Positions 1-64,000 of a DNA stretch of 64,000 bases are shown piece by piece. Source of the stretch: Paenibacillus sp. Soil522. Its GTDB lineage: Bacteria; Bacillota; Bacilli; Paenibacillales; Paenibacillaceae. Under the pieces are notes generated by a model. The model had not been told where the DNA came from. It did no database searches and was given only the letters and a program-made list of their open reading frames with translations. The first letter of the stretch is position 1. Each line of letters begins with the position of its first letter. Position numbers and translations under genes: made by a program. The DNA is taken from positions 220,601 through 284,600 of the forward strand of contig NZ_LMRV01000001.1 of assembly GCF_001428245.1 (NCBI RefSeq). Direction: 5' to 3'.

Positions 1-1
1 T

Positions 2-511
2 CAAGGGCGTAAAGTGGTGTCCGATTTTTTGCCAGGTATTAAAGAGAGAGTATATCCGGTCGGTCGATTGGATTACGATACGGAAGGACTTCTCCTATTA
101 ACGAATGATGGCGAATTTGCCAATTTGTTAACGCATCCGAGCCATCACGTACCTAAAACTTATCGCGCGACGGTTAAGGGAGTACCGCACGGCAGTGATT
201 TGGAGAAATTAGAAAAAGGAATTAAGCTTGAAGATGGCATGACTGCTCCTGCATCAGTGGAATACCATGACGTCGACACAGAGAGCAATGAAGCGACGAT
301 TACGATTACGATTTTTGAAGGCCGCAACCGTCAGGTTCGCCGCATGTTTGAGGCAATCGGACATAAGGTGATCAGGCTGAAGAGAATACGTTTTGGCGAG
401 CTTGGGCTTGAGAATCTGGGTAGAGGCAAGTACCGCCATTTGACGCCTCAGGAAATCAAAGAACTGCTTGCAATCGCTCAAAGCAAGACACATAAAGTTC
501 ATAAAAAGTAA
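2..511 (+). CDS. rluB: Ribosomal large subunit pseudouridine synthase B, C-terminal part
   Basis: The reading frame is open at the left edge, so this is the 3' part of a longer gene. It carries the pseudouridine synthase core GRLDYDTEGLLLLTNDG, whose Asp in GRLD is the family's catalytic residue. EGRNRQVRRM and RIRFGELGLENLGRGKYR follow, as in RluB/RsuA enzymes. RluB isomerises a uridine of 23S rRNA helix 89 to pseudouridine. The N-terminal S4 domain lies outside the window. In B. subtilis rluB also sits directly before resABCDE, which supports the call. Only the truncation limits certainty. Confidence 0.9.
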   Translation, partial: QGRKVVSDFLPGIKERVYPVGRLDYDTEGLLLLTNDGEFANLLTHPSHHVPKTYRATVKGVPHGSDLEKLEKGIKLEDGMTAPASVEYHDVDTESNEATITITIFEGRNRQVRRMFEAIGHKVIRLKRIRFGELGLENLGRGKYRHLTPQEIKELLAIAQSKTHKVHKK

Positions 512-515
512 TCGG

Positions 516-543
516 CGGCGGCAGTAATTGCCGTCGACTTTTC
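516..543 (+). terminator. Terminator after rluB
   Basis: CGGCGGCA pairs with TGCCGTCG across a 5-nt loop (one G-U pair) and is followed by CTTTTC. The U-tract is short, so termination is probably partial. A TATAAT box at 546-551 lies just downstream and may serve resA, though no good -35 is visible. Confidence 0.5.
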
Positions 544-595
544 GTTATAATGGTAATATTCGTGGCTGTTCAGAAAGAAGCTGGTGGTGAATGCA

Positions 596-1129
596 ATGAT
601 GGGAAAATCGCGCAAGACGGTCCAAATAATCATATTGATCGCCGTCTTGATTATTGGTGGATATGCAATTGGATCTACCTTATTTGCCGCGGATGATAAA
701 GGCCCTCTAAAGGAAGGCAGCAAGCCGCCGGCGTTCAAGCTTGTCGACTTAGATGGCAATACGCAGCAATTGTCTGATTACCAAGGGAAAGCTGTCGTCG
801 TCAATTTTTGGGGTACGTTCTGTCCGCCCTGCGTGAAGGAAATGCCGGAGTTTGAACGACAGTATGCGAAATGGAAGGACCAAGGCCTCGTCATTTTGGC
901 GATTAATTTAAGCGAGGATACGTTAACGGTCAATAACTTTGTTCGCCGCTTTGATTTAAATTATCCGATTTTACGCGATGTGAATCGTCAAACGGAACGC
1001 AATTACGGGCTAAAGTCATATCCTACTACTTTTTTCATTAAACCGGACGGTTCGATCATGGAAATCAAAGTGGGCGGCATGACGGAAGTGGAAATTGACG
1101 AACGGATTGAACGGCTGCTTCAGCTGTAG
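596..1129 (+). CDS. resA: Thiol-disulfide oxidoreductase ResA (cytochrome c biogenesis)
   Basis: Membrane-anchored, extracytoplasmic thioredoxin-like protein that reduces the CXXCH cysteines of apocytochrome c before haem attachment. An N-terminal transmembrane anchor (about residues 8-30) precedes a TlpA-type fold with active site WGTFCPPC (C76, C79) and a Glu three residues after the second Cys, as in known ResA. The cis-Pro motif SYPTTFF follows. I chose the ATG at 596, 5 nt after GGTGGTGA; GTG 584 is in frame and possible. The stop overlaps the AGGAGG that serves resB, so the res genes are tightly coupled. Length (177 aa) matches B. subtilis ResA. Confidence 0.93.
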   Translation: MMGKSRKTVQIIILIAVLIIGGYAIGSTLFAADDKGPLKEGSKPPAFKLVDLDGNTQQLSDYQGKAVVVNFWGTFCPPCVKEMPEFERQYAKWKDQGLVILAINLSEDTLTVNNFVRRFDLNYPILRDVNRQTERNYGLKSYPTTFFIKPDGSIMEIKVGGMTEVEIDERIERLLQL

Positions 1130-1140
1130 GAGGTTTTACT

Positions 1141-2805
1141 TTGTTAGTGGTTGAAAACACAAAATGCGAGTGCGGCCATCAAAATTCGGTCGGAACCGTA
1201 TTGTGCGAGAGCTGCGGCAAGCCGCTCGAGAACAATGATCTATCGGATTTGCCGTTAGAGATGCGGTATGACGGGGTGGCCCGCCGATCGCAAAAGAGCA
1301 ATCCAAACCTCATTGATAAGATATGGAATTTTTTTTCTTCAGTCAAAATCGCGATTTATTTGATCGTCTTTACTTTTTTGACAGCGATGCTTGGCACAAT
1401 TTATCCGCAGGAAAACACTTTTGTGAACAATTTTGATCCATCGGTTTATTATGAGGAAACATACGGCTTGCCCGGAAAACTGTATTACTTATTCGGCTTG
1501 TCGCATACTTACGAAACCTGGTGGTTCATCGGATTGCTTGTCATGATCGGTACATCTTTAGTCATTTGCAGCCTTGACCGGGTGCTGCCGCTTTATCGGG
1601 CGCTCAGCAAGCAGCAAATACGTAAGCACCTGCAGTTCATTCACAGGCAAAAAATAGTGTACAAGCATACGGTTGAAGGCGACGCTGAGCAGTGGACGGA
1701 GACGTTTGGGGCACAGCTGAAACGCAAGGGCTACCGTATTCACCGGGATGGCTCCGCCCTGCTTGCGGAGAAAAACCGGTTTAGCCGCTGGGGTCCTTAT
1801 ATCAATCATATCGGTCTTATTCTGTTTCTGCTAGCCATACTTGCAAGGAGCATACCGGACTGGCAGATGGATAGCTACATTACAATTCCGGACGGCGAAA
1901 CGGTGCAAATTACGGATACGAATTATTTTGTTAAAAATGAAAAGTTTACGGTCGAGTATTACAAAGATGAGGAATTGCCAGCCCAGCTCAAGGGCACAGC
2001 CCGCGCGAAGCTATTCGAAACGAAAGCGGTATTATATGAATGCGTTAGCAGCTGCAATGATCAAACGCAGAAGCCGGTGCTTAAGGAAGTGAAGCGGCAT
2101 AATATCATCGTAAACGAACCGCTTAAATACAAAGGGCTTAAGCTGTACCAATTCGACTTTGATACGACACCACGTTTGAATGCCGTTCATCCTATTCTCG
2201 TGAATAAAGAGACAGGGGAAAAATACGGCCCGTTCGATCTACCGATGAAGGACTCTGCTCTCCAGCATAAGCTTGGGCCGTATACACTTGATTTATATGC
2301 CAATTACATGGAATTCGCGATTGGCGACAACGGGGAACCAACTACCTTATCGCGTGATCCGATCGCTCCGGCGTTTATTTTTACAGTAAAAGGGCCAGGA
2401 TTGGATCCGGAAGGCGAGCCGTACATGTATTTCCCGATGCAGAAGGATAAGGTGAAATTTTCGCAGGATGCCATTAACCATGGGGTAGCGGATAAAATTG
2501 AAATTCGGGTTGACGGGATGGAAAATGTAGACTTTTCCGAAGCGTCCACTTACTTAAATGTACGTATGGATAAGGCGCTGCCTTATGTCTGGATTGGAGC
2601 CGTTTTCTCAATGATTGGTCTGTTAATGGGATCCTATTGGCAGCATCGCCGAATATGGCTGCGCATCGATGACGGAGAGCTCTCATTAGGCGCACATACG
2701 AACAAAAACTGGTACGGTATGCGCTCAGAAGTAGCGGGAGCGCTTCAAAAAATAGGGATAACCGTAGATCCGAAGTTGCTTGATAACGGAGGGAACAACG
2801 CGTGA
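1141..2805 (+). CDS. resB: Cytochrome c biogenesis protein ResB
   Basis: Integral membrane half of the system II (Ccs) haem delivery and ligation complex, the partner of ResC. It has the ResB pattern: transmembrane segments at about 65-85, 125-145 and 220-240, a large extracytoplasmic domain, and a last membrane segment near residue 485. The N-terminus starts with a cytoplasmic zinc-ribbon-like cluster (C9, C11, C22, C25; CECG...CESCG). Translation starts at TTG 1141, 7 nt after AGGAGG (1128-1133). The stop overlaps the resC start by 4 nt (GTGA), which implies translational coupling. Confidence 0.93.
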   Translation: MLVVENTKCECGHQNSVGTVLCESCGKPLENNDLSDLPLEMRYDGVARRSQKSNPNLIDKIWNFFSSVKIAIYLIVFTFLTAMLGTIYPQENTFVNNFDPSVYYEETYGLPGKLYYLFGLSHTYETWWFIGLLVMIGTSLVICSLDRVLPLYRALSKQQIRKHLQFIHRQKIVYKHTVEGDAEQWTETFGAQLKRKGYRIHRDGSALLAEKNRFSRWGPYINHIGLILFLLAILARSIPDWQMDSYITIPDGETVQITDTNYFVKNEKFTVEYYKDEELPAQLKGTARAKLFETKAVLYECVSSCNDQTQKPVLKEVKRHNIIVNEPLKYKGLKLYQFDFDTTPRLNAVHPILVNKETGEKYGPFDLPMKDSALQHKLGPYTLDLYANYMEFAIGDNGEPTTLSRDPIAPAFIFTVKGPGLDPEGEPYMYFPMQKDKVKFSQDAINHGVADKIEIRVDGMENVDFSEASTYLNVRMDKALPYVWIGAVFSMIGLLMGSYWQHRRIWLRIDDGELSLGAHTNKNWYGMRSEVAGALQKIGITVDPKLLDNGGNNA

Positions 2806-4061
2806 GTTTAGTTGATTTTAGCAGCGACGCATTTATCGTCGCATTTTTTCTTTATTGTTTTGCTTTTATGTTTTATGTGATTGCGATTGCGGGCAAGAAA
2901 TGGAGCAACCGCGATCCGCAGCAGCATGAGAAGCGCTGGGGACGGATAGCCTTTATAACGTCCAGCCTCGGTTTAGCGTCGCATTTGACCTTCTTCTTCA
3001 CAAGATGGGCAGGAAGCGGCCAAATTCCGACAAGCAATATGTATGAGTTTATGACGTTTCTCGGAATGGCGATCATGATCGCTTTTACAATTGTTTACAG
3101 TATTTACAGAAAGCCTTTGCTCGGCATGTTCTCCTTGCCGTTAACCGTTATTATCGTCGCGTACGCTTCTGTATTTCCGCAAGAGGTGCAGCCGCTAATT
3201 CCGGCCCTTAACAACTATTGGCTGAAAGTACATGTTACGACGGCTGCTCTAGGCGAAGCGTTTTTTGCAGTCGGATTTGCAGCAGGTTTAATGTACTTGC
3301 TGCGTGTAGTCGATTTTAAAGGTAAAACGAAGGAAGCGAAGAGATCTCAGTTTTGGGTGGAGTTCTCATTATACTCGATCATTCTTATCGTTGGTTTTAT
3401 CGTAGCCGTATTCGCTTTCCGCGGTATGGGCTATGAAGCGCAATTCGTTCAAGAAAAATCGGTCATCGACTCCAAAGGTGCGGAGACGACGACCTCGGAG
3501 ACAGTCGATTATTCACTGCCGCCAATCGTTAAGCCATTTAACAGCGATATTGTCAAATACGAGCCGTTTCTGGGAATGAAGCAACCAATATTCGAAGCGC
3601 CTTACTGGATGAACGGCGCTAATTCCGGCCGCAAGCTCAATACGGTGTTGTGGTCCATCATTGCAGGCTCGTTACTTTACGGATTGCTGCGACTTGCATT
3701 TCGTAAGCCGCTCGGCGCTGTCATTCATCCAGTCATGGAGGGCGTTGATCCGGATGATTTGGATGAAATCAGCTACAGATCAATTGCCATTGGTTTTCCG
3801 ATCTTTACGCTTGGAGCATTAATATTCGCGATGATTTGGGCTAATATTGCATGGGGCCGCTTCTGGGGCTGGGATCCGAAGGAAGTGTGGGCACTGATTA
3901 CATGGTTGTATTATAGCGCATATTTGCATTTCCGTTTATCACGCGGCTGGCAGGGACGTCCATCCGCCTGGCTTGCCGTAATCGGGTTTGTCGTCGTATT
4001 GTTCACGCTTGTCGGGGTTAACCTCGTCATAGCAGGGTTACATTCATATTCTGGTGTTTAG
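2802..4061 (+). CDS. resC: Cytochrome c biogenesis protein ResC/CcsA
   Basis: Polytopic haem-handling protein of the system II cytochrome c synthase, working with ResB. The tryptophan-rich WWD-type signature is visible as WGRFWGWDPKEVWALITW near residues 349-366. It is followed by a conserved His-containing helix (YYSAYLHFRLS) and a final membrane segment ending LVIAGLHSYSGV. Translation begins at GTG 2802 inside the end of resB. At 419 aa it is somewhat longer than B. subtilis ResC; a central hydrophilic insert (about residues 225-285) explains part of this. Confidence 0.93.
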   Translation: MSLVDFSSDAFIVAFFLYCFAFMFYVIAIAGKKWSNRDPQQHEKRWGRIAFITSSLGLASHLTFFFTRWAGSGQIPTSNMYEFMTFLGMAIMIAFTIVYSIYRKPLLGMFSLPLTVIIVAYASVFPQEVQPLIPALNNYWLKVHVTTAALGEAFFAVGFAAGLMYLLRVVDFKGKTKEAKRSQFWVEFSLYSIILIVGFIVAVFAFRGMGYEAQFVQEKSVIDSKGAETTTSETVDYSLPPIVKPFNSDIVKYEPFLGMKQPIFEAPYWMNGANSGRKLNTVLWSIIAGSLLYGLLRLAFRKPLGAVIHPVMEGVDPDDLDEISYRSIAIGFPIFTLGALIFAMIWANIAWGRFWGWDPKEVWALITWLYYSAYLHFRLSRGWQGRPSAWLAVIGFVVVLFTLVGVNLVIAGLHSYSGV

Positions 4062-4088
4062 GATCTAGATGGAGAGGAGTCTTGTCTT

Positions 4089-4805
4089 ATGTCTGATTAT
4101 TCAAGCCGTATTTTGGTCGTAGATGATGAAGAACGCATTCGCCGTCTGCTCAAAATGTATTTAGAGAAGGAAGGCTATACAATCGACGAGGCGGAAGACG
4201 GTGAAACGGCGCTTAGACTGGCATCGAATACCGATTACGCGCTCATTCTGCTTGATGTGATGCTGCCGGGAATCGATGGCGTAGAGGTGTGCTCGCGTCT
4301 GCGCCAAGTGAAGGCTACTCCTGTCATTATGCTAACCGCAAAAGGCGAAGAGATGAACCGCGTTCAGGGCTTTGAGGTCGGAGCAGATGATTATGTCGTT
4401 AAGCCTTTTAGCCCGCGCGAAGTGATCTACCGTGTAAAAGCTATTTTGAGACGTTCTTCGGCTACGGCGTTTCTTACAAAAGAAATCAATTCAAGCAACA
4501 ACATCGTATTTCCTCATCTTGTTATCGAGCATGACGCGCATCGCGTGACTGCCGGCGGACAGGAGGTAAGCTTAACGCCTAAGGAATATGAGCTGCTTCA
4601 TTATTTGGCTGTATCGCCTGATAAGGTGTTCTCGCGTGAGGAACTGCTCAAGGATGTTTGGAATTACGAGTTTTTCGGAGATTTGAGAACAGTCGACACA
4701 CATGTAAAACGTTTGCGGGAGAAGCTGAACAAAGTGTCGCCCGATGCCGCCTCAATGATTACGACCGTATGGGGTGTCGGCTACAAGCTTGAGGTGCCTA
4801 AGTAA
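4089..4805 (+). CDS. resD: Response regulator ResD (OmpR family)
   Basis: Two-component response regulator for respiration and low-oxygen gene expression. The receiver domain (1-120) shows the acidic pair DDEE, the phospho-acceptor Asp in LLDVMLPG, the switch Thr in MLTAK and the Lys in VVKPF. The C-terminal winged helix (about 145-235) has LTPKEYELLHYL and the recognition helix region LRTVDTHVKRLREKL. It lies 27 nt after resC and directly abuts resE, so it sits in the res operon as in B. subtilis. QcrABC, encoded near 60 kb here, is a known ResD target in B. subtilis. Confidence 0.94.
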   Translation: MSDYSSRILVVDDEERIRRLLKMYLEKEGYTIDEAEDGETALRLASNTDYALILLDVMLPGIDGVEVCSRLRQVKATPVIMLTAKGEEMNRVQGFEVGADDYVVKPFSPREVIYRVKAILRRSSATAFLTKEINSSNNIVFPHLVIEHDAHRVTAGGQEVSLTPKEYELLHYLAVSPDKVFSREELLKDVWNYEFFGDLRTVDTHVKRLREKLNKVSPDAASMITTVWGVGYKLEVPK

Positions 4806-6281
4806 ATGAATTTATGGCAGCGCTTGGCCGGTAAGCTTTGGCGCAGTGTAGTCGGTAAGCTTTGGGCGACGATTATGCTGCTTGTTGCGGTTGTATTACT
4901 AATTGTAGGTGTTTTTCTACTCCAGTATGTCGATATCTGGTTTGAAGATAATTCACATGATAGCTCGCATCAGGTGAAAGTACTGTTCGTTCTTACCGCG
5001 ATTGTTGGTTTTTTATTATCGACCTTCTTTGCTTTTTTCTTATCCAAAAAAATTCAGCAGCCGCTGCTTCAGCTTAAGGATGCTGCCGTTTCGATCTCTC
5101 AGGGGAATTATTCGACCAGAGTTAACATCCGGTCCAGTGATGAGATCGGTGAGCTCGCGAATACGTTCAATCATATGACGGAACAGCTGGATAAGCTTAT
5201 ACACGACCTCAATCATGAGAAAAATCATCTGGCCAGCATTTTGAGGAGTATGGGCGATTCTGTTATTACATTTGACGCTGATGGAAGAGTGATCCTTACG
5301 AATCCGAGCGGTCACTTGCTCATTAGCCAATGGTCGGGTATGGAATTGGCTTGGCAGGAGGATATATTTGACAGTACTTCCTCGTACTCCGAAGTTCCGA
5401 TTCCGCTTCGCGAGCTGTTTCAAAGCGTTATGGAAGAGGGACGAGATGCAACTGACAAGATTCATGTGCTTAGCAGCGTTTGGTCTGTTGTTATGGCTCC
5501 GCTGCAGTCTAAAGGCGTTGTTCGCGGAGCTGTTGCCGTCATCCGTAACGTGACGGAAGAGCATAAGCTCGAGAAGCTAAGAAGAGATTTTGTGGCGAAC
5601 ATTTCGCATGAGATTAGAACGCCGCTGTCTATGCTGCAAGGCTACAGTGAAGCGCTGCTTGATGATATTGTCGTCTCTGAAGAGGATCGTAAGGAACTGG
5701 TTCAAGTCATCTATGATGAATCGCTGCGAATGGGCAGGCTTGTGAACGATTTTCTCGATATTGCCCGTATGGAAGCCGGCCATGTCGATATGAACTTCCA
5801 AGAGATCGATCTGAAGCATGTTTTGAAGCGCGTGCACCGGAAGTTCCAGGTCTATGCGAAGGAGCGTGAGGTTAAATTGCTGGCTGATCTGCCGCATGAG
5901 CCTTTGCTTGTCAAGGAAGCGGATGAGGACCGGCTTGAACAGGTGCTGACTAATTTGCTGGATAATGCTTTGCGTCATACGCCGTCAGGAAAGTCCATTA
6001 CCATTGCAGGCAAGCAGGAAAACGTAAACGGCAGCCAGTATGTTCAGCTTAGTGTCAGAGACGAGGGACAAGGCATCCCTTCTGAAGATGTGCCATATAT
6101 ATTCGAACGCTTCTACAAGGCGGATAAGGCGCGTAAACGCGGATCATCAAGCGGTACGGGACTAGGGCTCGCAATCGTCAAAAACCTAATCGATCTTCAC
6201 CATGGACGAATCGTCGTCGAAAGCAGTGAAGGAATAGGCACTTCATTTACGTTACTGCTTCCTGTCGAAGCTCATCAGTAG
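4806..6281 (+). CDS. resE: Sensor histidine kinase ResE
   Basis: Membrane histidine kinase partner of ResD. Order: TM1 (about 20-40), a very short external loop (about 41-56, YVDIWFEDNSHDSSHQ), TM2 (57-80), HAMP, a PAS-like segment (about 140-250), HisKA with phospho-acceptor His in NISHEIRTPL, and HATPase_c with N-box NLLDNALRHTP and G-boxes DEGQGIP and GTGLGLAIV. At 491 aa it is about 100 residues shorter than B. subtilis ResE because the extracytoplasmic domain is missing. Its ATG follows the resD stop with no gap. Start and family are clear; the sensed signal is not. Confidence 0.92.
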   Translation: MNLWQRLAGKLWRSVVGKLWATIMLLVAVVLLIVGVFLLQYVDIWFEDNSHDSSHQVKVLFVLTAIVGFLLSTFFAFFLSKKIQQPLLQLKDAAVSISQGNYSTRVNIRSSDEIGELANTFNHMTEQLDKLIHDLNHEKNHLASILRSMGDSVITFDADGRVILTNPSGHLLISQWSGMELAWQEDIFDSTSSYSEVPIPLRELFQSVMEEGRDATDKIHVLSSVWSVVMAPLQSKGVVRGAVAVIRNVTEEHKLEKLRRDFVANISHEIRTPLSMLQGYSEALLDDIVVSEEDRKELVQVIYDESLRMGRLVNDFLDIARMEAGHVDMNFQEIDLKHVLKRVHRKFQVYAKEREVKLLADLPHEPLLVKEADEDRLEQVLTNLLDNALRHTPSGKSITIAGKQENVNGSQYVQLSVRDEGQGIPSEDVPYIFERFYKADKARKRGSSSGTGLGLAIVKNLIDLHHGRIVVESSEGIGTSFTLLLPVEAHQ

Positions 6282-6286
6282 TTGTC

Positions 6287-6314
6287 AAAGCGCTCCTTCG
6301 GGAACGCTTTTTTT
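6287..6314 (+). terminator. Terminator of the res operon
   Basis: AAAGCGCTCC pairs with GGAACGCTTT around a TTCG tetraloop (one wobble), followed by a run of T. A typical strong intrinsic terminator 5 nt after the resE stop. Confidence 0.85.
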
Positions 6315-6351
6315 GTAGAAAGCAGAAGATAATTCTTGTTGTTCGTGAAAC

Positions 6352-6388
6352 AAAAAAAAGAGCTTGCCGGTTCAAGCCGGCAGGCTCT
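6352..6388 (-). terminator. Terminator of serA
   Basis: On the minus strand AGAGCCTGCCGG pairs with CCGGCAAGCTCT around a 6-nt loop, followed by eight T. It ends the serA transcript, which converges on resE. Confidence 0.85.
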
Positions 6389-6409
6389 CTTTAATAGGTT
6401 AGCTATTCA

Positions 6410-8002
6410 TTAAAAGAGTGTTATTTCTTTTGCTGTGTTAAGCTCAGGCATGTTCGTAAGCTGCACAAGCACATCTTTAGGCGTATCTTTATCAACTCGA
6501 AGCACCATGATCGCGGAACCGCCAACAAGCTGGCGACCTACTTGCATCGTAGCGATGTTAACATCGTTATTGCCGAGCAGCGTTCCTACGCGTCCGATAA
6601 TACCAGGCTTATCGTTATGCGAGATAAGAATGAGATTGCCTTCCGGTGTTACGTCAACTGGGAACTTATCGATTTGTACGATGCGAGGACCGTAGCCAGT
6701 CAATAATGTACCTGATACAACGCGCTCTTCCTTCTTCGTGCGAAGTGATACGGTAACGAGATTCGTGAAGTCCTTCGAAGCATGCGATTTTTGAATAACG
6801 ATATTAACGTCGCGTTCTTTCGCAAGGTGCATCGAGTTGACGACATTGACATTCTCGGAGCCAAGGTGATGAGCGAGAACACCGCGAACGATATGGCGCG
6901 TAAGCGGCTGCGTATCAACCTCTGCAAGCTCGCCCGCGAAGCCAACAACGATTTCAGTAACGGCGCCTTCAGTCGATTGCGCAATAAAGCTGCCAAGCTT
7001 CTCGCCAAGAACAAAGTACGGCTGAAGAATGCTTCGCAGATTTGCCGGAATCGGAGGCATGTTAACTGCATTGATGAACGGCTCGTTGCGAAGGATATGA
7101 AGCACTTGCTCCGATACGTCAATCGCTACGTTTTCCTGTGCTTCTACAGTAGATGCGCCAAGATGCGGCGTAACGATAATTTTCGGATGCTTCAAGAAAG
7201 GATGATCCTCAGCAGGAGGCTCCACTTCAAATACGTCAAATGCTGCGCCAGCTACTATTCCTGCATCGATAGCGTCTACCAAAGCGATCTCATCGATGAT
7301 ACCGCCGCGTGCGCAGTTTATGATACGCATGCCGGGCTTCATTACTTCAAATTGCTTTTTGCCGATCATATGCCGAGTTTCAGGAGTCAGCGGCGTATGT
7401 ACGGTCATGAAATCTGCGTTACGGACAATATCGTCTACGCTTGCTAGCTTTACGCCAATTTTTTCTGCTCTTTCTTCTGTCATGAACGGGTCATAGCCCA
7501 TAATTTCCATTCCGAAAGCTTTTGCGCGCTTAGCAACTTCGCTTCCGATACGGCCCATGCCGAGTACGCCAAGCGTTTTGCCGCGAAGCTCTACGCCGAG
7601 GAACGATTTGCGGTCCCATGTGCCGTTAACGGTTTTCATATACGCTTGCGGGATATGGCGGGCAACGGCCATCATCATCGCAAAGGTATGCTCACAAGTC
7701 GTAATCGTATTGCCGTCAGGTGCATTGATTACGATGACACCGCGCTGAGTAGCTGCATTTAGGTCGATGTTATCTACACCAACGCCTGCACGGCCAACTA
7801 CTTTAAGCTGCTTACCAGCTTCCATAATCTTTGGAGTTACGCGCGTTTGGCTGCGTACGAGCAACGCATCGTATTCGCCAATAATGGCAACCAATTCGTC
7901 TTCGCTTAATCCAGGTTTTTTGTCGACTGCGACATCTGACGCATCAACAAGCTGCTGAATGCCTAAATCGCTGATTGGATCGGAAACTAACACTTTAAAC
8001 AT
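6410..8002 (-). CDS. serA: D-3-phosphoglycerate dehydrogenase
   Basis: First enzyme of serine biosynthesis; it oxidises 3-phosphoglycerate to 3-phosphohydroxypyruvate with NAD+. The N-terminal catalytic half contains the Rossmann motif GMGRIG (148-153), the catalytic Arg in NCARGGIID and the catalytic His in TPHLGAS. A middle intervening domain and a C-terminal ACT domain (LILISHNDKPGIIGRVGTLLG) follow, making the long 530-aa form found in Bacillus. The start ATG lies 9 nt after AGGAGG. The 120-nt leader is structured (see 8027-8102), which suggests control after transcription starts. Confidence 0.95.
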   Translation of the reverse strand: MFKVLVSDPISDLGIQQLVDASDVAVDKKPGLSEDELVAIIGEYDALLVRSQTRVTPKIMEAGKQLKVVGRAGVGVDNIDLNAATQRGVIVINAPDGNTITTCEHTFAMMMAVARHIPQAYMKTVNGTWDRKSFLGVELRGKTLGVLGMGRIGSEVAKRAKAFGMEIMGYDPFMTEERAEKIGVKLASVDDIVRNADFMTVHTPLTPETRHMIGKKQFEVMKPGMRIINCARGGIIDEIALVDAIDAGIVAGAAFDVFEVEPPAEDHPFLKHPKIIVTPHLGASTVEAQENVAIDVSEQVLHILRNEPFINAVNMPPIPANLRSILQPYFVLGEKLGSFIAQSTEGAVTEIVVGFAGELAEVDTQPLTRHIVRGVLAHHLGSENVNVVNSMHLAKERDVNIVIQKSHASKDFTNLVTVSLRTKKEERVVSGTLLTGYGPRIVQIDKFPVDVTPEGNLILISHNDKPGIIGRVGTLLGNNDVNIATMQVGRQLVGGSAIMVLRVDKDTPKDVLVQLTNMPELNTAKEITLF

Positions 8003-8026
8003 GTGAAGTATGCCTCCTAAATTAGG

Positions 8027-8045
8027 GCGAAGCTTGAAGCTTCGC
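8027..8045 (-). promoter_or_regulatory. Perfect inverted repeat in serA leader
   Basis: GCGAAGCTT / AAGCTTCGC is a perfect 9-bp inverted repeat with one central base. It lies between the attenuator-like hairpin and the serA ribosome binding site. It could fold as an RNA hairpin (GCGAAGC/GCTTCGC, 5-nt loop) or serve as a protein site. Confidence 0.45.
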
Positions 8046-8058
8046 TGAATATGAACAG

Positions 8059-8102
8059 AAAAACCCTCAACCCGGCACCGTTGTGCAGCAGCGGGACGAG
8101 AG
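8059..8102 (-). promoter_or_regulatory. Attenuator-like hairpin in serA leader
   Basis: On the minus strand CTCTCGTCCCG pairs with CGGGTTGAGGG (11 positions, one mismatch, three wobbles) around a 17-nt loop and is followed by TTTTTC. It lies about 20 nt after the predicted transcription start and about 60 nt before the serA start codon, so it looks like a terminator inside the leader. I see no T-box AGGGTGG motif. Confidence 0.4.
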
Positions 8103-8128
8103 TTTGATCATCGATCTCAGACTTTTCT

Positions 8129-8158
8129 ATTTTAATGCAAGGAGATGGACAAAAGCAA
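8129..8158 (-). promoter_or_regulatory. SigA-type promoter of serA
   Basis: On the minus strand TTGCTT (8158-8153), an 18-bp spacer, then TAAAAT (8134-8129). The predicted start is near 8121, giving a leader of about 120 nt. Confidence 0.5.
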
Positions 8159-8167
8159 TCCTCAAAC

Positions 8168-8196
8168 TTGCCGAAATGTGAAAATTTCGTTATGAT
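8168..8196 (+). promoter_or_regulatory. SigA-type promoter of the rhodanese gene
   Basis: TTGCCG, 17-bp spacer, TATGAT. It diverges from the serA promoter and leads to the gene at 8242. Confidence 0.55.
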
Positions 8197-8241
8197 TCAA
8201 GCATCATAAGCATCAAAATACGACATTGGAGGTCTTAATGC

Positions 8242-8568
8242 GTGACAAAGTGGCAAGATGTGACACCGCAATTTTTGCTTGAATTGCTTGAAAACGGAAA
8301 TGCTGACCGGACCCAAATTATAGATGTTAGGGAAGAGTTCGAATGGGACTTTTATCATATAGAAGCTTCTGTCTTAATCCCAATGAATACGATACCGGCC
8401 CGTCATAACGAATTGGACGATACTAAGCCGATTTATATCATATGCGCCCATGGCGTGCGCAGTGTTGCGGTTTGCCATTACTTAGAAGAACAAGGCTACA
8501 GCAACCTCCACAACGTTACCGGCGGAATGGCTGCTGTAGCCTCGTTAAAAGGATTTCAATATGACTGA
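8242..8568 (+). CDS. Rhodanese-like domain protein
   Basis: Single rhodanese domain of 108 aa. The active-site loop is ICAHGVRS, with the putative sulfur-carrying Cys at residue 68, and the motif IIDVREEFEWDFYHI opens the domain. Single-domain rhodaneses transfer sulfane sulfur to acceptors such as thiols; the physiological partner cannot be read from the sequence. It starts at GTG 8242, 8 nt after GGAGGT. It stands alone between divergent serA and a convergent gene whose stop is 21 nt away. Confidence 0.85.
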   Translation: MTKWQDVTPQFLLELLENGNADRTQIIDVREEFEWDFYHIEASVLIPMNTIPARHNELDDTKPIYIICAHGVRSVAVCHYLEEQGYSNLHNVTGGMAAVASLKGFQYD

Positions 8569-8589
8569 AAGCAGCTGCAGGGCAGCCGA

Positions 8590-9510
8590 TTAATTCGTTT
8601 CAGGGTAGAAGAACGGAAGCTGAGGCAGGAGAGCCTGCTGGTAAAGACGTGATTTGCTTTCCGTAAAATCGCCTGTGCGCACCGCCTCCGTATTGATAAG
8701 GAGATCAACAACCGCCGATACGGTGTGGAGCTTCATTTTGGTCGCTTGTCCCGAATCGACAAACTCGTCTACGCGGCTTGTCAAATCCTGCGGATAGTAG
8801 GCCGTAAGTTTTTTGCGGGTCAAGAGCTGATCGGCCATCAGCTTGTTTTTAATCGTAAGCTCTAAATCCGTCCATTTGCTCAGCTCCAGCAGGGCGGGTG
8901 CCTTATAGTTCTGCGGGATATCAAGATCGACTGTGGCTGCCCATTTCAGCATAGCAGAGTAATAAGCTTGTTGAGCGGAAAGCGCGAATTGAGATGCGGA
9001 AAGATAGGTTTTTTCCTGTACAACCGTCTTCAGCAATTCATGATAAGGGAGTGTCTTAACGCTCGCAGCCGCTTTGTCTGCTGCTTCTTCGAATAGTTTG
9101 AGACTGCGAATATAGCTGACCTGGGATTGTCCGAGCAATGGCGACTTTTGCATGTCGATCGAGCTTGCTTCCGTTGCCTTGGACTCGGCCAGATTGGCAA
9201 GATCCTTAAACATAGAGGTTGCTTCAATTGTTTTTCCTTGCGATAATTTGTTCATAGCTTCGAACCATTCGTTTTGAAATTCACGATAAGGCAAAAATAC
9301 AGTATGATAGAAAGAGACCAGATCTTGCTGCTGGTAGGGACTTGCAGAGGCGTCTGTCCGCTTAGAACCTTCGTCACCGGTCGCGTATTTTGCTTCAGTC
9401 TTTTCAGTGCCGATTTGGATGCCGTAGAAAAAAGCGCCCACCGTGCAAACGAGCATAAACACAAATCCAACACTAAATAACATTGCGGTTGTCGTTAATC
9501 GTTTTTCCAT
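8590..9510 (-). CDS. Unknown single-pass membrane or secreted protein
   Basis: I do not recognise this 306-aa protein. It has an N-terminal hydrophobic segment (about 8-30, TTTAMLFSVGFVFMLVCTVGAFFYGIQIG) that may be an uncleaved anchor, so the rest is probably outside the cell. The remainder is helical, rich in Ala, Leu, Lys and Gln, and without Cys. No enzymatic motif is visible. The start follows AAGGAGAT at good spacing. It is divergent from the CPBP gene at 9623, and the codon usage looks like that of its neighbours. Probably a conserved lineage protein of unknown role. Confidence 0.75.
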   Translation of the reverse strand: MEKRLTTTAMLFSVGFVFMLVCTVGAFFYGIQIGTEKTEAKYATGDEGSKRTDASASPYQQQDLVSFYHTVFLPYREFQNEWFEAMNKLSQGKTIEATSMFKDLANLAESKATEASSIDMQKSPLLGQSQVSYIRSLKLFEEAADKAAASVKTLPYHELLKTVVQEKTYLSASQFALSAQQAYYSAMLKWAATVDLDIPQNYKAPALLELSKWTDLELTIKNKLMADQLLTRKKLTAYYPQDLTSRVDEFVDSGQATKMKLHTVSAVVDLLINTEAVRTGDFTESKSRLYQQALLPQLPFFYPETN

Positions 9511-9622
9511 CTCTATCTCTATCTCCTTCTATGTAATAAAAATTATGCCGTCGATTTGTTCTATCAGTATAGGTGAAATGGTCTAAAAAGAAAATACGAA
9601 CGTTCCAGACAGGCGGGAAGCA

Positions 9623-10216
9623 ATGAAGAAATTTGATATTCGAAATATTCGCGTGCGCAAGGTGTCCGTTGACGAGCTTGACGACCGCATGCTGCTTATC
9701 AATTTATACGTAACTCAAGCGTTTACTTTTATTATCGGTTTAATATGGATTTTATTTCAGCATCAAAATTTGATCCGATTATTTACGCCTCCGAAGGATT
9801 TTGCGTTCATTTATTGGGGAGTTGGCTTAGCTGCCGCTGTAATCGTCGTCGATCTGCTGATTTCGCGTTTTGTACCTGAGGAAGCGAATGATGACGGCGG
9901 GATAAATGATCGTATATTTCGAACGCGGAAGGTTTGGCATATTGCTGTTATTTCATTCGTGGTCGCGGTATGCGAGGAGCTTCTCTTTCGCGGGGCTCTG
10001 CAGCATGCGGTTGGCCCATACTGGACAAGCATTATTTTTGCAACGATACATGTCCGTTATTTAAAGCACTGGATTCCGACGGGCCTCGTATTCTCGATCA
10101 GCTATGCCTTAGGTTGGATCTACATTCAGTCAGGCACCATTGTAGCGCCGATTATCGCTCATTTTCTTATTGATTTAATTATGGGATTAATTATACGCTT
10201 CAGGAGGGAGTCATGA
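9623..10216 (+). CDS. CPBP-family intramembrane glutamic endopeptidase
   Basis: Polytopic membrane protein of the CAAX protease / bacteriocin-processing (Abi/CPBP) family. Motif 1 is EELLFRG near residue 121, motif 2 is FATIHVRYLKHW, and a third His lies in PIIAHFLIDL. These form the active site in the Rce1-like fold. Four to six hydrophobic helices are evident. B. subtilis has a CPBP gene (ypbD) in the same neighbourhood, before gudB. The substrate is unknown. The stop overlaps the next start (ATGA), so the two genes are probably co-translated. Confidence 0.85.
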   Translation: MKKFDIRNIRVRKVSVDELDDRMLLINLYVTQAFTFIIGLIWILFQHQNLIRLFTPPKDFAFIYWGVGLAAAVIVVDLLISRFVPEEANDDGGINDRIFRTRKVWHIAVISFVVAVCEELLFRGALQHAVGPYWTSIIFATIHVRYLKHWIPTGLVFSISYALGWIYIQSGTIVAPIIAHFLIDLIMGLIIRFRRES

Positions 10217-10446
10217 GCAGGAAAGACAAGTTTGGAAATTCGAGAGCGGCAAGACAACAGGAAAGGATGGCAGAACCGTCCGGCACCGGAACGGATTCCA
10301 TTGGAGGAGCGACTCTGCCGCCTAGGCGAAAAATACATCCTTCCAGCATTTCTAAAGTAACAAAATGGTATTATAATCTTTTGTTCCTGCTGTTCGTTTG
10401 CTTAGTTGGCGGGTTATTCTGGTACGGCTTGAAATTCAGCGATTAA
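10213..10446 (+). CDS. Small tail-anchored protein of unknown function
   Basis: 77-aa protein that I do not recognise. A basic, Gly/Arg-rich hydrophilic N-terminal half is followed by one C-terminal membrane helix (about 53-72). It overlaps the CPBP protease gene by 4 nt, which makes a functional link plausible (substrate, partner or regulator). It starts 5 nt after AGGAGGGAG. Its 3' end overlaps the convergent deacetylase gene by 11 nt. Confidence 0.7.
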   Translation: MSRKDKFGNSRAARQQERMAEPSGTGTDSIGGATLPPRRKIHPSSISKVTKWYYNLLFLLFVCLVGGLFWYGLKFSD

Positions 10447-11302
10447 TGTCGATGGCAGCAGGATCAATGTATCCGTAGCCTTTTTGCTCAAGCGACGTTA
10501 GCAATTTTTCGAGGGCTTCTGCTGTCCATGGCAGCTCATGCATAAGAATGTTGGCACCGGGATGAAGCTGCTCCAGAACGTTACGAATGACTTCTTCGGG
10601 CTTATCTCTAGTTGACTTATCCCAGTCTAGGGAACCATCTGACCACGTCATGTACAGCATGCCGTGGTTTTTTACGATTTCCTTTACCACGTCCCCGCCC
10701 GAACCGAATGGGGGCCGGAAAAATATAGGTTTTTTACCGATCAAAGCCTCGATATCGGTTTGGACATCTGCGATTTGCTTTTCAATGACATCCTTCGGTT
10801 CATTTTTTAAATTAATATGGTCCCATGAATGATTGCCGATCGTCTGGCCGCGTTCGTTTATCAGCTTTAACAGCTCGGGATTTTGCTTTACCCGATAGCC
10901 GTTGACAAAGAAGATCGCCTTGGCGCCATGCTTATCAAGCGTATCGAGCATGCTGGTAAGAATCGTTTCATCCTTCGGTCCATCATCGAAAGTTAATAGT
11001 ACAACTTTGCTAGGCGTGCTTTCTTCGATGGGCACAAAGCGGTAGGCTTGATTCATCCGGTATAGCGGAGCCGCCTTTGCGTCATCCCCACTGCCTGGTG
11101 ATGCAGCTGGCGAAGGCTGTTCCGACGGACTGGCAGCATCTTCCTCCGACCCTGAAGCCGGGGTAGCGGCAGGCTCCTGCGTTACTGCTGCCTCTGCGGC
11201 TTCTGTTGAAACAGGCTGATTCTCAATTTGCCGCTCAGCGGAACAGGCCGAAAGCTGTGCCCCTAAAAGAAGGACGGCGAATAGTGGAATGATTCGTTTC
11301 AT
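10436..11302 (-). CDS. Polysaccharide deacetylase family lipoprotein
   Basis: NodB-homology (carbohydrate esterase family 4) protein exported as a lipoprotein: signal peptide with lipobox LSAC and Cys20. A low-complexity Ala/Pro/Glu/Ser linker spans residues 28-80. Motifs in order: TFDDGPK (104-110, catalytic and metal Asp), GNHSWDH (156-162, metal His pair), FFRPPFGSGG, TWSDGSLDWD and ILMHEL. All residues for a metal-dependent N-deacetylase are present. Likely substrates are peptidoglycan or other wall glycans; which one cannot be told. An extended -10 (TGATACAAT) lies upstream on the minus strand. Confidence 0.88.
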   Translation of the reverse strand: MKRIIPLFAVLLLGAQLSACSAERQIENQPVSTEAAEAAVTQEPAATPASGSEEDAASPSEQPSPAASPGSGDDAKAAPLYRMNQAYRFVPIEESTPSKVVLLTFDDGPKDETILTSMLDTLDKHGAKAIFFVNGYRVKQNPELLKLINERGQTIGNHSWDHINLKNEPKDVIEKQIADVQTDIEALIGKKPIFFRPPFGSGGDVVKEIVKNHGMLYMTWSDGSLDWDKSTRDKPEEVIRNVLEQLHPGANILMHELPWTAEALEKLLTSLEQKGYGYIDPAAIDINR

Positions 11303-11479
11303 TTTGCTGACCCTCCATCGCTAATTTTAAATCATGCTAAAACGACCTCATTGTATCATATTTATCCAATTGGAGAGCTAGAATGATTTCCTAATTTTAT
11401 ATAGAATGAGGGCACTGCCTGGCGGTCAAACTAATTTATGAATACGAAAGATGAACTAGGAAAGAGGTGTCCGTGAAAC

Positions 11480-11803
11480 ATGAAATTAAGTGGTTTTTTA
11501 GTTGGAGGACTGATTGGTGCGGCTGCCACCATGTATGTCTCACGCAGGCAGCCTGGGGCAGTGTCTTGGGCGGCTAACGCAATATCGGATGTTTGTTCGT
11601 CCGTTACCCGCAAATCCGTTTCGAAAATAATGAGCAAATCGTTTAAGGAAGAGGCGGTTAATCTTGCCCCAAAGCATTCAGACGATACCGCCGTAAAATC
11701 AGAAGCCGCTTGGGGGCAAATTGAAGCTATCGTGAATAGTGATCCTGCCGTGAAGCGGGAGGCGGACAAAATCAAGGCGGAATCGTCAGCGCAGATCCAT
11801 TAA
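11480..11803 (+). CDS. Small single-pass membrane protein, YtxH-like
   Basis: 107 aa. It begins MKLSGFLVGGLIGAAATMYVSRRQPG, a Gly-rich N-terminal membrane helix followed by a hydrophilic, probably helical tail. This architecture is like the YtxH general-stress family, but I cannot confirm homology. AGAGGTG precedes the ATG. No catalytic motif is seen, and the gene is flanked by its own terminator. Confidence 0.6.
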   Translation: MKLSGFLVGGLIGAAATMYVSRRQPGAVSWAANAISDVCSSVTRKSVSKIMSKSFKEEAVNLAPKHSDDTAVKSEAAWGQIEAIVNSDPAVKREADKIKAESSAQIH

Positions 11804-11823
11804 ATAAAAGCAACTGGTAATGG

Positions 11824-11877
11824 GAATCGTAGGGTCGCTAAGCAGAGATGCGAAGTGCTCAAACGATTCTTTTTTTC
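11824..11877 (+). terminator. Probable terminator after 11803
   Basis: GAATCGT (11824-11830) pairs with ACGATTC (11863-11869), followed by eight T. The 32-nt loop can hold further structure (GTCGC...). The long loop lowers confidence. Confidence 0.55.
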
Positions 11878-12007
11878 GTTCAATATTAGTGCATTCGGCG
11901 AAAAGACATGATAAAGTAGTTACATAGCATGATTTGGTCAAATTGATCACATCTTTCTAAAAAATTCATAAGCTATTACAACAGATGCTGCAGAGGAGGA
12001 TCCTGTC

Positions 12008-12622
12008 ATGAAAATCGAACGACTGAGCCAGGACAAGATACGGATTTTCCTGACGTTCGACGACCTGCTGGAACGGGGGATCCAGAAGGACGACATGTGG
12101 CGCGAAATTCCAAAAGTACACGAACTATTCAGTGAAATGATGGATCAAGCATATAGTGAACTTGGATTCGATGCCAACGGCCCATTAGCGGTCGAAGTGT
12201 TTGCCCTCCCCGCTCAAGGTATGGTAGTTATTGTCACCCGTGGCAAAATGAACAGTCATGCAGGCGATCGGGCAACCGAAGATGACGACACGGAAGACGA
12301 AATATACGAGATGGAAGTTACGTTGGAGCAGAGCGATGTCGTGATGTACTCCTTCCGCGAATTCGAGGATGTCATTTCGGTGTGCAAGCAGTTGCAAAGC
12401 TCCACTCTCACGGAAGACGGACGGTTGTACTCCTATAACGGCAAGTATATATTAGCGTTGGAACCTGCTTTGATTGAGGCTTCGAGGCATAACGCTGTTA
12501 TCGCATTGCTTGCAGAGTATGGTGAAGCAACGTCAGTTACTTACGCAATGTTGGAAGAGTATGGTAAAGTAATCATGCCCGAATCAGCGGTACGGGAAAT
12601 ATGTCATCATTTTAAATTTTAA
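12008..12622 (+). CDS. mecA: ClpC adaptor protein MecA/MecB
   Basis: Adaptor that delivers substrates to the ClpCP protease and activates ClpC oligomerisation. The N-terminal substrate-binding segment MKIERLSQDKIRIFLTFDDLLERG is typical of the MecA family. An acidic linker (TEDDDTEDEIYEMEV) joins it to the C-terminal ClpC-binding domain with FREFEDVISVCKQL. Length is 204 aa. By position directly before glutamate dehydrogenase it matches B. subtilis ypbH (mecB) rather than mecA, but one adaptor may do both jobs. GAGGAGG lies 8 nt before the ATG. Confidence 0.9.
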   Translation: MKIERLSQDKIRIFLTFDDLLERGIQKDDMWREIPKVHELFSEMMDQAYSELGFDANGPLAVEVFALPAQGMVVIVTRGKMNSHAGDRATEDDDTEDEIYEMEVTLEQSDVVMYSFREFEDVISVCKQLQSSTLTEDGRLYSYNGKYILALEPALIEASRHNAVIALLAEYGEATSVTYAMLEEYGKVIMPESAVREICHHFKF

Positions 12623-12638
12623 GCAAACGTACATGCAT

Positions 12639-12681
12639 AGAGCATCTGCAGGCTGATTCTTGTCTGCATGATGCTCTTCTT
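12639..12681 (+). terminator. Terminator of mecA
   Basis: AGAGCATC-TGCAG pairs with CTGCATGATGCTCT (13 bp, one bulge) around a 12-nt loop, followed by a short T-rich tract. Confidence 0.6.
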
Positions 12682-12761
12682 GTATGTAAACTACAATATC
12701 GAATGGAATACAGTAGCGGAAAGGCGTTCATATTATGATGTAGACAAAGGCGGTGTATAGA

Positions 12762-14012
12762 ATGAGTGATAAAGAAGCAAATGATGTTTTGCTTTCTACT
12801 CAAATCGTAATTGAGCAAGCGCTGCGAAGACTTGGCTATGATCAGGATATGATTGACTTATTGAAGGAGCCGATGAGGCTGCTGACCGTACGTATTCCAG
12901 TGCGGATGGATGACGGGAAGACAAAAGTATTTACGGGGTACCGCTCGCAGCATAATGATGCGGTAGGTCCTACGAAGGGCGGCGTGCGGTTCCATCCGGC
13001 CGTCTCGGAAAACGAGGTTAAGGCGTTATCCATTTGGATGAGCTTGAAATGCGGGATCGCAGACTTGCCCTACGGCGGAGGAAAGGGAGGCGTCATATGC
13101 GACCCGCGCAAAATGTCATTTAGAGAGCTGGAGCGGTTAAGCCGGGGTTATGTTCGCGCGGTTAGTCAGATCGTCGGCCCGAGCAAAGACATCCCTGCAC
13201 CTGATGTTATGACAAATTCGCAAATTATGGCTTGGATGATGGATGAGTACAGCCGGATACGTGAATTCGATTCCCCGGGATTTATTACCGGTAAGCCGCT
13301 TGTTCTTGGTGGCTCTAAAGGAAGGGAGACGGCTACGGCTCGCGGTGTCGTTATTATGATTCATGAGGCGCTGCGCCTCAAGGGGACCGAGCTGAAAAAT
13401 GCTCGAATCGTCATCCAGGGCTTTGGAAACGCGGGAAGCTACCTTGCCAAATTCATGCATGAGGCCGGTGCCAGGGTGATAGGTATTTCCGATGTGAACG
13501 GGGCGTTGTATAATGAAGAAGGGCTCGATATCGAATACTTGCTGGATCGCCGGGATTCCTTCGGCAATGTGACGAACCTGTTTACTCAGACGATTACGAA
13601 TTCACAGCTGCTTGAGCTCGATTGCGACGTTCTTGTGCCAGCAGCAATCGAGAATCAAATAACGGATCAAAATGCCTCTCAAATACGTGCATCCATCGTC
13701 GTAGAAGCCGCAAACGGACCGACAACGCTGGAAGCGACTCGTATTTTGACCGACAGAGGCGTGCTGATCATACCCGATGTGCTCGCAAGTGCTGGCGGCG
13801 TCATCGTATCCTACTTTGAGTGGGTACAAAATAATCAGGGGTACTACTGGGATGAACAAGAGGTGGATGATAAGCTGAAGCTTATGATGATTCGCGGCTT
13901 TAACCACGTGTACGAAATACACCGCACCCGAAAGGTCGATATGCGGCTTGCAGCTTATATGGCTGGTGTCCGCAAAATGGCCGAGGCCGTTCGCTATCGT
14001 GGCTGGGTGTAA
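12762..14012 (+). CDS. gudB: NAD-dependent glutamate dehydrogenase (GudB/RocG type)
   Basis: Oxidative deamination of glutamate to 2-oxoglutarate and ammonia, linking nitrogen and carbon metabolism. The catalytic-lysine region PYGGGKGGV is near residue 105, with KGGVRFHP earlier. DVMTNSQIMAWMMDEYS and the dinucleotide-binding loop VIQGFGNAGS follow. The PYGGGKGG region has no extra in-frame repeat like the one that inactivates GudB in B. subtilis 168. ATG 12762 is preceded at 6 nt by AAAGGCGGTG; GTG 12753 in frame is less likely. The following gene is prsW, as in B. subtilis. Confidence 0.92.
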   Translation: MSDKEANDVLLSTQIVIEQALRRLGYDQDMIDLLKEPMRLLTVRIPVRMDDGKTKVFTGYRSQHNDAVGPTKGGVRFHPAVSENEVKALSIWMSLKCGIADLPYGGGKGGVICDPRKMSFRELERLSRGYVRAVSQIVGPSKDIPAPDVMTNSQIMAWMMDEYSRIREFDSPGFITGKPLVLGGSKGRETATARGVVIMIHEALRLKGTELKNARIVIQGFGNAGSYLAKFMHEAGARVIGISDVNGALYNEEGLDIEYLLDRRDSFGNVTNLFTQTITNSQLLELDCDVLVPAAIENQITDQNASQIRASIVVEAANGPTTLEATRILTDRGVLIIPDVLASAGGVIVSYFEWVQNNQGYYWDEQEVDDKLKLMMIRGFNHVYEIHRTRKVDMRLAAYMAGVRKMAEAVRYRGWV

Positions 14013-14027
14013 GAAAGTAGGGACGAA

Positions 14028-14723
14028 ATGCTGTTGTTTTCTGTTTTAACTGCGGCCGTTGCGCCAGGCGTTTCGCTGCTTACTTATTTATATTTACGTG
14101 ATCGCTACGATGCAGAACCGATACACATGGTCGTTAGATTATTTGTGCTCGGCTTGCTTGTCGTTGTACCTATTATGGTCATTCAACGCGGTCTGCAGCT
14201 TTGGCTGGGCGAACATTCGGTTTTGTTTGCCTTTGGCGAATCCGCAGGCGTTGAGGAATTCGTCAAATGGTTCGTGCTGTATCACGTCATATACAACCAT
14301 ATGGAATTTGACGAGCCTTACGATGGAATCTTGTATGCGGCATCGATTTCGCTTGGCTTTGCCACGCTTGAGAATGTGTTGTATGCCATTTTCTCGCCGG
14401 CCACCTTCGGCACGCTTCTCGTTCGCGCGCTGCTTCCGGTATCCGGCCATGCCTTATTCGGCATAATGATGGGCTACTACTTAGGCAAAGCGAAGTTTGC
14501 TCCTAAGAACAAAAGCGTTTATTTTTTAATCATCTCCTTATTGCTTCCCGTCTTTTTGCACGGCACCTACGATTGGATCATGATTACAGTCCGCACCAAC
14601 TGGATGTGGTTTATCGTGCCGTTCATGATCGGGCTCTGGATATGGGGCCTGCGCAAGATGAATCATGCCAATTCACGTTCTCCCTTCCGGTTTCTTGTCC
14701 GCGAGGACGAGATTAAACTGTAG
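14028..14723 (+). CDS. prsW: PrsW family intramembrane metalloprotease
   Basis: Polytopic membrane protein of 231 aa with the PrsW signatures EEFVKWF (adjacent glutamates), GFATLEN and a conserved His in SGHALFGIMMGYYLG. In B. subtilis PrsW makes the first cut in anti-sigma factor RsiW. Its substrate here is unknown; an ECF sigma/anti-sigma pair is encoded at 55.3 kb, but a link is only speculation. It starts 15 nt after the glutamate dehydrogenase stop. Confidence 0.88.
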   Translation: MLLFSVLTAAVAPGVSLLTYLYLRDRYDAEPIHMVVRLFVLGLLVVVPIMVIQRGLQLWLGEHSVLFAFGESAGVEEFVKWFVLYHVIYNHMEFDEPYDGILYAASISLGFATLENVLYAIFSPATFGTLLVRALLPVSGHALFGIMMGYYLGKAKFAPKNKSVYFLIISLLLPVFLHGTYDWIMITVRTNWMWFIVPFMIGLWIWGLRKMNHANSRSPFRFLVREDEIKL

Positions 14724-14797
14724 CTGAACCGTCCATACTTACCTTATATAGGAATGCCTGAAATGACGGCATTTGAAAGATGGCTGAGGAGGGGCTT

Positions 14798-14959
14798 ATG
14801 GAGGCTGCGAGAATAAAAGTAACGATCCGGTGCAACGTGTGCGGAGAGAAATTCGTGCTGCGCGGGCGAAGAGAGAAAGGCTGGATTGATACCGGCTTTA
14901 AGCAATGCATTTGCAATAACGCGAATGATCTCGAAATAGAAGAGCATAGCGTATTTTAA
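14798..14959 (+). CDS. 53-residue Cys-rich protein, probable zinc binder
   Basis: A short gene with a clear ribosome binding site (GAGGAGGGG, 14786-14794, close before ATG 14798). The protein has CNVC (C12, C15) and CIC (C37, C39) around a basic stretch (LRGRREKG), suggesting a zinc knuckle or redox-active cluster. I do not recognise the family. It lies between prsW and ypeB, exactly where B. subtilis carries sleB. It lacks the CXXCXGXG repeats of anti-TRAP despite similar size. An in-frame ATG at 14780 would add six residues. Confidence 0.65.
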   Translation: MEAARIKVTIRCNVCGEKFVLRGRREKGWIDTGFKQCICNNANDLEIEEHSVF

Positions 14960-14997
14960 ACAAATTGTTTGCTGCTATTACAATTAAATAGATGGAT

Positions 14998-15027
14998 GCA
15001 TAAAGCTCCCTTGGGCAAACCAAACTA
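14998..15027 (+). promoter_or_regulatory. Candidate SigG promoter of ypeB
   Basis: GCATA at 14998-15002, an 18-bp spacer, then CAAACTA at 15021-15027. This fits the forespore SigG pattern (nATR-N18-CATnnTA) with one mismatch. The predicted start, near 15034, is about 30 nt before the ypeB ATG. B. subtilis sleB-ypeB is SigG-controlled. Confidence 0.5.
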
Positions 15028-15063
15028 AAACCAGGTTTTGCACAAGAAAGGAGCTTTTGTATT

Positions 15064-16419
15064 ATGTACCGTCGACTCAGTTCAATTCTATTTCCGATTA
15101 TGTCCCTGCTTTTTATCGGCGCAGTTTACTGGGGCTATCAAGAGCATCAAGAAAAAAACTCGATATTGATAAAGGCTGAAAATCAGTATCAACGGGCTTT
15201 TCATGATTTAACTTATCATGTCGAGCAGTTGCATCAACAGCTGGGCAATACGCTTGCGGTCAATTCGACCTCACAAAGTTATCACCGCAAGGGGCTTGTG
15301 AACGTTTGGCGTTTAACGAGCCAAGCGCAAAATGAGATTAACCAGCTCCCGTTAACGCTGCTCCCATTCAACGAAGCGGAAGACTTCTTGTCGCGTATCG
15401 CAAATTTTGCATACAAAACAGCTGTTCGGGATTTATCAAAGCAGCCGCTTACGCCGGATGAATTTAAGACGATGAAGACGCTCTACGCTAATTCGGAGCA
15501 AATTTCAAATGATCTGGTCGGTATGCAGCGTGAAGTGCTGGCTAACCATTTACGCTGGATGGACGTAGAGATCGCTCTTGCCTCCGAGAAGTCGAACAAT
15601 GATAATAAAATCATTGACGGCTTCAAGACGGTTGACAAGAAGGTCAGCGAATATCCTGAGATCAACTGGGGACCTTCTGTAAGCAGCATGTATCAGAAGC
15701 GCACGATTCAGATGCTTGGCGGGAAAATGGTTACCGCGGAGGATATCAAGAAGCATGCCGCTAAGTTTTCACATGCACCGAATGCGGAAATCCGCGTTGT
15801 TGAAAATGCAAAGGGAACAGAATATGCTTCCTATTCGGCAACGGTAAACGAGGGGAAAAACAAAAAGCTGCAAATGGACTTCACGCAAAAGGGCGGACAG
15901 CTCATTTGGTTTATAAATCCGCGTGATATCGGAGAGAGAAAGGTTGACCTGGACAAAGCTAAAGCTTCTGCGGATACCTTCTTGGATAAACACGGATTTT
16001 CGGGAATGAAGGCCGTAAGCTACGATATGTTTAATAATACAGGCGCCTTCACTTATGTCAGCTTGCAAAGCGGTGTTCTCATTTACCCGGATAAGCTGAC
16101 GGTTAAGGTCGCGCTCGATAATGGCGAAACGGTAGGCCTGCAAGCAAATGATTACGTCTACGAGCATCATAAGCGCAAGCTGCCTAGTCCAATCCTTTCG
16201 AAAGCCGGGGCACGCAAAGCGTTAAATCCAGAGATGAAAGTACAATCCGAGCAATTGGCGCTAATCGACAACGATTTGGGCGAGGAAGTGCTTTGTTACG
16301 AATACACGGGAAAAATTAACGGCTCTCTCTACCGCATCTATGTCAATTCAGAAACAGGCTTAGAAGAATCGATCGAGGAAATGTCTCCCTACGATTCCAA
16401 GGCAGCTTCTGACAAATAA
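15064..16419 (+). CDS. ypeB: Germination protein YpeB
   Basis: Spore germination protein that in Bacillus is needed for SleB (cortex-lytic enzyme) to be kept and localised in the spore. It has one N-terminal membrane segment (RLSSILFPIMSLLFIGAVYWGY) followed by a long exported region with repeated PepSY-like units (for example VSYDMFNNTGAFTYV and LCYEYTGKINGSLYRIYVN). At 451 aa it is full length. AAAGGAGC precedes the ATG. The expected sleB gene directly upstream is absent; a SigG-like promoter lies in its place. The gene is followed by the PilZ gene as in B. subtilis. Confidence 0.92.
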   Translation: MYRRLSSILFPIMSLLFIGAVYWGYQEHQEKNSILIKAENQYQRAFHDLTYHVEQLHQQLGNTLAVNSTSQSYHRKGLVNVWRLTSQAQNEINQLPLTLLPFNEAEDFLSRIANFAYKTAVRDLSKQPLTPDEFKTMKTLYANSEQISNDLVGMQREVLANHLRWMDVEIALASEKSNNDNKIIDGFKTVDKKVSEYPEINWGPSVSSMYQKRTIQMLGGKMVTAEDIKKHAAKFSHAPNAEIRVVENAKGTEYASYSATVNEGKNKKLQMDFTQKGGQLIWFINPRDIGERKVDLDKAKASADTFLDKHGFSGMKAVSYDMFNNTGAFTYVSLQSGVLIYPDKLTVKVALDNGETVGLQANDYVYEHHKRKLPSPILSKAGARKALNPEMKVQSEQLALIDNDLGEEVLCYEYTGKINGSLYRIYVNSETGLEESIEEMSPYDSKAASDK

Positions 16420-16480
16420 CGATATGGCTCCCCTCAAATCGACGTGTTATAATGGCATGTAAATGGGGGGAGCCAATTTG

Positions 16481-17131
16481 TTGCCTAAATTGAACCAGAT
16501 GCTTCACTATCAGATCGCTTTTTCAGACGAAGAGGAAGCAACGTTTGAATACAAGTCCCGTATAGCCGATGAGCAAAAGGACGCCTTGCTAATTGAGGTT
16601 CCGATCAGCGAGAAATCCGGACGATATAAAAGACTGTTTCTAGGTGACGAGCTTTCTGTTTTTTTTATATCCGAAGACGGAATAAAAAATTATTTTGATT
16701 CGCATGTGCTCGGGTTCAAGGAAGACGGCGTTAAACTGATCAAAATCCAGAAACCTGAACCGGACCGCATTACAAAGGTGCAGCGCCGCAGCTTTCTTCG
16801 CGTGCAGGCGGAGCTTGAGATCGCTGTCAAAATGTCAAATCAAGTAAGGTTCGTATGTACGACCGATGATGTTGGTGGCGGAGGAATCTCGTTAATTTGC
16901 GATAGGAAATGGCCGCTGATGCCAGAGCAGGTACTTGAGTGCTGGCTGCTCGTTCCTTTTAAGAACGGATTGATTGAACATGCTTTTTTCCGCGGGGAAG
17001 TCGTGCGGGTAGTCGAGCTTAAGTCTGAAAAGAAGCAGGTTATGATCAAATATGTCAGCATCAACGACTCAGAACGGCAGAAGGTCATTCGTTTTTGCTT
17101 TGAGAAGCAGCTGGAATATCGCAATCGATGA
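16481..17131 (+). CDS. PilZ-domain protein, flagellar brake YpfA/MotI type
   Basis: N-terminal YcgR-like domain (about 1-95) followed by a PilZ domain. The first c-di-GMP-binding motif is intact: QRRSFLR (RxxxR). The second, normally (D/N)xSxxG, reads DVGGGG, so the Ser is replaced by Gly. In B. subtilis the homologue at this position (YpfA/MotI) binds c-di-GMP and stops the flagellar motor. The ribosome binding site GGGGGGAG (16465-16472) best serves TTG 16481 or 16478; ATG 16463 would include it in the coding region. A TATAAT at 16448-16453 suggests its own promoter. Confidence 0.82.
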   Translation: MPKLNQMLHYQIAFSDEEEATFEYKSRIADEQKDALLIEVPISEKSGRYKRLFLGDELSVFFISEDGIKNYFDSHVLGFKEDGVKLIKIQKPEPDRITKVQRRSFLRVQAELEIAVKMSNQVRFVCTTDDVGGGGISLICDRKWPLMPEQVLECWLLVPFKNGLIEHAFFRGEVVRVVELKSEKKQVMIKYVSINDSERQKVIRFCFEKQLEYRNR

Positions 17132-17186
17132 ATAAACATTTGTGAAACATGGAAAACTACCCGGAAAGAGGAAGGGGAGAATCCAT

Positions 17187-17384
17187 GTGTCGTTAAGGCC
17201 TATTTTCAAAAAAAGAAGCCGCAAGCAGATGCTTAAACTAACGGAAGATGTTAGCAGCGTTTTGCGGAAAATCATTATTACGCTTGTTATTTTATTAGTT
17301 TGTTCACAGGCAGCTTTGCAAAATAATGCTGTTCGGCATTGGCTAACGGGCGTGGATCAGTGGGAGGGAACCCGCTTGAACTGA
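17187..17384 (+). CDS. ypfB: Small membrane protein, YpfB-like
   Basis: 65-aa protein with a basic N-terminus (SLRPIFKKRSRKQ) and one membrane helix (about 28-45, IIITLVILLVCSQAAL). Position between the PilZ gene and cmk matches B. subtilis ypfB. I prefer GTG 17187, 7 nt after GGAAGGGGAG. An upstream in-frame GTG at 17142 has no ribosome binding site. No function is known. Confidence 0.65.
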   Translation: MSLRPIFKKRSRKQMLKLTEDVSSVLRKIIITLVILLVCSQAALQNNAVRHWLTGVDQWEGTRLN

Positions 17385-17394
17385 CGCTCGACTT

Positions 17395-17423
17395 TTGCAT
17401 CTGCGTTTATAGTGTGGTATAAT
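17395..17423 (+). promoter_or_regulatory. SigA-type promoter of cmk
   Basis: TTGCAT, 17-bp spacer, TATAAT: a near-consensus promoter. The predicted start near 17430 is only a few bases before a terminator-like hairpin (17434-17454). Confidence 0.65.
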
Positions 17424-17433
17424 TTTCACGTTC

Positions 17434-17454
17434 GCAGGCAAAGCCTGCTTTTTT
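17434..17454 (+). terminator. Short terminator-like hairpin before cmk
   Basis: GCAGGC-AAA-GCCTGC followed by six T. It can end transcripts arriving from ypfB. It also lies at the very 5' end of the predicted cmk transcript, where it could protect or shorten the RNA. Confidence 0.65.
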
Positions 17455-17525
17455 CTTGAGAGGTTTGCGTCGCATTATTACATGCATTCGGCCAGCCGTC
17501 TCTACTAAAAGGGGGTTGACCTTAA

Positions 17526-18224
17526 GTGGTGCATCACGTAGGTGACAGCAACTGCATAAACATTGCAATTGACGGGCCGGCAGGCGCGGGCAAGAGCACG
17601 GTTGCGCGAAAAGTCGCCGAGCAGATAGGATATGTGTATATCGATACCGGCTCCATGTACCGCGCTGTAACACTGATCGCCCAGCGGGCAGGTGTGACGG
17701 CGGATCAGACTGCCAAACTAGCTGAACTAGTAAGATCCTTAGAGCTTGAGCTTGAGCCGGGTGAACAAGGTCAGTCTGTATTCGTGAATGGTGAAAATGT
17801 AACCGCATTGATTCGCACGCGCGAGGTGACGCTTCAGGTGTCCCATTTTGCGGCGAATGAAACGGTACGCGAAGTACTTGGAATCATGCAGCGCAAGCTT
17901 GCAGAGCGCAAGGGCGTTGTGATGGATGGCCGGGATATTGGTTCGCACGTGCTGCCTAATGCGGAATTGAAAATTTTTCTGACTGCATCCGTTAAAGAAC
18001 GGGCGCTTCGCCGTTACCGTGAAGTAACGGACAGCCAAACCGTTTCGCTTGCTCAATTGGAAGCTGAGATTGCAGAGCGTGACCGATTGGACGAGCAACG
18101 CGACATTTCACCACTAATATGCGCTTCTGACGCAGTTGTACTCGACAGCACCGCCATGACAATTGACGAAGTAATTTACGCAATTGTGAAATTAAGCCGA
18201 ACCAAAATGGCGGAGGCGAAGTAA
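17526..18224 (+). CDS. cmk: Cytidylate kinase
   Basis: Phosphorylates CMP and dCMP with ATP. The P-loop GPAGAGKST is at residues 17-25, followed by YIDTGSMYRAVTL. MDGRDIGSHVLP and RDRLDEQRDISPL are family signatures. It starts at GTG 17526 (tandem GTG GTG) about 10 nt after AAAAGGGGG. Length 232 aa. It is followed 4 nt later by plsC and then the S1-domain gene, close to the B. subtilis cmk-ypfD arrangement. Confidence 0.95.
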   Translation: MVHHVGDSNCINIAIDGPAGAGKSTVARKVAEQIGYVYIDTGSMYRAVTLIAQRAGVTADQTAKLAELVRSLELELEPGEQGQSVFVNGENVTALIRTREVTLQVSHFAANETVREVLGIMQRKLAERKGVVMDGRDIGSHVLPNAELKIFLTASVKERALRRYREVTDSQTVSLAQLEAEIAERDRLDEQRDISPLICASDAVVLDSTAMTIDEVIYAIVKLSRTKMAEAK

Positions 18225-18227
18225 ACT

Positions 18228-18806
18228 ATGTCATATCTTATTTTTCGGTTTCTGCTGCGTGTCATTTACACGCTGTTGTTCCGATTGGAAGCAAGAGGCA
18301 CGGAAAACATTCCAGCCACTGGTCCAGTCGTCCTCGCTTCGAATCACATAAGCAACTTTGACCCGCCAACGGTTGGCGTTAAGGTGAAGCGAATGGTGTA
18401 TTTTATGGCGAAAGAGGAATTGTTCAAGATTCCGGTCTTCGGGCCTCTCATTCGTTCCTTCGGTGCTTTTCCTGTCAAGCGCGGCGGCGTGAGCAAGGAC
18501 GCGATCAAATCTGCGATCACTTTGCTGAAGGAAGGCAATGTGCTCGGCATATTCCCGGAGGGCTCGCGAAACAATCAATCCGGAGCAGCTAAGAAGGGCG
18601 CAGCCATGATTGCTGTGCGCAGCGGTGCTGCGGTAGTTCCCGTTGCGATTGTCGGCAAGTATAGACCGTTTAGCAAAATGATTGTTTATTATGGCAAGCC
18701 TGTTGATCTTACCGCAATTATTGAGGAATCATCGCCTAATATGCTTGAACAAGTAACAGATGCCATTATGGCTCGCATTCGCGAGCTAGCTACAAACAAT
18801 CGTTAA
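18228..18806 (+). CDS. plsC: 1-acyl-sn-glycerol-3-phosphate acyltransferase
   Basis: Second acylation step of phosphatidic acid synthesis. Motif I NHISNFD (H40, D45) is the catalytic HX4D box. The substrate-binding motif FPEGSRN and the later VVPVAIVGKY segment are present. An N-terminal hydrophobic helix (SYLIFRFLLRVIYTLLF) anchors it to the membrane. Length 192 aa. It is inserted between cmk and the S1 gene, where B. subtilis has no plsC. Confidence 0.92.
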   Translation: MSYLIFRFLLRVIYTLLFRLEARGTENIPATGPVVLASNHISNFDPPTVGVKVKRMVYFMAKEELFKIPVFGPLIRSFGAFPVKRGGVSKDAIKSAITLLKEGNVLGIFPEGSRNNQSGAAKKGAAMIAVRSGAAVVPVAIVGKYRPFSKMIVYYGKPVDLTAIIEESSPNMLEQVTDAIMARIRELATNNR

Positions 18807-18887
18807 TTCATGTTTTAAATGCTGCTTTCGCTCTAGGCGCTTGCGGATTTAAATAAAGTTGGGGTATGAACTGAGGAGGTTATTTCA

Positions 18888-20123
18888 ATGTCAGAAGAAA
18901 CTAATGTGCAAGAATCCGTGGCGGAAGAAGTTAGCCAAGACGCTTTGGATAATTTCGTGTCTTTGAAAAAAGGCGATTCCGTTAAAGGTACGATCGTCAA
19001 AATCGAAGATAACCAAGCTTATGTAAGCCTTGGATATAAATATGACGGTGTCATTCCGATTCGCGAGCTTTCTGCGGTGCAGATTGAGAACGCTACGGAC
19101 GCGGTTCAAATCGGTCAAGAGGTTGAGCTTAAAGTCGTAAGCATTGACGACGAGAAAGAAAAGCTTGTTCTTTCGAAACGTCTGGTTGACGGCGAGAAAG
19201 CATGGGAAGTGCTTGAGCAACGCTTTGAGAGCGGCGAAGTATTCGAAGTTGCCGTTGCTGACGTTGTGAAGGGCGGACTCGTGGCTGACGTAGGCGTGCG
19301 CGGATTTATTCCGGCATCTATGGTTGAGCGTCACTTTGTTGAAGATTTCTCCGATTACAAAGGCCGTACGCTTCGCGTAAAGGTTAAAGAAATCGATCGT
19401 GAGAACAACAAAGTAATCCTTTCCCAAAAAGAAGTGCTTGACGCTGAGTTCGAGCAAAGCAAAAAGCAAGTAATCGCTTCGCTTGAAGTTGGTCAAGAGC
19501 TTGAAGGAACTGTTCAACGCCTTACGCCATTCGGCGCCTTCGTTGATATCGGCGGCATCGACGGTCTCGTTCACGTATCCGAGCTTTCCTGGCAGCATGT
19601 TGCTCATCCAAAGGATGTCGTTGCTGAAGGTCAAGCGGTCCGTGTTAAAGTACTTAAAGTTGATCCGGCAGCTGGCAAAATCAGCCTTAGCTTGAAAGCC
19701 GCTCAACCAGGTCCTTGGGATACTGCAGGTGCTCAATTTGCAATTGGCGATATCGTAACAGGAACTGTCCGCCGTATCGTACCTTTCGGCGCTTTCGTTG
19801 AAATCGCTCCAGGTGTGGAAGGACTCGTTCACATTTCCCAAATCGCTCACCGCCACATTGCGACACCTAACGAGGTTCTTCAAGAAGGGCAAGAGGTACA
19901 AGCGAAAGTACTTGACTTCAACCCTGCTGATAAACGCGTTAGCCTAAGCATCAAAGAAACAGAAGAAGCGCCAGAGCAAGCTGCTCCCAGCGCTAGACCT
20001 GAAAGAGCGCCACGCGCTCAAAAAATTGAGAAAATCGATAACCCGAACGTAAGCTTGAGCAACGAGAGCATGAGCTACTCGCTAGCAGAGCGTTTCGGCG
20101 ATAAGCTTAAAAACCTTAAATAA
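18888..20123 (+). CDS. ypfD: S1 RNA-binding domain protein (RpsA-like, YpfD)
   Basis: 411-aa protein with four S1 (OB-fold) repeats starting near residues 29, 115, 199 and 285, each with a G-F-V/A-pattern such as VQRLTPFGAFVDIGGIDGLVHVSELSW. The acidic N-terminus and the Pro/Ala/Arg-rich tail are low complexity. It corresponds to B. subtilis YpfD, a ribosomal protein S1 homologue that is not essential there. GAGGAGG lies before the ATG. The wobble usage (GCT, GTT, CGC) suggests high expression. Confidence 0.92.
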   Translation: MSEETNVQESVAEEVSQDALDNFVSLKKGDSVKGTIVKIEDNQAYVSLGYKYDGVIPIRELSAVQIENATDAVQIGQEVELKVVSIDDEKEKLVLSKRLVDGEKAWEVLEQRFESGEVFEVAVADVVKGGLVADVGVRGFIPASMVERHFVEDFSDYKGRTLRVKVKEIDRENNKVILSQKEVLDAEFEQSKKQVIASLEVGQELEGTVQRLTPFGAFVDIGGIDGLVHVSELSWQHVAHPKDVVAEGQAVRVKVLKVDPAAGKISLSLKAAQPGPWDTAGAQFAIGDIVTGTVRRIVPFGAFVEIAPGVEGLVHISQIAHRHIATPNEVLQEGQEVQAKVLDFNPADKRVSLSIKETEEAPEQAAPSARPERAPRAQKIEKIDNPNVSLSNESMSYSLAERFGDKLKNLK

Positions 20124-20140
20124 AATAATTTTCCTGTATA

Positions 20141-20185
20141 AGGAGCTGTTTCTGCGAGCCATCGCAGGAATAGCTCCTTTTTTTT
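20141..20185 (+). terminator. Terminator of the S1-domain gene
   Basis: AGGAGCTGTTTCTGCGA pairs with TCGCAGGAATAGCTCCT (one mismatch) around GCCA, then eight T. Very strong. Confidence 0.9.
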
Positions 20186-20217
20186 GGTGCATAATAGGGG
20201 GTACAAGAGGTGATAAC

Positions 20218-20862
20218 GTGAATCCTGGATATGTGTCGATTTGGATTCTAATTATATTATTCATTCTGATCGCGACGGGATGGAAGCCGTATTTGGCTCC
20301 AGATATCAGCCGTCGTACGATGGCTTTTCTTGGAATCATAACAGCCTTACTGCTTAACGTTTCACTATGGTGGTCGCCATTTCCTCAGCAAATTCAGGCC
20401 CAGCTTCATGTGAGCTCTTGTTTGTTTATACTGGCCGGCTTCATGACCTATATAGATTCCGAGGATTGGAGCTATAAAGGGTATTTGCTTTTGTGTGCGG
20501 TAATGATTGCCGTCATTTGGGGCTTTATCCGGAAAATGTACAGCTATGATCCCATATTTCATTGGGTTGATCCGAGATGGGACGCCCCGTTACTCTGCGG
20601 AATGTTTTGCGGCGCTTTTACGTCCCGGGTCAAGCATCAGTTTGGTATGATCGTTTGGGGAGCGGTGCTTGGGGAGATCCTGAATGCAGTGCTGCAGGCC
20701 GGTATTTATACGGCCTATATCGGTTCTTTATCCTGGTGGGATAGTTTTTGGATTGCCATGGCAGCGGCTAGATTGTTCAGTTTATTGCTAAAATCGATTC
20801 GGCTTGGCGTATCAAAGCTTAGCGGGATGCTATGGCAGATCAAGGGGGGACGGTCTTCATAA
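20218..20862 (+). CDS. Polytopic membrane protein, YphA-like
   Basis: 214-aa membrane protein with about six hydrophobic helices. Position after the S1-domain gene and before der matches B. subtilis yphA. Start GTG 20218 follows AGAGGTGATAAC. The stop overlaps the next start (TAATG). Function unknown; the operon with the YIEGIA protein suggests a shared, perhaps sporulation-related, role. Confidence 0.72.
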   Translation: MNPGYVSIWILIILFILIATGWKPYLAPDISRRTMAFLGIITALLLNVSLWWSPFPQQIQAQLHVSSCLFILAGFMTYIDSEDWSYKGYLLLCAVMIAVIWGFIRKMYSYDPIFHWVDPRWDAPLLCGMFCGAFTSRVKHQFGMIVWGAVLGEILNAVLQAGIYTAYIGSLSWWDSFWIAMAAARLFSLLLKSIRLGVSKLSGMLWQIKGGRSS

Positions 20863-21779
20863 TGCAGCATTTTCTCGTCCAAAATAAATTTTTGGCAGGC
20901 GTACTATTGGGCATTGTCTTCGGCATTATTTCGAGGTTGCTCATGCTCAGGACGGACTATCGACAGTATCCGACATACCCGCACGGCCGCATTATCCATA
21001 TTTCGTTAGGTGTCATTGCAGCGGCGCTTGGGGCTGTGGCCGTACCTGCATTATTCAATAAAGACTATACGGCTATCACCTTTCTAACGCTGGCTGCACA
21101 GCAATTTAGAGATGTCCGGAAGATGGAACGGGACACTTTGACGAAAATCGACAGTATGGAGCTGGTTGGGCGAGGATCGACTTATATCGAAGGGATTGCG
21201 ATGGTGTTCGAGGGACGAAATTACTTGGTTATTATGACAGCTTTGCTAACAAGTTTGTTTAGTATTTTAGTTAATATATGGATAGGCATTCTAGCAGGGG
21301 CATTGTCGCTTTTGATCGTCGAGAAGCTTAAATCAGGAAAAGCCGTTTCTCATATTGCTGCGGTGCAGGCAGCCAAGGTGAAGGTTGATGGACCCGATTT
21401 GTTCGTTGAAGACATCTATATTATGAATGTCGGCTTAAAATCAAATCAGGAAATTATTGCGGAACGGGGGATGGGTTATATTTTGACCCCCTACAATTCG
21501 AATGGGAAGGTTACGTTAAGCAATCTCGGTCAGCGTCAAGCGATCCTCTATGATATGGCTACGATTCTTGGCGTTTATCGCGACGATGGCGAGCCCGCTC
21601 TCATACCGATGGCCAAGCTGGATATGAAAGACGGGCGATTAGCCGTGTTTATATTGCCGCAGGAGCTTAATTCGGATAAAGGGAAGGAAGTCATTTTGCG
21701 CGTTCCTATACTGGAATCCGCCGTCAGGATGCCGACGGAGGCGGCCGTGAACAAGAAGGAGGCAGGCGAGCATGGCTAA
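20862..21779 (+). CDS. YIEGIA family membrane protein
   Basis: 305-aa protein carrying the family hallmark YIEGIA (in GRGSTYIEGIAMVFEGRN). Hydrophobic segments lie near 5-25, 45-65 and 125-165. A soluble C-terminal region of about 150 residues ends in VILRVPILES. ATG 20862 overlaps the previous stop and follows AAGGGGGGA; an in-frame ATG at 20832 lies inside the previous gene. The family is found in spore-formers beside a small partner protein, here at 21772. The role is not established as far as I can say. Confidence 0.8.
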   Translation: MQHFLVQNKFLAGVLLGIVFGIISRLLMLRTDYRQYPTYPHGRIIHISLGVIAAALGAVAVPALFNKDYTAITFLTLAAQQFRDVRKMERDTLTKIDSMELVGRGSTYIEGIAMVFEGRNYLVIMTALLTSLFSILVNIWIGILAGALSLLIVEKLKSGKAVSHIAAVQAAKVKVDGPDLFVEDIYIMNVGLKSNQEIIAERGMGYILTPYNSNGKVTLSNLGQRQAILYDMATILGVYRDDGEPALIPMAKLDMKDGRLAVFILPQELNSDKGKEVILRVPILESAVRMPTEAAVNKKEAGEHG

Positions 21780-21957
21780 TATCGTCGCTGTTGTGTCTAT
21801 GTACGCCGAATCGGTAGGTGGAGGGGCCCCTACATTTATCGTGGAAAATGAGGATAAACTGGAGGAAACCTCGTTTCTGCTTGAGAAGATTTTGGATGCG
21901 AGCGCACATGATTTGAAGAATGGTACTTTTATACTGGTCAATCACAAGGTAATATGA
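21772..21957 (+). CDS. Small partner of the YIEGIA protein (capping complex subunit type)
   Basis: 61-aa soluble protein starting MANIVAVVSMYAESVGGGAPTF. It overlaps the YIEGIA gene by 8 nt with an AAGGAGG upstream, so translation is coupled. I know this pair as YIEGIA plus a capping-complex subunit in Paenibacillus and Clostridia annotations; that naming is recalled, not derived from the sequence. No catalytic motif or Cys is present. Confidence 0.7.
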   Translation: MANIVAVVSMYAESVGGGAPTFIVENEDKLEETSFLLEKILDASAHDLKNGTFILVNHKVI

Positions 21958-22030
21958 AAAGTTAGCCAAGAACGTACTTTTTTGCTATGATGGTTATCGT
22001 GAGTATTTTTGAAGGAGTGGAAAACAAACT

Positions 22031-23353
22031 ATGGCAAGACCCGTTATAGCTATTGTCGGTCGTCCGAATGTGGGTAAATCCACCATTTTTAATCGGGTCA
22101 TCGGCGACCGTCTAGCAATTGTTGAGGATAAACCGGGTATCACGCGTGACAGACTTTATGGAACCGGAGAGTGGAATGGAAAACCGTTCAGCATCATTGA
22201 TACTGGCGGTATTGAAATCGATGGTGAAGATGAAATTATGAAATCTGTTCGTATGCAGGCTGAACTTGCAATTGAAGAGGCGGATGTCATTATCTTTATG
22301 GCCGATGCGAAAACCGGTTTGACGCATGCGGATGATGAAGTTGCTCAAATGCTGTTCCGTTCTGGCAAGCCTGTCGTACTTGCAGTTAATAAAGTTGATA
22401 ATGAAGGCCGGATGGACGAAGTCTACGAGTTTTACGGATTGGGTTTTGGCCAACCGATCGCCATATCCGGTTCGCACGGGCTTGGCATTGGAGATTTGCT
22501 TGATGCGGCTGTCGAGCTTCTGCCTGAACAAACGGATGACGAGTACGATGAAGATATCATTCGCGTTGCGTTAATCGGACGTCCGAATGTCGGAAAATCA
22601 TCTCTCGTTAATGCGCTGCTAGGCGAAGATCGCGTTATTGTAAGCAATGTGGCAGGTACGACGCGCGATGCGATCGATACGCCTTTCGAACGCGACGGTC
22701 AACGTTATGTGTTGATCGATACGGCCGGGATGCGTAAACGGGGCAAAGTGTACGAATCTACGGAGAAGTACAGCGTCATGCGGGCGATGAAAGCAATCGA
22801 GCGCGCGGATGTCGTCCTGGTCCTGATTAATGGGGAAGAGGGTATCATCGAACAGGACAAGCATATTGCCGGTTATGCTCATGAAGCTGGCAAGGCATCG
22901 ATATTTGTAGTAAACAAATGGGATGTCGTTGAGAAGGACGAGAAAACGATGCAAAGTTTCTCGCAAAACATCCGCGACCATTTCTTGTTTATGTCGTATG
23001 CACCAATCGTTTATCTATCTGCCCTGACTAAACAGCGTTTACATAAGCTGCTCCCTGTCGTCAAACATGTATCTGAGCAGCATGCGATGCGTATTCAGAC
23101 GCATCTGCTTAATGACGTCATTTCGGATGCTGTGGCTATCAATCCTCCACCGTCCGATAAAGGCAAGCGTCTGCGCATTAACTATGTAACGCAGGTAGCT
23201 ACCAAGCCGCCGACGATCGTTGTATTTGTCAATGATCCGGAAATCATGCATTTCTCGTATGAGCGCTATTTAGAAAATAAAATTCGTGCAGCATTTAATT
23301 TTGAAGGGACGCCAATCCGAATATTTTCGCGTCGCAAGTCCGAAGAAGATTAG
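22031..23353 (+). CDS. der: Ribosome biogenesis GTPase Der (EngA)
   Basis: Essential GTPase for 50S assembly with two tandem G domains. Each has a P-loop GRPNVGKS (near residues 8 and 182), a DTGG/DTAG G3 motif and an NKVD/NKWD G4 motif. A C-terminal KH-like domain ends with [13 protein letters not shown]. Length is 440 aa. GAAGGAGTGG precedes the ATG. Position before plsY-gpsA is close to the B. subtilis order. Confidence 0.96.
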
Positions 23354-23365
23354 GGGAGAAGTAGC

Positions 23366-23962
23366 TTGTTATATGGAGTAATCGCGGTTGCTTTAAGCTA
23401 TTTATTAGGTTCAGTTTCATTCAGTATCGTAATAGCGAAATGGGTCAAAGGAATCGATATTCGTCAGCACGGCAGCGGTAACGCTGGAGCTACGAATACG
23501 TTACGGGTGCTCGGCAAAGGGCCGGGCATACTCGTATTTTTACTTGATATCGCTAAAGGTGTCGCAGCTGTCTGGATCGGTCACGGCCTAGGCGAAAATG
23601 ATTGGATTCCCGTACTATGCGGTCTTGCCGCCATCGTCGGACATAACTGGCCGATTTGGTTTCGCTTCAAGGGCGGCAAGGGTATTGCGACGACTGTTGG
23701 CGTTATTGCGACGCTTGCGTTTGTTCCAGCGCTTTGCGCCGGTGCCGTTGCGATCCTGACGATTGCATTAACCAGATACGTTTCGCTCGGCTCGTTATTG
23801 TTTGCGGCTTTAACGCCATTATTTATTTCTGTCTTTTATTTTTCCGTGCCTTTACTTTGTGCAAGTCTTCTGATCTGTATTTTTGCTTTCGTACGCCATC
23901 GGACGAACATCGTAAAGCTGCTTCAAGGAACGGAAAACAAGCTAGGTGCAAAGAAAGGATAG
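23366..23962 (+). CDS. plsY: Glycerol-3-phosphate acyltransferase PlsY
   Basis: Membrane enzyme that transfers the acyl group from acyl-phosphate to glycerol-3-phosphate. Family motifs: GSVSFSIVIAKW, HGSGNAGATNTLRVLGKGPG and FKGGKGIATTVGV. Several membrane helices. It starts at TTG 23366, 5 nt after GGGGAGAA. Together with gpsA downstream it forms a unit that makes and acylates glycerol-3-phosphate; plsC at 18.2 kb does the second acylation. Confidence 0.93.
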   Translation: MLYGVIAVALSYLLGSVSFSIVIAKWVKGIDIRQHGSGNAGATNTLRVLGKGPGILVFLLDIAKGVAAVWIGHGLGENDWIPVLCGLAAIVGHNWPIWFRFKGGKGIATTVGVIATLAFVPALCAGAVAILTIALTRYVSLGSLLFAALTPLFISVFYFSVPLLCASLLICIFAFVRHRTNIVKLLQGTENKLGAKKG

Positions 23963-23972
23963 TGATCGTCGC

Positions 23973-25007
23973 ATGACAAAGCCTATTCCATCAACGACGA
24001 AAATGGCAGCAGTGCTGGTGGCGGGAAGCTGGGGTACTGCGCTTGCTTCCGTTCTAGCGAATAATGGCTATCACGTTAACCTTTGGACACGCAGCGAGGA
24101 GCAGGCGGAAGGAATTAACCGGGATCGTGAAAACAGAAAATTTTTGCCTGGCGTTCAGCTGCCGGAACTCATTCATGCAACAACGGATATGAAATCGGCG
24201 CTGCAGGATGCGGAGCTCGCCTTATTCGTTGCGCCTTCCGGCGCAATGCGTGAGGTGGCCAAGCAAGCAGCGCTGCACTTGTCTTCTGAGACGCTCGTCG
24301 TTCATGCGACGAAAGGCTTTGAAACAGGCACGCTGAAGAGAATGACGACTGTACTTTCTGAAGAGCTCGGCCGCCCGCTGGAGCAGCTTGTCGTGCTGTC
24401 TGGACCAAGCCATGCGGAAGAAGTCATTCTTAAGCAGCCTACTACAGTAGTTGTCGCATCAGCAAACCTGCAAGCGGCTGAACAAGCTCAGGATGCGCTT
24501 ATGAATACGCATTTCCGCGTTTATACGAACCCGGATGTGGTGGGTGTGGAGGTTGCCGGCGCGATCAAAAACATCATTGCGTTAGGAGCAGGATTGACGG
24601 ACGGGCTTCATTTTGGCGATAATGCTAAAGCTGCATTATTGACTCGCGGTCTGGCTGAGATCAGCAGGCTTGGCACGGCTATGGGGGCGAATCCGCTCAC
24701 CTTCGCCGGTCTAGCCGGTGTTGGCGACCTTGTTGTTACGTGCACAAGCAAGCACAGCCGCAATTGGCGCGCCGGTTATATGCTGGCAGACGGGACTCCT
24801 CTAGAGGAGGTGCTCAGCCGAATGGGCATGGTCGTAGAAGGGGTGCGTACTACGCGAGCCGCCTATGATTTGGCGAAGCAGCATGATGTCGAGATGCCGA
24901 TTACGTTTCAGCTTTACGAGGTTTTGTTCGCAAATAAAGCGCCCCGAACAGCCGTCGAGCATCTTATGGGACGACTTCGTACGCATGAGATCGAGGAACT
25001 GGGCTAA
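23973..25007 (+). CDS. gpsA: NAD(P)-dependent glycerol-3-phosphate dehydrogenase
   Basis: Reduces dihydroxyacetone phosphate to sn-glycerol-3-phosphate for phospholipids. The N-terminal nucleotide loop reads VLVAGSWGTALA; most GpsA proteins have GxGSWG, so the first Gly is Val here. The catalytic Lys lies in EVAGAIKNIIALGAG, and AALLTRGLAEISRLG and KHSRN follow. I prefer ATG 23973; an in-frame GTG at 23946 lies inside plsY. The enzyme is otherwise complete at 344 aa. Confidence 0.93.
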   Translation: MTKPIPSTTKMAAVLVAGSWGTALASVLANNGYHVNLWTRSEEQAEGINRDRENRKFLPGVQLPELIHATTDMKSALQDAELALFVAPSGAMREVAKQAALHLSSETLVVHATKGFETGTLKRMTTVLSEELGRPLEQLVVLSGPSHAEEVILKQPTTVVVASANLQAAEQAQDALMNTHFRVYTNPDVVGVEVAGAIKNIIALGAGLTDGLHFGDNAKAALLTRGLAEISRLGTAMGANPLTFAGLAGVGDLVVTCTSKHSRNWRAGYMLADGTPLEEVLSRMGMVVEGVRTTRAAYDLAKQHDVEMPITFQLYEVLFANKAPRTAVEHLMGRLRTHEIEELG

Positions 25008-25021
25008 GGACCAGCGCCTAC

Positions 25022-25048
25022 ACCAAACCTATCTCCTTCTCATATGAT
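25022..25048 (+). promoter_or_regulatory. Candidate SigK promoter of spoVIF
   Basis: AC at 25022-25023, 17-bp spacer, CATATGAT at 25041-25048, matching the mother-cell SigK pattern (AC-N16/17-CATAnnnTA) apart from the last base. B. subtilis spoVIF is SigK-dependent, which fits. Confidence 0.4.
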
Positions 25049-25088
25049 GCATGGAGCAAGACACTAGCGCATCCTGGAGGTGTAGGGT

Positions 25089-25364
25089 ATGGCGAAGGAC
25101 TTTTCCAAAGACATTCTCAATTCGATCAATAAAAAAACCGGCAAAAATATTTCCGAAAGCACAGTCAAAAAACTTGCCAGCGGTGTTACTGATGAAACGA
25201 TGAAAGACGAAGCCGAGCTGCGCAAGCTGATCAAGCAAGTGTCGGAAATGGCTAAGGTAAAGGTTGCGGAATCCACGGTCAATGATATCGTTAAGGCTGT
25301 TAAGGCTAGCGGCATGAGCACGAGCAATATGGAAGCTCTCATGAAAATGATGATGAAAAAATAA
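25089..25364 (+). CDS. spoVIF: Stage VI sporulation protein F
   Basis: 91-aa helical, Lys-rich protein. The pattern FSKDILNSINKKTGKNISESTVKKLASGV...LRKLIKQVSEMAKVKV matches the SpoVIF (YjcC) family, needed for spore coat assembly and resistance in B. subtilis. CTGGAGGTG precedes the ATG. In B. subtilis the gene lies elsewhere; here it sits between gpsA and yphE. Confidence 0.8.
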   Translation: MAKDFSKDILNSINKKTGKNISESTVKKLASGVTDETMKDEAELRKLIKQVSEMAKVKVAESTVNDIVKAVKASGMSTSNMEALMKMMMKK

Positions 25365-25374
25365 AGGTTAGCGG

Positions 25375-25441
25375 CAAAAGCGAGGGCGTTCCGGATGTTC
25401 ACATCCGGTGCTATGCCCTGTCAGCTTTTGTCCTTTTTTTT
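25375..25441 (+). terminator. Large terminator after spoVIF
   Basis: CAAAAGC (25375-25381) pairs with GCTTTTG (25424-25430), enclosing a perfect inner hairpin CCGGATG-TTCA-CATCCGG. A run of T follows. Confidence 0.8.
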
Positions 25442-25484
25442 AAAATATAAGAATGTATTAGTTTCACCCTTATATCTGCTTATA

Positions 25485-25537
25485 TTTCATCGCGAAACGA
25501 GCTTTTGCCGCCAGAGGACGGCGATAGCCGTTTACGC
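25485..25537 (+). repeat. Dispersed intergenic palindrome, copy A
   Basis: GCGAAACGAGCTTTTGCCG, a CCAGAGGA centre, then CGGCGATAGCCGTTTACGC: an imperfect hairpin (AAACG-GCT-GCCG / CGGC-AGC-CGTTT). Related copies lie at 26166-26216 and, more diverged, at 40911-40956. Confidence 0.5.
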
Positions 25538-25598
25538 TTGTGCGATGTTATAATGGGTGAGAATTCATATTGATATAGATTAGGAGAATGGAATTATT

Positions 25599-25778
25599 AT
25601 GGATGCAATGACAAAAATGTGGGTTTCGCTATTCGGCATTGGAATGATGGCGATCGCGGCCCTTTTAATTACGTTCGCCCGTTTAAAAACGAAAGGCGTA
25701 GTGAAATTTGTCCTTACGCTGCTTGCCTTCTTCGTTCTAATAATCGGATTTATTTGCGGACTTATATCCATTATTTAG
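25599..25778 (+). CDS. yphE: DUF2768 family small membrane protein (YphE)
   Basis: 59-aa protein with two membrane helices (about 8-26 and 36-57) joined by a basic loop RLKTKGVVK. It resembles B. subtilis YphE (DUF2768), including KMW near the start and the Lys-rich loop, and sits in the same order (gpsA, yphE, yphF, spoIVA). The ATG follows TAGGAGAAT at about 9 nt. Function unknown, presumably sporulation-related. Confidence 0.75.
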   Translation: MDAMTKMWVSLFGIGMMAIAALLITFARLKTKGVVKFVLTLLAFFVLIIGFICGLISII

Positions 25779-25833
25779 CATTTCTACATACGAGAGTGGA
25801 AACCGCTAACAGAAAGGGAGATATTGACATACA

Positions 25834-26130
25834 ATGATTGAATTAAAGGGTAGAACTAAAACAGTTGTAATAGAGGCGGAAGAAGGCTTGTCACTGCTTG
25901 ATCTTGCACTCAAGCATGATGTCGATTGGAGCTTTTCTTGTGCACGGGGCACCTGCGCCCGCTGCCGCTGCTTGATAACCGAAGGTGCGGACCAGCTGGA
26001 AGGCATAACGGACGAGGAATGGGACCGCCTTGAGCCTGAGGAGTTTGAGGAAGGATACCGGCTGGGCTGTCAGGCGATTGTCAAAACGGGAGCCGGAAAA
26101 ATAGCTGCTGCTAACAAACCATATTTTTAA
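25834..26130 (+). CDS. Plant-type [2Fe-2S] ferredoxin 1
   Basis: 98-aa ferredoxin. Cluster ligands are visible as C36-x4-C41-x2-C44 (SCARGTCARC) with the fourth Cys at 79 (LGCQA). An extra Cys at 46 is unusual. The acidic segment DEEWDRLEPEEFEEG suits partner docking. AAAGGGAGA lies upstream. It begins a three-gene module (ferredoxin, nucleotidyltransferase-fold, ferredoxin) inserted between yphE and yphF. Confidence 0.88.
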   Translation: MIELKGRTKTVVIEAEEGLSLLDLALKHDVDWSFSCARGTCARCRCLITEGADQLEGITDEEWDRLEPEEFEEGYRLGCQAIVKTGAGKIAAANKPYF

Positions 26131-26165
26131 TGCTGTAGAAGCTTTAGCTTCTATGCGGATTTATC

Positions 26166-26216
26166 GTAACCGCGAAACGGATTTACCGCCAGAGGATGAA
26201 GGAAGCCGTTTACGCC
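26166..26216 (+). repeat. Dispersed intergenic palindrome, copy B
   Basis: CGCGAAACGGATTTACCGCC, then AGAGGATGAAGG, then AAGCCGTTTACGC. It shares CGCGAAACG, CCGCCAGAGGA and GCCGTTTACGC with copy A, 680 bp upstream. Its presence argues that translation of the next gene starts after it. Confidence 0.5.
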
Positions 26217-26239
26217 CCGAAAAAAAGGAAGTGCCGGCG

Positions 26240-26842
26240 ATGACAGAACATGAACGCATTCATAAAGCGCTGGCTGCCGTGACCAAAGCCACACAATCAA
26301 GTCCAGCGAGATGGGTTATTGGCGGGAGCGCAAGCTTAATGCTTCGGGGACTTCCGTTATCCGCCGAACCGCGCGATTTGGATCTTTATTGCGATGATGA
26401 GGATGTTCATTCCATTTATCAGGCGCTCAAGTCTTTTGCGCTTGATGAACCTACAATTAGCGTAACCGAAATGTATCGCTCGAAGCTCAGCCATTTCCGC
26501 ATACATGACGTACAGGTTGAGCTGGTTGGAGGATTTCATGTGAAAGCTTGCGGCAGTCATTATGAGACAATGGTTCGCAAGCTGCTTATGCTTTTTGCAG
26601 AACGGGTTCATTTGAATGAAGCCGCATTGACGGTATCGATTGTACCGCTCGCGCATGAGCTTTGGTTTAACTATCTCCGCGACCGTATGGACCGCGTTGA
26701 TCAGATCATTCAAGCTTTTGCTAAAGCTCCGGCTCTGCATGTGGATGCGCTTCTTGCAATCGAAGCAAACAATACGTTCTCCATGGAAGCGAAGCGAAGC
26801 CTTCATCATTTGATAGCAGCTAGAGAGGGAGGTGGCTTGTAA
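26240..26842 (+). CDS. Nucleotidyltransferase-fold protein
   Basis: 200-aa protein with the hallmarks of the nucleotidyltransferase (NTase) superfamily: GGSAS (from residue 28) followed by RDLDLY with Asp46 and Asp48, and a third acidic residue at Glu94 (VQVELVGG). All three metal-binding positions are present. It resembles minimal NTases and AbiEii-like proteins. I start it at ATG 26240 (AAAGGAAG 8 nt upstream) because the longer frame from 26153 runs through an intergenic repeat. The stop overlaps the next ferredoxin start (TAATG). Substrate unknown. Confidence 0.75.
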   Translation: MTEHERIHKALAAVTKATQSSPARWVIGGSASLMLRGLPLSAEPRDLDLYCDDEDVHSIYQALKSFALDEPTISVTEMYRSKLSHFRIHDVQVELVGGFHVKACGSHYETMVRKLLMLFAERVHLNEAALTVSIVPLAHELWFNYLRDRMDRVDQIIQAFAKAPALHVDALLAIEANNTFSMEAKRSLHHLIAAREGGGL

Positions 26843-27189
26843 TGGACGGTGAGGTTACGTTTTGGCCATCGGGCCGTACGATTAAGGTTAAGCCGGGCAC
26901 GACGCTGTTAGACGCTGCCAGACGTGCCAATATACCGATACGAACGCGCTGCGGGGGCAAAGCCGCTTGCTTCATGTGCAAAGTCACTGTGAGGCCGGGC
27001 AGCGAGCTGCAGCCGATAGCGGATAATGAGAGGCGAAAGCTCTCAGGCTTAGAAGGTGACAACATTAGGCTTTCCTGCCAAGCAAAGGTGGCGGGAAAGG
27101 TAAATGTGGAAATTCCGTTAGATCCGCTTCGTTCGGCGGTGGCGCGCCAGCTTGCGCGGCAAGCGGAGGAAACCGACGAATTATGGTAG
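26842..27189 (+). CDS. [2Fe-2S] ferredoxin 2
   Basis: 115-aa ferredoxin with ligands C37-x5-C43-x2-C46 (RCGGKAACFMC) and C79 (LSCQAKV). This is adrenodoxin/vertebrate-type spacing, unlike ferredoxin 1 (x4). The C-terminus is longer and charged (RQLARQAEETDELW). It is translationally coupled to the NTase-fold gene (TAATG). Confidence 0.87.
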   Translation: MDGEVTFWPSGRTIKVKPGTTLLDAARRANIPIRTRCGGKAACFMCKVTVRPGSELQPIADNERRKLSGLEGDNIRLSCQAKVAGKVNVEIPLDPLRSAVARQLARQAEETDELW

Positions 27190-27277
27190 CAGCGCTTGCG
27201 AGGCAGTTTGTTTTACAATGCTAAGCTTATGCTTACGAAGTAGGTTTGCTCCACAAACCTTGTAGGAGGAAAATGTG

Positions 27278-28030
27278 ATGAATCGATTTAGAATGGGGGG
27301 GCAGCGCCGTCTTACACAACATTCAGCGGCGTTTGCTGCTTTATTATTCATGCTGTTATCTTTGTCAGGATGCATGTATCCGAAGGATCAGTTTATGCAA
27401 AATCAGGTCGCTCCCAAAGAGGCCGTACGGAACGTGCAGGCGGCGATTGATCAATATAAAGCTGAAACAGGCATGCTGCCAATCAAAAACAGCACGGCCG
27501 AAACGCCGAAGTATGAAAAGTTTTATGTCGATTTCGCAAAGCTCGGGCGGACAGGCTATTTAACCGACATTCCCTCCTCTGCCTTTGAAAACGGCGGCAG
27601 CTATAGTTTCCTCGTCCTTGACGAAGAGACGAAGCCTCGGGTTAAGCTGCTCGACATATTAGCCTTTCAAAGGATAAATGACATTCAAAGCTGGGTAACA
27701 GCTTATATTCAGACAAACAGCGAGCTCCCGAAAGGGGAACAGATGTATCCGGGTTTTTATCAGATTGATTACAAAAGCATGAATAAGACCGTCCCGGCTA
27801 TCCGAAGTGTTTTCTCAGGCCAAACGATTCAAGCGCTTGTGGATGACAACGGTGTTGTATACTCCGATTACGGAATCGATATTATGCAATTTGTGCAAAA
27901 AAGCGGTAAAACCGATTTCGATGCCGCGTTTGATTTGCGTACTCTGCTGGTTGACGGTACCGATTTTGTCCCCGTTAAATCTCCAGCCTACCGCCTTGTG
28001 AACAATGAGCCGCAGGCCGTCCGGCCGTAG
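27278..28030 (+). CDS. yphF: YphF-like lipoprotein
   Basis: Exported lipoprotein of about 250 aa. The signal peptide ends in LSLSGC, so the Cys is lipidated. Conserved-looking segments include AIDQYKAETGMLPIKN and a long region of tyrosine-rich beta pattern. Position before spoIVA matches B. subtilis yphF. AGGAGG lies close before the start; GTG 27275 is one codon upstream and also possible. Function unknown. A 300-bp gap follows before spoIVA. Confidence 0.75.
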   Translation: MNRFRMGGQRRLTQHSAAFAALLFMLLSLSGCMYPKDQFMQNQVAPKEAVRNVQAAIDQYKAETGMLPIKNSTAETPKYEKFYVDFAKLGRTGYLTDIPSSAFENGGSYSFLVLDEETKPRVKLLDILAFQRINDIQSWVTAYIQTNSELPKGEQMYPGFYQIDYKSMNKTVPAIRSVFSGQTIQALVDDNGVVYSDYGIDIMQFVQKSGKTDFDAAFDLRTLLVDGTDFVPVKSPAYRLVNNEPQAVRP

Positions 28031-28200
28031 GAAAAGTCTGGTTTTATCTATACGATAGCTTTATTCCTTTCCCTGACTATTAGTCTCGGAGAGGATTTTT
28101 TTTGGCCGTTTCGGTCATAGATATGCTCTTTTTCTCATATAACTCAATCTTGGAAGGGAAGCCCTAAGACGAGGAAAAAAAGATTTCGTAGAAGGAATCG

Positions 28201-28228
28201 TCATAATCGGAAAGCCTGCACATAAGAT
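28201..28228 (+). promoter_or_regulatory. Candidate SigE promoter of spoIVA
   Basis: TCATAATC at 28201-28208 and CATAAGAT at 28221-28228 resemble the mother-cell SigE boxes (kmATAttt / CATACAnT) at near-normal spacing. spoIVA is SigE-dependent in B. subtilis. The rest of 28031-28328 shows only a weak T-rich terminator near 28100. Confidence 0.4.
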
Positions 28229-28328
28229 GTTACTAGTCCAAAAAGCATGTACGAGTTGCGTCGCTGGCCTGCCCTATTGACCGGTGGATGGCGGCGAACC
28301 GGAAAAATCAATTGGGAGGGGATATTCA

Positions 28329-29807
28329 GTGGAGAAAGTGGACATTTTCAAGGACATAGCCGAAAGAACCGGCGGGGATATTTACCTCGGTGTTGTCGGG
28401 GCGGTCCGGACGGGCAAATCAACGTTTATTAAACGGTTTATGGAGACGGTTGTACTTCCGAACATAGCTAACGAATCAGACCGTGTGAGAGCCGTGGACG
28501 AACTTCCTCAAAGCGCCGCAGGTAAGACGATCATGACTACAGAGCCTAAATTTGTTCCGAATCAAGCGGTGAAGCTCAGGGTTACCGATGGACTTGAGGT
28601 AAACATGAGACTGGTCGATTGCGTTGGATATGCCGTTGAGGGCGCGAAAGGCTATGAGGACGAAAATGGTCCGCGTATGATCACGACCCCTTGGTTCGAT
28701 GAGCCGATACCGTTTCAGGAAGCGGCTGAGATTGGAACGCGTAAAGTAATCCAAGAGCATTCAACACTAGGTGTGGTTGTCACGACAGACGGCACAATCG
28801 CAGAAATTCCGCGCAGCTCCTATGTCGTAGCTGAAGAGCGCGTCATTAACGAGCTGAAGGAAGTCGGCAAACCATTTGTGCTCGTCATTAACTCCACCCG
28901 CCCTAAGAGTGAAGAAGCGCTGCAATTGCGGAATGAGCTTCAAGCGAAATACGATATACCGGTTATGACGCTTAGCGTAGCGACCATGGGCGAGGAGGAA
29001 GTCATCTCCGTTTTGCGGGAAGTACTGTACGAGTTCCCTGTTCATGAGGTGAATGTTAACTTACCGAGCTGGGTTATGGTGCTGAACGACAATCACTGGC
29101 TGCGCAGCAACTACGAGAGCTCAGTGCGCGATACCGTCAAAGATATTCGAAGACTGCGGGACGTCGACCGGGTGGTCACCCAGTTCATGGAATATGATTT
29201 CATTGCCCGAGCCGGCTTGAGCGGCATGAACATGGGGCAGGGTGTCGCCGAAATCGACCTGTACGCTCCGGATGAGCTGTACGACCGTATTCTGATGGAG
29301 GTTGTCGGAGTTGAGATAAGGGGTAAAGATCATCTGCTGCAGCTGATGCAGGAGTTCTCACATGCCAAACGGGAATATGACCGCTTCGCAGAATCGCTGG
29401 AAATGGTCAAAACGACCGGTTACGGCATTGCGGCGCCGACACTTGCGGAAATGGCACTCGACGAGCCGGAACTGATTCGCCAAGGCTCTCGCTTCGGGGT
29501 TAGACTGAAGGCTACAGCACCGTCCATTCATATGATCCGCGTCGATGTGGAATCGGAATTCGCTCCAATTATCGGCACGGAGAAACAAAGCGAAGAGCTG
29601 GTCAGATACTTAATGCAAGACTTTGAGAACGATCCGATCAAAATTTGGGAGTCTGATATTTTCGGCCGTTCCCTGCACTCGATTGTGCGAGAGGGCATTC
29701 AAGGCAAAATCGCCATGATGCCGGACAACGCGCGCTATAAGTTGCAGGAAACGCTAGGCCGCATTATCAATGAGGGCTCCGGGGGTTTAATTGCGATCAT
29801 CCTGTAG
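28329..29807 (+). CDS. spoIVA: Stage IV sporulation protein A, spore coat ATPase
   Basis: Morphogenetic ATPase that polymerises on the forespore surface and forms the base of the coat. The Walker A motif GAVRTGKST is at residues 24-32 and VVVTTDGT lies in the GTPase-like domain. The C-terminus ends EGSGGLIAIIL. Starting at GTG 28329 (GGAGGGG 7 nt upstream) gives 492 aa, the same as B. subtilis SpoIVA, and MEKVDIFKDIAERTGGDIYL at the N-terminus. An upstream in-frame ATG at 28284 is not needed. Confidence 0.97.
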   Translation: MEKVDIFKDIAERTGGDIYLGVVGAVRTGKSTFIKRFMETVVLPNIANESDRVRAVDELPQSAAGKTIMTTEPKFVPNQAVKLRVTDGLEVNMRLVDCVGYAVEGAKGYEDENGPRMITTPWFDEPIPFQEAAEIGTRKVIQEHSTLGVVVTTDGTIAEIPRSSYVVAEERVINELKEVGKPFVLVINSTRPKSEEALQLRNELQAKYDIPVMTLSVATMGEEEVISVLREVLYEFPVHEVNVNLPSWVMVLNDNHWLRSNYESSVRDTVKDIRRLRDVDRVVTQFMEYDFIARAGLSGMNMGQGVAEIDLYAPDELYDRILMEVVGVEIRGKDHLLQLMQEFSHAKREYDRFAESLEMVKTTGYGIAAPTLAEMALDEPELIRQGSRFGVRLKATAPSIHMIRVDVESEFAPIIGTEKQSEELVRYLMQDFENDPIKIWESDIFGRSLHSIVREGIQGKIAMMPDNARYKLQETLGRIINEGSGGLIAIIL

Positions 29808-29832
29808 CTGAATGAATCTAGTATACGAATAG

Positions 29833-29862
29833 GCCGCTACCAAACAGGGAGCGGCTTTATTT
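29833..29862 (+). terminator. Terminator of spoIVA
   Basis: GCCGCT pairs with AGCGGC around an 11-nt loop with a possible CC/GG extension, followed by TTTATTTG. Confidence 0.75.
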
Positions 29863-29888
29863 GTTTTGGAGGAATTGATCGTTAGCAC

Positions 29889-29917
29889 TTGAAATTGGCA
29901 AACGGCTGTATTACTAT
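29889..29917 (+). promoter_or_regulatory. Possible SigA promoter of hbs
   Basis: TTGAAA, 17-bp spacer, TACTAT. The -10 is imperfect. The leader to the HU gene would be about 110 nt. Confidence 0.35.
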
Positions 29918-30036
29918 AGGTTTGTTCAGGCAAAAGGTATATTTTTGAAGATTTCCGTTAATAAGAGGGATAAGATGAGAGTTTATATGCTTACAATGAA
30001 AACGTTGCCGTAAGTGACTTTGGAGGAGGTGAAACA

Positions 30037-30312
30037 ATGAACAAAACAGACTTGATTTCAAAAGTAGCTGAGTTGACTGATCTTTCGAAAAAAGATGCGA
30101 CAAAAGCAGTTGATGCTGTTTTTGATGCTATTTCCGATGCGTTGCAAAGCGGAGATAAAGTGCAATTAGTTGGATTTGGTAACTTCGAAGTTCGCGAGCG
30201 CCAAGCACGTAAAGGCCGCAACCCGCAAACGGGAGATCCAATCGAGATCGCGGCAAGCAAAACGCCTGCTTTCAAACCGGGAAAATCTCTCAAGGACCTC
30301 GTATCCAATTAA
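30037..30312 (+). CDS. hbs: DNA-binding protein HU
   Basis: 91-aa histone-like protein. It starts [21 protein letters not shown] and has the DNA-contacting beta arm [26 protein letters not shown] with Pro in the arm tip. It bends and compacts DNA. GGAGGTG lies 8 nt before the ATG. Codon choice suggests high expression. Position after spoIVA matches B. subtilis. Confidence 0.96.
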
Positions 30313-30323
30313 GTATAAGCAAG

Positions 30324-30413
30324 CGCAAACGGCTTACGCCGCCAACCATTGGCGGCATTGGCGCGTTTTGCGGCTAGTGACGTCCGGACGGACTGCCGTT
30401 CGGGCGTCTTTTG
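30324..30413 (+). terminator. Double hairpin terminator after hbs
   Basis: First hairpin at 30324-30372: CGCAAAC/GTTTTGCG enclosing a perfect GCCGCCAA-CCA-TTGGCGGC. Second at 30379-30408: GACGTCCG/CGGGCGTC (one wobble) followed by TTTTG, which is the actual terminator. Confidence 0.75.
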
Positions 30414-30505
30414 TTTATATACGAGCGGGAATAGATTGCACAAACGTCATACTTCCACTATAATTCACATGGATAGTTTGGAATTTCGGATGCGGAGGGA
30501 TAACG

Positions 30506-30727
30506 ATGGAGCCTGTACATGGCGAGTATATTGTTGTAAAAGCAAAGGATCAGGGCGTTCAAGTCATCGGTTTAACACGCGGACTGGACACAAAATTTCA
30601 TCATACGGAAAAGCTGGACAAAAATGAAATTTTAATTTGCCAATTTACCGATCATACTTCGGCAATTAAAATTCGCGGTAAAGCGGTCGTAATGACGAAA
30701 TACGGAACAATGGAAACCGATCAGTAG
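30506..30727 (+). CDS. mtrB: trp RNA-binding attenuation protein (TRAP)
   Basis: 73-aa subunit of the 11-mer TRAP ring that binds tryptophan and then RNA with (G/U)AG repeats. The core GLTRGLDTKFHHTEKLDK and QFTDHTSAIKIRG is almost identical to the B. subtilis protein. The three RNA-contact residues correspond to K36, K55 and R57 here. Its target site before trpE is in the same window (41036-41099). The folE (mtrA) gene that precedes mtrB in B. subtilis is absent; hbs is directly upstream. Confidence 0.96.
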   Translation: MEPVHGEYIVVKAKDQGVQVIGLTRGLDTKFHHTEKLDKNEILICQFTDHTSAIKIRGKAVVMTKYGTMETDQ

Positions 30728-30741
30728 CAAGCACGTGAAAG

Positions 30742-30765
30742 GCAGGCGAAGCCTGCTTTTTTTTT
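30742..30765 (+). terminator. Terminator of mtrB
   Basis: GCAGGC-GAA-GCCTGC followed by nine T; nearly the same hairpin as at 17434. Confidence 0.88.
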
Positions 30766-30857
30766 GCCTGCTTACTGTCCGAATATTCATCAGGCACCGC
30801 TCGTACAATGAAGTATGAACTCATTTTGGACGATGGGCAAATAGTTGGAGGTGCAGG

Positions 30858-31433
30858 GTGAACATCGGAAAACCACTCCTAACCGCATGTATGACCGCTG
30901 TAGCGGTAACGTTATTATTCACTTGGCTTCCTCATGCAGCATGGCAGCACGAGGCTAATCCAGGTGATGTGGCTGTCTTTCACGCAACACCGGCCGTTCG
31001 GCTTACCAACAGCAATTTAGTGGACGTTCTTATCGCTATTCAGCTAAATGAACGCTTGAGTAAGGCAGAGTGGAGCAATGGGATTTTGTCCGTTGACATG
31101 AGAGTCAGCACGACCGAGGGAAGGCCCTCGGTATGGTTTGCGGATGTAGAGAAGCTGGTGCGCGTCTCCTTCCTGCAATTAGAAAATGTAAAGCGTGTGC
31201 TTATCCGGATCGTTGAGGAGAAGCCGGACGGCGCAGCATTGCTTGCCGCAGTCGATGTGAGGAAAACAGACGACTGGCTCATTCAAGAGATGGACCGGCT
31301 TTCTCAAGCTGATCCGGTGCATGACGAGCTGTGGCGAAAAAGACTACGGGTAAGCTTTACCTCAGCGTGGGAAGAGCGGTTTGGACCGGTATCAGGATTT
31401 ACGGTAAAGCCTGCCTCCATTTCGCAGCTTTAA
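30858..31433 (+). CDS. Unknown exported or anchored protein
   Basis: 191 aa, not recognised. One N-terminal hydrophobic segment (about 7-28, LLTACMTAVAVTLLFTWLPHAAW) suggests export with an anchor or signal peptide. The rest is soluble with alternating beta pattern (ILSVDMRVSTTEGRPSVWFADVEKLVRVSF) and no Cys. GGAGGTGCAGG precedes GTG 30858. It lies between mtrB and the heptaprenyl diphosphate synthase genes, where B. subtilis has nothing. Confidence 0.7.
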   Translation: MNIGKPLLTACMTAVAVTLLFTWLPHAAWQHEANPGDVAVFHATPAVRLTNSNLVDVLIAIQLNERLSKAEWSNGILSVDMRVSTTEGRPSVWFADVEKLVRVSFLQLENVKRVLIRIVEEKPDGAALLAAVDVRKTDDWLIQEMDRLSQADPVHDELWRKRLRVSFTSAWEERFGPVSGFTVKPASISQL

Positions 31434-31497
31434 AAGGGATGTATGTTGCAATTTGTTGAACAAGCGGGCTGAATCGTATGCTCTTTAGAAAAAGTTG

Positions 31498-31506
31498 TGC
31501 TATAAT
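31498..31506 (+). promoter_or_regulatory. Extended -10 promoter of hepS
   Basis: TGC-TATAAT: a perfect -10 with the TGn extension, 54 nt before the hepS start. No good -35 is visible, as is common for extended -10 promoters. Confidence 0.5.
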
Positions 31507-31559
31507 AGTTTAGATTATTGAGCGGCGATTTGCGCTTCTCTGTTCGGAGGCTTCCCCAA

Positions 31560-32429
31560 ATGAAAACATACCGTATACCTGAAATAGCTCAAAAGTATGT
31601 GGAACACGACATCATACAAGCACATACGGCGCTTCCTGACTTTCCCGACGCACGGCTTCGCTCGCTCTATGCGTTTCTGAACGAGCAGGAGTCCCTCAAG
31701 ACGCGCAGCGAACTCTATACGCTTGTCATATCACTCGTACAGCTGGGGATGGACACGCATGATTTAATCGATACGGACCTCGAGCGGCGAACTGAGCCGG
31801 AAATGCGCTCAAGACAGCTAAAGGTGCTTGCGGGGGATTACTTTAGTGCGACATTTTATCAATTGCTTTCGCAAGCCGGCCAAATTGACATGATTTCCAA
31901 AATCAGCGGCGCGGTCTCCGAAGTGAACAGGCTGAAAGTCAATCTTTACGTTCGGATGAGACAGCTCAAAATGTCCGCGGAGGAATATTTGAGCCTCACG
32001 GTGCAGCTTAAAGCCACCTTGTTTCACATTTTCTCAGGCGTCATGGAGGGTTCGCTGTCTCACGGCTGGTCAAAGATTCTTGACGGCGTTAGCCGTTGCG
32101 AGGCCGTGGTTGATGAACTCGTCCGCATGGAATATCCGGCTCGATTCGATAAGAGTTGGGCCTACTGGCATCTGCTGCAAGAGGGTACCGATGAGGAGCG
32201 TCAGCAGCTTAATCAGCGCATGCATGAGCCTGCATTCATTAACAGTTTGGCGGAAAAATATAATGTGCGCAGCCAGCTCAAGGCAAAGCTGAAACATTCA
32301 GCGGATGCCGTGAAGTCATTAGCTGGCAAGCTGGAATCGGACAAGTTGCTCCGTGAATTGACTGCGATCGTCGATGCGCTGTTGAACGAACATACCGGTT
32401 TCACGCCTGCACTCAACGAGACGAGGTGA
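31560..32429 (+). CDS. hepS: Heptaprenyl diphosphate synthase component 1
   Basis: Small regulatory subunit (GerCA/HepS family) of the two-component enzyme that makes the C35 side chain of menaquinone-7. All-helical, 289 aa, with [14 protein letters not shown] and [18 protein letters not shown], and no DDxxD motif, as expected for component 1. ATG 31560 follows GGAGG at 9 nt. Identity rests partly on the gene order hepS-menG-...-hepT. Confidence 0.85.
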
Positions 32430-32437
32430 CTTTAAGG

Positions 32438-33154
32438 ATGGATACGAACTCCAAAAGCCATGTACATGGCGTATTTGAACGGATTGCACCGAAATACGAT
32501 TTAATGAATGATCTCATCAGCTTCCGCCGCCATAAGGCTTGGCGTAAATTTACGATGAAGAAAATGAACGTAGCGCCTGGACAAACCGCGCTGGATCTTT
32601 GCTGCGGCACCTGCGATTGGACGATTGCACTTGCTGACGCAAGCGTAACCGGGAAGGTCGTTGGGCTGGATTTTAGTCAAAACATGCTTGACGTCGGAGC
32701 CGCTAAAGTAGAAAAGCTGGGATTAAACAAGCAAATTACGTTAGTTCAAGGCAATGCAATGAGCCTGCCCTTCGAGGATGATACCTTTGATTTCGTGACG
32801 ATTGGCTTCGGACTACGCAATGTGCCTGACTATTTACAGGTTTTAAATGAAATGCGGCGCGTCGTGAGACCGGGCGGTATGGTGGTATGCTTAGAAGTTT
32901 CCAAGCCTACCTGGCAGCCCTTCAAAGCCATGTATAACTTGTATTTCGAGCGTTTATTGCCATTAATGGGCAAGTTTGTCGCAAAGAGCTTTCAAGAATA
33001 CAAATGGCTTCCTGAATCGCTCAAAATGTTCCCCGGTCGACAGCAGCTTGCAGAGCTGTTTGAAGAAGCGGGTCTTCAGCAGGTGAAGGCATATCCTCTG
33101 ACCGGCGGAGTAGCTGCGCTGCATATGGGGACAAAGGAGAAGAAGCAGCAATGA
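32438..33154 (+). CDS. menG: Demethylmenaquinone methyltransferase
   Basis: SAM-dependent C-methyltransferase (UbiE/MenG, GerCB) for the last step of menaquinone synthesis. Signatures: [17 protein letters not shown], the SAM motif [15 protein letters not shown], and [24 protein letters not shown]. Length is 238 aa. I choose ATG 32438 after GAGGTGAC. The stop overlaps the next start by 4 nt. Confidence 0.94.
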
Positions 33155-34026
33155 TTCGCAAACTACGCATTATTTTAGAAATGATTAAGTTTGAGCATAC
33201 GGTTTTTGCATTGCCGTTCGCCTTTATGGGAGCGATTTTGGGCGCAGTGATGATGGAGCAGCGTCTTCCTTCATGGGGAGAGATCGGCTGGATTACGCTT
33301 GCGATGTTCGGTGCCCGCAGCGCAGCGATGAGCTTGAATCGTCTCATCGATAAAGCGATTGATCTGCGCAACCAGCGTACGGAGAAACGGGCGATTCCCG
33401 CCGGTTTGATTAAGACGGCGGAGGTATTGCTGTTTATTATCGTTTCATTCATTTTGCTGTTCGTAGCATGTGCGAATTTGGCGCCGATCGCGCTCAAGTT
33501 GATGCCAATCGCGGTTGTCATGCTGGTGCTTTATTCTTATACGAAGCGCTTCACATGGTTATGTCACATTTTCCTAGGCTTTACGATCGCACTGTCGCCG
33601 CTTGGCGGTTGGGTTGCGATTACAGGCGGATTTGATCCGGCTGCATGGCTTCTGTTTATAACGGTTGCTTTGTGGATTGCAGGTTTTGATATCATTTATG
33701 CGACTCAAGATTTTGAATATGACCGCAATGCAGGCTTATATTCGATTCCGGCTCGATTCGGCATTGCTGAAGCGCTTTGGATCGCCCGTGCGCTGCATGT
33801 CGTTACGGCAATCGGCTTTGTTGCGTTGTTTTGGCTAACGGACCTGAGCTGGATGTATTTGCTGGGAACGTTAATCTCCATTTCGTTATTGTTCTACCAG
33901 CACTGGCTAGTTCGTCCAAACGATTTATCACGCGTTCAAACTGCGTTTTTTGGAATGAACGGTACATTAAGCGTCTTGCTGTTTTTATTTACAATCGTTG
34001 ATTTGTTGGTGATTCACCAATGGTAG
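33151..34026 (+). CDS. mqnP: UbiA-family prenyltransferase, probable MqnP
   Basis: Polytopic membrane prenyltransferase, 291 aa. The first Asp-rich motif is [17 protein letters not shown] and the second is [13 protein letters not shown], both needed for Mg-prenyl diphosphate binding. Adjacent ubiX and mqnA point to the futalosine pathway, where MqnP prenylates the naphthoate precursor. It could also be described as 4-hydroxybenzoate polyprenyltransferase-like. It overlaps both neighbours by 4-7 nt. Confidence 0.87.
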
Positions 34027-34694
34027 CCGGCAGCAAGGACGTATATGTACCTGGCTGGACGAATCGATGGGTGGTCGGCATAACAGGAGCCAGCGGTTCC
34101 ATTTATGGCATCCGGCTCATCGAAGTGCTTCTTGAGATGAATTATGAGGTTCATTTGGTCGTTACGGAAGCAGGCTGGCGGGTGCTGAAGGAAGAGCTCG
34201 GCTGGGAGACGACGCGTCGCTCAGCGGCGATAGAACAGCGCTTCGGCGATGCAATTGTCGACAAAAGGCTTGTGTTCCATCCGAATGCGGATATAGGCGC
34301 AAGTATAGCAAGCGGCTCTTACCGCGTTCAAGGAATGGTTATTGTGCCGTGCTCGATGGGGACGCTTGCGTCAATCTCGCACGGCATTTCCGATGACTTG
34401 ATGACTAGAGCTGCGGATGTCATGCTTAAAGAGAATCGGCAGCTGCTTATCATACCAAGAGAAACGCCGCTTCATGCTATTCATCTCGAAAATATGCTGA
34501 AGTTAGCACGTCTTGGTGTTAGAATCATTCCGGCAATGCCGGCTTTTTATTACAAACCGCAATCAATGGATGAAATGATTAATTTTATGGTTGGAAAATT
34601 ACTTGACAATATGTTAATCGAACATGATTTGTACAGAAGATGGGGAGATGAACAGAATGGGCATGAATCGCCCGATCACCATCGGAAGAATTGA
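34020..34694 (+). CDS. ubiX: UbiX-type flavin prenyltransferase
   Basis: Makes prenylated FMN, the cofactor of UbiD-type decarboxylases. The N-terminal flavin-binding motif VVGITGASGSIYGIRLIEVL is clear. PCSMGTLASISHGISDDLMTRAADV and PRETPLHAIHLENMLKLARLG are family signatures. Length 224 aa. In the futalosine pathway this protein serves the decarboxylation step with a UbiD homologue, which is not in this window. The 3' end overlaps mqnA. Confidence 0.92.
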   Translation: MVAGSKDVYVPGWTNRWVVGITGASGSIYGIRLIEVLLEMNYEVHLVVTEAGWRVLKEELGWETTRRSAAIEQRFGDAIVDKRLVFHPNADIGASIASGSYRVQGMVIVPCSMGTLASISHGISDDLMTRAADVMLKENRQLLIIPRETPLHAIHLENMLKLARLGVRIIPAMPAFYYKPQSMDEMINFMVGKLLDNMLIEHDLYRRWGDEQNGHESPDHHRKN

Positions 34695-35505
34695 TTACGC
34701 GAATGCTTGGCCGTTATTCCATCAGTTCGAGGAGCGGGCAGATCGGAATAACTTTAATGTGATAAAGCGCGTACCTTCTGAATTAAACCGGATGCTGAAA
34801 ATCGGTGAATTAGATGTATCGGCCATTTCGTCCTTCTCCTATGGACAAAACGCGTCTGAATATGTACTGCTTCCGGAATTGTCGGTCGGCTCAGTCGGCA
34901 TTGTAAACTCAATCCTTTTGTTTATGAAGGAGCCGATTGAGCGTATGAGGCCTGATCGGATTGCGGTAACGGCAACATCGGCGACTTCCGTCAATTTGCT
35001 GAAAATTTTGATGACTCTGCACTTTGACTGCAATCCAGAATATGTAACAGAAGCGCCCGATCTTGATCGAATGCTGGAGACTTCCGATGCAGCGCTTATA
35101 ATAGGCGACCCTGCTATCCAAGCTTCATGGCGAGATCATGGGCTGCATGTCATTGACTTAGGACAATTATGGTATCAGTGGACGGGACTTGGCATGACGT
35201 ATGCCGTAGTTGCGGCACGCAAAGAAGTAGCTGTAACAGCACCAGAAGCCCTTTATACAGTGTATAAAGCGCTAAATGTGAGCAAACAGTATAACAAGGC
35301 TCATCTTGGTCCGCTAATTGAACAAGCCTGCTCGCAGCTTGGAGGAGTATCGACGTATTGGGAGATGTACTTTCATTCGCTTCAATATGATTTTGGGAGC
35401 AAGCTGCAAGAAGGACTTAAGTTATATTTCGATTATTCCAAGCGGCTTGGGCTGCTAGCGAATGACGTGGAGCTTACTTTTTTTGAAGACCAATCTGCCC
35501 AATAG
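34657..35505 (+). CDS. mqnA: Chorismate dehydratase MqnA
   Basis: First enzyme of futalosine-dependent menaquinone synthesis; it dehydrates chorismate to 3-[(1-carboxyvinyl)oxy]benzoate. Periplasmic-binding-protein fold with ITIGRIDYANAWPLFHQF, LDVSAISSFSYGQN and a conserved VTATSATSVNLLK segment. I chose ATG 34657 (GGGGAG 9 nt upstream); ATG 34648 or 34663 are possible. It overlaps ubiX by 38 nt. Its substrate comes from aroC at 38.2 kb. Confidence 0.9.
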   Translation: MGMNRPITIGRIDYANAWPLFHQFEERADRNNFNVIKRVPSELNRMLKIGELDVSAISSFSYGQNASEYVLLPELSVGSVGIVNSILLFMKEPIERMRPDRIAVTATSATSVNLLKILMTLHFDCNPEYVTEAPDLDRMLETSDAALIIGDPAIQASWRDHGLHVIDLGQLWYQWTGLGMTYAVVAARKEVAVTAPEALYTVYKALNVSKQYNKAHLGPLIEQACSQLGGVSTYWEMYFHSLQYDFGSKLQEGLKLYFDYSKRLGLLANDVELTFFEDQSAQ

Positions 35506-35513
35506 GTGAAAGA

Positions 35514-36488
35514 ATGAAACTACTAGACTTGTATGCAAAGATGAAAGGCGACCTAAATCAGATCGAACAAGAGCTGGAGCGTTGCGTGTCGGATGACCAT
35601 GTGCTGCTCGGCGAGGCTTCTTTACACTTGCTCAAAGCCGGAGGAAAGCGGATCAGACCCATCTTCGTGCTGCTTGCCGGAAAGTTTGGCGATTACCGGC
35701 TTGATGTGATGAAACGGGTCGCAGTACCTCTTGAACTTATACATATGGCTTCACTTGTCCATGACGACGTCATTGACGATGCTGATACCCGTCGCGGTCA
35801 GCTTACCGTCAAATCCAAGTGGGACAATCGCATCGCGATGTACACGGGGGATTTTATTCATGGAAAAGCATTATCAATTGCAGCTCAGCTTCCTGATCCG
35901 CAAATTCATCAAATTTTATCAAACGCGCTTGTACAGATGTGTATCGGTGAGATGGAGCAAATTCGCGATTTCTTTAATACGGAGCAATCCATTCGTAATT
36001 ATTTGCTTCGGATAAGGCGAAAAACGGCGTTATTGATTGCAATAAGCTGTCAGCTTGGCGCCGTTGCGGCAAATACCGATCGTTTGACGGCTAATCGCTT
36101 GTACCGTTATGGCTATAATGTCGGTATGGCATTTCAAATTCGCGACGATTTGCTTGATCTTTATGGAACGGAGAAGCAAATCGGCAAGCCGCCAGGCTCC
36201 GATATGCGTCAAGGCAACATAACACTGCCTGTTCTTCTCGCTTTGCAGGATTTGAAAACGCGCGATCCGCTGTTAAGCGAAATCTCTGCGCTTCGGGAGC
36301 ATGGAGGGCAAAAGGATGCAGGACGTGCTATCGAAATGATTAGGCAGAGCGATGGCGGAGAGCTTGCGGATCAGCTCGCGAACCGGTATATAAAAAAAGC
36401 TCTCAGCGCATTAGAGGGATTACCTAATGTGACAGCGAAAAAGAACTTGATAGACATCGCGCATTTTGTCGGTAAACGTAATTATTAA
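35514..36488 (+). CDS. hepT: Heptaprenyl diphosphate synthase component 2
   Basis: Catalytic subunit (GerCC/HepT) of the C35 prenyl synthase. The first Asp-rich motif is SLVHDDVIDDADTRRG and the second is FQIRDDLLDLYG; KAGGKRIRP provides the diphosphate-binding basic residues. Length 324 aa. RBS GGTGAAAG is modest. It closes the hepS-menG-mqnP-ubiX-mqnA-hepT unit. Confidence 0.95.
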   Translation: MKLLDLYAKMKGDLNQIEQELERCVSDDHVLLGEASLHLLKAGGKRIRPIFVLLAGKFGDYRLDVMKRVAVPLELIHMASLVHDDVIDDADTRRGQLTVKSKWDNRIAMYTGDFIHGKALSIAAQLPDPQIHQILSNALVQMCIGEMEQIRDFFNTEQSIRNYLLRIRRKTALLIAISCQLGAVAANTDRLTANRLYRYGYNVGMAFQIRDDLLDLYGTEKQIGKPPGSDMRQGNITLPVLLALQDLKTRDPLLSEISALREHGGQKDAGRAIEMIRQSDGGELADQLANRYIKKALSALEGLPNVTAKKNLIDIAHFVGKRNY

Positions 36489-36517
36489 TCATGCGAATTT
36501 GAAAGGAATGGTTGAAG

Positions 36518-36961
36518 ATGGAGAGAACTTTTCTGATGATTAAACCGGATGGCGTTCAGCGTGGCTTGATTGGCGAAATCGTTTCGAGATTTGAAAGAAA
36601 GGGACTGCAGCTGTCGGCAGCCAAATTCATGGTCATTAGCCGTGAGCTTGCAGAGCGGCACTATGAAGAGCATAAGGGCAAAGGATTTTACGAGCCGCTT
36701 CTCGATTTCATTGCATCAGGTCCTGTATTTGCAATGGTGTGGCAGGGTGATAACGTTATTGCTTTATCTCGTGCGTTAATTGGCAAGACCGATGCTCTGG
36801 ATGCTCTTCCGGGCACAATCCGTTCGGACTTTGCTGTACATACGAATTTTAATCTTATTCACGGCTCCGATTCGGCAGCCAATGCGGAAAGAGAGATCGG
36901 TATTTTCTTCTCCCAGGCTGAGCTGGTTGATTACGAGCATGCTATTCAGCGGTGGATTTGA
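36518..36961 (+). CDS. ndk: Nucleoside diphosphate kinase
   Basis: Transfers the gamma-phosphate between nucleoside triphosphates and diphosphates. [20 protein letters not shown] opens the protein, and the catalytic His lies in [16 protein letters not shown]. Length 147 aa. ATG 36518 follows AAAGGAATGG; TTG 36512 in frame is less likely. The order hepT-ndk-cheR matches B. subtilis. Confidence 0.96.
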
Positions 36962-36992
36962 TTTTCTAGGGCAACTAGTGATGGGGGAAGCA

Positions 36993-37772
36993 ATGCTTGA
37001 AGATCGTGATTTCTCACAATTTATAGTTCGGATAAAGCAAAAGACCGACATCGATTTGTCGCAGTACAAGGAAGCCCAAATGAAGCGCAGGCTGACCACA
37101 TTGCGAATGAAGTATGGATTTCATAATTTCGAGGATTACTGGAAAGCCATTGAACAAAACCGCAGCATGCTGAACGAATTTTTGGATCGCATGACGATTA
37201 ACGTTTCCGAGTTTTGGAGAAATCCTTCCCGTTGGGAGGTTTTGCAAAAACGCTTTTTACCGGAGATGCTTAGTTCCGCAAACCGCCTAAAGGTGTGGAG
37301 TGCGGCTTGCTCTACGGGAGAGGAGCCTTACACGCTTGCTATGATTTTATCGGAGCTCGGAGTGCTGCAGCGTTCCTCATTGCTGGCGACGGATTTAGAT
37401 TTGAATGTGCTGCAGAAGGCGATGGAAGGCAGTTATTTGGAGCGCTCGCTGCGCGACGTTCCGCCGGCGTACCGGCAAAAATATTTTAAGCAAGCGGATG
37501 GCGCTTATCTTATCTCGGACTCATTGAAGCAATTTATACAATTCAAGCAGCAAAACCTTCTGCATGATCTTTTCGACAGCTCGTTTGATTTAATCGTATG
37601 CCGAAACGTGATGATCTACTTCACGGAAGAAGCAAAGCATTTGCTGTATCATAAGTTTTCTAAGGCGCTTAAGCCTGGCGGACTGCTTTTTGTTGGAAGC
37701 ACGGAGCAGATTTTCTCGCCGTCCCAATACGGATTTGAAACCGCAGATACCTTCTTTTACCGCCGTGTTTAA
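36993..37772 (+). CDS. cheR: Chemotaxis protein methyltransferase CheR
   Basis: Methylates glutamates of chemoreceptors using SAM. The N-terminal helical domain (DFSQFIVRIKQKTDIDLSQYKEAQMKRRL) is followed by the SAM-binding segment KVWSAACSTGEEPYTLAMIL and FDLIVCRNVMIYF. Length 259 aa. ATG 36993 follows GGGGG; the open frame extends into ndk without a ribosome binding site. No other chemotaxis gene is near, so it is a stand-alone cheR as in B. subtilis. Confidence 0.94.
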   Translation: MLEDRDFSQFIVRIKQKTDIDLSQYKEAQMKRRLTTLRMKYGFHNFEDYWKAIEQNRSMLNEFLDRMTINVSEFWRNPSRWEVLQKRFLPEMLSSANRLKVWSAACSTGEEPYTLAMILSELGVLQRSSLLATDLDLNVLQKAMEGSYLERSLRDVPPAYRQKYFKQADGAYLISDSLKQFIQFKQQNLLHDLFDSSFDLIVCRNVMIYFTEEAKHLLYHKFSKALKPGGLLFVGSTEQIFSPSQYGFETADTFFYRRV

Positions 37773-37845
37773 GAGACATGTATACCGATTTCTAACTTCT
37801 CCTATACTAGTTATAACGTAAATGACTTGGAGGATGAAGCAACCG

Positions 37846-38013
37846 ATGGATAAGCGTAAGGTTATTGCCGCCTATAGGCGTGGTTTTATATCAATTCAGG
37901 AATGCGCGCAAATTATCGGTGTAGACAGCGGACAAATGACGAGACTTATTAATGATCCGATGCTGACGAAAGATGGGAAAGCGCAGCTTGTGAAAAGATC
38001 GGTCAACAGCTAA
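37846..38013 (+). CDS. Small helix-turn-helix-like protein
   Basis: 55-aa protein, KRKVIAAYRRGFISIQECAQIIGVDSGQMTRL..., which looks like a compact helix-turn-helix (ISIQECAQIIGVDSGQMTRLI) with basic flanks. GGAGGA lies 11 nt before ATG 37846; an in-frame ATG at 37834 overlaps that site. Not recognised as a named family. It sits alone between cheR and aroC and has its own terminator. Confidence 0.65.
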   Translation: MDKRKVIAAYRRGFISIQECAQIIGVDSGQMTRLINDPMLTKDGKAQLVKRSVNS

Positions 38014-38030
38014 TAAGCGGCAAGCGGCAC

Positions 38031-38079
38031 AGGCTGGCGGAATTGTCTTTCAACAGGACGATTCTGCCGGCCTCTTTTA
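38031..38079 (+). terminator. Terminator before aroC
   Basis: AGGCTGGCGGAATTGTC pairs with GACGATTCTGCCGGCCT over 17 bp (three wobbles), followed by CTTTTATTG. Confidence 0.8.
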
Positions 38080-38114
38080 TTGTCCGGAATGCGGTTTTGG
38101 CAGGGTTCAAATTC

Positions 38115-38143
38115 TTGTCAAACCGGATGCGCTGTACTATAAT
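38115..38143 (+). promoter_or_regulatory. SigA promoter of the aro genes
   Basis: TTGTCA, 17-bp spacer, TATAAT: near-consensus. The leader to aroC is about 65 nt and shows no clear attenuator. Confidence 0.7.
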
Positions 38144-38212
38144 GAGCAAAGATGTTTAGTGCAGTAAAGCATAGCAGGCGCTTATAGGCTTGCTTTGAAG
38201 GAGGAGCTTTGG

Positions 38213-39382
38213 TTGAGTTTAAGGTATTTGACAGCTGGAGAAACGCATGGTCCCCAATTAACAGCTATAATTGAAGGACTGCCAAGTAATTTGACTATTG
38301 ATTTCGAGGAATTGAACTTTCAGCTGCACCGCCGCCAGAAAGGTCATGGTCGCGGCCGTCGGATGCAGATCGAGAAAGACACCGCAAACATTGTAGGAGG
38401 CGTGCGTCATGGCAAAACGACTGGTGCTCCTGTAGCGCTTGTCGTGGCAAACAATGACTGGAAGCACTGGACCTCTGTTATGAATATCGAACCAATCGAA
38501 GGCAGTGACGAAGAGAAACGCCGCGTTCATCGCCCGCGTCCGGGTCATGCGGATTTGAACGGCGGTCTGAAATATGATCTGAAGGATTTGCGCAACGTAT
38601 TGGAGCGTTCAAGCGCCCGCGAAACGGCTGCTCGTGTAGCTGTGGGTGCTGTAGCACGCCAATTGCTTGCTGAATTCGGCATTAAAGTAGCCGGACAAGT
38701 GATTAGCATCGGCGAAATTGAAGCGCCCGCCAATCAGCTGTCTGTTGATGAATTGATCCGGTTGACCGAGGAATCCTCCGTTCGGGTCGTGGACAAGGAA
38801 ACCGAGCAGAAGATGACGGATTATATCGATCAAATTAAAGCGGAGGGCGACTCCATCGGCGGCATCGTGGAATGCATTATCGAAGGCGTACCTATCGGTC
38901 TCGGCAGCCACGTGCAGTGGGACCGCAAGCTTGATGGACGCATTGCGCAAGCGGTCGTATCCATCAATGCGTTCAAAGGCTGCGAGATCGGCATCGGCTT
39001 TGAAGCAGCTAAGCTTCGCGGCTCGCAGGTTCATGATGAGATTATGTACAATGCGGAACGCGGCTATCACCGAGCAACGAATCGTCTTGGCGGCTTCGAG
39101 GGCGGTATGACAAACGGGGAACAAATCGTCGTACGCGGCGTAATGAAGCCGATTCCAACGCTCTACAAGCCGCTTCGCAGCGTAGATATCGATACGAAAG
39201 AGCCATTCACCGCGCAAGTAGAGCGTTCCGACAGCTGCGCAGTGCCTGCAGCCAGCGTTGTCATGGAGCATGTCGTCGCTTGGGAAGTTGCCAAAGCGTT
39301 TCTTGAAAAGTTCGGTGGCGATTCCATCGAGGAAATTCGCGCTAACTTGAACAATTACCTCGAACAGCTGGGCCGGTACTAA
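38213..39382 (+). CDS. aroC: Chorismate synthase
   Basis: Converts 5-enolpyruvylshikimate-3-phosphate to chorismate using reduced FMN (called aroF in B. subtilis). [52 protein letters not shown] and [13 protein letters not shown] are the family signatures. TTG 38213 follows AAGGAGGAG and gives 389 aa, close to the B. subtilis length. It opens the aromatic supra-operon; aroB starts 3 nt after the stop. Confidence 0.95.
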
Positions 39383-39384
39383 GG

Positions 39385-40485
39385 ATGCGTGAGCTTACAG
39401 TTGAATTAGGCGACCGTTCTTATCCCATATACATTGGGGAGGGCCTCCTGCAGGAGGCTTCCTCCTATTTTATAAAGCATGGAATTAGCAAGAAATCTCC
39501 GCTGCTGATCATTACAGACAGCCATGTAGCTGATTACCATTTGCAAGCTCTTGAAACAGAGCTGGCGGGCGCAGGCTTCAAGACGTCAAGCGTAATCGTT
39601 CCCTCAGGGGAGAGCTCAAAGTCACTGACGATGCTTGAATCTCTTGTCACTAAAGCGCTAGAGGCAGGGCTGGACAGGAAATCTGCTATCGTGGCGCTTG
39701 GCGGCGGTGTCGTAGGAGACCTTGCAGGCTTTGTGGCTGCCTCTTATATGCGCGGCATTAAATTCGTTCAGGTTCCAACTACGATATTGGCGCATGACAG
39801 CAGCGTAGGCGGTAAAGTAGCAGTCAATCATCCGCTTGCCAAAAATATTATCGGAGCTTTCCATCAGCCGGAGCTGGTCTTATACGATTTGCATACGCTT
39901 CAGACACTTCCTCCTAGAGACGTAAGCGGCGGCTTGTCAGAAGTGGTCAAGCATGGACTCATTTGGGATGATGCATTCGTTGCTTGGTGCGAAGAGCATG
40001 CAGAGAAGCTGTTAGCGCTTGATCCTGAAGCGCTGGGTTATGCTTTGTATAAAGGCTGCAGTGTGAAGGCGGCCGTCGTTTCGAAGGATGAGCGGGAAAA
40101 CGATCTCAGAGCTATTTTGAATTTAGGTCATACGATTGGCCATGCCATAGAAGCGGTTGCCGGTTACGGCGAGTTCATGCATGGCGAAGCGATTTCGATC
40201 GGCATGATTGGATCGGCGAAGCTCGGCCTGCGTTATGGTGCGCCTGAAGAGGTATACACGGTAACGAAGCGGGTTCTTGCGAAATGCGGTCTGCCTGTAC
40301 GGTTACCTGAGCATATTGACGTAGACAAGATTATGGATGCGATGATGCACGATAAGAAGTTTGCAGAGGGTACGATGGTATTTGTTGTACCAACTGCTAT
40401 TGGCGAAGTTGAAATAAAACCCAATGTGCCCGTGCAATGGGTACGTGAAATTGTGGAGCAATTAAAACAGGAGGTGGAGCAGTAA
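39385..40485 (+). CDS. aroB: 3-dehydroquinate synthase
   Basis: Second shikimate step: converts DAHP to 3-dehydroquinate with NAD+ and a divalent metal. ALGGGVVGDLAGFVAASYMRG and PTTILAHDSSVGGKVAVNHP are the family motifs. Metal ligands lie in GHTIGHAIEA and FMHGEAISIGM. Length 366 aa. It overlaps aroH by one base (TAATG) with AGGAGGTGG upstream of that start. Confidence 0.95.
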   Translation: MRELTVELGDRSYPIYIGEGLLQEASSYFIKHGISKKSPLLIITDSHVADYHLQALETELAGAGFKTSSVIVPSGESSKSLTMLESLVTKALEAGLDRKSAIVALGGGVVGDLAGFVAASYMRGIKFVQVPTTILAHDSSVGGKVAVNHPLAKNIIGAFHQPELVLYDLHTLQTLPPRDVSGGLSEVVKHGLIWDDAFVAWCEEHAEKLLALDPEALGYALYKGCSVKAAVVSKDERENDLRAILNLGHTIGHAIEAVAGYGEFMHGEAISIGMIGSAKLGLRYGAPEEVYTVTKRVLAKCGLPVRLPEHIDVDKIMDAMMHDKKFAEGTMVFVVPTAIGEVEIKPNVPVQWVREIVEQLKQEVEQ

Positions 40486-40853
40486 TGAGTGTTAGAGGAA
40501 TTCGTGGTGCGATTACCGTTGATGTCAATGAAGAGCAGCCGATTTTGAATGCAACGATCGAGATGCTGAATGTTATCGTCGCTGACAATGAAATTGTGCC
40601 AGATGACATTTGCAGCGTTTTCGTGACCGTAACGAACGATCTTGATGAGACGTTCCCGGCTCGTGCGATTCGTCAAATGAACGGCTGGGAGCTTGTTCCG
40701 CTTATGTGTGCATTGGAAGTTCCGGTAAAGGGCAGTCTAGAACGATGCATTAGGCTGATGGTGTTAATTAACACGGACAAAACGCAAGCGGAAATTCGTC
40801 ATGTTTATTTAAGCGGCGCGAAAGCGCTTCGTCCAGATTTATCCAAAGCTTAA
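40485..40853 (+). CDS. aroH: Chorismate mutase, AroH type
   Basis: Monofunctional trimeric chorismate mutase that makes prephenate for phenylalanine and tyrosine. RGIRGAITVDVN carries the active-site Arg; VTNDLDETFPARAIR and RHVYLSGAKALRPDL are conserved. 122 aa. It precedes the trp leader as in B. subtilis. No terminator is obvious directly after it, so readthrough from the aro promoter into the trp leader is likely. Confidence 0.95.
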   Translation: MSVRGIRGAITVDVNEEQPILNATIEMLNVIVADNEIVPDDICSVFVTVTNDLDETFPARAIRQMNGWELVPLMCALEVPVKGSLERCIRLMVLINTDKTQAEIRHVYLSGAKALRPDLSKA

Positions 40854-40910
40854 AGCTATCATTCAAATATAAGTATTTATACATTTGAATCTTGTGCGCT
40901 GCTTTTATTT

Positions 40911-40956
40911 CAAAGCGAAACGGGCTACTGCCGTCATAGTATTGCACTAGCCGTTC
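40911..40956 (+). repeat. Dispersed intergenic palindrome, copy C (diverged)
   Basis: AGCGAAACGGGCTACTGCCG, then TCATAGTATTGCAC, then TAGCCGTT. It shares GCGAAACG-GCT-TGCCG and AGCCGTT with copies A and B. Confidence 0.35.
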
Positions 40957-40992
40957 ACTCTTGTTAAGCTCATCATCATAACAATCCCTTTG

Positions 40993-41022
40993 TTGACGCA
41001 CGGGTGTTCGTTGTTGTATATT
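40993..41022 (+). promoter_or_regulatory. SigA promoter of the trp operon
   Basis: TTGACG, 18-bp spacer, TATATT. Predicted start near 41029, just before the TRAP triplets. Confidence 0.7.
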
Positions 41023-41035
41023 TAGTAACGTAAGT

Positions 41036-41099
41036 GAGAGAGCAGAGCAGGTTTATGAGCTGAGTTGAGATGAGTCGAGACTAGTTGAGAGAAGCAGAG
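41036..41099 (+). promoter_or_regulatory. TRAP-binding site with eleven (G/U)AG triplets
   Basis: GAG at 41036, 41040, 41045, 41057, 41062, 41067, 41072 and 41077; TAG at 41082; GAG at 41087 and 41097. From 41057 to 41099 the phase is exactly 5 nt (triplet plus 2-nt spacer), with a non-canonical AAG at 41092. Eleven triplets equal the eleven subunits of TRAP, which is encoded at 30506 here. Confidence 0.92.
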
Positions 41100-41154
41100 T
41101 AAGGCAGTAATTTGTACGGGTTTTACAGAAGGAGCTGAACTTTTCTTACGCGCA

Positions 41155-41195
41155 TAGGTGCGGAGGATGGTAAAAGCGCTGTTTCTCCGTACCTA
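41155..41195 (+). promoter_or_regulatory. Central hairpin of the trp leader
   Basis: TAGGTGCGGAG (41155-41165) pairs with CTCCGTACCTA (41185-41195), 11 bp with one wobble. GTACGG at 41114-41119 can pair with CCGTAC at 41187-41192 instead, so this hairpin may switch with an upstream structure. The loop contains a 16-codon reading frame (41167) without Trp codons. Confidence 0.5.
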
Positions 41196-41244
41196 CAATT
41201 ATGTCTTTTTCCGCTAACACACTTCCGTCATCATCTAAACCAAC

Positions 41245-41271
41245 GCTCCTGCTTTTGCAGGAGCTTTTTTT
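41245..41271 (+). terminator. Attenuator terminator before trpE
   Basis: GCTCCTGC-TTTT-GCAGGAGC followed by seven T: perfect 8-bp stem, 46 nt before the trpE start. AGGAGC at 41130-41135 can pair with its left arm (GCTCCT), a possible antiterminator. Confidence 0.9.
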
Positions 41272-41316
41272 GTTCATATGGATAGAAATGATTATTACAC
41301 AGGGAGGTTGTTCGGG

Positions 41317-42888
41317 ATGTCAAATGAGCTGCAGCATGTTACACGTCTTGCCAGTCAATACAATTTAATTCCGATCGTTCGCTACATGATGGCGGATACT
41401 GAAACACCAATACGGTTATTCCAGCATTTTGCAAAGGAGAATCACGCCTTTCTGCTGGAGAGCGTCGAGGGTGGAGCGAAATGGGCGCGTTATTCGTTTA
41501 TCGGAACAGATCCGTTCATGATGCTTTACGGTAAAAACGGCGAGATGGTGCTTGAACGTAGCGGAGAGAAGCATGTGCTTAAAGATAAGCCGATCGAGCT
41601 TCTAAAGGCTCATTTGCGTTCCTTCCGCAGCCCGTCGCTTCCAGAGCTGCCTCCCTTCACAGGCGGCGCTATCGGATTTTTCGGTTATGATTTGCTGCAA
41701 TATTACGAGAAGCTTCCCGCGCACAGAATTGACGATTTGAACATGAACGACATGCAATTTATGTTCTGCGATCAAGTTATCGTGTTCGACCATTTCAAGC
41801 AGCAGCTGCAAATTGTCGGTAACGTTCATATTGCCGAGGGTGCTACGGATAAGGAAATCGCTAAAAGCTACGAAGCGGCGGTTGCCAAAATCGAAGCGAC
41901 GATTGAACGGTTACAGCAGCCTGTGACAATTCCCGTAACGGCCGGCGGATCCATTCAGGTGGATTACGAGCTGGGAGATATCCAATCGAATGTAACGAAG
42001 GAGCAGTTCATTTCTAATATTGAGCAGGCGAAGCAGTACATTCGCGCAGGAGACATATTCCAGGTGGTGCTGTCACAGCGCTTCAACATCGATACGGATA
42101 TCGATCCGCTGCATGTGTACCGGGTGCTCCGGACGATGAATCCATCCCCGTATATGTATTATTTGAAAATGGGCGAAGAGGTCATTGTCGGGACGTCGCC
42201 GGAAGCGCTTGTGAAAGTAAACGGCGATCGCGTCGAGACAAGGCCAATTGCAGGCACAAGGCCGCGCGGCAAAACGGCTGAAGAGGATAAAGCGCTTGAG
42301 CTTGAGCTGCTTGCCGATGAGAAGGAACGTGCTGAGCATTTGATGCTTGTTGACCTTGGACGCAATGATATCGGACGCGTGTCCGAGTTCGGAACGGTAA
42401 AATGCGATTCATTTATGGAAATCGAGCGATATTCCCATGTCATGCATATCGTATCTAACGTTTCCGGTAAGCTTCATAAGGACAAGGATTTCTTCGATGC
42501 TTTCGTATCTTGTCTGCCGGCGGGCACTGTCTCGGGCGCACCTAAGCTGAGAGCGATGGAAATTATCGCGGAGCTGGAAAATGAAGCGCGCGGCGCTTAC
42601 GCAGGCGCCATCGGATACTTAGGTTTCGGCGGCTCCATGGATACATGCATTACGATCCGGACCATTATTTTCAAGCACGGCAAAGCCTATGTACAAGCCG
42701 GTGCGGGTATCGTATGGGATTCCGTGCCGGAGAGCGAATATTTAGAGACGGTAAATAAGGCCAAGGGCATGCTTAAGGCGATTCGAGCAGCGGAAGCGAT
42801 CTTCGCGCAGCCGAAGAGTCCGCAAGACAGCTTCAACTCCATTAATATGGATTATTACGTCAAGGCTGGAGAGGGGCTTGGTCAATAA
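41317..42888 (+). CDS. trpE: Anthranilate synthase component I
   Basis: Makes anthranilate from chorismate with ammonia supplied by a glutamine amidotransferase subunit (TrpG/PabA), which is not in the window. The tryptophan-binding feedback motif LLESVEGGAKWARYSFIG is present, as are the catalytic-domain motifs SPEALVKV, TRPIAGTRPRG and PAGTVSGAPKLRAME. ATG 41317 follows AGGGAGG at 9 nt, giving 523 aa. Overlaps trpD start by one base. Confidence 0.96.
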   Translation: MSNELQHVTRLASQYNLIPIVRYMMADTETPIRLFQHFAKENHAFLLESVEGGAKWARYSFIGTDPFMMLYGKNGEMVLERSGEKHVLKDKPIELLKAHLRSFRSPSLPELPPFTGGAIGFFGYDLLQYYEKLPAHRIDDLNMNDMQFMFCDQVIVFDHFKQQLQIVGNVHIAEGATDKEIAKSYEAAVAKIEATIERLQQPVTIPVTAGGSIQVDYELGDIQSNVTKEQFISNIEQAKQYIRAGDIFQVVLSQRFNIDTDIDPLHVYRVLRTMNPSPYMYYLKMGEEVIVGTSPEALVKVNGDRVETRPIAGTRPRGKTAEEDKALELELLADEKERAEHLMLVDLGRNDIGRVSEFGTVKCDSFMEIERYSHVMHIVSNVSGKLHKDKDFFDAFVSCLPAGTVSGAPKLRAMEIIAELENEARGAYAGAIGYLGFGGSMDTCITIRTIIFKHGKAYVQAGAGIVWDSVPESEYLETVNKAKGMLKAIRAAEAIFAQPKSPQDSFNSINMDYYVKAGEGLGQ

Positions 42889-43940
42889 TGCAGGGAACTG
42901 AAGCGATTACTATGCAGCAAGCGCTAAGCCAGCTTATTGGCGGCTCTGATCTCACGAGAGCGCAGGCAAATGCGGTCATGAACATCATCATGAGCGGCGA
43001 AGCTACGGCGGCACAAATCGCTGGAGTTGTAACCGCCATGCGGATGAAAGGCGAGACTAAGGATGAAATTACCGGGTTCGCCGAGGCGATGCGCGCGCAT
43101 TCGAGCCACCTCCATACGGAACAGGAGGGCTTGCTGGATACGTGCGGAACCGGCGGATCGGGCATTCATAAATTCAACATCTCTACGGCTTCCTCCATCA
43201 TCGCTGCGGCTGCCGGCATTCGGGTTGCCAAGCATGGCAACCGTGCGATGTCAGGGAAGACAGGCAGTGCCGACGTGCTGGAGGAGCTTGGCGTGCAAAT
43301 TACAATTACGCCGGAGCAAGCAGCGCAATGCTTGGAGGAAATTGGTATTTGCTTCATGTTCGCGCAGCTTTATCATCCATCGCTGCGGCATGCGGCCGTT
43401 CCGCGCCGCGAGCTTGGCATTCGGACTATTTTTAACATGCTTGGACCGCTTACGAATCCGGCAGGGGCAGATAGACAGCTGCTAGGCTTGTATGACCGGG
43501 CCCGGACCTCGACCGTAGCTGAGGTGCTGGGGGAGCTCGGCTTAAAGCGGGCACTCGTTGTGAGCAGCCACGACGGGCTGGATGAAATTAGTATTTCTGC
43601 TCCAACCCAAATTTCGGAGCTGCTTGACGGGAAAGTTACAACCTACAATATAACGCCCGAGGAGCTTGGGCTTACACGCTGGCCGATCTCAGAGGTGATG
43701 GGCGGTGAGCCGGAAGTGAACGCAGCGCTTATTCGCGGGATCTTCTCAGGAGAGCAGCGCGGAGCTTATCGCGATATCGTGCTTGCGAATGCCGGCGCAT
43801 GCATCTACGTAGGCGGTCTGGCAGAATCGCTTAGCGAGGGCGTGCAGATAGCGGCCAAGGTTATCGATTCCGGCGAGGCGCAGCGGAAGCTCGTCAGCCT
43901 TATTCAAACGACAGGAGAGTTGGCACATGTTTCTGGATAA
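42888..43940 (+). CDS. trpD: Anthranilate phosphoribosyltransferase
   Basis: Joins anthranilate to PRPP. The PRPP-binding motif DTCGTGGSG and KHGNRAMSGKTGSADVLEELG are clear, with LGPLTNPAGADRQLLG later. 350 aa. Starts in the trpE stop (TAATG) and overlaps trpC by 14 nt. Confidence 0.96.
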   Translation: MQGTEAITMQQALSQLIGGSDLTRAQANAVMNIIMSGEATAAQIAGVVTAMRMKGETKDEITGFAEAMRAHSSHLHTEQEGLLDTCGTGGSGIHKFNISTASSIIAAAAGIRVAKHGNRAMSGKTGSADVLEELGVQITITPEQAAQCLEEIGICFMFAQLYHPSLRHAAVPRRELGIRTIFNMLGPLTNPAGADRQLLGLYDRARTSTVAEVLGELGLKRALVVSSHDGLDEISISAPTQISELLDGKVTTYNITPEELGLTRWPISEVMGGEPEVNAALIRGIFSGEQRGAYRDIVLANAGACIYVGGLAESLSEGVQIAAKVIDSGEAQRKLVSLIQTTGELAHVSG

Positions 43941-44727
43941 AATTGTAGCAACGAAACAGGCGGAGGTTGAAGAGCTTGCTGCCCGCTTTGATCTTGCGGA
44001 AGCAGAGAAACAGATCGGAGCTCTTGAGGCGTGCAGAGGCTTTGAGCATGCGTTAACAGCTGCTGGCCGCAACCGCAGTATGGGACTTATTGCGGAGGTG
44101 AAAAAAGCATCTCCTTCCAAAGGGCTTATTCGGCCCGATTTTGAACCGACGATACTTGCCGCTGCTTATGAAGCAGCAGGAGCGGATTGCATATCCGTAC
44201 TGACAGACCGTGATTACTTTCAAGGCTCTAATTCGTTTCTTAGCGCGGTAAGAGAGACGGTTAAGGTGCCTCTTTTAAGAAAAGATTTTACGATCGATCA
44301 TCGTCAAATTTATGAGGCGCGCTTAATCGGGGCTGATGCGATTTTGCTCATTGCGGCTATTTTGACTCCGTCGCAGCTGGGACAATTTCATGATCTTGCA
44401 AAGTCTATCGGTATGGATGTGCTTGTCGAGGTGCATAACCAAGAAGAGCTTGAAGGCGTGCTAGAGCTTAACAAAGCAACACTGATCGGCATTAATAATC
44501 GTGATTTGAAATCATTCGTTACGGATTTGAAAACAACCGAAGCTCTGATCGGACTTATACCGAAAAACGTAACCATTATTAGCGAAAGCGGCATTGCGGG
44601 TAAGTCGGACATGGACTACTTGCAATCGATTGGCGCACACGGCGTGCTGATCGGCGAGCATTTTATGCGTCATGAGCATGTAGGCCAAGCGGTTAACGAT
44701 CTAATGGGCCCGGCGGGGATTCGATGA
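43927..44727 (+). CDS. trpC: Indole-3-glycerol phosphate synthase
   Basis: TIM-barrel enzyme that closes the indole ring. MGLIAEVKKASPSKGLIRPDF holds the catalytic Lys; PLLRKDFTIDHRQIYEARLIGADAILLI and GINNRDLKSFVTDL follow. 266 aa. Starts inside trpD and overlaps trpF by 4 nt (ATGA). Confidence 0.96.
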   Translation: MFLDKIVATKQAEVEELAARFDLAEAEKQIGALEACRGFEHALTAAGRNRSMGLIAEVKKASPSKGLIRPDFEPTILAAAYEAAGADCISVLTDRDYFQGSNSFLSAVRETVKVPLLRKDFTIDHRQIYEARLIGADAILLIAAILTPSQLGQFHDLAKSIGMDVLVEVHNQEELEGVLELNKATLIGINNRDLKSFVTDLKTTEALIGLIPKNVTIISESGIAGKSDMDYLQSIGAHGVLIGEHFMRHEHVGQAVNDLMGPAGIR

Positions 44728-45401
44728 AGCAGCTGCTGCGTATTAAAATTTGCGGGCTGAAGGATGTACAAACGATTGAAGCCATGAACGGCTTGCCGAT
44801 TCATGAAATCGGCTTCGTTTTTGCTCCGAGCAAGCGGCAGGTCGATAAAACGACTGCGGCGCATCTTATAAAGGCTGTCGCTCATTTAAAGACAGCTGGC
44901 GAAATACGTCCTAAGACAGTAGGCGTTTTCGTCAACGAAACGTTTGCGAACCTGCAGGCGATATTAGCCGAAGCTCCGCTTGACGTTGTTCAGCTGCACG
45001 GCAATGAAACAGCTGGGTTTTGTTTGGAAGTCCGCGTGAAGCTGAATGTACAAGTATGGAAAGTATTTTCCGTTAAGCGGGATGCCGGAAAGACTTATTC
45101 AAGCTCAGCTTTAGAGCTGCTGTCTCCCTACCAATCTGCCGTTGATGCGGTGCTCATTGATGCGCCCGGCGGGGGCACGGGCCAGACCTTCGACTGGCAA
45201 GTGATTGAAGATTATAAAAAAGCGGCTGAGGAGCTTGGCATAACGCTTTATGTAGCAGGCGGACTGCATGCGGGGAACGTTCAGGAGCTGCTGAGAACGT
45301 ATGCCCCGGGAGGAATCGACGTATCTAGCGGTGTCGAGACGGATGGACGGAAGGATATTGATAAAATCCGATTATTTGTAAGAAGGGTGATGGAAGCATG
45401 A
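44724..45401 (+). CDS. trpF: Phosphoribosylanthranilate isomerase
   Basis: Amadori rearrangement to Cd[21 protein letters not shown] holds the catalytic Cys, DVVQLHGNE and the phosphate-binding [11 protein letters not shown] are conserved, and [10 protein letters not shown] carries the C-terminal motif. 225 aa. Overlaps trpB by 4 nt. Confidence 0.96.
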
Positions 45402-46603
45402 CACAAGTACCAGATAAGAATGGACGCTTTGGAAAATTCGGCGGCAGATATGTGCCGGAAACGTTAATGAACGCATTGATAGAGCTGGAGGAGGCTTACC
45501 TTCATTATTCGAAGGATCAGGCGTTTCAAGACGAGGTTCGTTATTTATTGCATAAATATTCGGGCCGGCCGACATCATTGTACTATGCAGAACGTCTAAG
45601 CAAGCATCTTGGCGGAGCGAAAATATACTTAAAACGTGAAGACCTGAACCATACAGGCGCACATAAAATTAACAATACGATTGGTCAGGGCGTGCTTGCC
45701 AAGCGTATGGGAAAATCAAAAATCATTGCGGAAACCGGCGCTGGACAGCATGGCGTAGCATCCGCTACGATCGCTGCTTTGCTTGGGCTTGAATGTAAGG
45801 TATTTATGGGTGAGGAGGATATGAAGCGTCAGCAGCTTAACGTATTCCGTATGCAGCTGCTCGGCTCCGAAGTGGTGCCCGTTCTGTCCGGCACAAGAAC
45901 GCTTAAGGATGCCTGCAACGAAACGCTTCGTTACTGGGTTAGCCATGTTGAGGATACGTATTATATTTTGGGATCGGTTACCGGTCCGCATCCATATCCG
46001 ATGATGGTCCGTGATTTCCAGCGTATTATTGGGGACGAGGCACGTCAGCAAATTTTGACGGAAGAAGGCAGGCTGCCGGATTACGTAGTGGCAGCTGTAG
46101 GCGGAGGCAGCAACGCGATGGGCATATTTTACCCGTTCATCAATGATGACGGCGTGAAGCTGCTTGGTGTTGAGGCAGCAGGCCGCGGCGTGGATACGAT
46201 CGAACACGCAGCAACGATGACCAAAGGACGTCATGGCGTTTTCCAAGGCTCAATGAGCTATGTGCTGCAGGATGAGCATGGACAAGTTCAACCGGCGCAT
46301 TCGATTTCCGCAGGGCTAGATTATCCGGGTATCGGACCGGAGCATGCTTACCTGAAGGATTCCGGCCGTGCTGATTATGTGCCTGTAACCGATGCTGAGG
46401 CGCTCGAAGCGCTGCAGCTGCTGTCCCGCACGGAAGGCATTATTCCAGCGCTTGAATCTGCGCATGCGATTGCTCAGACGATCAAGCTTGCGCCGACGCT
46501 TGATAAAGACAAAGTAGTCGTTGTCAGCTTATCCGGTCGTGGAGACAAAGACGTTGAGGCGATAATGGGATATTTGGGGGTAGACAAGCATGAATCACAT
46601 TGA
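45398..46603 (+). CDS. trpB: Tryptophan synthase beta subunit
   Basis: PLP enzyme that joins indole and serine. The PLP Lys lies in [38 protein letters not shown] and [13 protein letters not shown] (phosphate loop) are typical. 401 aa. Overlaps trpA by 14 nt. Confidence 0.97.
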
Positions 46604-47399
46604 TACGACGTTTGCACGTCTTAAAGCCGAAAATAAGACGGCTCTCATTCCTTTTCTTACGATGGGGGATCCTAACCTGGAAACTTCTGTCGCGATCATC
46701 CAAGCTCTAGAAAAAGCCGGCGCTGACATGATCGAGCTAGGTGTACCTTATTCCGATCCGCTTGCGGACGGACCTGTCATTCAACGCGCCTCCGAGCGAG
46801 CATTGCTTCATAACAACATTACTTTAAAGGATTGTATTCAAGTAGCAGAGCAGGCGCGTGAAGCAGGAGTTACCATGCCGTTTATTTTGTTTACTTACTA
46901 CAATCCGGTATATCAGTATGGCTTGAACGCTTTCTTCGAGCTTGTACAGAGCAAAGGCATCAGCGGTCTCATTATTCCTGATCTGCCGATTGAAGAGGAT
47001 GAAGAGGTCAGGCAGCTTGCGGAAGCGGCCAACGTCCATCTTATTCCGCTGGTTGCTCCTACCTCAAAGGATCGTGTTATTCGCATATCACGCAAGGCAA
47101 AAGGCTTCGTTTATTGCGTCTCATCGCTTGGCGTAACGGGCGTCAGAGCTGACTTTCATACCGGAATTGACGAGTTTCTTTCCACGGTCCGTGAAGCGAC
47201 TGATTTGCCGATTGCCGTCGGCTTCGGTATTTCAAGCCGTGAGCAGGTGGCTCGCTTTGAAAAGCAGTGTGACGGTGTAATCGTAGGCAGCGCCATCGTG
47301 CGTTTGATAGAAGAAGTTATTCCGCTGCTGCAGGATCCAAGCGGGCGCGAAGCAGGCCTTAAGCAAATCGGTGATTTTGTCACTCAGCTAAAGGGATAA
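46590..47399 (+). CDS. trpA: Tryptophan synthase alpha subunit
   Basis: Cleaves indole-3-glycerol phosphate to indole. [20 protein letters not shown], the catalytic Glu in [19 protein letters not shown], the catalytic Asp in [11 protein letters not shown] and the GFGISSREQ phosphate loop are all present. 269 aa. Followed by a terminator-like hairpin. Confidence 0.97.
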
Positions 47400-47416
47400 T
47401 GATATGGTTATTGAAA

Positions 47417-47454
47417 GAAGAGCCTCTTGCAACGAGCAAGGGGCTCTTCTCTTG
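47417..47454 (+). terminator. Terminator after trpA
   Basis: GAAGAGCCTCTTGC pairs with GCAAGGGGCTCTTC (14 bp, one wobble) around AACGA, followed by TCTTGT. The U-tract is poor, so some readthrough into hisC is likely. Confidence 0.6.
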
Positions 47455-47536
47455 TAAAAAAACTTTAAAACCTTAAACAGATATGAGACAATGGTTCAAG
47501 TAATTAGACTAGTCAATTAAAAGAGGTGAACGGCTC

Positions 47537-48634
47537 ATGCAGCCCAAAAGTAATATCATCCACCTTCCCGTTTATCAACCTGGAAAGCCGGTTGAAGATG
47601 TCAAGAGGGAGCTGGGATTAAAGGAAGTCATCAAGCTGGCATCTAATGAAAATCCGTTCGGCTGTTCCGAACAGGTTAAAGCTGCAATAATCGAGGAATT
47701 AAGTAATTTAAATATTTATCCCGACGGCGCGAGCGTCGAGCTGACAGCAGCGCTGGCGAAAGAGCTTGGCGTAGACACGAATCAAGTTATATTCGGCACA
47801 GGCTCAAGCGAAATTATTTTAATGATTAATAGAGCGTTTATCGTTCCCGGGGACGAGACGATTATGGCGGACGAAACATTTCCCCAATACAAGCATAATG
47901 CAGAGATTGAGAATGCCCGCATCGTAGAGGTTCCTCTAAAAGAGGGCAAGCATGATTTGCCGGCCATGCTGGCTAAGGTGAACAGCCGTACGAAAATTAT
48001 CTGGATTTGCAATCCGAACAATCCGACAGGGACGATCGTGACGCTGCCGGAATTGTCCGCTTTTCTAAAGCAGGTGCCTACCGATGTGCTGGTCGTGCTC
48101 GATGAGGCTTATGGCGAATATATTGATGATCCGGAATTTCCGGACGGCATTCAATTGCTGCGTGAGCACCGAAATTTAATCGTGCTGCGCACCTTTTCAA
48201 AAATTTATGGCTTAGCTGCACTGCGGATCGGCTATGGCGTCGGCCATCCTGACGTTATTCACTTTACGAACCAGGTGCGTGAGCCTTTCAATACGTCGCG
48301 TGCAGCACAAGCAGCAGCGACAGCGGCATTAGCTGACAAAGCTTTTATTGAATCCTGCCGTGAACAAAACAAACAAGGCCTTATCTATTTGTCCGAGCAA
48401 TTTGATCGCCTGGGCTTATCCTACTTCCCTGCATATGGAAATTTCATCATGGTTGATATGAAGCGTTCATCACCCGAGGTGTTTGACGGATTGCTGCGCA
48501 GAGGCATCATCTCGAGACCACGCTGGACGTATTACCCAAATCATATTCGGATTACGATCGGGACGCGGGAGCAAAACGAAAAGTTTATCGCGGCGTTAGA
48601 ACAGGTTTTGCAGGAATCGGCGGTGCAAGGATAA
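47537..48634 (+). CDS. hisC: Histidinol-phosphate aminotransferase
   Basis: PLP aminotransferase of histidine synthesis. In Bacillus this operon copy also works in phenylalanine and tyrosine synthesis. KLASNENPFGCS, NPNNPTGT and the PLP Lys in RTFSKIYGLAALRIGYG are present. 365 aa. GAGGTGAA precedes the ATG. The order trpA-hisC-tyrA is as in B. subtilis. Confidence 0.95.
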   Translation: MQPKSNIIHLPVYQPGKPVEDVKRELGLKEVIKLASNENPFGCSEQVKAAIIEELSNLNIYPDGASVELTAALAKELGVDTNQVIFGTGSSEIILMINRAFIVPGDETIMADETFPQYKHNAEIENARIVEVPLKEGKHDLPAMLAKVNSRTKIIWICNPNNPTGTIVTLPELSAFLKQVPTDVLVVLDEAYGEYIDDPEFPDGIQLLREHRNLIVLRTFSKIYGLAALRIGYGVGHPDVIHFTNQVREPFNTSRAAQAAATAALADKAFIESCREQNKQGLIYLSEQFDRLGLSYFPAYGNFIMVDMKRSSPEVFDGLLRRGIISRPRWTYYPNHIRITIGTREQNEKFIAALEQVLQESAVQG

Positions 48635-48638
48635 AGTT

Positions 48639-49730
48639 ATGACTACTGTAGCGATTTTTGGGGTGGGGCTGATCGGAGGTTCGATCGCCCTTTGCTTTAA
48701 AGGAAAACCGGGTATTACCGTAATCGGGCACTCGAATCGTCTTTCTCAGATTGAGAAATACGTGCAGCGTGGCGTTGTCGATTATGCGACAACGTCGATG
48801 CAAGAGGCGGCTGAACAGGCCGATTTTATTTTCGTATGCGTACCGGTCGGAAATATCGAGGAATATATCGAGAAACTGAGCCAATTTCAATTAAAGCCCG
48901 GCTGTATTGTAACCGATGCGGGCAGTACGAAGGCTTCAGTTATGGCTTGCGCAAAATCACTTGATTTTGGCCAAGCTACGTTTATTGGAGGACATCCGAT
49001 GGCCGGCTCTGAGCGATCGGGGGTTGAAGCCGCATCCTCACATTTATACGAGAACGCATTTTATGTATTGACGCCGGACGAGCATACGCCCGAAGAAGAC
49101 GTTGAACGTTTAGTTGAGCTTCTAAGCCACACGAAGGCGAATATCGTAAGGGTAGACGCGAAGGAGCATGATGAGATAGCGGGAGCGATCAGTCATTTGC
49201 CGCATATCATTGCCGTTTCGCTTGTCAATCAGGTACGGGGATATAATGAAAATAACGAGCTGTATGAATCGCTTGCTGCGGGGGGCTTTCGCGATATTAC
49301 GCGCATTGCCTCAGGCGATCCGATTTTATGGCGTGATATATTAATCAATAATCGTAAGGTTCTGCTTGAACTGCTTCGCGATTGGCGCAAGGAAACGGAT
49401 AAATTCGTCACCATGCTCGAAAGCTCTGATGGTGATGCGATTGCAGAGGCGTTCGAAACGGCGGGACAATTCCGCAGCAAAATGCCAGAGCGCCGCAAGG
49501 GAATGATTCATTCTGCCTTTGATTGCTACGTCGATGTACCGGATCATCCGGGTATTATCGGTAATATTACGAGCGAACTCGGGAATAGCCTGATTAACCT
49601 GAGCAATATTCACATTATCGAGAGCAGGGAGGACGTGCCGGGCGTTCTAAGGCTTTCATTCCGGAGCCAGGAATATTTGGATCAGGCGGTTGTCTTGCTT
49701 TTGGCCAAAGGCTACGACGTGCACCTTTAA
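48639..49730 (+). CDS. tyrA: Prephenate dehydrogenase
   Basis: Oxidative decarboxylation of prephenate for tyrosine. The NAD loop GVGLIGGSIAL opens the protein; TDAGSTKASVM and GGHPMAGSERSGVEAASSHLYE are conserved. A C-terminal ACT domain (DVPDHPGIIGNITSELG) probably gives tyrosine feedback. 363 aa. In B. subtilis aroE follows; here a terminator and an accessory region follow. Confidence 0.95.
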   Translation: MTTVAIFGVGLIGGSIALCFKGKPGITVIGHSNRLSQIEKYVQRGVVDYATTSMQEAAEQADFIFVCVPVGNIEEYIEKLSQFQLKPGCIVTDAGSTKASVMACAKSLDFGQATFIGGHPMAGSERSGVEAASSHLYENAFYVLTPDEHTPEEDVERLVELLSHTKANIVRVDAKEHDEIAGAISHLPHIIAVSLVNQVRGYNENNELYESLAAGGFRDITRIASGDPILWRDILINNRKVLLELLRDWRKETDKFVTMLESSDGDAIAEAFETAGQFRSKMPERRKGMIHSAFDCYVDVPDHPGIIGNITSELGNSLINLSNIHIIESREDVPGVLRLSFRSQEYLDQAVVLLLAKGYDVHL

Positions 49731-49748
49731 TCGGGTGTACGTTTTTTT
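49717..49748 (+). terminator. Terminator overlapping the tyrA stop
   Basis: ACGTGCACC pairs with GGTGTACGT (one wobble) around an 8-nt loop that contains the tyrA stop codon, followed by seven T. It ends the aromatic supra-operon. Confidence 0.8.
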
Positions 49749-49751
49749 GCT

Positions 49752-49818
49752 ATTAAGCGCTTTCAGATTATTATAAATAAAAATGAAAACGCTTATTGAC
49801 AATTTGGAAGCGTATACA
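49752..49818 (+). promoter_or_regulatory. Three cre-like operators around a promoter
   Basis: Matches to TGWAANCGNTNWCA at 49752-49765 (minus strand, TGAAAGCGCTTAAT, 12/14), 49784-49797 (TGAAAACGCTTATT, 12/14) and 49805-49818 (TGGAAGCGTATACA, 12/14). Centres are 32 and 21 bp apart, about three and two helical turns. The second touches the -35 and the third fills the spacer, so a CcpA/LacI-type protein would be expected to repress. Confidence 0.55.
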
Positions 49819-49824
49819 TATAAT
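49796..49824 (+). promoter_or_regulatory. Perfect consensus SigA promoter
   Basis: TTGACA, 17-bp spacer, TATAAT with no mismatch. Predicted start 49831. Confidence 0.8.
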
Positions 49825-49830
49825 AAAGGT

Positions 49831-49913
49831 ACAGTATGGTTTCTCTCCACTCCTATCCAAATCCTATAGTGCTCATCATGAGCACGAGCCACCCTTCGGG
49901 GTGGTTTTTTTTT
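49831..49913 (+). ncRNA. Candidate catabolite-regulated small RNA
   Basis: About 83 nt from the predicted start to the terminator. A C/U-rich unpaired 5' part (TCTCTCCACTCCTATCC, 49842-49858) is complementary to Shine-Dalgarno-like sequences. Then comes hairpin GTGCTCA-TCA-TGAGCAC (49869-49885), then terminator CCACCC-TTCG-GGGTGG (49889-49904) with nine T. The next forward gene lies beyond convergent genes. A 45-codon frame from ATG 49836 with AAAGG upstream runs through the terminator; I consider it less likely than RNA. Not recognised as a known family. Confidence 0.6.
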
Positions 49914-49976
49914 AGAAAAAAATCCATCGTCATGGAAAAGAATTGGAACATATCGATTGGTATCCTCGATTGATGG

Positions 49977-50005
49977 AAAAAACTAAGAGCGCCATTTAGG
50001 CGCTC
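49977..50005 (-). terminator. Terminator of the small gene at 50011
   Basis: GAGCGCC-ATTTA-GGCGCTC (perfect 7 bp), followed on the minus strand by TTAGTTTTTT. Confidence 0.8.
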
Positions 50006-50010
50006 AATGC

Positions 50011-50181
50011 TTATTTGATAATTTCATCTATTTCCGACGAATGCTCGTGAGCTGCAGCCTTGATTTTCTCATCGAGCTTGTTCTCGCCTTGTATCTTTGT
50101 TGCGGCTTTAATTTGCTGCTCTAGTTGCTCTTCTATCTGCCCAATCCCATGCGCTTCCTGATGTTGTCTGCTTGTTGTCAT
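50011..50181 (-). CDS. Small charged protein of unknown function
   Basis: 56-aa hydrophilic, helical protein, rich in Gln, Glu, Lys, with two KIQ/EKIKAA-like turns (QQIKAATKIQGENKLDEKIKAA). No Cys or membrane segment. ATG 50181 follows GGAGG at about 7 nt; a frame extension to 50229 lacks a ribosome binding site. Ends in its own terminator. Not recognised. Confidence 0.65.
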   Translation of the reverse strand: MTTSRQHQEAHGIGQIEEQLEQQIKAATKIQGENKLDEKIKAAAHEHSSEIDEIIK

Positions 50182-50300
50182 TTGTATTCCTCCGCAATCG
50201 TTGTTAGCCCATAGGCTACCTTTTATCATTCGTAATAGGTCGAGATCTTATGTGTGTATACCATACCGTCAAGTCATAACCGAGAATGCTTGATCATTTT

Positions 50301-51119
50301 CTACAAAAGCGATTCCACGCCGTCAATAAATATTTCTGTACCTGAAATATGACTCGATTCTTGGGAGGCTAGAAATAAAACCAAATCAGCAACCTGCTCA
50401 GGCTGTCCCGGTCCATGCTCCAGCGGCTGACTGCCTTCAGGATATTTAACCGGTATTTTGATTTTATCAAGCTGGGGGGTCTCTTTCGTGCTTTCGCCGA
50501 TGTTGGTTTGAATGGCTCCCGGACAAATGACGTTAACCCGAATTTTATAAATTGCCAATTCAAGAGCTGCCATTTTGGCGAATGCAATCTGGCCTGCTTT
50601 AGACGTGCTGTATGCAGTCATGCCGAACCCGGAGAAAGAACGGCTGCCATTAATAGAACTGGTTATAATGATGCTTCCACCGTTTTTTTTCATATGTGGA
50701 ATGGCATATTTAACGGTTAGAAACGTCCCCTTTAAATTGGTTGTCATCGTGTGATCCCATGCTTCCGGCGTTAAGTCCTCAATAGGAGATACGATGCCGT
50801 TGATGCCGGCATTGGCAAACACGATGTCCACACGTCCCCATTGATCAACAGCAGACTGAATCGCGTGCTTTAAACGATGTGGGTCTGAGACATCCGTATC
50901 TATAAATAACGATTCTCCGCCCATTTGATTGATTTGTTTCTCCACAGACTCACTACGGTTGTTATTTAAATCAATGAGACATACTTTGGCTCCGTTCTGA
51001 GCCAAAAGCAATGCGGCTGCGCGTCCAATACCAGAGCCAGCCCCGGTGATGACAGCAACTTTATCTTTTACACGAAGCTTGCTCGAGTGCTCTTGCCGTT
51101 TTTCTTCAGTAATGTTCAT
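50301..51119 (-). CDS. Short-chain dehydrogenase/reductase
   Basis: Classical SDR, 272 aa. Cofactor loop VITGAGSGIGRAAALLLAQNG followed by Asp in LIDLNNN (NAD preference likely). NAGINGIV and the catalytic Ser (ITSSINGS) and YSTSKAGQIAF (YxxxK) are complete. The C-terminus SHISGTEIFIDGVESLL is typical. GGAGGGAT precedes the ATG. Substrate cannot be predicted; the best general description is a glucose-1-dehydrogenase-like SDR. No operon partner. Confidence 0.88.
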   Translation of the reverse strand: MNITEEKRQEHSSKLRVKDKVAVITGAGSGIGRAAALLLAQNGAKVCLIDLNNNRSESVEKQINQMGGESLFIDTDVSDPHRLKHAIQSAVDQWGRVDIVFANAGINGIVSPIEDLTPEAWDHTMTTNLKGTFLTVKYAIPHMKKNGGSIIITSSINGSRSFSGFGMTAYSTSKAGQIAFAKMAALELAIYKIRVNVICPGAIQTNIGESTKETPQLDKIKIPVKYPEGSQPLEHGPGQPEQVADLVLFLASQESSHISGTEIFIDGVESLL

Positions 51120-51277
51120 TATTTAATCCCTCCTGAAGTACACAAATTTCCCGAGTTAGTGTGCCAATGAAAAGCTTAATTATTCAGCTTGATCACATAA
51201 TAAAGGATAGTCTAGGCAAGGATATAGCGGAATGAAAGGCGAACTTTGAAAATAAAAGATAGGGAGAATGAACGCAA

Positions 51278-52540
51278 GTGTATGACGAGAAACTAGTGGA
51301 TGAAATAAAGAAGCGCGCTTTTAAGCTCGAAAACACAGACGATCTTGACATGATCGTTCAAGCGGTCGGAGATGCTGATTTTGTTCTGCTTGGGGAAGCA
51401 TCGCACGGTACCTCCGAGTTTTATACGTTGCGGGCGGAATTATCAAAGCGCTTGATACTTGAAAAAAGCTTCTCCTTCATCGCCGTGGAAGGGGATTGGC
51501 CGTCCTGCTACACATTGAACCATTACATCAAGCAATACCCTGGTTCTGCTGCAAACGTCAGAGATGCTCTCCGAGATTTTAATCGCTGGCCAACGTGGAT
51601 GTGGGCAAATAACGATGTGATGAATTACGCGGAATGGCTTTATGATTTCAACAAAAATAATACTGCTGGAAGAAAGACCGGTTTTTATGGAATCGACGTA
51701 TACAGCCTGTGGGAGTCCATGGATGAAATCCTTAGTCATTTGAAGAAAACGGGATCACCGGAATTGAAGGTTGCACAAAAGGCTTTTGACTGTTTTGATC
51801 CCTACAAGCGCGATCCTCAAACTTATGGAGTTTCGGCGGCTTTCTTATCTGAAAGCTGCGAGGAAGAGGTAGTCAAGCTGTTGACCGATCTTCAAGCTAA
51901 ACGACAGCTTAGCAAGGGAGAAGATGAATCAGCTCTAAATGATGAATTGAATGCGCTGGTTGCGGTGAACGCCGAACGATATTACCGGTCGATGGTTCAA
52001 GGCGGCCCGGATTCCTGGAACGTCCGGGACAGGCATATGGTCGAAGCGCTAAATCGGATTAAAGCATTTCACGGACCGGATGCCAAGGCAATTGTATGGG
52101 AGCATAATACGCATATCGGCGATGCGAGAGCGACGGACATGGAAGCAGATGGGATGGTGAACGTTGGACAGCTGCTTCGCGAGCAATACGGCAATAATCG
52201 AGTATATGTTGTAGGTTTCGGAACACATCGAGGCACTGTGATTGCAGCTGATCAGTGGGGCGGTGAAATGCAATCCATGGAGGTACAGGAAGCTCAATCA
52301 GGCAGCTGGGAAGATTTGATGCATAAGGCAGGAGCATACGACCAAATCCTGTTGTTTGACCAAGACCCAGAGCCTTTCCTAGAACCGGTAGGGCACCGGG
52401 CTATCGGTGTCGTGTACAATCCCCGCCGCGAACGCGGAAATTATGTTCCATCTGTTATGGCCCTGCGATACGACGCTTTTGTGTATGTAGATGAATCAAA
52501 TGCACTCACCCCACTTAGGCAAGAAATATTGCACTACTAG
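51278..52540 (+). CDS. Erythromycin esterase family protein
   Basis: 420-aa hydrolase of the EreA/EreB-like family. The core motif FVLLGEASHGTSEFY supplies Glu40 and the putative catalytic His43; FIAVEGDWPSCY and IVWEHNTHIGDAR hold further conserved acidic and His residues. Some relatives open the macrolide lactone ring, but most chromosomal members have no proven substrate, so resistance should not be assumed. GTG 51278 follows AGGGAG at poor spacing. It stands alone with a terminator at 52596. Confidence 0.85.
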   Translation: MYDEKLVDEIKKRAFKLENTDDLDMIVQAVGDADFVLLGEASHGTSEFYTLRAELSKRLILEKSFSFIAVEGDWPSCYTLNHYIKQYPGSAANVRDALRDFNRWPTWMWANNDVMNYAEWLYDFNKNNTAGRKTGFYGIDVYSLWESMDEILSHLKKTGSPELKVAQKAFDCFDPYKRDPQTYGVSAAFLSESCEEEVVKLLTDLQAKRQLSKGEDESALNDELNALVAVNAERYYRSMVQGGPDSWNVRDRHMVEALNRIKAFHGPDAKAIVWEHNTHIGDARATDMEADGMVNVGQLLREQYGNNRVYVVGFGTHRGTVIAADQWGGEMQSMEVQEAQSGSWEDLMHKAGAYDQILLFDQDPEPFLEPVGHRAIGVVYNPRRERGNYVPSVMALRYDAFVYVDESNALTPLRQEILHY

Positions 52541-52595
52541 AAAACGATAAGTCTGCATATCAAGACAGCCAGACCGCCGAGGTTTCTCGTCAGTA

Positions 52596-52626
52596 TAGGC
52601 CATCCTTCCTTGGGATGGCCTATTTT
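52596..52626 (+). terminator. Terminator after the esterase-like gene
   Basis: TAGGCCATCC pairs with GGATGGCCTA around a 7-nt loop, followed by TTTTC. Confidence 0.7.
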
Positions 52627-52735
52627 CAACTTGCTAATACATACGTATTCAAATATTCATTTACAGGAATATTTCCTAAATGGTATATTTTAAATAGGAG
52701 TACGGTAACAATAAAATGGAACGAGGTGGCCGGAT

Positions 52736-52822
52736 ATGAATGGAACAGGAAAAACAGCCCGCTCTGTACACTGTATAAAAGCTGATTCATTCATTAATGA
52801 AGCATACGAATTATGGATATAA
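52736..52822 (+). CDS. Possible 28-codon leader peptide of the ArsR gene
   Basis: ATG 52736 follows GAGGTGGCC. The frame encodes 28 residues and its stop overlaps the ArsR start in another frame. ArsR itself lacks a good ribosome binding site, so coupled translation through this frame is plausible. No similarity recognised. Confidence 0.35.
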   Translation: MNGTGKTARSVHCIKADSFINEAYELWI

Positions 52823-53142
52823 CGACATTTAGCGCACTGGCTGAACCGAGCCGCTTACGCATAGTAGAGCTCTTGCATGGCGGTCCATTGACTGTGGGGG
52901 AAATCGCCGATCGGCTTGGGCTGCGCCAGCCTCAAGCCTCGAAGCATCTACGTGTCCTGTTAGAGGCCGGGCTGGTCGAGGTGCAGGCCGTCGCCAATCG
53001 CCGGAACTACTATCTCCGTTCGGAGCCGTTCCAAGCACTGGACGCTTGGCTTGAGACCTACCGCAATATTTGGGATGAACGGCTCGACAATCTAGAGAAT
53101 TACCTGCAGAAGCTGCAATTCAAATCAAATAATGAAAACTAA
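52813..53142 (+). CDS. ArsR family transcriptional regulator
   Basis: 109-aa winged-helix regulator. ITTFSALAEPSRLRIVELLHGGPLTVGEIADRLGLRQPQASKHLRVLLEAGLVEV spans the helix-turn-helix (about 25-50) and wing. No Cys metal site is present, so it is not a classic metal sensor. It resembles ArsR proteins that precede an SRPBCC (AHSA1) gene. That partner is absent: AGGAGG at 53155-53160 leads only into a 26-codon frame that runs into the convergent oxidoreductase. Confidence 0.87.
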   Translation: MDITTFSALAEPSRLRIVELLHGGPLTVGEIADRLGLRQPQASKHLRVLLEAGLVEVQAVANRRNYYLRSEPFQALDAWLETYRNIWDERLDNLENYLQKLQFKSNNEN

Positions 53143-53221
53143 AAACTATATTTCAGGAGGTATGATCTATTCGTCGATTTCCGGTCCGGCGGCATTATTT
53201 CGGCTCGCATGCCACTGTATT

Positions 53222-54343
53222 CTAGCCTCTGCGATCAGCTAGCATTTCTTTAATGACGGTATCTTCATATGCGTGACTAACTCCATTCATCACATCCTCG
53301 ACCTTAACCGGAAGGCCGATCAATGCCGATTCAAGAGCTGTAAAAACAATACTTAAGGCTTCAAGTCCGCGCTCTCCGCTGGAAATCGGGGCTTTCTGCT
53401 CCGCGATTGCTTCCCACAGTTCTACATAGGAGTGGGCAAACGGATGTGCCGCTACTTCCGGCGCATATTGCGCAATTAAATCCTTGGCCGGTATGATCTG
53501 ACCATTCTCGAGCGCAGCATGTTTCCCGGGACGAAAACAGCCTTTGCTGCCATAAATCCAAACTCCGCTCATTTTTTCCCCATGTGCAGCCGTGCTGCAC
53601 ATCCAATGCCCGAGCCCCCCATTATCGAAGCGGAACACGGTGACGCTAGTATCTTCCCCTGTCGGTTGAATCGTCGTAGTTCCGTCGCTCAGTTCTTTTT
53701 CAAATATTTCTGCATAAGCAAACACTTCATGAATAGGCCCGTTCACTTCCGTAAACATATGCGTGCGGTGTACGCCGTGATCGTTAATCCAGCCTGCGCC
53801 AGCCCTTCCTTTGAAATGCCGCCAAGCGGTACCTGCAAAAAAAGTCCGGTTCAAAGTGACCGTCGCATAGTCCATTACCATATTTACGGAACCAATAATT
53901 CCGTCTTTAATCGCTCTGGCCATGGCCACATTTTCCGCACCCAACACGCTCGGTTCAGAAACGGTCAGCACTCTGTTGTATTTTTTGGCATCCGCCAATA
54001 TTTTACGTCCATAAAACGGCGATATGGCGAGCGGCTTTTGCATTTGGACATGAATGCCGGACGCGAAACAGTGCTCCGCCACAATGTGATGCAAATCGTG
54101 ATCCAATAAGACGGATACTGCATCCAATTTTTCTTCTTTAATCATTTTTTGGTAGTCCGTATACACTGCCGGATGTTTGCCCAGCCGTTCTTCAGCATGT
54201 GCAGCAAAGGTATTTGCTCTATCCTCATTTAAATCGCAAACGGCCGTCAATTCAAATGTTTGCTGGTTCGCTTTCTTTAACTCCTCCAGTCCTTCCAAAT
54301 GTGCAATCGAAATGACGCCGCAACCGATAAATCCAATATTCAT
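53222..54343 (-). CDS. Gfo/Idh/MocA family oxidoreductase
   Basis: 373-aa NAD(P)-dependent sugar or inositol-type dehydrogenase. The N-terminal Rossmann motif is GFIGCGVISIAHLEGL. The usual EKP motif reads QKP (HVQMQKPLAISPFYG), keeping the catalytic Lys. GWINDHGVHRTHMF supplies the His region of the C-terminal domain. ATG 54343 follows AGGAGGCAAACACT. Divergent from the HxlR gene, with a palindromic operator between them, so the regulator probably controls it. Confidence 0.88.
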   Translation of the reverse strand: MNIGFIGCGVISIAHLEGLEELKKANQQTFELTAVCDLNEDRANTFAAHAEERLGKHPAVYTDYQKMIKEEKLDAVSVLLDHDLHHIVAEHCFASGIHVQMQKPLAISPFYGRKILADAKKYNRVLTVSEPSVLGAENVAMARAIKDGIIGSVNMVMDYATVTLNRTFFAGTAWRHFKGRAGAGWINDHGVHRTHMFTEVNGPIHEVFAYAEIFEKELSDGTTTIQPTGEDTSVTVFRFDNGGLGHWMCSTAAHGEKMSGVWIYGSKGCFRPGKHAALENGQIIPAKDLIAQYAPEVAAHPFAHSYVELWEAIAEQKAPISSGERGLEALSIVFTALESALIGLPVKVEDVMNGVSHAYEDTVIKEMLADRRG

Positions 54344-54365
54344 AGTGTTTGCCTCCTTGAAATAG

Positions 54366-54396
54366 TTGACATGCTGCCTGATAGGTAGCGTATAAT
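54366..54396 (+). promoter_or_regulatory. Promoter with internal palindrome before the HxlR gene
   Basis: TTGACA, 19-bp spacer, TATAAT. The spacer holds CTGCCTGATAGGTAG, an imperfect inverted repeat (CTGCCT/AGGTAG). Likely operator for the HxlR regulator in the divergent region. Confidence 0.5.
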
Positions 54397-54460
54397 AAAA
54401 CTTTAAAATTAAAGGATGATGAATAAATAAAATAAACAGCAAATCAAAGGAGAGATCGGA

Positions 54461-54787
54461 ATGGAAGAAGCGGACGATCAAGTAAACGATGTATATTGTT
54501 CGATCGAAAAGTCACTTGATATTGTTGGCGGCAAATGGTCCTTTCTCGTTATCCGGGAAATGATGTTTCATGAGAAAAAAAGATTTGGCGAATTAAAGCA
54601 GGCTGTATGCGGGATCAGTTCCAAATCATTGACCGATACGCTTCGCCATCTTGAAAATAACGGAGTAATTACCCGAACGGCCTATCCAACCGTGCCAATG
54701 ACGGTCGAGTATGCTCTTACCAAGAAGGGACATGCCCTTCACGGAGTCATCCACGAAATGAAGAAATGGGGAAACGAATGGGGCTAG
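54461..54787 (+). CDS. HxlR family transcriptional regulator
   Basis: 108-aa MarR-like winged-helix regulator. CSIEKSLDIVGGKWSFLVIREMMFHEKKRFGELKQAVCGISSKSLTDTLRHLENNGVI is the family signature, with a Cys near the N-terminus (YCS) that in some relatives senses reactive electrophiles. GGAGAG precedes the ATG. It faces the Gfo/Idh gene on one side and an aldo/keto reductase remnant on the other. Confidence 0.9.
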   Translation: MEEADDQVNDVYCSIEKSLDIVGGKWSFLVIREMMFHEKKRFGELKQAVCGISSKSLTDTLRHLENNGVITRTAYPTVPMTVEYALTKKGHALHGVIHEMKKWGNEWG

Positions 54788-54825
54788 AAGCGGTCAATAC
54801 GCTTACCGGCCATTTTTTTTGTTTA

Positions 54826-54983
54826 TGTATTATCGTGCCGTCACGCGGAATTTCCTGCAAAAATTGACTGATCATTCTTTCTGAATGCCCATCGCTATAC
54901 ACATCGGCAGTGTCCAAATGGTTGATTCCGAGCTTCAAGTGCATCGCTAATTCACCTTTACACCATAAATCAAAGTAGAACAT
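54826..54983 (-). pseudogene. Aldo/keto reductase remnant
   Basis: The minus-strand frame encodes about 50 residues matching an aldo/keto reductase interior: LKLGINHLDTADVYSDGHSE, with the catalytic-region Asp and Tyr, then RMISQFLQEIPRDG. The N-terminal beta strand, the Lys/His of the tetrad and all of the C-terminal barrel are missing. It is therefore a decayed fragment. HxlR regulators often neighbour aldo/keto reductases, so this may be a lost target. Confidence 0.55.
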
Positions 54984-55317
54984 TTGAAAAGTAGGTACTT
55001 TTTGTTTACCAGATTACCTCAAGGTTACTGTTGTGCTCTTAAAGGCTTGGCAGTCTAAGTCAGCCGGGCCTGTTTCATTGAAGGCAGATTCATAGCTGCA
55101 TCCAATTTAGCTTTATAGCCATGTTCTCATTTGTAAAAATATTGTATTTTATCCTTTTGTCGAATGAAGAAGGAATTTGCCCTCGAAACACGAATTATAA
55201 GTATACTCGTATTTTTTGAATTTTTTATGATAAAGACCGCAACTTTTCGTCCCCGGGCCGGTACAATGTAGTATGGCGATCCGGGAATAATCCGCAGGTG
55301 GAGGGGGTTCGCCTGTC
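54984..55317. other. Intergenic region before the ECF sigma gene
   Basis: No gene seen. AT-rich in 55130-55235. AGTAGGTACTTTTTGTTTACC (near 54990) looks like a regulator site next to the reductase remnant. At 55239-55267 GCAACT with a 17-bp spacer and TACAAT could be a SigA-like promoter; GCAACTTTT also resembles an ECF -35 and might mean autoregulation. Confidence 0.4.
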
Positions 55318-55914
55318 ATGACTGATTCCCAATTGATACGTGAGATTAAGGATGGCAACGTCGAGCTGTACTCCGAGCTTATGCGGCGCTATCAACGTAA
55401 AATATTAGCTTTCATCTATCATATGCTGAAGAGCGCGAAGCTGGAGCTGTTAGCTGAAGATTTATGCTCCGAAACCTTTTATAAAGCCTATCGCAGCCTC
55501 CATTCGTTCCGCGAGCTGGATGCGTCTTTTTCGACGTGGCTATATACGATTGCGCGCAATACAGTGCTAAGCGAGCTTCGCAAGCAAAAGTCGGCGCATG
55601 TATCACTCGATGAATCTGGATTCGAGCCGATTGCAGCGCTTGATGCATTGCCAGAGCAGCATATACTCCGGAACGAGAGAATGGCAATGGTGCGCGAAGC
55701 GATTAACAACCTGCCAGAGAAACAACGCTCAGCTCTTATTCTTCGGGAATATGACCAGCTGGACTATCAAGAAATCGCTAATATTTTAGGACAAACGGTC
55801 AGTTCTGTTAAATCACTGCTTTTCCGAGCAAGAGCAAGCGTAAAGACGCAGCTGGAGCCGTATTTCGGACAATCGCCGCTGATTGAAGAATTTGAAGGGA
55901 TGAATACGAGATGA
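55318..55914 (+). CDS. ECF RNA polymerase sigma factor
   Basis: 198-aa sigma-70 family protein of the ECF group. Region 2: LYSELMRRYQRKILAFIYHML...EDLCSETFYKAYRSLHSFRE...FSTWLYTIARN. Region 4: LPEKQRSALILREYDQLDYQEIANILGQTVSSVKSLLFRARA. Start ATG 55318 after GGAGGGGG. Overlaps the anti-sigma gene by 4 nt (ATGA), the usual arrangement for co-regulated pairs. Its regulon cannot be told from this window. Confidence 0.94.
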   Translation: MTDSQLIREIKDGNVELYSELMRRYQRKILAFIYHMLKSAKLELLAEDLCSETFYKAYRSLHSFRELDASFSTWLYTIARNTVLSELRKQKSAHVSLDESGFEPIAALDALPEQHILRNERMAMVREAINNLPEKQRSALILREYDQLDYQEIANILGQTVSSVKSLLFRARASVKTQLEPYFGQSPLIEEFEGMNTR

Positions 55915-56513
55915 ACTGCAACGATGCACAAGACAAATTCTGTGAATATTGGGATTTATCTGAGCATGATGAGGATCGGATAGCGATAGATGCTCATCTG
56001 TATGAGTGTACAGCGTGTGCTGAAGAGTTCCGGCTATGGGAAGAGAGCGACGATATGATTCGTTTTCTTTCGGAGGAAGACGATAGCTTTGGACCGACCG
56101 AGCATGTGAATCGCAGCGTAATGGACCGGATTTATGCCGAGCAATCCTGGTTAATGCCCGTTCCGCATAAGAGCTATCAGTTTTCCAAATCGTTTCGCCG
56201 TAATATTGCGTTAATCATTGCAGCCTGTATGGCAATGTTCGCAAGTGCATTTTTTGTATTCATTTTTGATAATCAGGACGGTGCCTCGCAAGCGGAAATT
56301 GCTGAACTGAGCGGCCTGATGGATACGGCAAATGCATCCGGTGAAGGATTGATAACAGCAGGCTTTTATGCAGAAGTTCCAGTAGCCAGCATTAGTGATC
56401 CATTCGTTCTGAAGGTGATGCCGGCCTTCCCTCAATATTACGTGGCATTGTCGCTGCTTGGCATTATTATGACGCTGCTTATTTTGAATTGGCTGTCAAG
56501 GACGCGAAGCTGA
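55911..56513 (+). CDS. Zinc-finger anti-sigma factor
   Basis: 200-aa single-pass membrane anti-sigma factor. The cytoplasmic N-terminus has the HX3CX2C zinc motif (H29, C33, C36 in AHLYECTACAEEF) that binds ECF sigma factors. A membrane segment (about 100-122, NIALIIAACMAMFASAFFVFIF) follows, then an external part and a second hydrophobic helix near the C-terminus (ALSLLGIIMTLLILNWL). Two membrane helices are more than usual. Released probably by proteolysis; PrsW at 14 kb is one possible protease. Confidence 0.88.
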   Translation: MNCNDAQDKFCEYWDLSEHDEDRIAIDAHLYECTACAEEFRLWEESDDMIRFLSEEDDSFGPTEHVNRSVMDRIYAEQSWLMPVPHKSYQFSKSFRRNIALIIAACMAMFASAFFVFIFDNQDGASQAEIAELSGLMDTANASGEGLITAGFYAEVPVASISDPFVLKVMPAFPQYYVALSLLGIIMTLLILNWLSRTRS

Positions 56514-56527
56514 CGCAGCTGCCCTAT

Positions 56528-56550
56528 AAAGCTCCCTCGGGAGCTTTTGT
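56528..56550 (+). terminator. Terminator of the sigma/anti-sigma pair
   Basis: AAAGCTCCC-TC-GGGAGCTTTT, then GTTG. Compact stem with a minimal loop. Confidence 0.65.
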
Positions 56551-56582
56551 TGTATCTATCATGAAAAGGAGCTTGATGAGTT

Positions 56583-57161
56583 TTGCTTATCGGATTAGTA
56601 CGCCATGGGAAGACGGATTGGAATGCGGAAGGAAAAATTCAGGGACAGACCGATATTCCTCTGAATAAAGAGGGCAAAGCTCAGGCGATTGCATTAGCAA
56701 ACCGGTTGAGCGGCGAAGAGCGTATCTGGGATGCCGTCGTATCCAGTGACCTTATGAGAGCCTTTGCGACCGCACAGATTATTGCCGGGAAGCTGGGCAT
56801 ACCGCTGCTCGAAAGCGATTCGCGGCTTAGAGAAAGATACTTTGGCGAGGTTGAGGGAACAATGGAGGAGGAGAGGCATGCGCGCTGGGGAAAAGAGTGG
56901 CGTGACGTTGCCGAAGGAGTCGAGTCGAATGAAGACGTTCGAGCTCGCGGCTTAAGTGCCCTTAAAGAATGGCAGCATGTGCACGCTGGCCGGAATTTGC
57001 TCGTCATTTCACATGGAAGCTTTCTCGCGCAGTTATTGGCAGAACTTTGTTCGGAGCTTGAGGACCAGCATTTATCAAACTTATCTTACTCGATTTTGGA
57101 GCGTCGTAACGATAAATGGCAACCCCAGCTGTATAATTGCACGGTACATTTAAACCAATAA
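56583..57161 (+). CDS. Histidine phosphatase family protein
   Basis: 192-aa phosphoglycerate-mutase-like phosphatase. The catalytic motif LVRHGKTDWNAEGKIQGQTDIPLNKEG carries the phospho-His (RHG); the second catalytic His is in LLVISHGSFLAQLL. SDLMRAFATAQII and RLRERYFGEVEG are family features. It probably removes phosphate from small metabolites; the substrate is unknown. It starts at TTG 56583, 11 nt after AAAGGAG. Confidence 0.87.
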   Translation: MLIGLVRHGKTDWNAEGKIQGQTDIPLNKEGKAQAIALANRLSGEERIWDAVVSSDLMRAFATAQIIAGKLGIPLLESDSRLRERYFGEVEGTMEEERHARWGKEWRDVAEGVESNEDVRARGLSALKEWQHVHAGRNLLVISHGSFLAQLLAELCSELEDQHLSNLSYSILERRNDKWQPQLYNCTVHLNQ

Positions 57162-57174
57162 ATACAACCATAAT

Positions 57175-57217
57175 AGAGTCTCTCCATGATTATGTTGCTG
57201 GAGGGGCTCTTTTTTTT
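57175..57217 (+). terminator. Terminator after the phosphatase gene
   Basis: AGAGTCTCTCCA pairs with TGGAGGGGCTCT (two wobbles) around a 12-nt loop, followed by seven T. Confidence 0.85.
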
Positions 57218-57308
57218 AATTAAACTCCTTGTAATCTAGGTTATAAAAAAATAGATATTTTCCCATAATGATATCAACTGACGCTTATCCATTGCACAAT
57301 ACACTTAC

Positions 57309-57343
57309 GAAGCGGGCCGTTTAGCAGCAAAAAACGGCTTCCG
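57309..57343 (+). repeat. Hairpin resembling the dispersed palindrome
   Basis: GAAGCGGGCCGTTT / AAAACGGCTTCC with a short loop, just before the ribosome binding site of the next gene. It shares the CCGTTT/AAACGG arms with copies A-C but not their centre. Confidence 0.3.
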
Positions 57344-57360
57344 TAAAAAGGGGGAGAGCT

Positions 57361-58536
57361 ATGAATTTATCGGATATGCTAGGTTATGCGGACATTCAAC
57401 AGCTTAGCAGAATTGCAGACGTTTACCGGTGCGAGTGCAACGGACATTCCAAAAACGATTTGATTCAATCCATTCTCTCTACCGTAAGTCGAAACGATGT
57501 TTTTGAAGCGCAAATAAGCAGCATGAAGCTGGAGGACTTACGATTCCTGAATTCTTTACTCTTCGAAGCGCGCAGCTCCTTTAGCCTGGAGGATTTGCTC
57601 GCACGCGTGCAGCAAAGCAGATTCGGTGAAGAGGCAGTCAAGACGGAGCCGGATCCGCCAAAAAAAACAAAAAAAACGAAAAAAAATGCTGCAGCTGCCG
57701 AAACGCCGCTAAGTCCGCGAGAAATGATTGCAAAATTCAAGCATCATGGCTGGTTGTTTAACGGATTTAGCGGTCCAAGCAGATATTTGTTCCAGGTGCC
57801 AAATGATTTGAAAATCCGTTTTCGGGATACGCTTGCCAAGAGGTTTGCAGCTGACCTGCAGTATACGGACGAGCCGCCGGTTTATCGTGATGAGCAAATG
57901 TTAGTTCATGACGACATTACTCATTTGCTGCATTACACCTATCACAATGAAGTGCAGCTGACAGCTGACGGCTCTATGTACAAAAGGTTCATCTTACAGC
58001 TGCTTGACCAGTTTGGCGTTCAGGAGGAGCTTCCGGCCAAAGGGGCTTGGCGCTTTGGATACGGCAGACATTTCAACCAATACCCAAACCGGTTATCGCT
58101 TGTATACGACTATTGTTATTTCAATAAGTATATTAGCGAGAATCAAGCGGTGCTTTCGGTTACGGGGACAGGCGAGGAGCGTTTACATAGCAGGCCGCCC
58201 GGTGAAGCGGAGCACATCTACCGATTCTGGCTCAAAATTTATAAGGGCCCCATTACTCATTTATTATCGCTTGTGCATTGGATCAATGCGCTGGCGGGAG
58301 AATGGGTTACGGTAGAATCGTTGAGAAAGGTGCTCGTGCCGTTCATTAAGCCTTACTATTATGATGACGCAAATACGATATTAGAGCAGCGTATTATGAC
58401 GATGATGGTTCATTTAGGGCTGCTTAGGCTTGGCGAGCACCCGTTATACGGGACCGTCGTCAGAATGACGAAGGCGGGACGGGCAGTCGTATCGGGTATA
58501 AGCTTAGAAGAGACTGGTCCTCTAGCATTACGTTAA
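57361..58536 (+). CDS. Unknown protein with SAP/Rho-N-like N-terminus
   Basis: 391-aa soluble protein that I do not recognise. The first 40 residues (LQQLSRIADVYRCECNGHSKNDLIQSIL pattern) resemble the SAP/Rho N-terminal helical motif. A Lys-rich linker (PPKKTKKTKKNAAAAE) lies near residues 100-115. The C-terminal half looks like winged-helix segments (LRLGEHPLYGTVVRMTKAGRAVVSG). GGGGGAGAG lies 4 nt before the ATG. It occupies the place of ypiA in the B. subtilis order. A DNA- or RNA-related role is only inference. Confidence 0.75.
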   Translation: MNLSDMLGYADIQQLSRIADVYRCECNGHSKNDLIQSILSTVSRNDVFEAQISSMKLEDLRFLNSLLFEARSSFSLEDLLARVQQSRFGEEAVKTEPDPPKKTKKTKKNAAAAETPLSPREMIAKFKHHGWLFNGFSGPSRYLFQVPNDLKIRFRDTLAKRFAADLQYTDEPPVYRDEQMLVHDDITHLLHYTYHNEVQLTADGSMYKRFILQLLDQFGVQEELPAKGAWRFGYGRHFNQYPNRLSLVYDYCYFNKYISENQAVLSVTGTGEERLHSRPPGEAEHIYRFWLKIYKGPITHLLSLVHWINALAGEWVTVESLRKVLVPFIKPYYYDDANTILEQRIMTMMVHLGLLRLGEHPLYGTVVRMTKAGRAVVSGISLEETGPLALR

Positions 58537-58639
58537 TTTAATTTATTCCGCTCTTGGTGTAAGATCAAATATAAGCTAGAGTATGGGTAAGGTGCAGCAT
58601 TCCTAGTATTATTGGTCGATCATAAGGAGCGGATAAAAG

Positions 58640-59146
58640 TTGTTGATCCCTTACAAGGGCGTAATGCCAAAAATTCATGAAGATGTATACATAGCGGATG
58701 GCGCAAAAATTATTGGTGATGTATCCATCGCTGAGAAAAGCACCGTATGGTTTAATGCGGTGCTGCGCGGAGATCTCGCGCCCATAAAAATTGGACATAG
58801 CTGCAACATACAAGATGGTGTCGTCGGTCACTTGAATTTGAACCAACCATTACTATTAGAGGATGAGGTGTCTATCGGTCACGCCGCAATTATACACGGC
58901 TGTACCATAGGCAGAGGCACATTAATTGGAATGGGGGCAATCGTACTTAACGGCGCAGACATTGGTGAATATGCTTTAATAGGAGCCGGTTCGATTGTTA
59001 CAGAGAATAAAAAAATACCACCCTATACTCTATCTATCGGTTCACCCGCCAAAGTCGTAAGAGAATTAACAGAGGACGATCTACTGCGTATGAGAAAGAC
59101 GATGGAGAGCTACGTGACAAAGGGAATAGAATATAGGATCTCTTAA
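58640..59146 (+). CDS. Gamma carbonic anhydrase family protein
   Basis: 168-aa left-handed beta-helix protein. Hexapeptide repeats run through the middle, for example IIGDVSIAEKSTVWFNAVLRGD and IGRGTLIGMGAIVLNGADIGEYALIGAGS. The three zinc His are at 64, 81 and 86 (VVGHLN, IGHAAIIHGC) and the conserved Arg is in VLRGD. Activity as carbonic anhydrase or as a related transferase is uncertain for this subgroup. TTG 58640 follows AAGGAGCGG. Confidence 0.88.
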   Translation: MLIPYKGVMPKIHEDVYIADGAKIIGDVSIAEKSTVWFNAVLRGDLAPIKIGHSCNIQDGVVGHLNLNQPLLLEDEVSIGHAAIIHGCTIGRGTLIGMGAIVLNGADIGEYALIGAGSIVTENKKIPPYTLSIGSPAKVVRELTEDDLLRMRKTMESYVTKGIEYRIS

Positions 59147-59168
59147 CGCCGGTTTGGAGGTGTATCCT

Positions 59169-59351
59169 ATGGACAAAATGAAAGTAACGTATGAAGCGAT
59201 GCTCGGTTTGGCCGCAGAATTCGTGCTTGACGATGCGGTATTGAAATTTCAAACCAATCAAATCTATACGGCAATAGACAAAGCGCTGGCCGCAGGCGAT
59301 GAGGATACGTTTTACCGTCTCGCGAAACAGTTAAACGAATTGAAAAAATAG
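59169..59351 (+). CDS. IDEAL-domain protein (YpiB C-terminal part)
   Basis: 60-aa protein consisting of one IDEAL domain: VLDDAVLKFQTNQIYTAIDKALAAGDEDTFYRLAKQLNEL. B. subtilis YpiB at this position has an additional UPF0302 domain before the IDEAL domain, which is absent here. TTGGAGGTG lies 6 nt before ATG 59169. Followed by ypiF as in B. subtilis. YpiB has been linked to respiratory complex and lipid A-like phenotypes only loosely; function unknown. Confidence 0.75.
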   Translation: MDKMKVTYEAMLGLAAEFVLDDAVLKFQTNQIYTAIDKALAAGDEDTFYRLAKQLNELKK

Positions 59352-59391
59352 CGTTCGTCGTTCAAACTGTCGTTTGACGATGCTGCGCAAT

Positions 59392-59450
59392 AGGCTTTCC
59401 TGACTGGTACGGACGCAGCTGTCCGTTTCAGGCGCAGGGAGGCTTTTTTT
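59392..59450 (+). terminator. Terminator after the IDEAL gene
   Basis: AGGCTTTCCTG pairs with CAGGGAGGCTT (three wobbles), enclosing ACGGAC-GCAGCT-GTCCGT, followed by seven T. Confidence 0.75.
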
Positions 59451-59545
59451 GATTCTAGCAATTGGCAATGAGCCGAATTGGAGTTAACATAGAAGCAGCG
59501 ATGCCCGCTATGCTTGCGATTATGTTAAGGAGTGAGAATAATAGG

Positions 59546-59977
59546 ATGAAATTCAGTGAAATAACGAGAGAGCAGTGGGATGAATTAAGTCCTTATTTGG
59601 ATACCTGCCTGCTGCCGGTAACCGGAATATCTTCAGCGGTAAAGCCCTACGAGGCGACGGAATGGCTTGAGCAGTTAAGAGACATTATGGATTTTATCGA
59701 AATCCCGTTTAAGGGCCGAGTGGTCACCTATCCTGCTTGGCATTACATCTATAACAGCGTTGAGCTTGCAGGCCATATAAATGAATGGTGTGCCTCAATA
59801 AAACGATTAGGCTTTCGTTATGTAATCGTCGTATCGGCAAATAAGGATTTGAGCGTCCAGTGTCCGGCTGTTGATTTATGGTTTCAACCAGGGGCAGAGG
59901 GTGTTTTGCCGCTTCAGTCGGAAGTATCGGATGCTATCCGTGCATTATGGAGCGGACAAGCTTCTTCAACTTCATGA
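59546..59977 (+). CDS. ypiF: YpiF family protein (DUF2487)
   Basis: 143-aa soluble protein. MKFSEITREQWDELSPYLDTCLLPVTGI and GRVVTYPAWHYI match the DUF2487 (YpiF) family that precedes qcrABC in B. subtilis. ATG 59546 gives the expected N-terminus; AAGGAG lies 13 nt upstream, rather far. The longer open frame from 59462 shows no family match. Two overlapping TATAAT boxes at 59986-59996 after its stop may start the qcr transcript. Confidence 0.8.
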   Translation: MKFSEITREQWDELSPYLDTCLLPVTGISSAVKPYEATEWLEQLRDIMDFIEIPFKGRVVTYPAWHYIYNSVELAGHINEWCASIKRLGFRYVIVVSANKDLSVQCPAVDLWFQPGAEGVLPLQSEVSDAIRALWSGQASSTS

Positions 59978-60209
59978 TTTTGTCGTATAATATAATCGGA
60001 TTTTGGGGAAAACATATGCCAGACAAGGTCAAATGTGACAAAATGATAACAAATTATTGAACGGAATTTTGTTAAGCATGCAAATATCAAGCCATATTCT
60101 TGACGCTCCCAAGCACCTAGGCTATTATAAGTTATGTCCTAGTTCGTCATGTGTTTTTGCCCTGCGGCAAGACGCGAGATATGGTTGGCAAAGGGGGTTA
60201 GAACAGAAG

Positions 60210-60743
60210 ATGAGTAACCATGAACAACACAAGACCGCGCATCGACCGGTTCAGCGAAAAGAAATGTCCCGACGTCAGTTTTTGTCATATACGCTCGGCG
60301 GCACGACTGCATTTATGATGGGTGGAGCGGTATTGCCAATGGTTCGTTTCGCAGTGGACCCACTCCTAGTGAAGAAGGGTGAGGGCACTTACGTAAAAGT
60401 TGTGGAAGAGAGCAAAATTACGGGCGAGCCGCAAGAATTTAAATTTAAAATTCATCAGATCGATGGTTGGTACGTGAGTGATCCGGAGCTTGCAGCTTGG
60501 ATTTCGAAGGATGCTAACGGCAAGATTTTTGCGCTTTCTCCGGTTTGCAAGCACTTAGGCTGCACGATCGGCTGGAACACGAAAGGGCAAAACGAATACG
60601 ATTGTCCTTGTCACGACGCGCGCTACACGAAAGACGGGAAAAACATTACAGTTGCCCCGAATCCATTGGATGAATACGAAGTGAAGATTGAGAACGGATT
60701 CGTATACTTGGGTCCGGTAATGCCGAATACAAGAACGAGTTAA
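60210..60743 (+). CDS. qcrA: Menaquinol-cytochrome c reductase Rieske subunit
   Basis: Iron-sulfur subunit of the bc complex. The N-terminus has a twin-arginine type signal/anchor (SRRQFLSYTLGGTTAFMMGGAVL). The Rieske boxes are CKHLGC (C113, H115 cluster ligands; C118) and CPCH (C132, H135 ligands; C134), with C118-C134 forming the usual disulfide. 177 aa. ATG 60210 follows AAAGGGGG; the upstream extension of the frame lacks family similarity. Electrons pass to QcrC cytochrome c. Confidence 0.95.
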   Translation: MSNHEQHKTAHRPVQRKEMSRRQFLSYTLGGTTAFMMGGAVLPMVRFAVDPLLVKKGEGTYVKVVEESKITGEPQEFKFKIHQIDGWYVSDPELAAWISKDANGKIFALSPVCKHLGCTIGWNTKGQNEYDCPCHDARYTKDGKNITVAPNPLDEYEVKIENGFVYLGPVMPNTRTS

Positions 60744-60759
60744 GGAGGGCGTATTTCAG

Positions 60760-61431
60760 ATGTTTAAAAGTGTATACAACTGGATTGACGAACGTCTTGA
60801 CATTACGCCGCTATGGAGAGATGTAGCTGACCACGAAGTGCCTGAGCACGTTAACCCGGCGCATCATTTCTCCGCATTCGTTTACTGTTTCGGCGGCTTG
60901 ACGTTTTTCATCACAGTCATCCAAATTTTATCCGGTATGTTCTTGACGATGTATTATGTTCCGGACATCATTAACGCTTATGCGAGCGTTGATTACCTGC
61001 AGCATAAGGTTGCATTCGGACAAATCGTTCGGGGCATGCACCATTTTGGGGCAAGCTTAGTTATCGTAATGATGTTCCTACATACCCTTCGAGTGTTTTT
61101 TACCGGTTCTTACAAAGCGCCGCGCGAAATGAACTGGGTTGTCGGAATGCTGATTTTCTTCATCATGTTAGGCCTTGGGTTCACAGGCTACCTGCTTCCA
61201 TGGGATAACAAAGCTTACTACGCAACTAAAGTTGGTGTCCAAATTGCTGAATCCGTACCGGTAATCGGACCTTATCTCGCTTCTTTCCTATACGGGGGCG
61301 ATATCGTAGGCGCGCAAACGCTGACTCGTTTCTTTGCGATCCATGTGTTCTTCTTGCCTGGCGCTTTGATTGCGATGCTGGCTGCGCACTTTATCATGAT
61401 TCGGAAACAAGGTATTTCGGGACCACTTTAA
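60760..61431 (+). CDS. qcrB: Menaquinol-cytochrome c reductase cytochrome b subunit
   Basis: b6-type cytochrome with four membrane helices, 223 aa. Haem-binding His pairs lie in GMHHFGASLVIVMMFLHTLRVFF and in FFAIHVFFLPGALIAMLAAHFIMI. GYLLPWDNKAYYATKV is the quinol-site loop. It also has the N-terminal CFGGLTFFITVIQILSG segment. Separated from qcrA by 16 nt with AAGGAGGGCG before the ATG. Confidence 0.96.
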   Translation: MFKSVYNWIDERLDITPLWRDVADHEVPEHVNPAHHFSAFVYCFGGLTFFITVIQILSGMFLTMYYVPDIINAYASVDYLQHKVAFGQIVRGMHHFGASLVIVMMFLHTLRVFFTGSYKAPREMNWVVGMLIFFIMLGLGFTGYLLPWDNKAYYATKVGVQIAESVPVIGPYLASFLYGGDIVGAQTLTRFFAIHVFFLPGALIAMLAAHFIMIRKQGISGPL

Positions 61432-61450
61432 GCGAAGGGAGGGCTTACTT

Positions 61451-62320
61451 ATGGCGCATGGTCATAATTCGAACGAGAAGGTTGTCTATGTAGGCGACTC
61501 GCGTGTTAAGAAAAGCAACGTTTCTAGCATTCCGCCGGACTATACGTCCTTCCCGGGTAAATCGGAAGCGTTTATTCCGAACTTCCTGCTTAAGGAATGG
61601 ATGGTCGGCTGTGTCGTGCTGGTCGGTTTTCTAGTATGGTGTATTGCGGAGCCGGCACCGCTTGGCTATCCCGCAGATCCAACGAATGCGGCTTTTATAC
61701 CGATGCCTGACTGGTACTTCTTGTTCTTGTATCAATTTTTGAAATATCCGTACGTATCGCAAGATTATATCTTGCTCGGAACAGTTGGTGTTCCGGGAGT
61801 ATTGTTCGGCGCATTGCTGCTTGCTCCATTCCTTGACACGGGTAAGGAGCGCCGCTTCTACCGCCGTCCAATTGCATCTTCCTTAATGGGACTAACGCTT
61901 ATTGCATGCGTGTATTTGACAGTTGTTTCTTGGGATCACTACACACATCAATTGGAAATCAACGGTCAAGTGCCAGAGCATCACGAACGTGAGGAAAAGG
62001 CTCGTGAAGCTGCTTTAGCAGGCCAAGAGCGTCCGAACTATACGAAGCCGGCAGTTGAAGCTGCGCTTGTAGATGCGAATGATCCGGCAATGGATATTGC
62101 TAAGCAAGCACAATGCGTTAGCTGTCATGCTGCTGACCTGAAAGGCCAAGGCTCTGTTCCTGGCTTGGTCGGTGTTGGCGACAGAATGACGAAGGAACAG
62201 CTTGTAGAGGTAGTTACGAACGGTCGTAACGGTATGCCTTCATTCGCTGATAAATTATCTGCCGAAGAAATTGACCAGCTAACAACATGGCTGTCCAAAC
62301 AGAAAGCGGCGACAGAATAA
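61451..62320 (+). CDS. qcrC: Menaquinol-cytochrome c reductase subunit IV / cytochrome c
   Basis: Fusion of a subunit IV-like membrane part (three helices, about 50-65, 105-125, 145-160; PMPDWYFLFLYQFLKYP) with a C-terminal cytochrome c domain. The haem c motif is CVSCH (C222, C225, H226) and the likely axial Met is in NGMPSF. 289 aa. Haem attachment depends on the ResABC system at the start of the window. ATG follows AGGGAGGG. Confidence 0.96.
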   Translation: MAHGHNSNEKVVYVGDSRVKKSNVSSIPPDYTSFPGKSEAFIPNFLLKEWMVGCVVLVGFLVWCIAEPAPLGYPADPTNAAFIPMPDWYFLFLYQFLKYPYVSQDYILLGTVGVPGVLFGALLLAPFLDTGKERRFYRRPIASSLMGLTLIACVYLTVVSWDHYTHQLEINGQVPEHHEREEKAREAALAGQERPNYTKPAVEAALVDANDPAMDIAKQAQCVSCHAADLKGQGSVPGLVGVGDRMTKEQLVEVVTNGRNGMPSFADKLSAEEIDQLTTWLSKQKAATE

Positions 62321-62326
62321 ATTAAC

Positions 62327-62358
62327 AAAACCTGATCGTATTACACGGTCAGGTTTTT
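62327..62358 (+). terminator. Terminator of qcrABC
   Basis: AAAACCTGATCGT pairs with ACGGTCAGGTTTT (one wobble) around ATTAC, followed by T. Confidence 0.8.
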
Positions 62359-62410
62359 CTTCGAATATAGAGCTGTATAATTAGAGATGCCGAAGGAGAA
62401 GTGGTTCATT

Positions 62411-63040
62411 ATGCTCGCTGCTTTCTGGAGCCGCGAATTTTTGCTTAACCGTTCATTTTTATGGCTGCTGTTTCTTGTTAATTTGGCAGGGACCATTTAT
62501 GGGTACATATGGTATGAAGGACAACTAATAGATACGCTAAATCATCACCCGATATGGCAAATCGTCTTTGTTCCGGATTCCCCGACGGCAAGCTTGTTTT
62601 TCACTATCGCTCTCCTTTATTTATTGTTTCCGCCGAATATGCCATATCGCTTGGTATCCATTGGACGCGTTATTATAGAAGCATTGGCTGTTGTGTGCTC
62701 GGTCAAATACGGCATTTGGGCGGTTTCCATGATTGTAGCAGGTGCGTGGCAGGGCGCTGACTTGCATTGGCAGCATTACATGCTGATTGCCTCTCATCTG
62801 GGAATGGCCTTTGAGGCGCTTCTTTTTTTTCGTTTTATGAAGGCTGGCGCTGTCTCTCTCTTGGCGGCAACATGCTGGCTTCTTCTTAATGATACGGTGG
62901 ATTATACGTTTAGCGTCTTTCCGTATTTGGCCGATGAGTTAGATGATGATTTAACGGCAGTACGCGCTTTTACATATGGTTTATCCTTCTTTAGCTTAGG
63001 TGCGTCTTTGCTCGTATGGCGCTTTAGAAAGAAGGTATAA
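62411..63040 (+). CDS. ypjA: DUF1405 membrane protein (YpjA)
   Basis: 209-aa polytopic membrane protein of about six helices. SLFFTIALLYLLFPPNMPYRLVSIGRVIIEALAVVCSVKYGIWAV and GADLHWQHYMLIASHLGMAFEALL match the DUF1405 (YpjA) family. ATG 62411 follows AAGGAGAAG at 9 nt. Its stop is only 4 nt before the hairpin that covers the ypjB start. Function unknown. Confidence 0.85.
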   Translation: MLAAFWSREFLLNRSFLWLLFLVNLAGTIYGYIWYEGQLIDTLNHHPIWQIVFVPDSPTASLFFTIALLYLLFPPNMPYRLVSIGRVIIEALAVVCSVKYGIWAVSMIVAGAWQGADLHWQHYMLIASHLGMAFEALLFFRFMKAGAVSLLAATCWLLLNDTVDYTFSVFPYLADELDDDLTAVRAFTYGLSFFSLGASLLVWRFRKKV

Positions 63041-63044
63041 CGCT

Positions 63045-63082
63045 GGACATCCCCTCATAGAGTGATCTATGGGGGGATGTCC
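63045..63082 (+). promoter_or_regulatory. Hairpin burying the ypjB ribosome binding site
   Basis: Left arm 63045-63061 pairs with right arm 63066-63082 over 17 bp (one G-U pair) with a GTGA loop. The right arm contains GGGGGG, the only ribosome binding site for ATG 63083, which starts at the next base. No U-tract follows, so it is not a terminator. Confidence 0.8.
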
Positions 63083-63952
63083 ATGAAGGTACGATTTATA
63101 GTTCCATTCGTCATTTGTATCGTCATGACGATCTGCTATGCTGGGTCAGTATGGGGCAATGGCGCGTCGATTAACCAGTATGCGAACCTGTTATCGTCAG
63201 ATCCATATATTCAACTACAGCGATTGGATGATATTGCAAGCTCATTATATGAAGCAGCTTATACGAGCAATCGTCAGGCAGGCTTTCAGCATGTCCAGCA
63301 GCTGCAGCGTGCCGTTGAAAGCGGACTTGTGCATTCATCGGGAAAGAGCGAGGGCTGGTCGGCTATCGAACAGGATGCCAATTATATCGAACAGAACCTT
63401 TTAAGCGGATCAACTGCTCCAGGCTGGTTAATGGAGGCTGCGCGCATTAGATTAGCTGCAGATGCGCTCGTTAGACCTGATCATGCGTTATGGCTGCAAT
63501 ACGAAAGTGTGATGCTGGACGATATATCGCGTGTAGAGAAAGCTTGGAAACGTCAAACTAATGATGGGGCGATCGCGGCTAGAGGCGCAATGACGAGCCT
63601 GCAGGAGCATGCGGAGCTTATAGAAACAACGATAAGCATGCTCTACGGCAGCATGCGTGAAGCAGAGCTGACGGAACGGATTGTTTATACAAATCGTCTG
63701 CTGGAAGCTCATGCAAATAATATTACGAATGAGGCGATGATTGATCGGTCTCTAGAGGCGTTAAAGGAGTCGCTTGATCGTTTATTTGACCAGAGCGGCA
63801 GCGCGGAGGTGCTGCCGGCCGCGGCGGCCATTCCAAACGCTAATCCATTAAGCTGGACGTTCTTTTTAGGAGCCCTTATTTCAGCTATTCTTACTTATTC
63901 AGGCTGGAGAAAATATAAGGCGAATCCGTTTGGCGTAAAGCCGCTGCCTTAG
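63083..63952 (+). CDS. ypjB: Sporulation protein YpjB
   Basis: 289-aa protein. A cleavable signal peptide (FIVPFVICIVMTICYAGSVWG), a helical exported domain (about 30-245) and a C-terminal membrane anchor (about 252-272, LSWTFFLGALISAILTYSGW) match the YpjB family. Order ypjA-ypjB after qcrABC is the same as in B. subtilis. ATG 63083 directly follows a 17-bp hairpin that hides its ribosome binding site. Role in sporulation is known only from the family name. Confidence 0.85.
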   Translation: MKVRFIVPFVICIVMTICYAGSVWGNGASINQYANLLSSDPYIQLQRLDDIASSLYEAAYTSNRQAGFQHVQQLQRAVESGLVHSSGKSEGWSAIEQDANYIEQNLLSGSTAPGWLMEAARIRLAADALVRPDHALWLQYESVMLDDISRVEKAWKRQTNDGAIAARGAMTSLQEHAELIETTISMLYGSMREAELTERIVYTNRLLEAHANNITNEAMIDRSLEALKESLDRLFDQSGSAEVLPAAAAIPNANPLSWTFFLGALISAILTYSGWRKYKANPFGVKPLP

Positions 63953-63957
63953 CGCAG

Positions 63958-64000
63958 CTATTCTTCCTTAAAGCCTTCCCCTAGAACGTCATGCACTTCA
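63958..64000 (-). CDS. C-terminal end of a YitT family protein
   Basis: The minus-strand frame reads EVHDVLGEGFKEE and a stop at 63958-63960. This matches the end of the DUF2179 domain of YitT-type membrane proteins (...EVlGeGFk). In B. subtilis ypjC, a YitT family gene, lies next to ypjB. Only 14 codons are in the window, and the gene continues to the right. It converges on ypjB with a 5-nt gap. Confidence 0.6.
   Translation of the reverse strand, partial: EVHDVLGEGFKEE

Follow-up and report, generated by a model that had tools for sequence, protein, structure and literature searches.

A putative lock on read-through RNA, with its own bypass, at the ypjA-ypjB junction of Paenibacillus sp. 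Soil522

In IS10 and IS50, the ribosome binding site (RBS) of the transposase gene is hidden in read-through RNA and not in RNA from the element's own promoter. For gene e of phage T4, the available text of PMC3014915 describes a long early RNA that folds over the RBS, with lysozyme cut 100-fold. According to the same text, late promoters a short distance 5' of the RBS yield RNA without the 5' strand of this structure, and in T4-related phages the late promoter lies within the stretch encoding that strand (PMC3014915). In B. subtilis sporulation, the text available for sigG (spoIIIG) describes a large hairpin behind spoIIGA-sigE that is unable to form when transcription begins at the gene's own promoter (PMC5942855).

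We analysed a stretch of 64,000 nucleotides from Paenibacillus sp. Soil522 (the window), in which ypjA (DUF1405, a LhaT homologue; 62387-63040) is followed on the plus strand by ypjB (Spore_YpjB; 63083-63952), the gene proposed to be locked. ypjA lies above the Pfam cut-off of PF07187 and ypjB above that of PF09577; against the NCBIfam equivalog models for LhaT and YpjB, both fall below the cut-off. Most of the nearest named records come from Paenibacillus, with YpjA identities of 80-87% among the best six. Located 5' of ypjA are Rieske, cytochrome b and cytochrome b/c genes and then a terminator-like stem (62329-62361), which was spotted by eye and is missing from the list of the terminator scan. 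As far as the accessible parts of the cited reports go, B. subtilis YpjA is needed for lipoprotein N-acetylation and has been renamed LhaT (PMC12345273), ypjB figures among the genes of the SigE regulon and in a SpoIIID-negative list (PMC3097244), and a ypjB fragment is among those used in SpoIIID gel shifts (PMC517825). A ypjB hairpin is not described in the accessible portions of the open-access sporulation literature, where ypjB is mentioned in regulon, probe or distribution lists.

We consider it likely that the ypjA-ypjB junction locks read-through RNA and contains its own bypass. Computed support for this reading comes from the hairpin, a promoter-like site that is fixed in position, coevolution of the arms across families and an energy gap between two forms of RNA. 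In the proposed explanation, the stretch between the two genes would combine a sigma-E-type mother-cell promoter with the 5' arm of the hairpin, the 3' arm being the RBS of ypjB. RNA entering from ypjA would have both arms and would fold, and YpjB would not be translated. During sporulation, the embedded promoter would start RNA just past its -10, within the hairpin; this short RNA, being without the left arm, would have an RBS that can be opened, and YpjB would be translated. Use of sigma-E at ypjB in Paenibacillus sp. Soil522 is presumed in this scheme, and the lock would probably serve to keep YpjB out of growing cells.

The ypjA TAA (63038-63040) and the ypjB ATG (63083-63085) enclose a gap of 42 nt, made up of 4 nt and a hairpin. 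The first-pass annotation had described this gap as one near-perfect hairpin that holds GGGGGG in its right arm and sequesters the ypjB RBS, and our folding agrees on all three points. The left (5') arm (63044-63061), identified as the anti-RBS strand from the fold and from the comparison of cognate and swapped arms, forms 18 pairs, one of them G-U, with the right (3') arm (63066-63083) around a GTGA loop (63062-63065); the 17-bp arms (63045-63061/63066-63082) are thereby extended by one U-A pair, whose A is the first base of the ypjB ATG. The Shine-Dalgarno sequence (SD) GGGGGG, which is not the best SD, lies in the right arm at 63071-63076, and its unpaired probability in RNA from ypjA is 0.0. 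The minimum free energy of 63020-63110 is -39.7 (z -6.29); 200 dinucleotide shuffles average -20.5 (sd 3.1), and none reaches the stability of the native sequence. A simple script called 303 gene starts on the same 363-kb contig, and of their upstream folds that of ypjB is the most stable (-35.9; mean -12.2, sd 5.2). Since at least five of the six SD bases are paired at 83 of these 303 starts, partial SD pairing is common on the contig and it is the strength of the hairpin alone that is unusual at ypjB.

An alternative start in the loop (GTG, 63062) was considered and not kept, its frame having a stop in one relative (L008). Nor do we read the element as a dispersed repeat: although GGACATCCCNNCATA is present in 52 of 60 genomes, it lies mostly at ypjA-ypjB. 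The ten matches away from this junction are found upstream of yabP in two genomes (G048, G056), at a site shared by G008 and G036 that is without an RBS lock, and at six single places, two of which were fetched and contained no RBS hairpin.

Relatives were sampled at the level of the order and of the class. ypjA was found in 58 of 60 order genomes (two gave no match), and all 58 junctions were read. In the class set, 103 of 200 genomes match PF09577, our own genome included, from which 90 junctions were fetched and 86 analysed; 12 weakly matching genomes are left out. Four of the 90 (L246, L249, L250, L261) lack a CAT within the part that was scanned, and at L249 and L250 a good site lies further upstream, so the chosen start may be wrong.

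Judged by its motifs, the left arm carries a sigma-E-type promoter-like site that the first-pass annotation had overlooked. This site, GGTATAA-N15-CATAGAGT (63034-63063, plus strand), consists of a -35-like element (63034-63040) whose last three bases are the ypjA stop TAA, a 15-nt spacer (63041-63055) that covers most of the left arm and contains GGACA at 63045-63049, and a -10-like element (63056-63063) extending from the left arm into the loop. The -35-like element has the same offset from CATA in all 58 order relatives and ends in TAA in 54, TAG in 2 and TAT in 2. CATA itself anchors the alignment and its presence in 58/58 is no evidence; evidence is given by TA at -18/-17 from CATA (58/58) and T at +7 (57/58). 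Written as GTATAAC-N14-CATAGAGT, the site is of the same kind as those of two control genes of these genomes, for which NVATAWN-N13-14-CATA was found within 320 nt upstream in 29/30 (spoIIIAA) and 28/30 (spoIVA) loci, the best sites including TCATATT-N13-CATACAAA and TCATAAT-N13-CATAAGAT. The exact form GTCTAAA-N14-CATANNNTG was rejected as a general sigma-E signature, since five of its seven sites in 40 genomes lie at ypjB; this exact -35 is not general. A site score of at least 8 is reached by 58/58 order loci and 58/86 class loci, compared with 1.6% of shuffles. These class loci are spread over 20 of 23 families, and the 28 that score below 8 fall in f21 (10), f40 (6), f27 (5), f17 (3), f39 (2) and others (2).

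Promoters generally start RNA 5-8 nt past the -10, which predicts a start for the short RNA at about 63068-63071 (plus strand). With the sigma-E-type site in the left arm, ypjB RNA from there should lack that arm. The -35/-10 spacing agrees with the sigma-E gap of 12 +/- 1 bp between 8-bp and 10-bp blocks given in the available text of PMC517825.

The short RNA was modelled from 63070, inside the predicted start range. The predicted cost of opening the RBS and start of ypjB is 32.3 kcal/mol for RNA from ypjA versus 6.4 for the short RNA, and the medians for long and short RNA are 23.3 and 6.0 kcal/mol in the order set and 14.2 and 6.7 in the class set. The two forms differ by more than 3 kcal/mol at 57/58 order and 51/58 class loci and by more than 6 at 50/58 and 39/58, respectively; the difference is small in 14 loci, and at most 3 kcal/mol in seven of 58 class loci and one of 58 order loci. 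When the left arm is shuffled (one shuffle each), the median difference drops to 2.4 (order) and 2.9 (class). In a short RNA of 76 nt, the unpaired probability is 29% for the SD and 0.5% for the ATG, with which the coding region pairs; for the ATG of the long RNA it is 25%. The short RNA is thus, in the model, easier to open rather than free.

Hairpins over an RBS can also act as RNA thermometers or ligand switches, a reading that we find scarcely credible here, as a thermometer would need a far lower opening cost than the roughly 32 kcal/mol computed for this hairpin, and Rfam covariance models gave no match to 62300-63400 up to E = 1. The first-pass annotation had raised a protein or temperature switch tied to sporulation. 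The tie to sporulation is supported, while temperature is unlikely given the opening cost; going by the motif, control by a protein is possible at the promoter only, through the SpoIIID-like site.

The site and the hairpin are present in nearly all 58 order relatives and in many class loci, and five or six SD bases pair upstream in 63/86 class loci. The arms themselves differ between families, as in the pairs TTGTCCTCCTTTCCATAG/GGGAAGGAGG and CTTGTCCTGTCCTCCATA/TGGAGGAGGGGACGG. Comparison of the gap among relatives reveals compensatory change of the arms across families. With one locus for each of 28 families, drawn from the 58 order loci and the 58 class loci scoring at least 8 (the result is hence conditional on the site), cognate arms give -18.5 versus -14.3 for swapped arms (0/2000 permutations in each of 20 draws). 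Under the same condition, 19 families outside our own order give -15.7 versus -13.7 (0 to 20/2000 permutations), a weaker result that is the more independent of the two. Within the order, the primary sequence is conserved beyond the needs of pairing, which implies that a DNA-level constraint acts too.

At L037, L039 and L050 both arms have changed and, by eye, still pair; the left arm is degraded at L018, L022 and L038. The first-pass annotation held that relatives with the same gene pair and no hairpin would speak against its reading; most relatives keep the hairpin, and it is weak or lost in L018, L022 and L038, in families f27 and f40 and in four Saccharibacillus. Family f21 keeps a strong hairpin though 10 of its loci score below 8. 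Single loci show further variation: the ypjA stop lies inside the left arm (TAG of CATAG) and the right arm is intact at L021 and L030, the loop is enlarged at L025 and L027, yet the start of the left arm and the right arm are kept, and inserted sequence places the element and the ypjB start 329 nt from the ypjA stop at L051. In a set of 80 named loci, many of them probably from the same genomes as the 60-genome order set, 74 gave a site and a start and 69 a site of at least 8; among these 69, the two RNA forms differ by more than 3 kcal/mol in 68 and by more than 6 in 56. Named loci without a start are four Saccharibacillus, P. hunanensis and P. aquistagni, and those scoring below 8 are two P. 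terrae, P. humicus, P. zeisoli and one Cohnella.

The position of the ypjA stop bears on translational coupling, proposed in the first-pass annotation, by which ribosomes ending ypjA would melt the left arm and ypjB would be translated from the same mRNA. Here the stop is indeed 4 nt from the arm, and it holds the same place in 40/58 relatives, but this usual place coincides with the -35, of whose motif the stop forms the last three bases in those 40 order loci. At the other 18 the stop has a different place, between +2 and -286 counted from CATA; the promoter-like site stays in place in all 18, and its motif still ends in TAA in 15. A stop kept close to the stem, which characterizes coupled pairs, is therefore not what the 58 order loci show, with 18 differing by up to 286 nt. 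A terminating ypjA ribosome, which we take from its footprint to cover the left arm to about 63052, would leave a 9-bp helix (63053-63061/63066-63074) in which the SD has an unpaired probability of 0.035. ypjB has, moreover, a sigma-E-type site of its own. The variable ypjA stop and the persisting inner helix make coupling a weak account of this junction, and we regard it as improbable, though conceivable in our own genus, where the stop is 4 nt from the arm.

The promoter spacer offers another reading, that of a DNA operator in which two inverted GGACA sites bind SpoIIID or another protein and the RNA hairpin is a by-product. GGACA at 63045-63049 resembles the consensus pentamer of SpoIIID; support for GGACA as a SpoIIID site was not found in the open-access PubMed Central literature. 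GGACA or TGTCC occurs in the ypjB spacer of 51/58 order and 49/58 class loci, compared with 2.1% and 4.5% of shuffled spacers, mostly as GGACA in the order (49) and as TGTCC in the class set (44), and GGACA is found in the spacer of 8/30 spoIVA and 0/30 spoIIIAA loci. Such counts favour an operator, as does the place of B. subtilis ypjB in the SpoIIID-negative list in the available text of PMC3097244. Against it, the arms coevolve across families, pairing reaches over the SD, and the right arm has TGTCC or GGACA in fewer class loci (at most 17/58). We hold a pure operator to be unlikely, to much the same degree as coupling.

A hairpin that overlaps the ypjB start by chance could, finally, be the 3' end of ypjA, either an intrinsic terminator or a stabilizer of the mRNA end. 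A run of at least five Ts past the right arm in 6/58 order loci (the scan matched 7; L027 was discounted, its Ts preceding the arm) and 13/58 class loci fits a terminator, but in the window no T-run follows the stem and the terminator scan calls none here. A terminator would block read-through, yet it leaves the promoter in the left arm unexplained, and we give this account slightly less credence still. In the lineages with a T-run, the lock and the terminator may both apply: the palindrome may terminate read-through RNA too, with the same outcome.

Returning to the read-through lock, we find a similar layout at other genes. The same left-arm motif precedes yabP (PF07873) behind an S4-domain gene in G048 and G056, and GTTCTAA-N15-CATA occurs in 20 of 30 yabP loci. 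Two of the 30 are without a site, and 21 of the other 28 scored at least 7 and entered the swap test, where cognate arms give -16.2 versus -15.1 (18/5000 permutations), related genomes being treated as independent in this test as in those of the DUF4227 and PilZ genes below. No good site was found at the yabP of our own genome (L197). In genus g12, the left-arm motif and RBS pairing are seen before yabP at L068:1315-1380 and L069:1372-1437.

A survey of 394 ORFs on our contig yielded 21 with a sigma-E-like site near an SD-bearing start, led by ypjB (z -6.2) and a DUF4227 gene that is presumably yqzK-like (z -3.6), with C1:118806 third (z -3.4). The DUF4227 gene lies behind an alanine dehydrogenase gene and is preceded by GGCATAT-N15-CATATGGT (G000:C1:197619-197700, that is L144:17619-17700). 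In 29 of 30 loci (L376 omitted) the site is always present, and cognate arms give -18.2 versus -13.5 for swapped arms (0/5000); pairing is weak at five loci from other genera (L374, L375, L377-L379). In the controls, pairing is weak and cognate arms have no clear advantage, with -7.7 versus -7.0 for spoIIIAA (n=21; 413/5000) and -6.6 versus -6.4 for spoIVA (n=27; 1240/5000), one spoIVA locus reaching -24.8. At G000:C1:119480-119546 (L140) on the same contig, the RBS of a small gene lies within a hairpin, and T7 stands between this hairpin and the ATG; the layout here takes a terminator form.

The window contains a further strong RBS hairpin (16400-16480), between the spore germination gene ypeB and a PilZ gene at 16478 that we take to be ypfA-like, with TGTTATAAT in the loop. 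TATAAT is found in this loop in 22/23 loci of the same genus, the exception being a misreading at a contig end, and in 1/7 outside; cognate arms give -23.1 versus -19.6 (0/5000) over 30 loci that include L394, misread as its contig ends early. This locus may be another such lock, in which a promoter of vegetative type follows a forespore gene.

From ypjB, yabP and the DUF4227 gene (sigma-E type) and the PilZ gene behind ypeB (TATAAT in the loop), it seems somewhat probable that a design rule holds in spore-forming Bacilli, by which genes with their own promoter, placed tightly behind genes of different timing, lock all read-through RNA. The stretch at or upstream of the -10 would be kept complementary to the RBS, confining translation to RNA that starts at the gene's own promoter. 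If true, tightly packed developmental genes could be kept silent without a terminator, about 50 bp would serve together as promoter, anti-RBS and probably SpoIIID site, and RNA levels of locked genes would overstate their expression. As the layout recurs at other genes, it can be tested genome-wide.

The IS10/IS50 arrangement differs from that at ypjB in protecting a mobile element from outside promoters. By analogy, the ypjB junction would work like T4 gene e and sigG, which makes it a candidate member of the read-through RBS locks. In a search of open-access PubMed Central, sigG was the only such lock that we found described in sporulation. T4 gene e is a phage gene with a T4 late promoter, whereas ypjB is a chromosomal sporulation gene with a sigma-E-type site and a SpoIIID-like site. 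sigG, in the available text of PMC5942855, differs in its sigma-F/sigma-G promoter and in having a second, small RBS hairpin; at ypjB, by comparison, conservation and covariation extend over many families.
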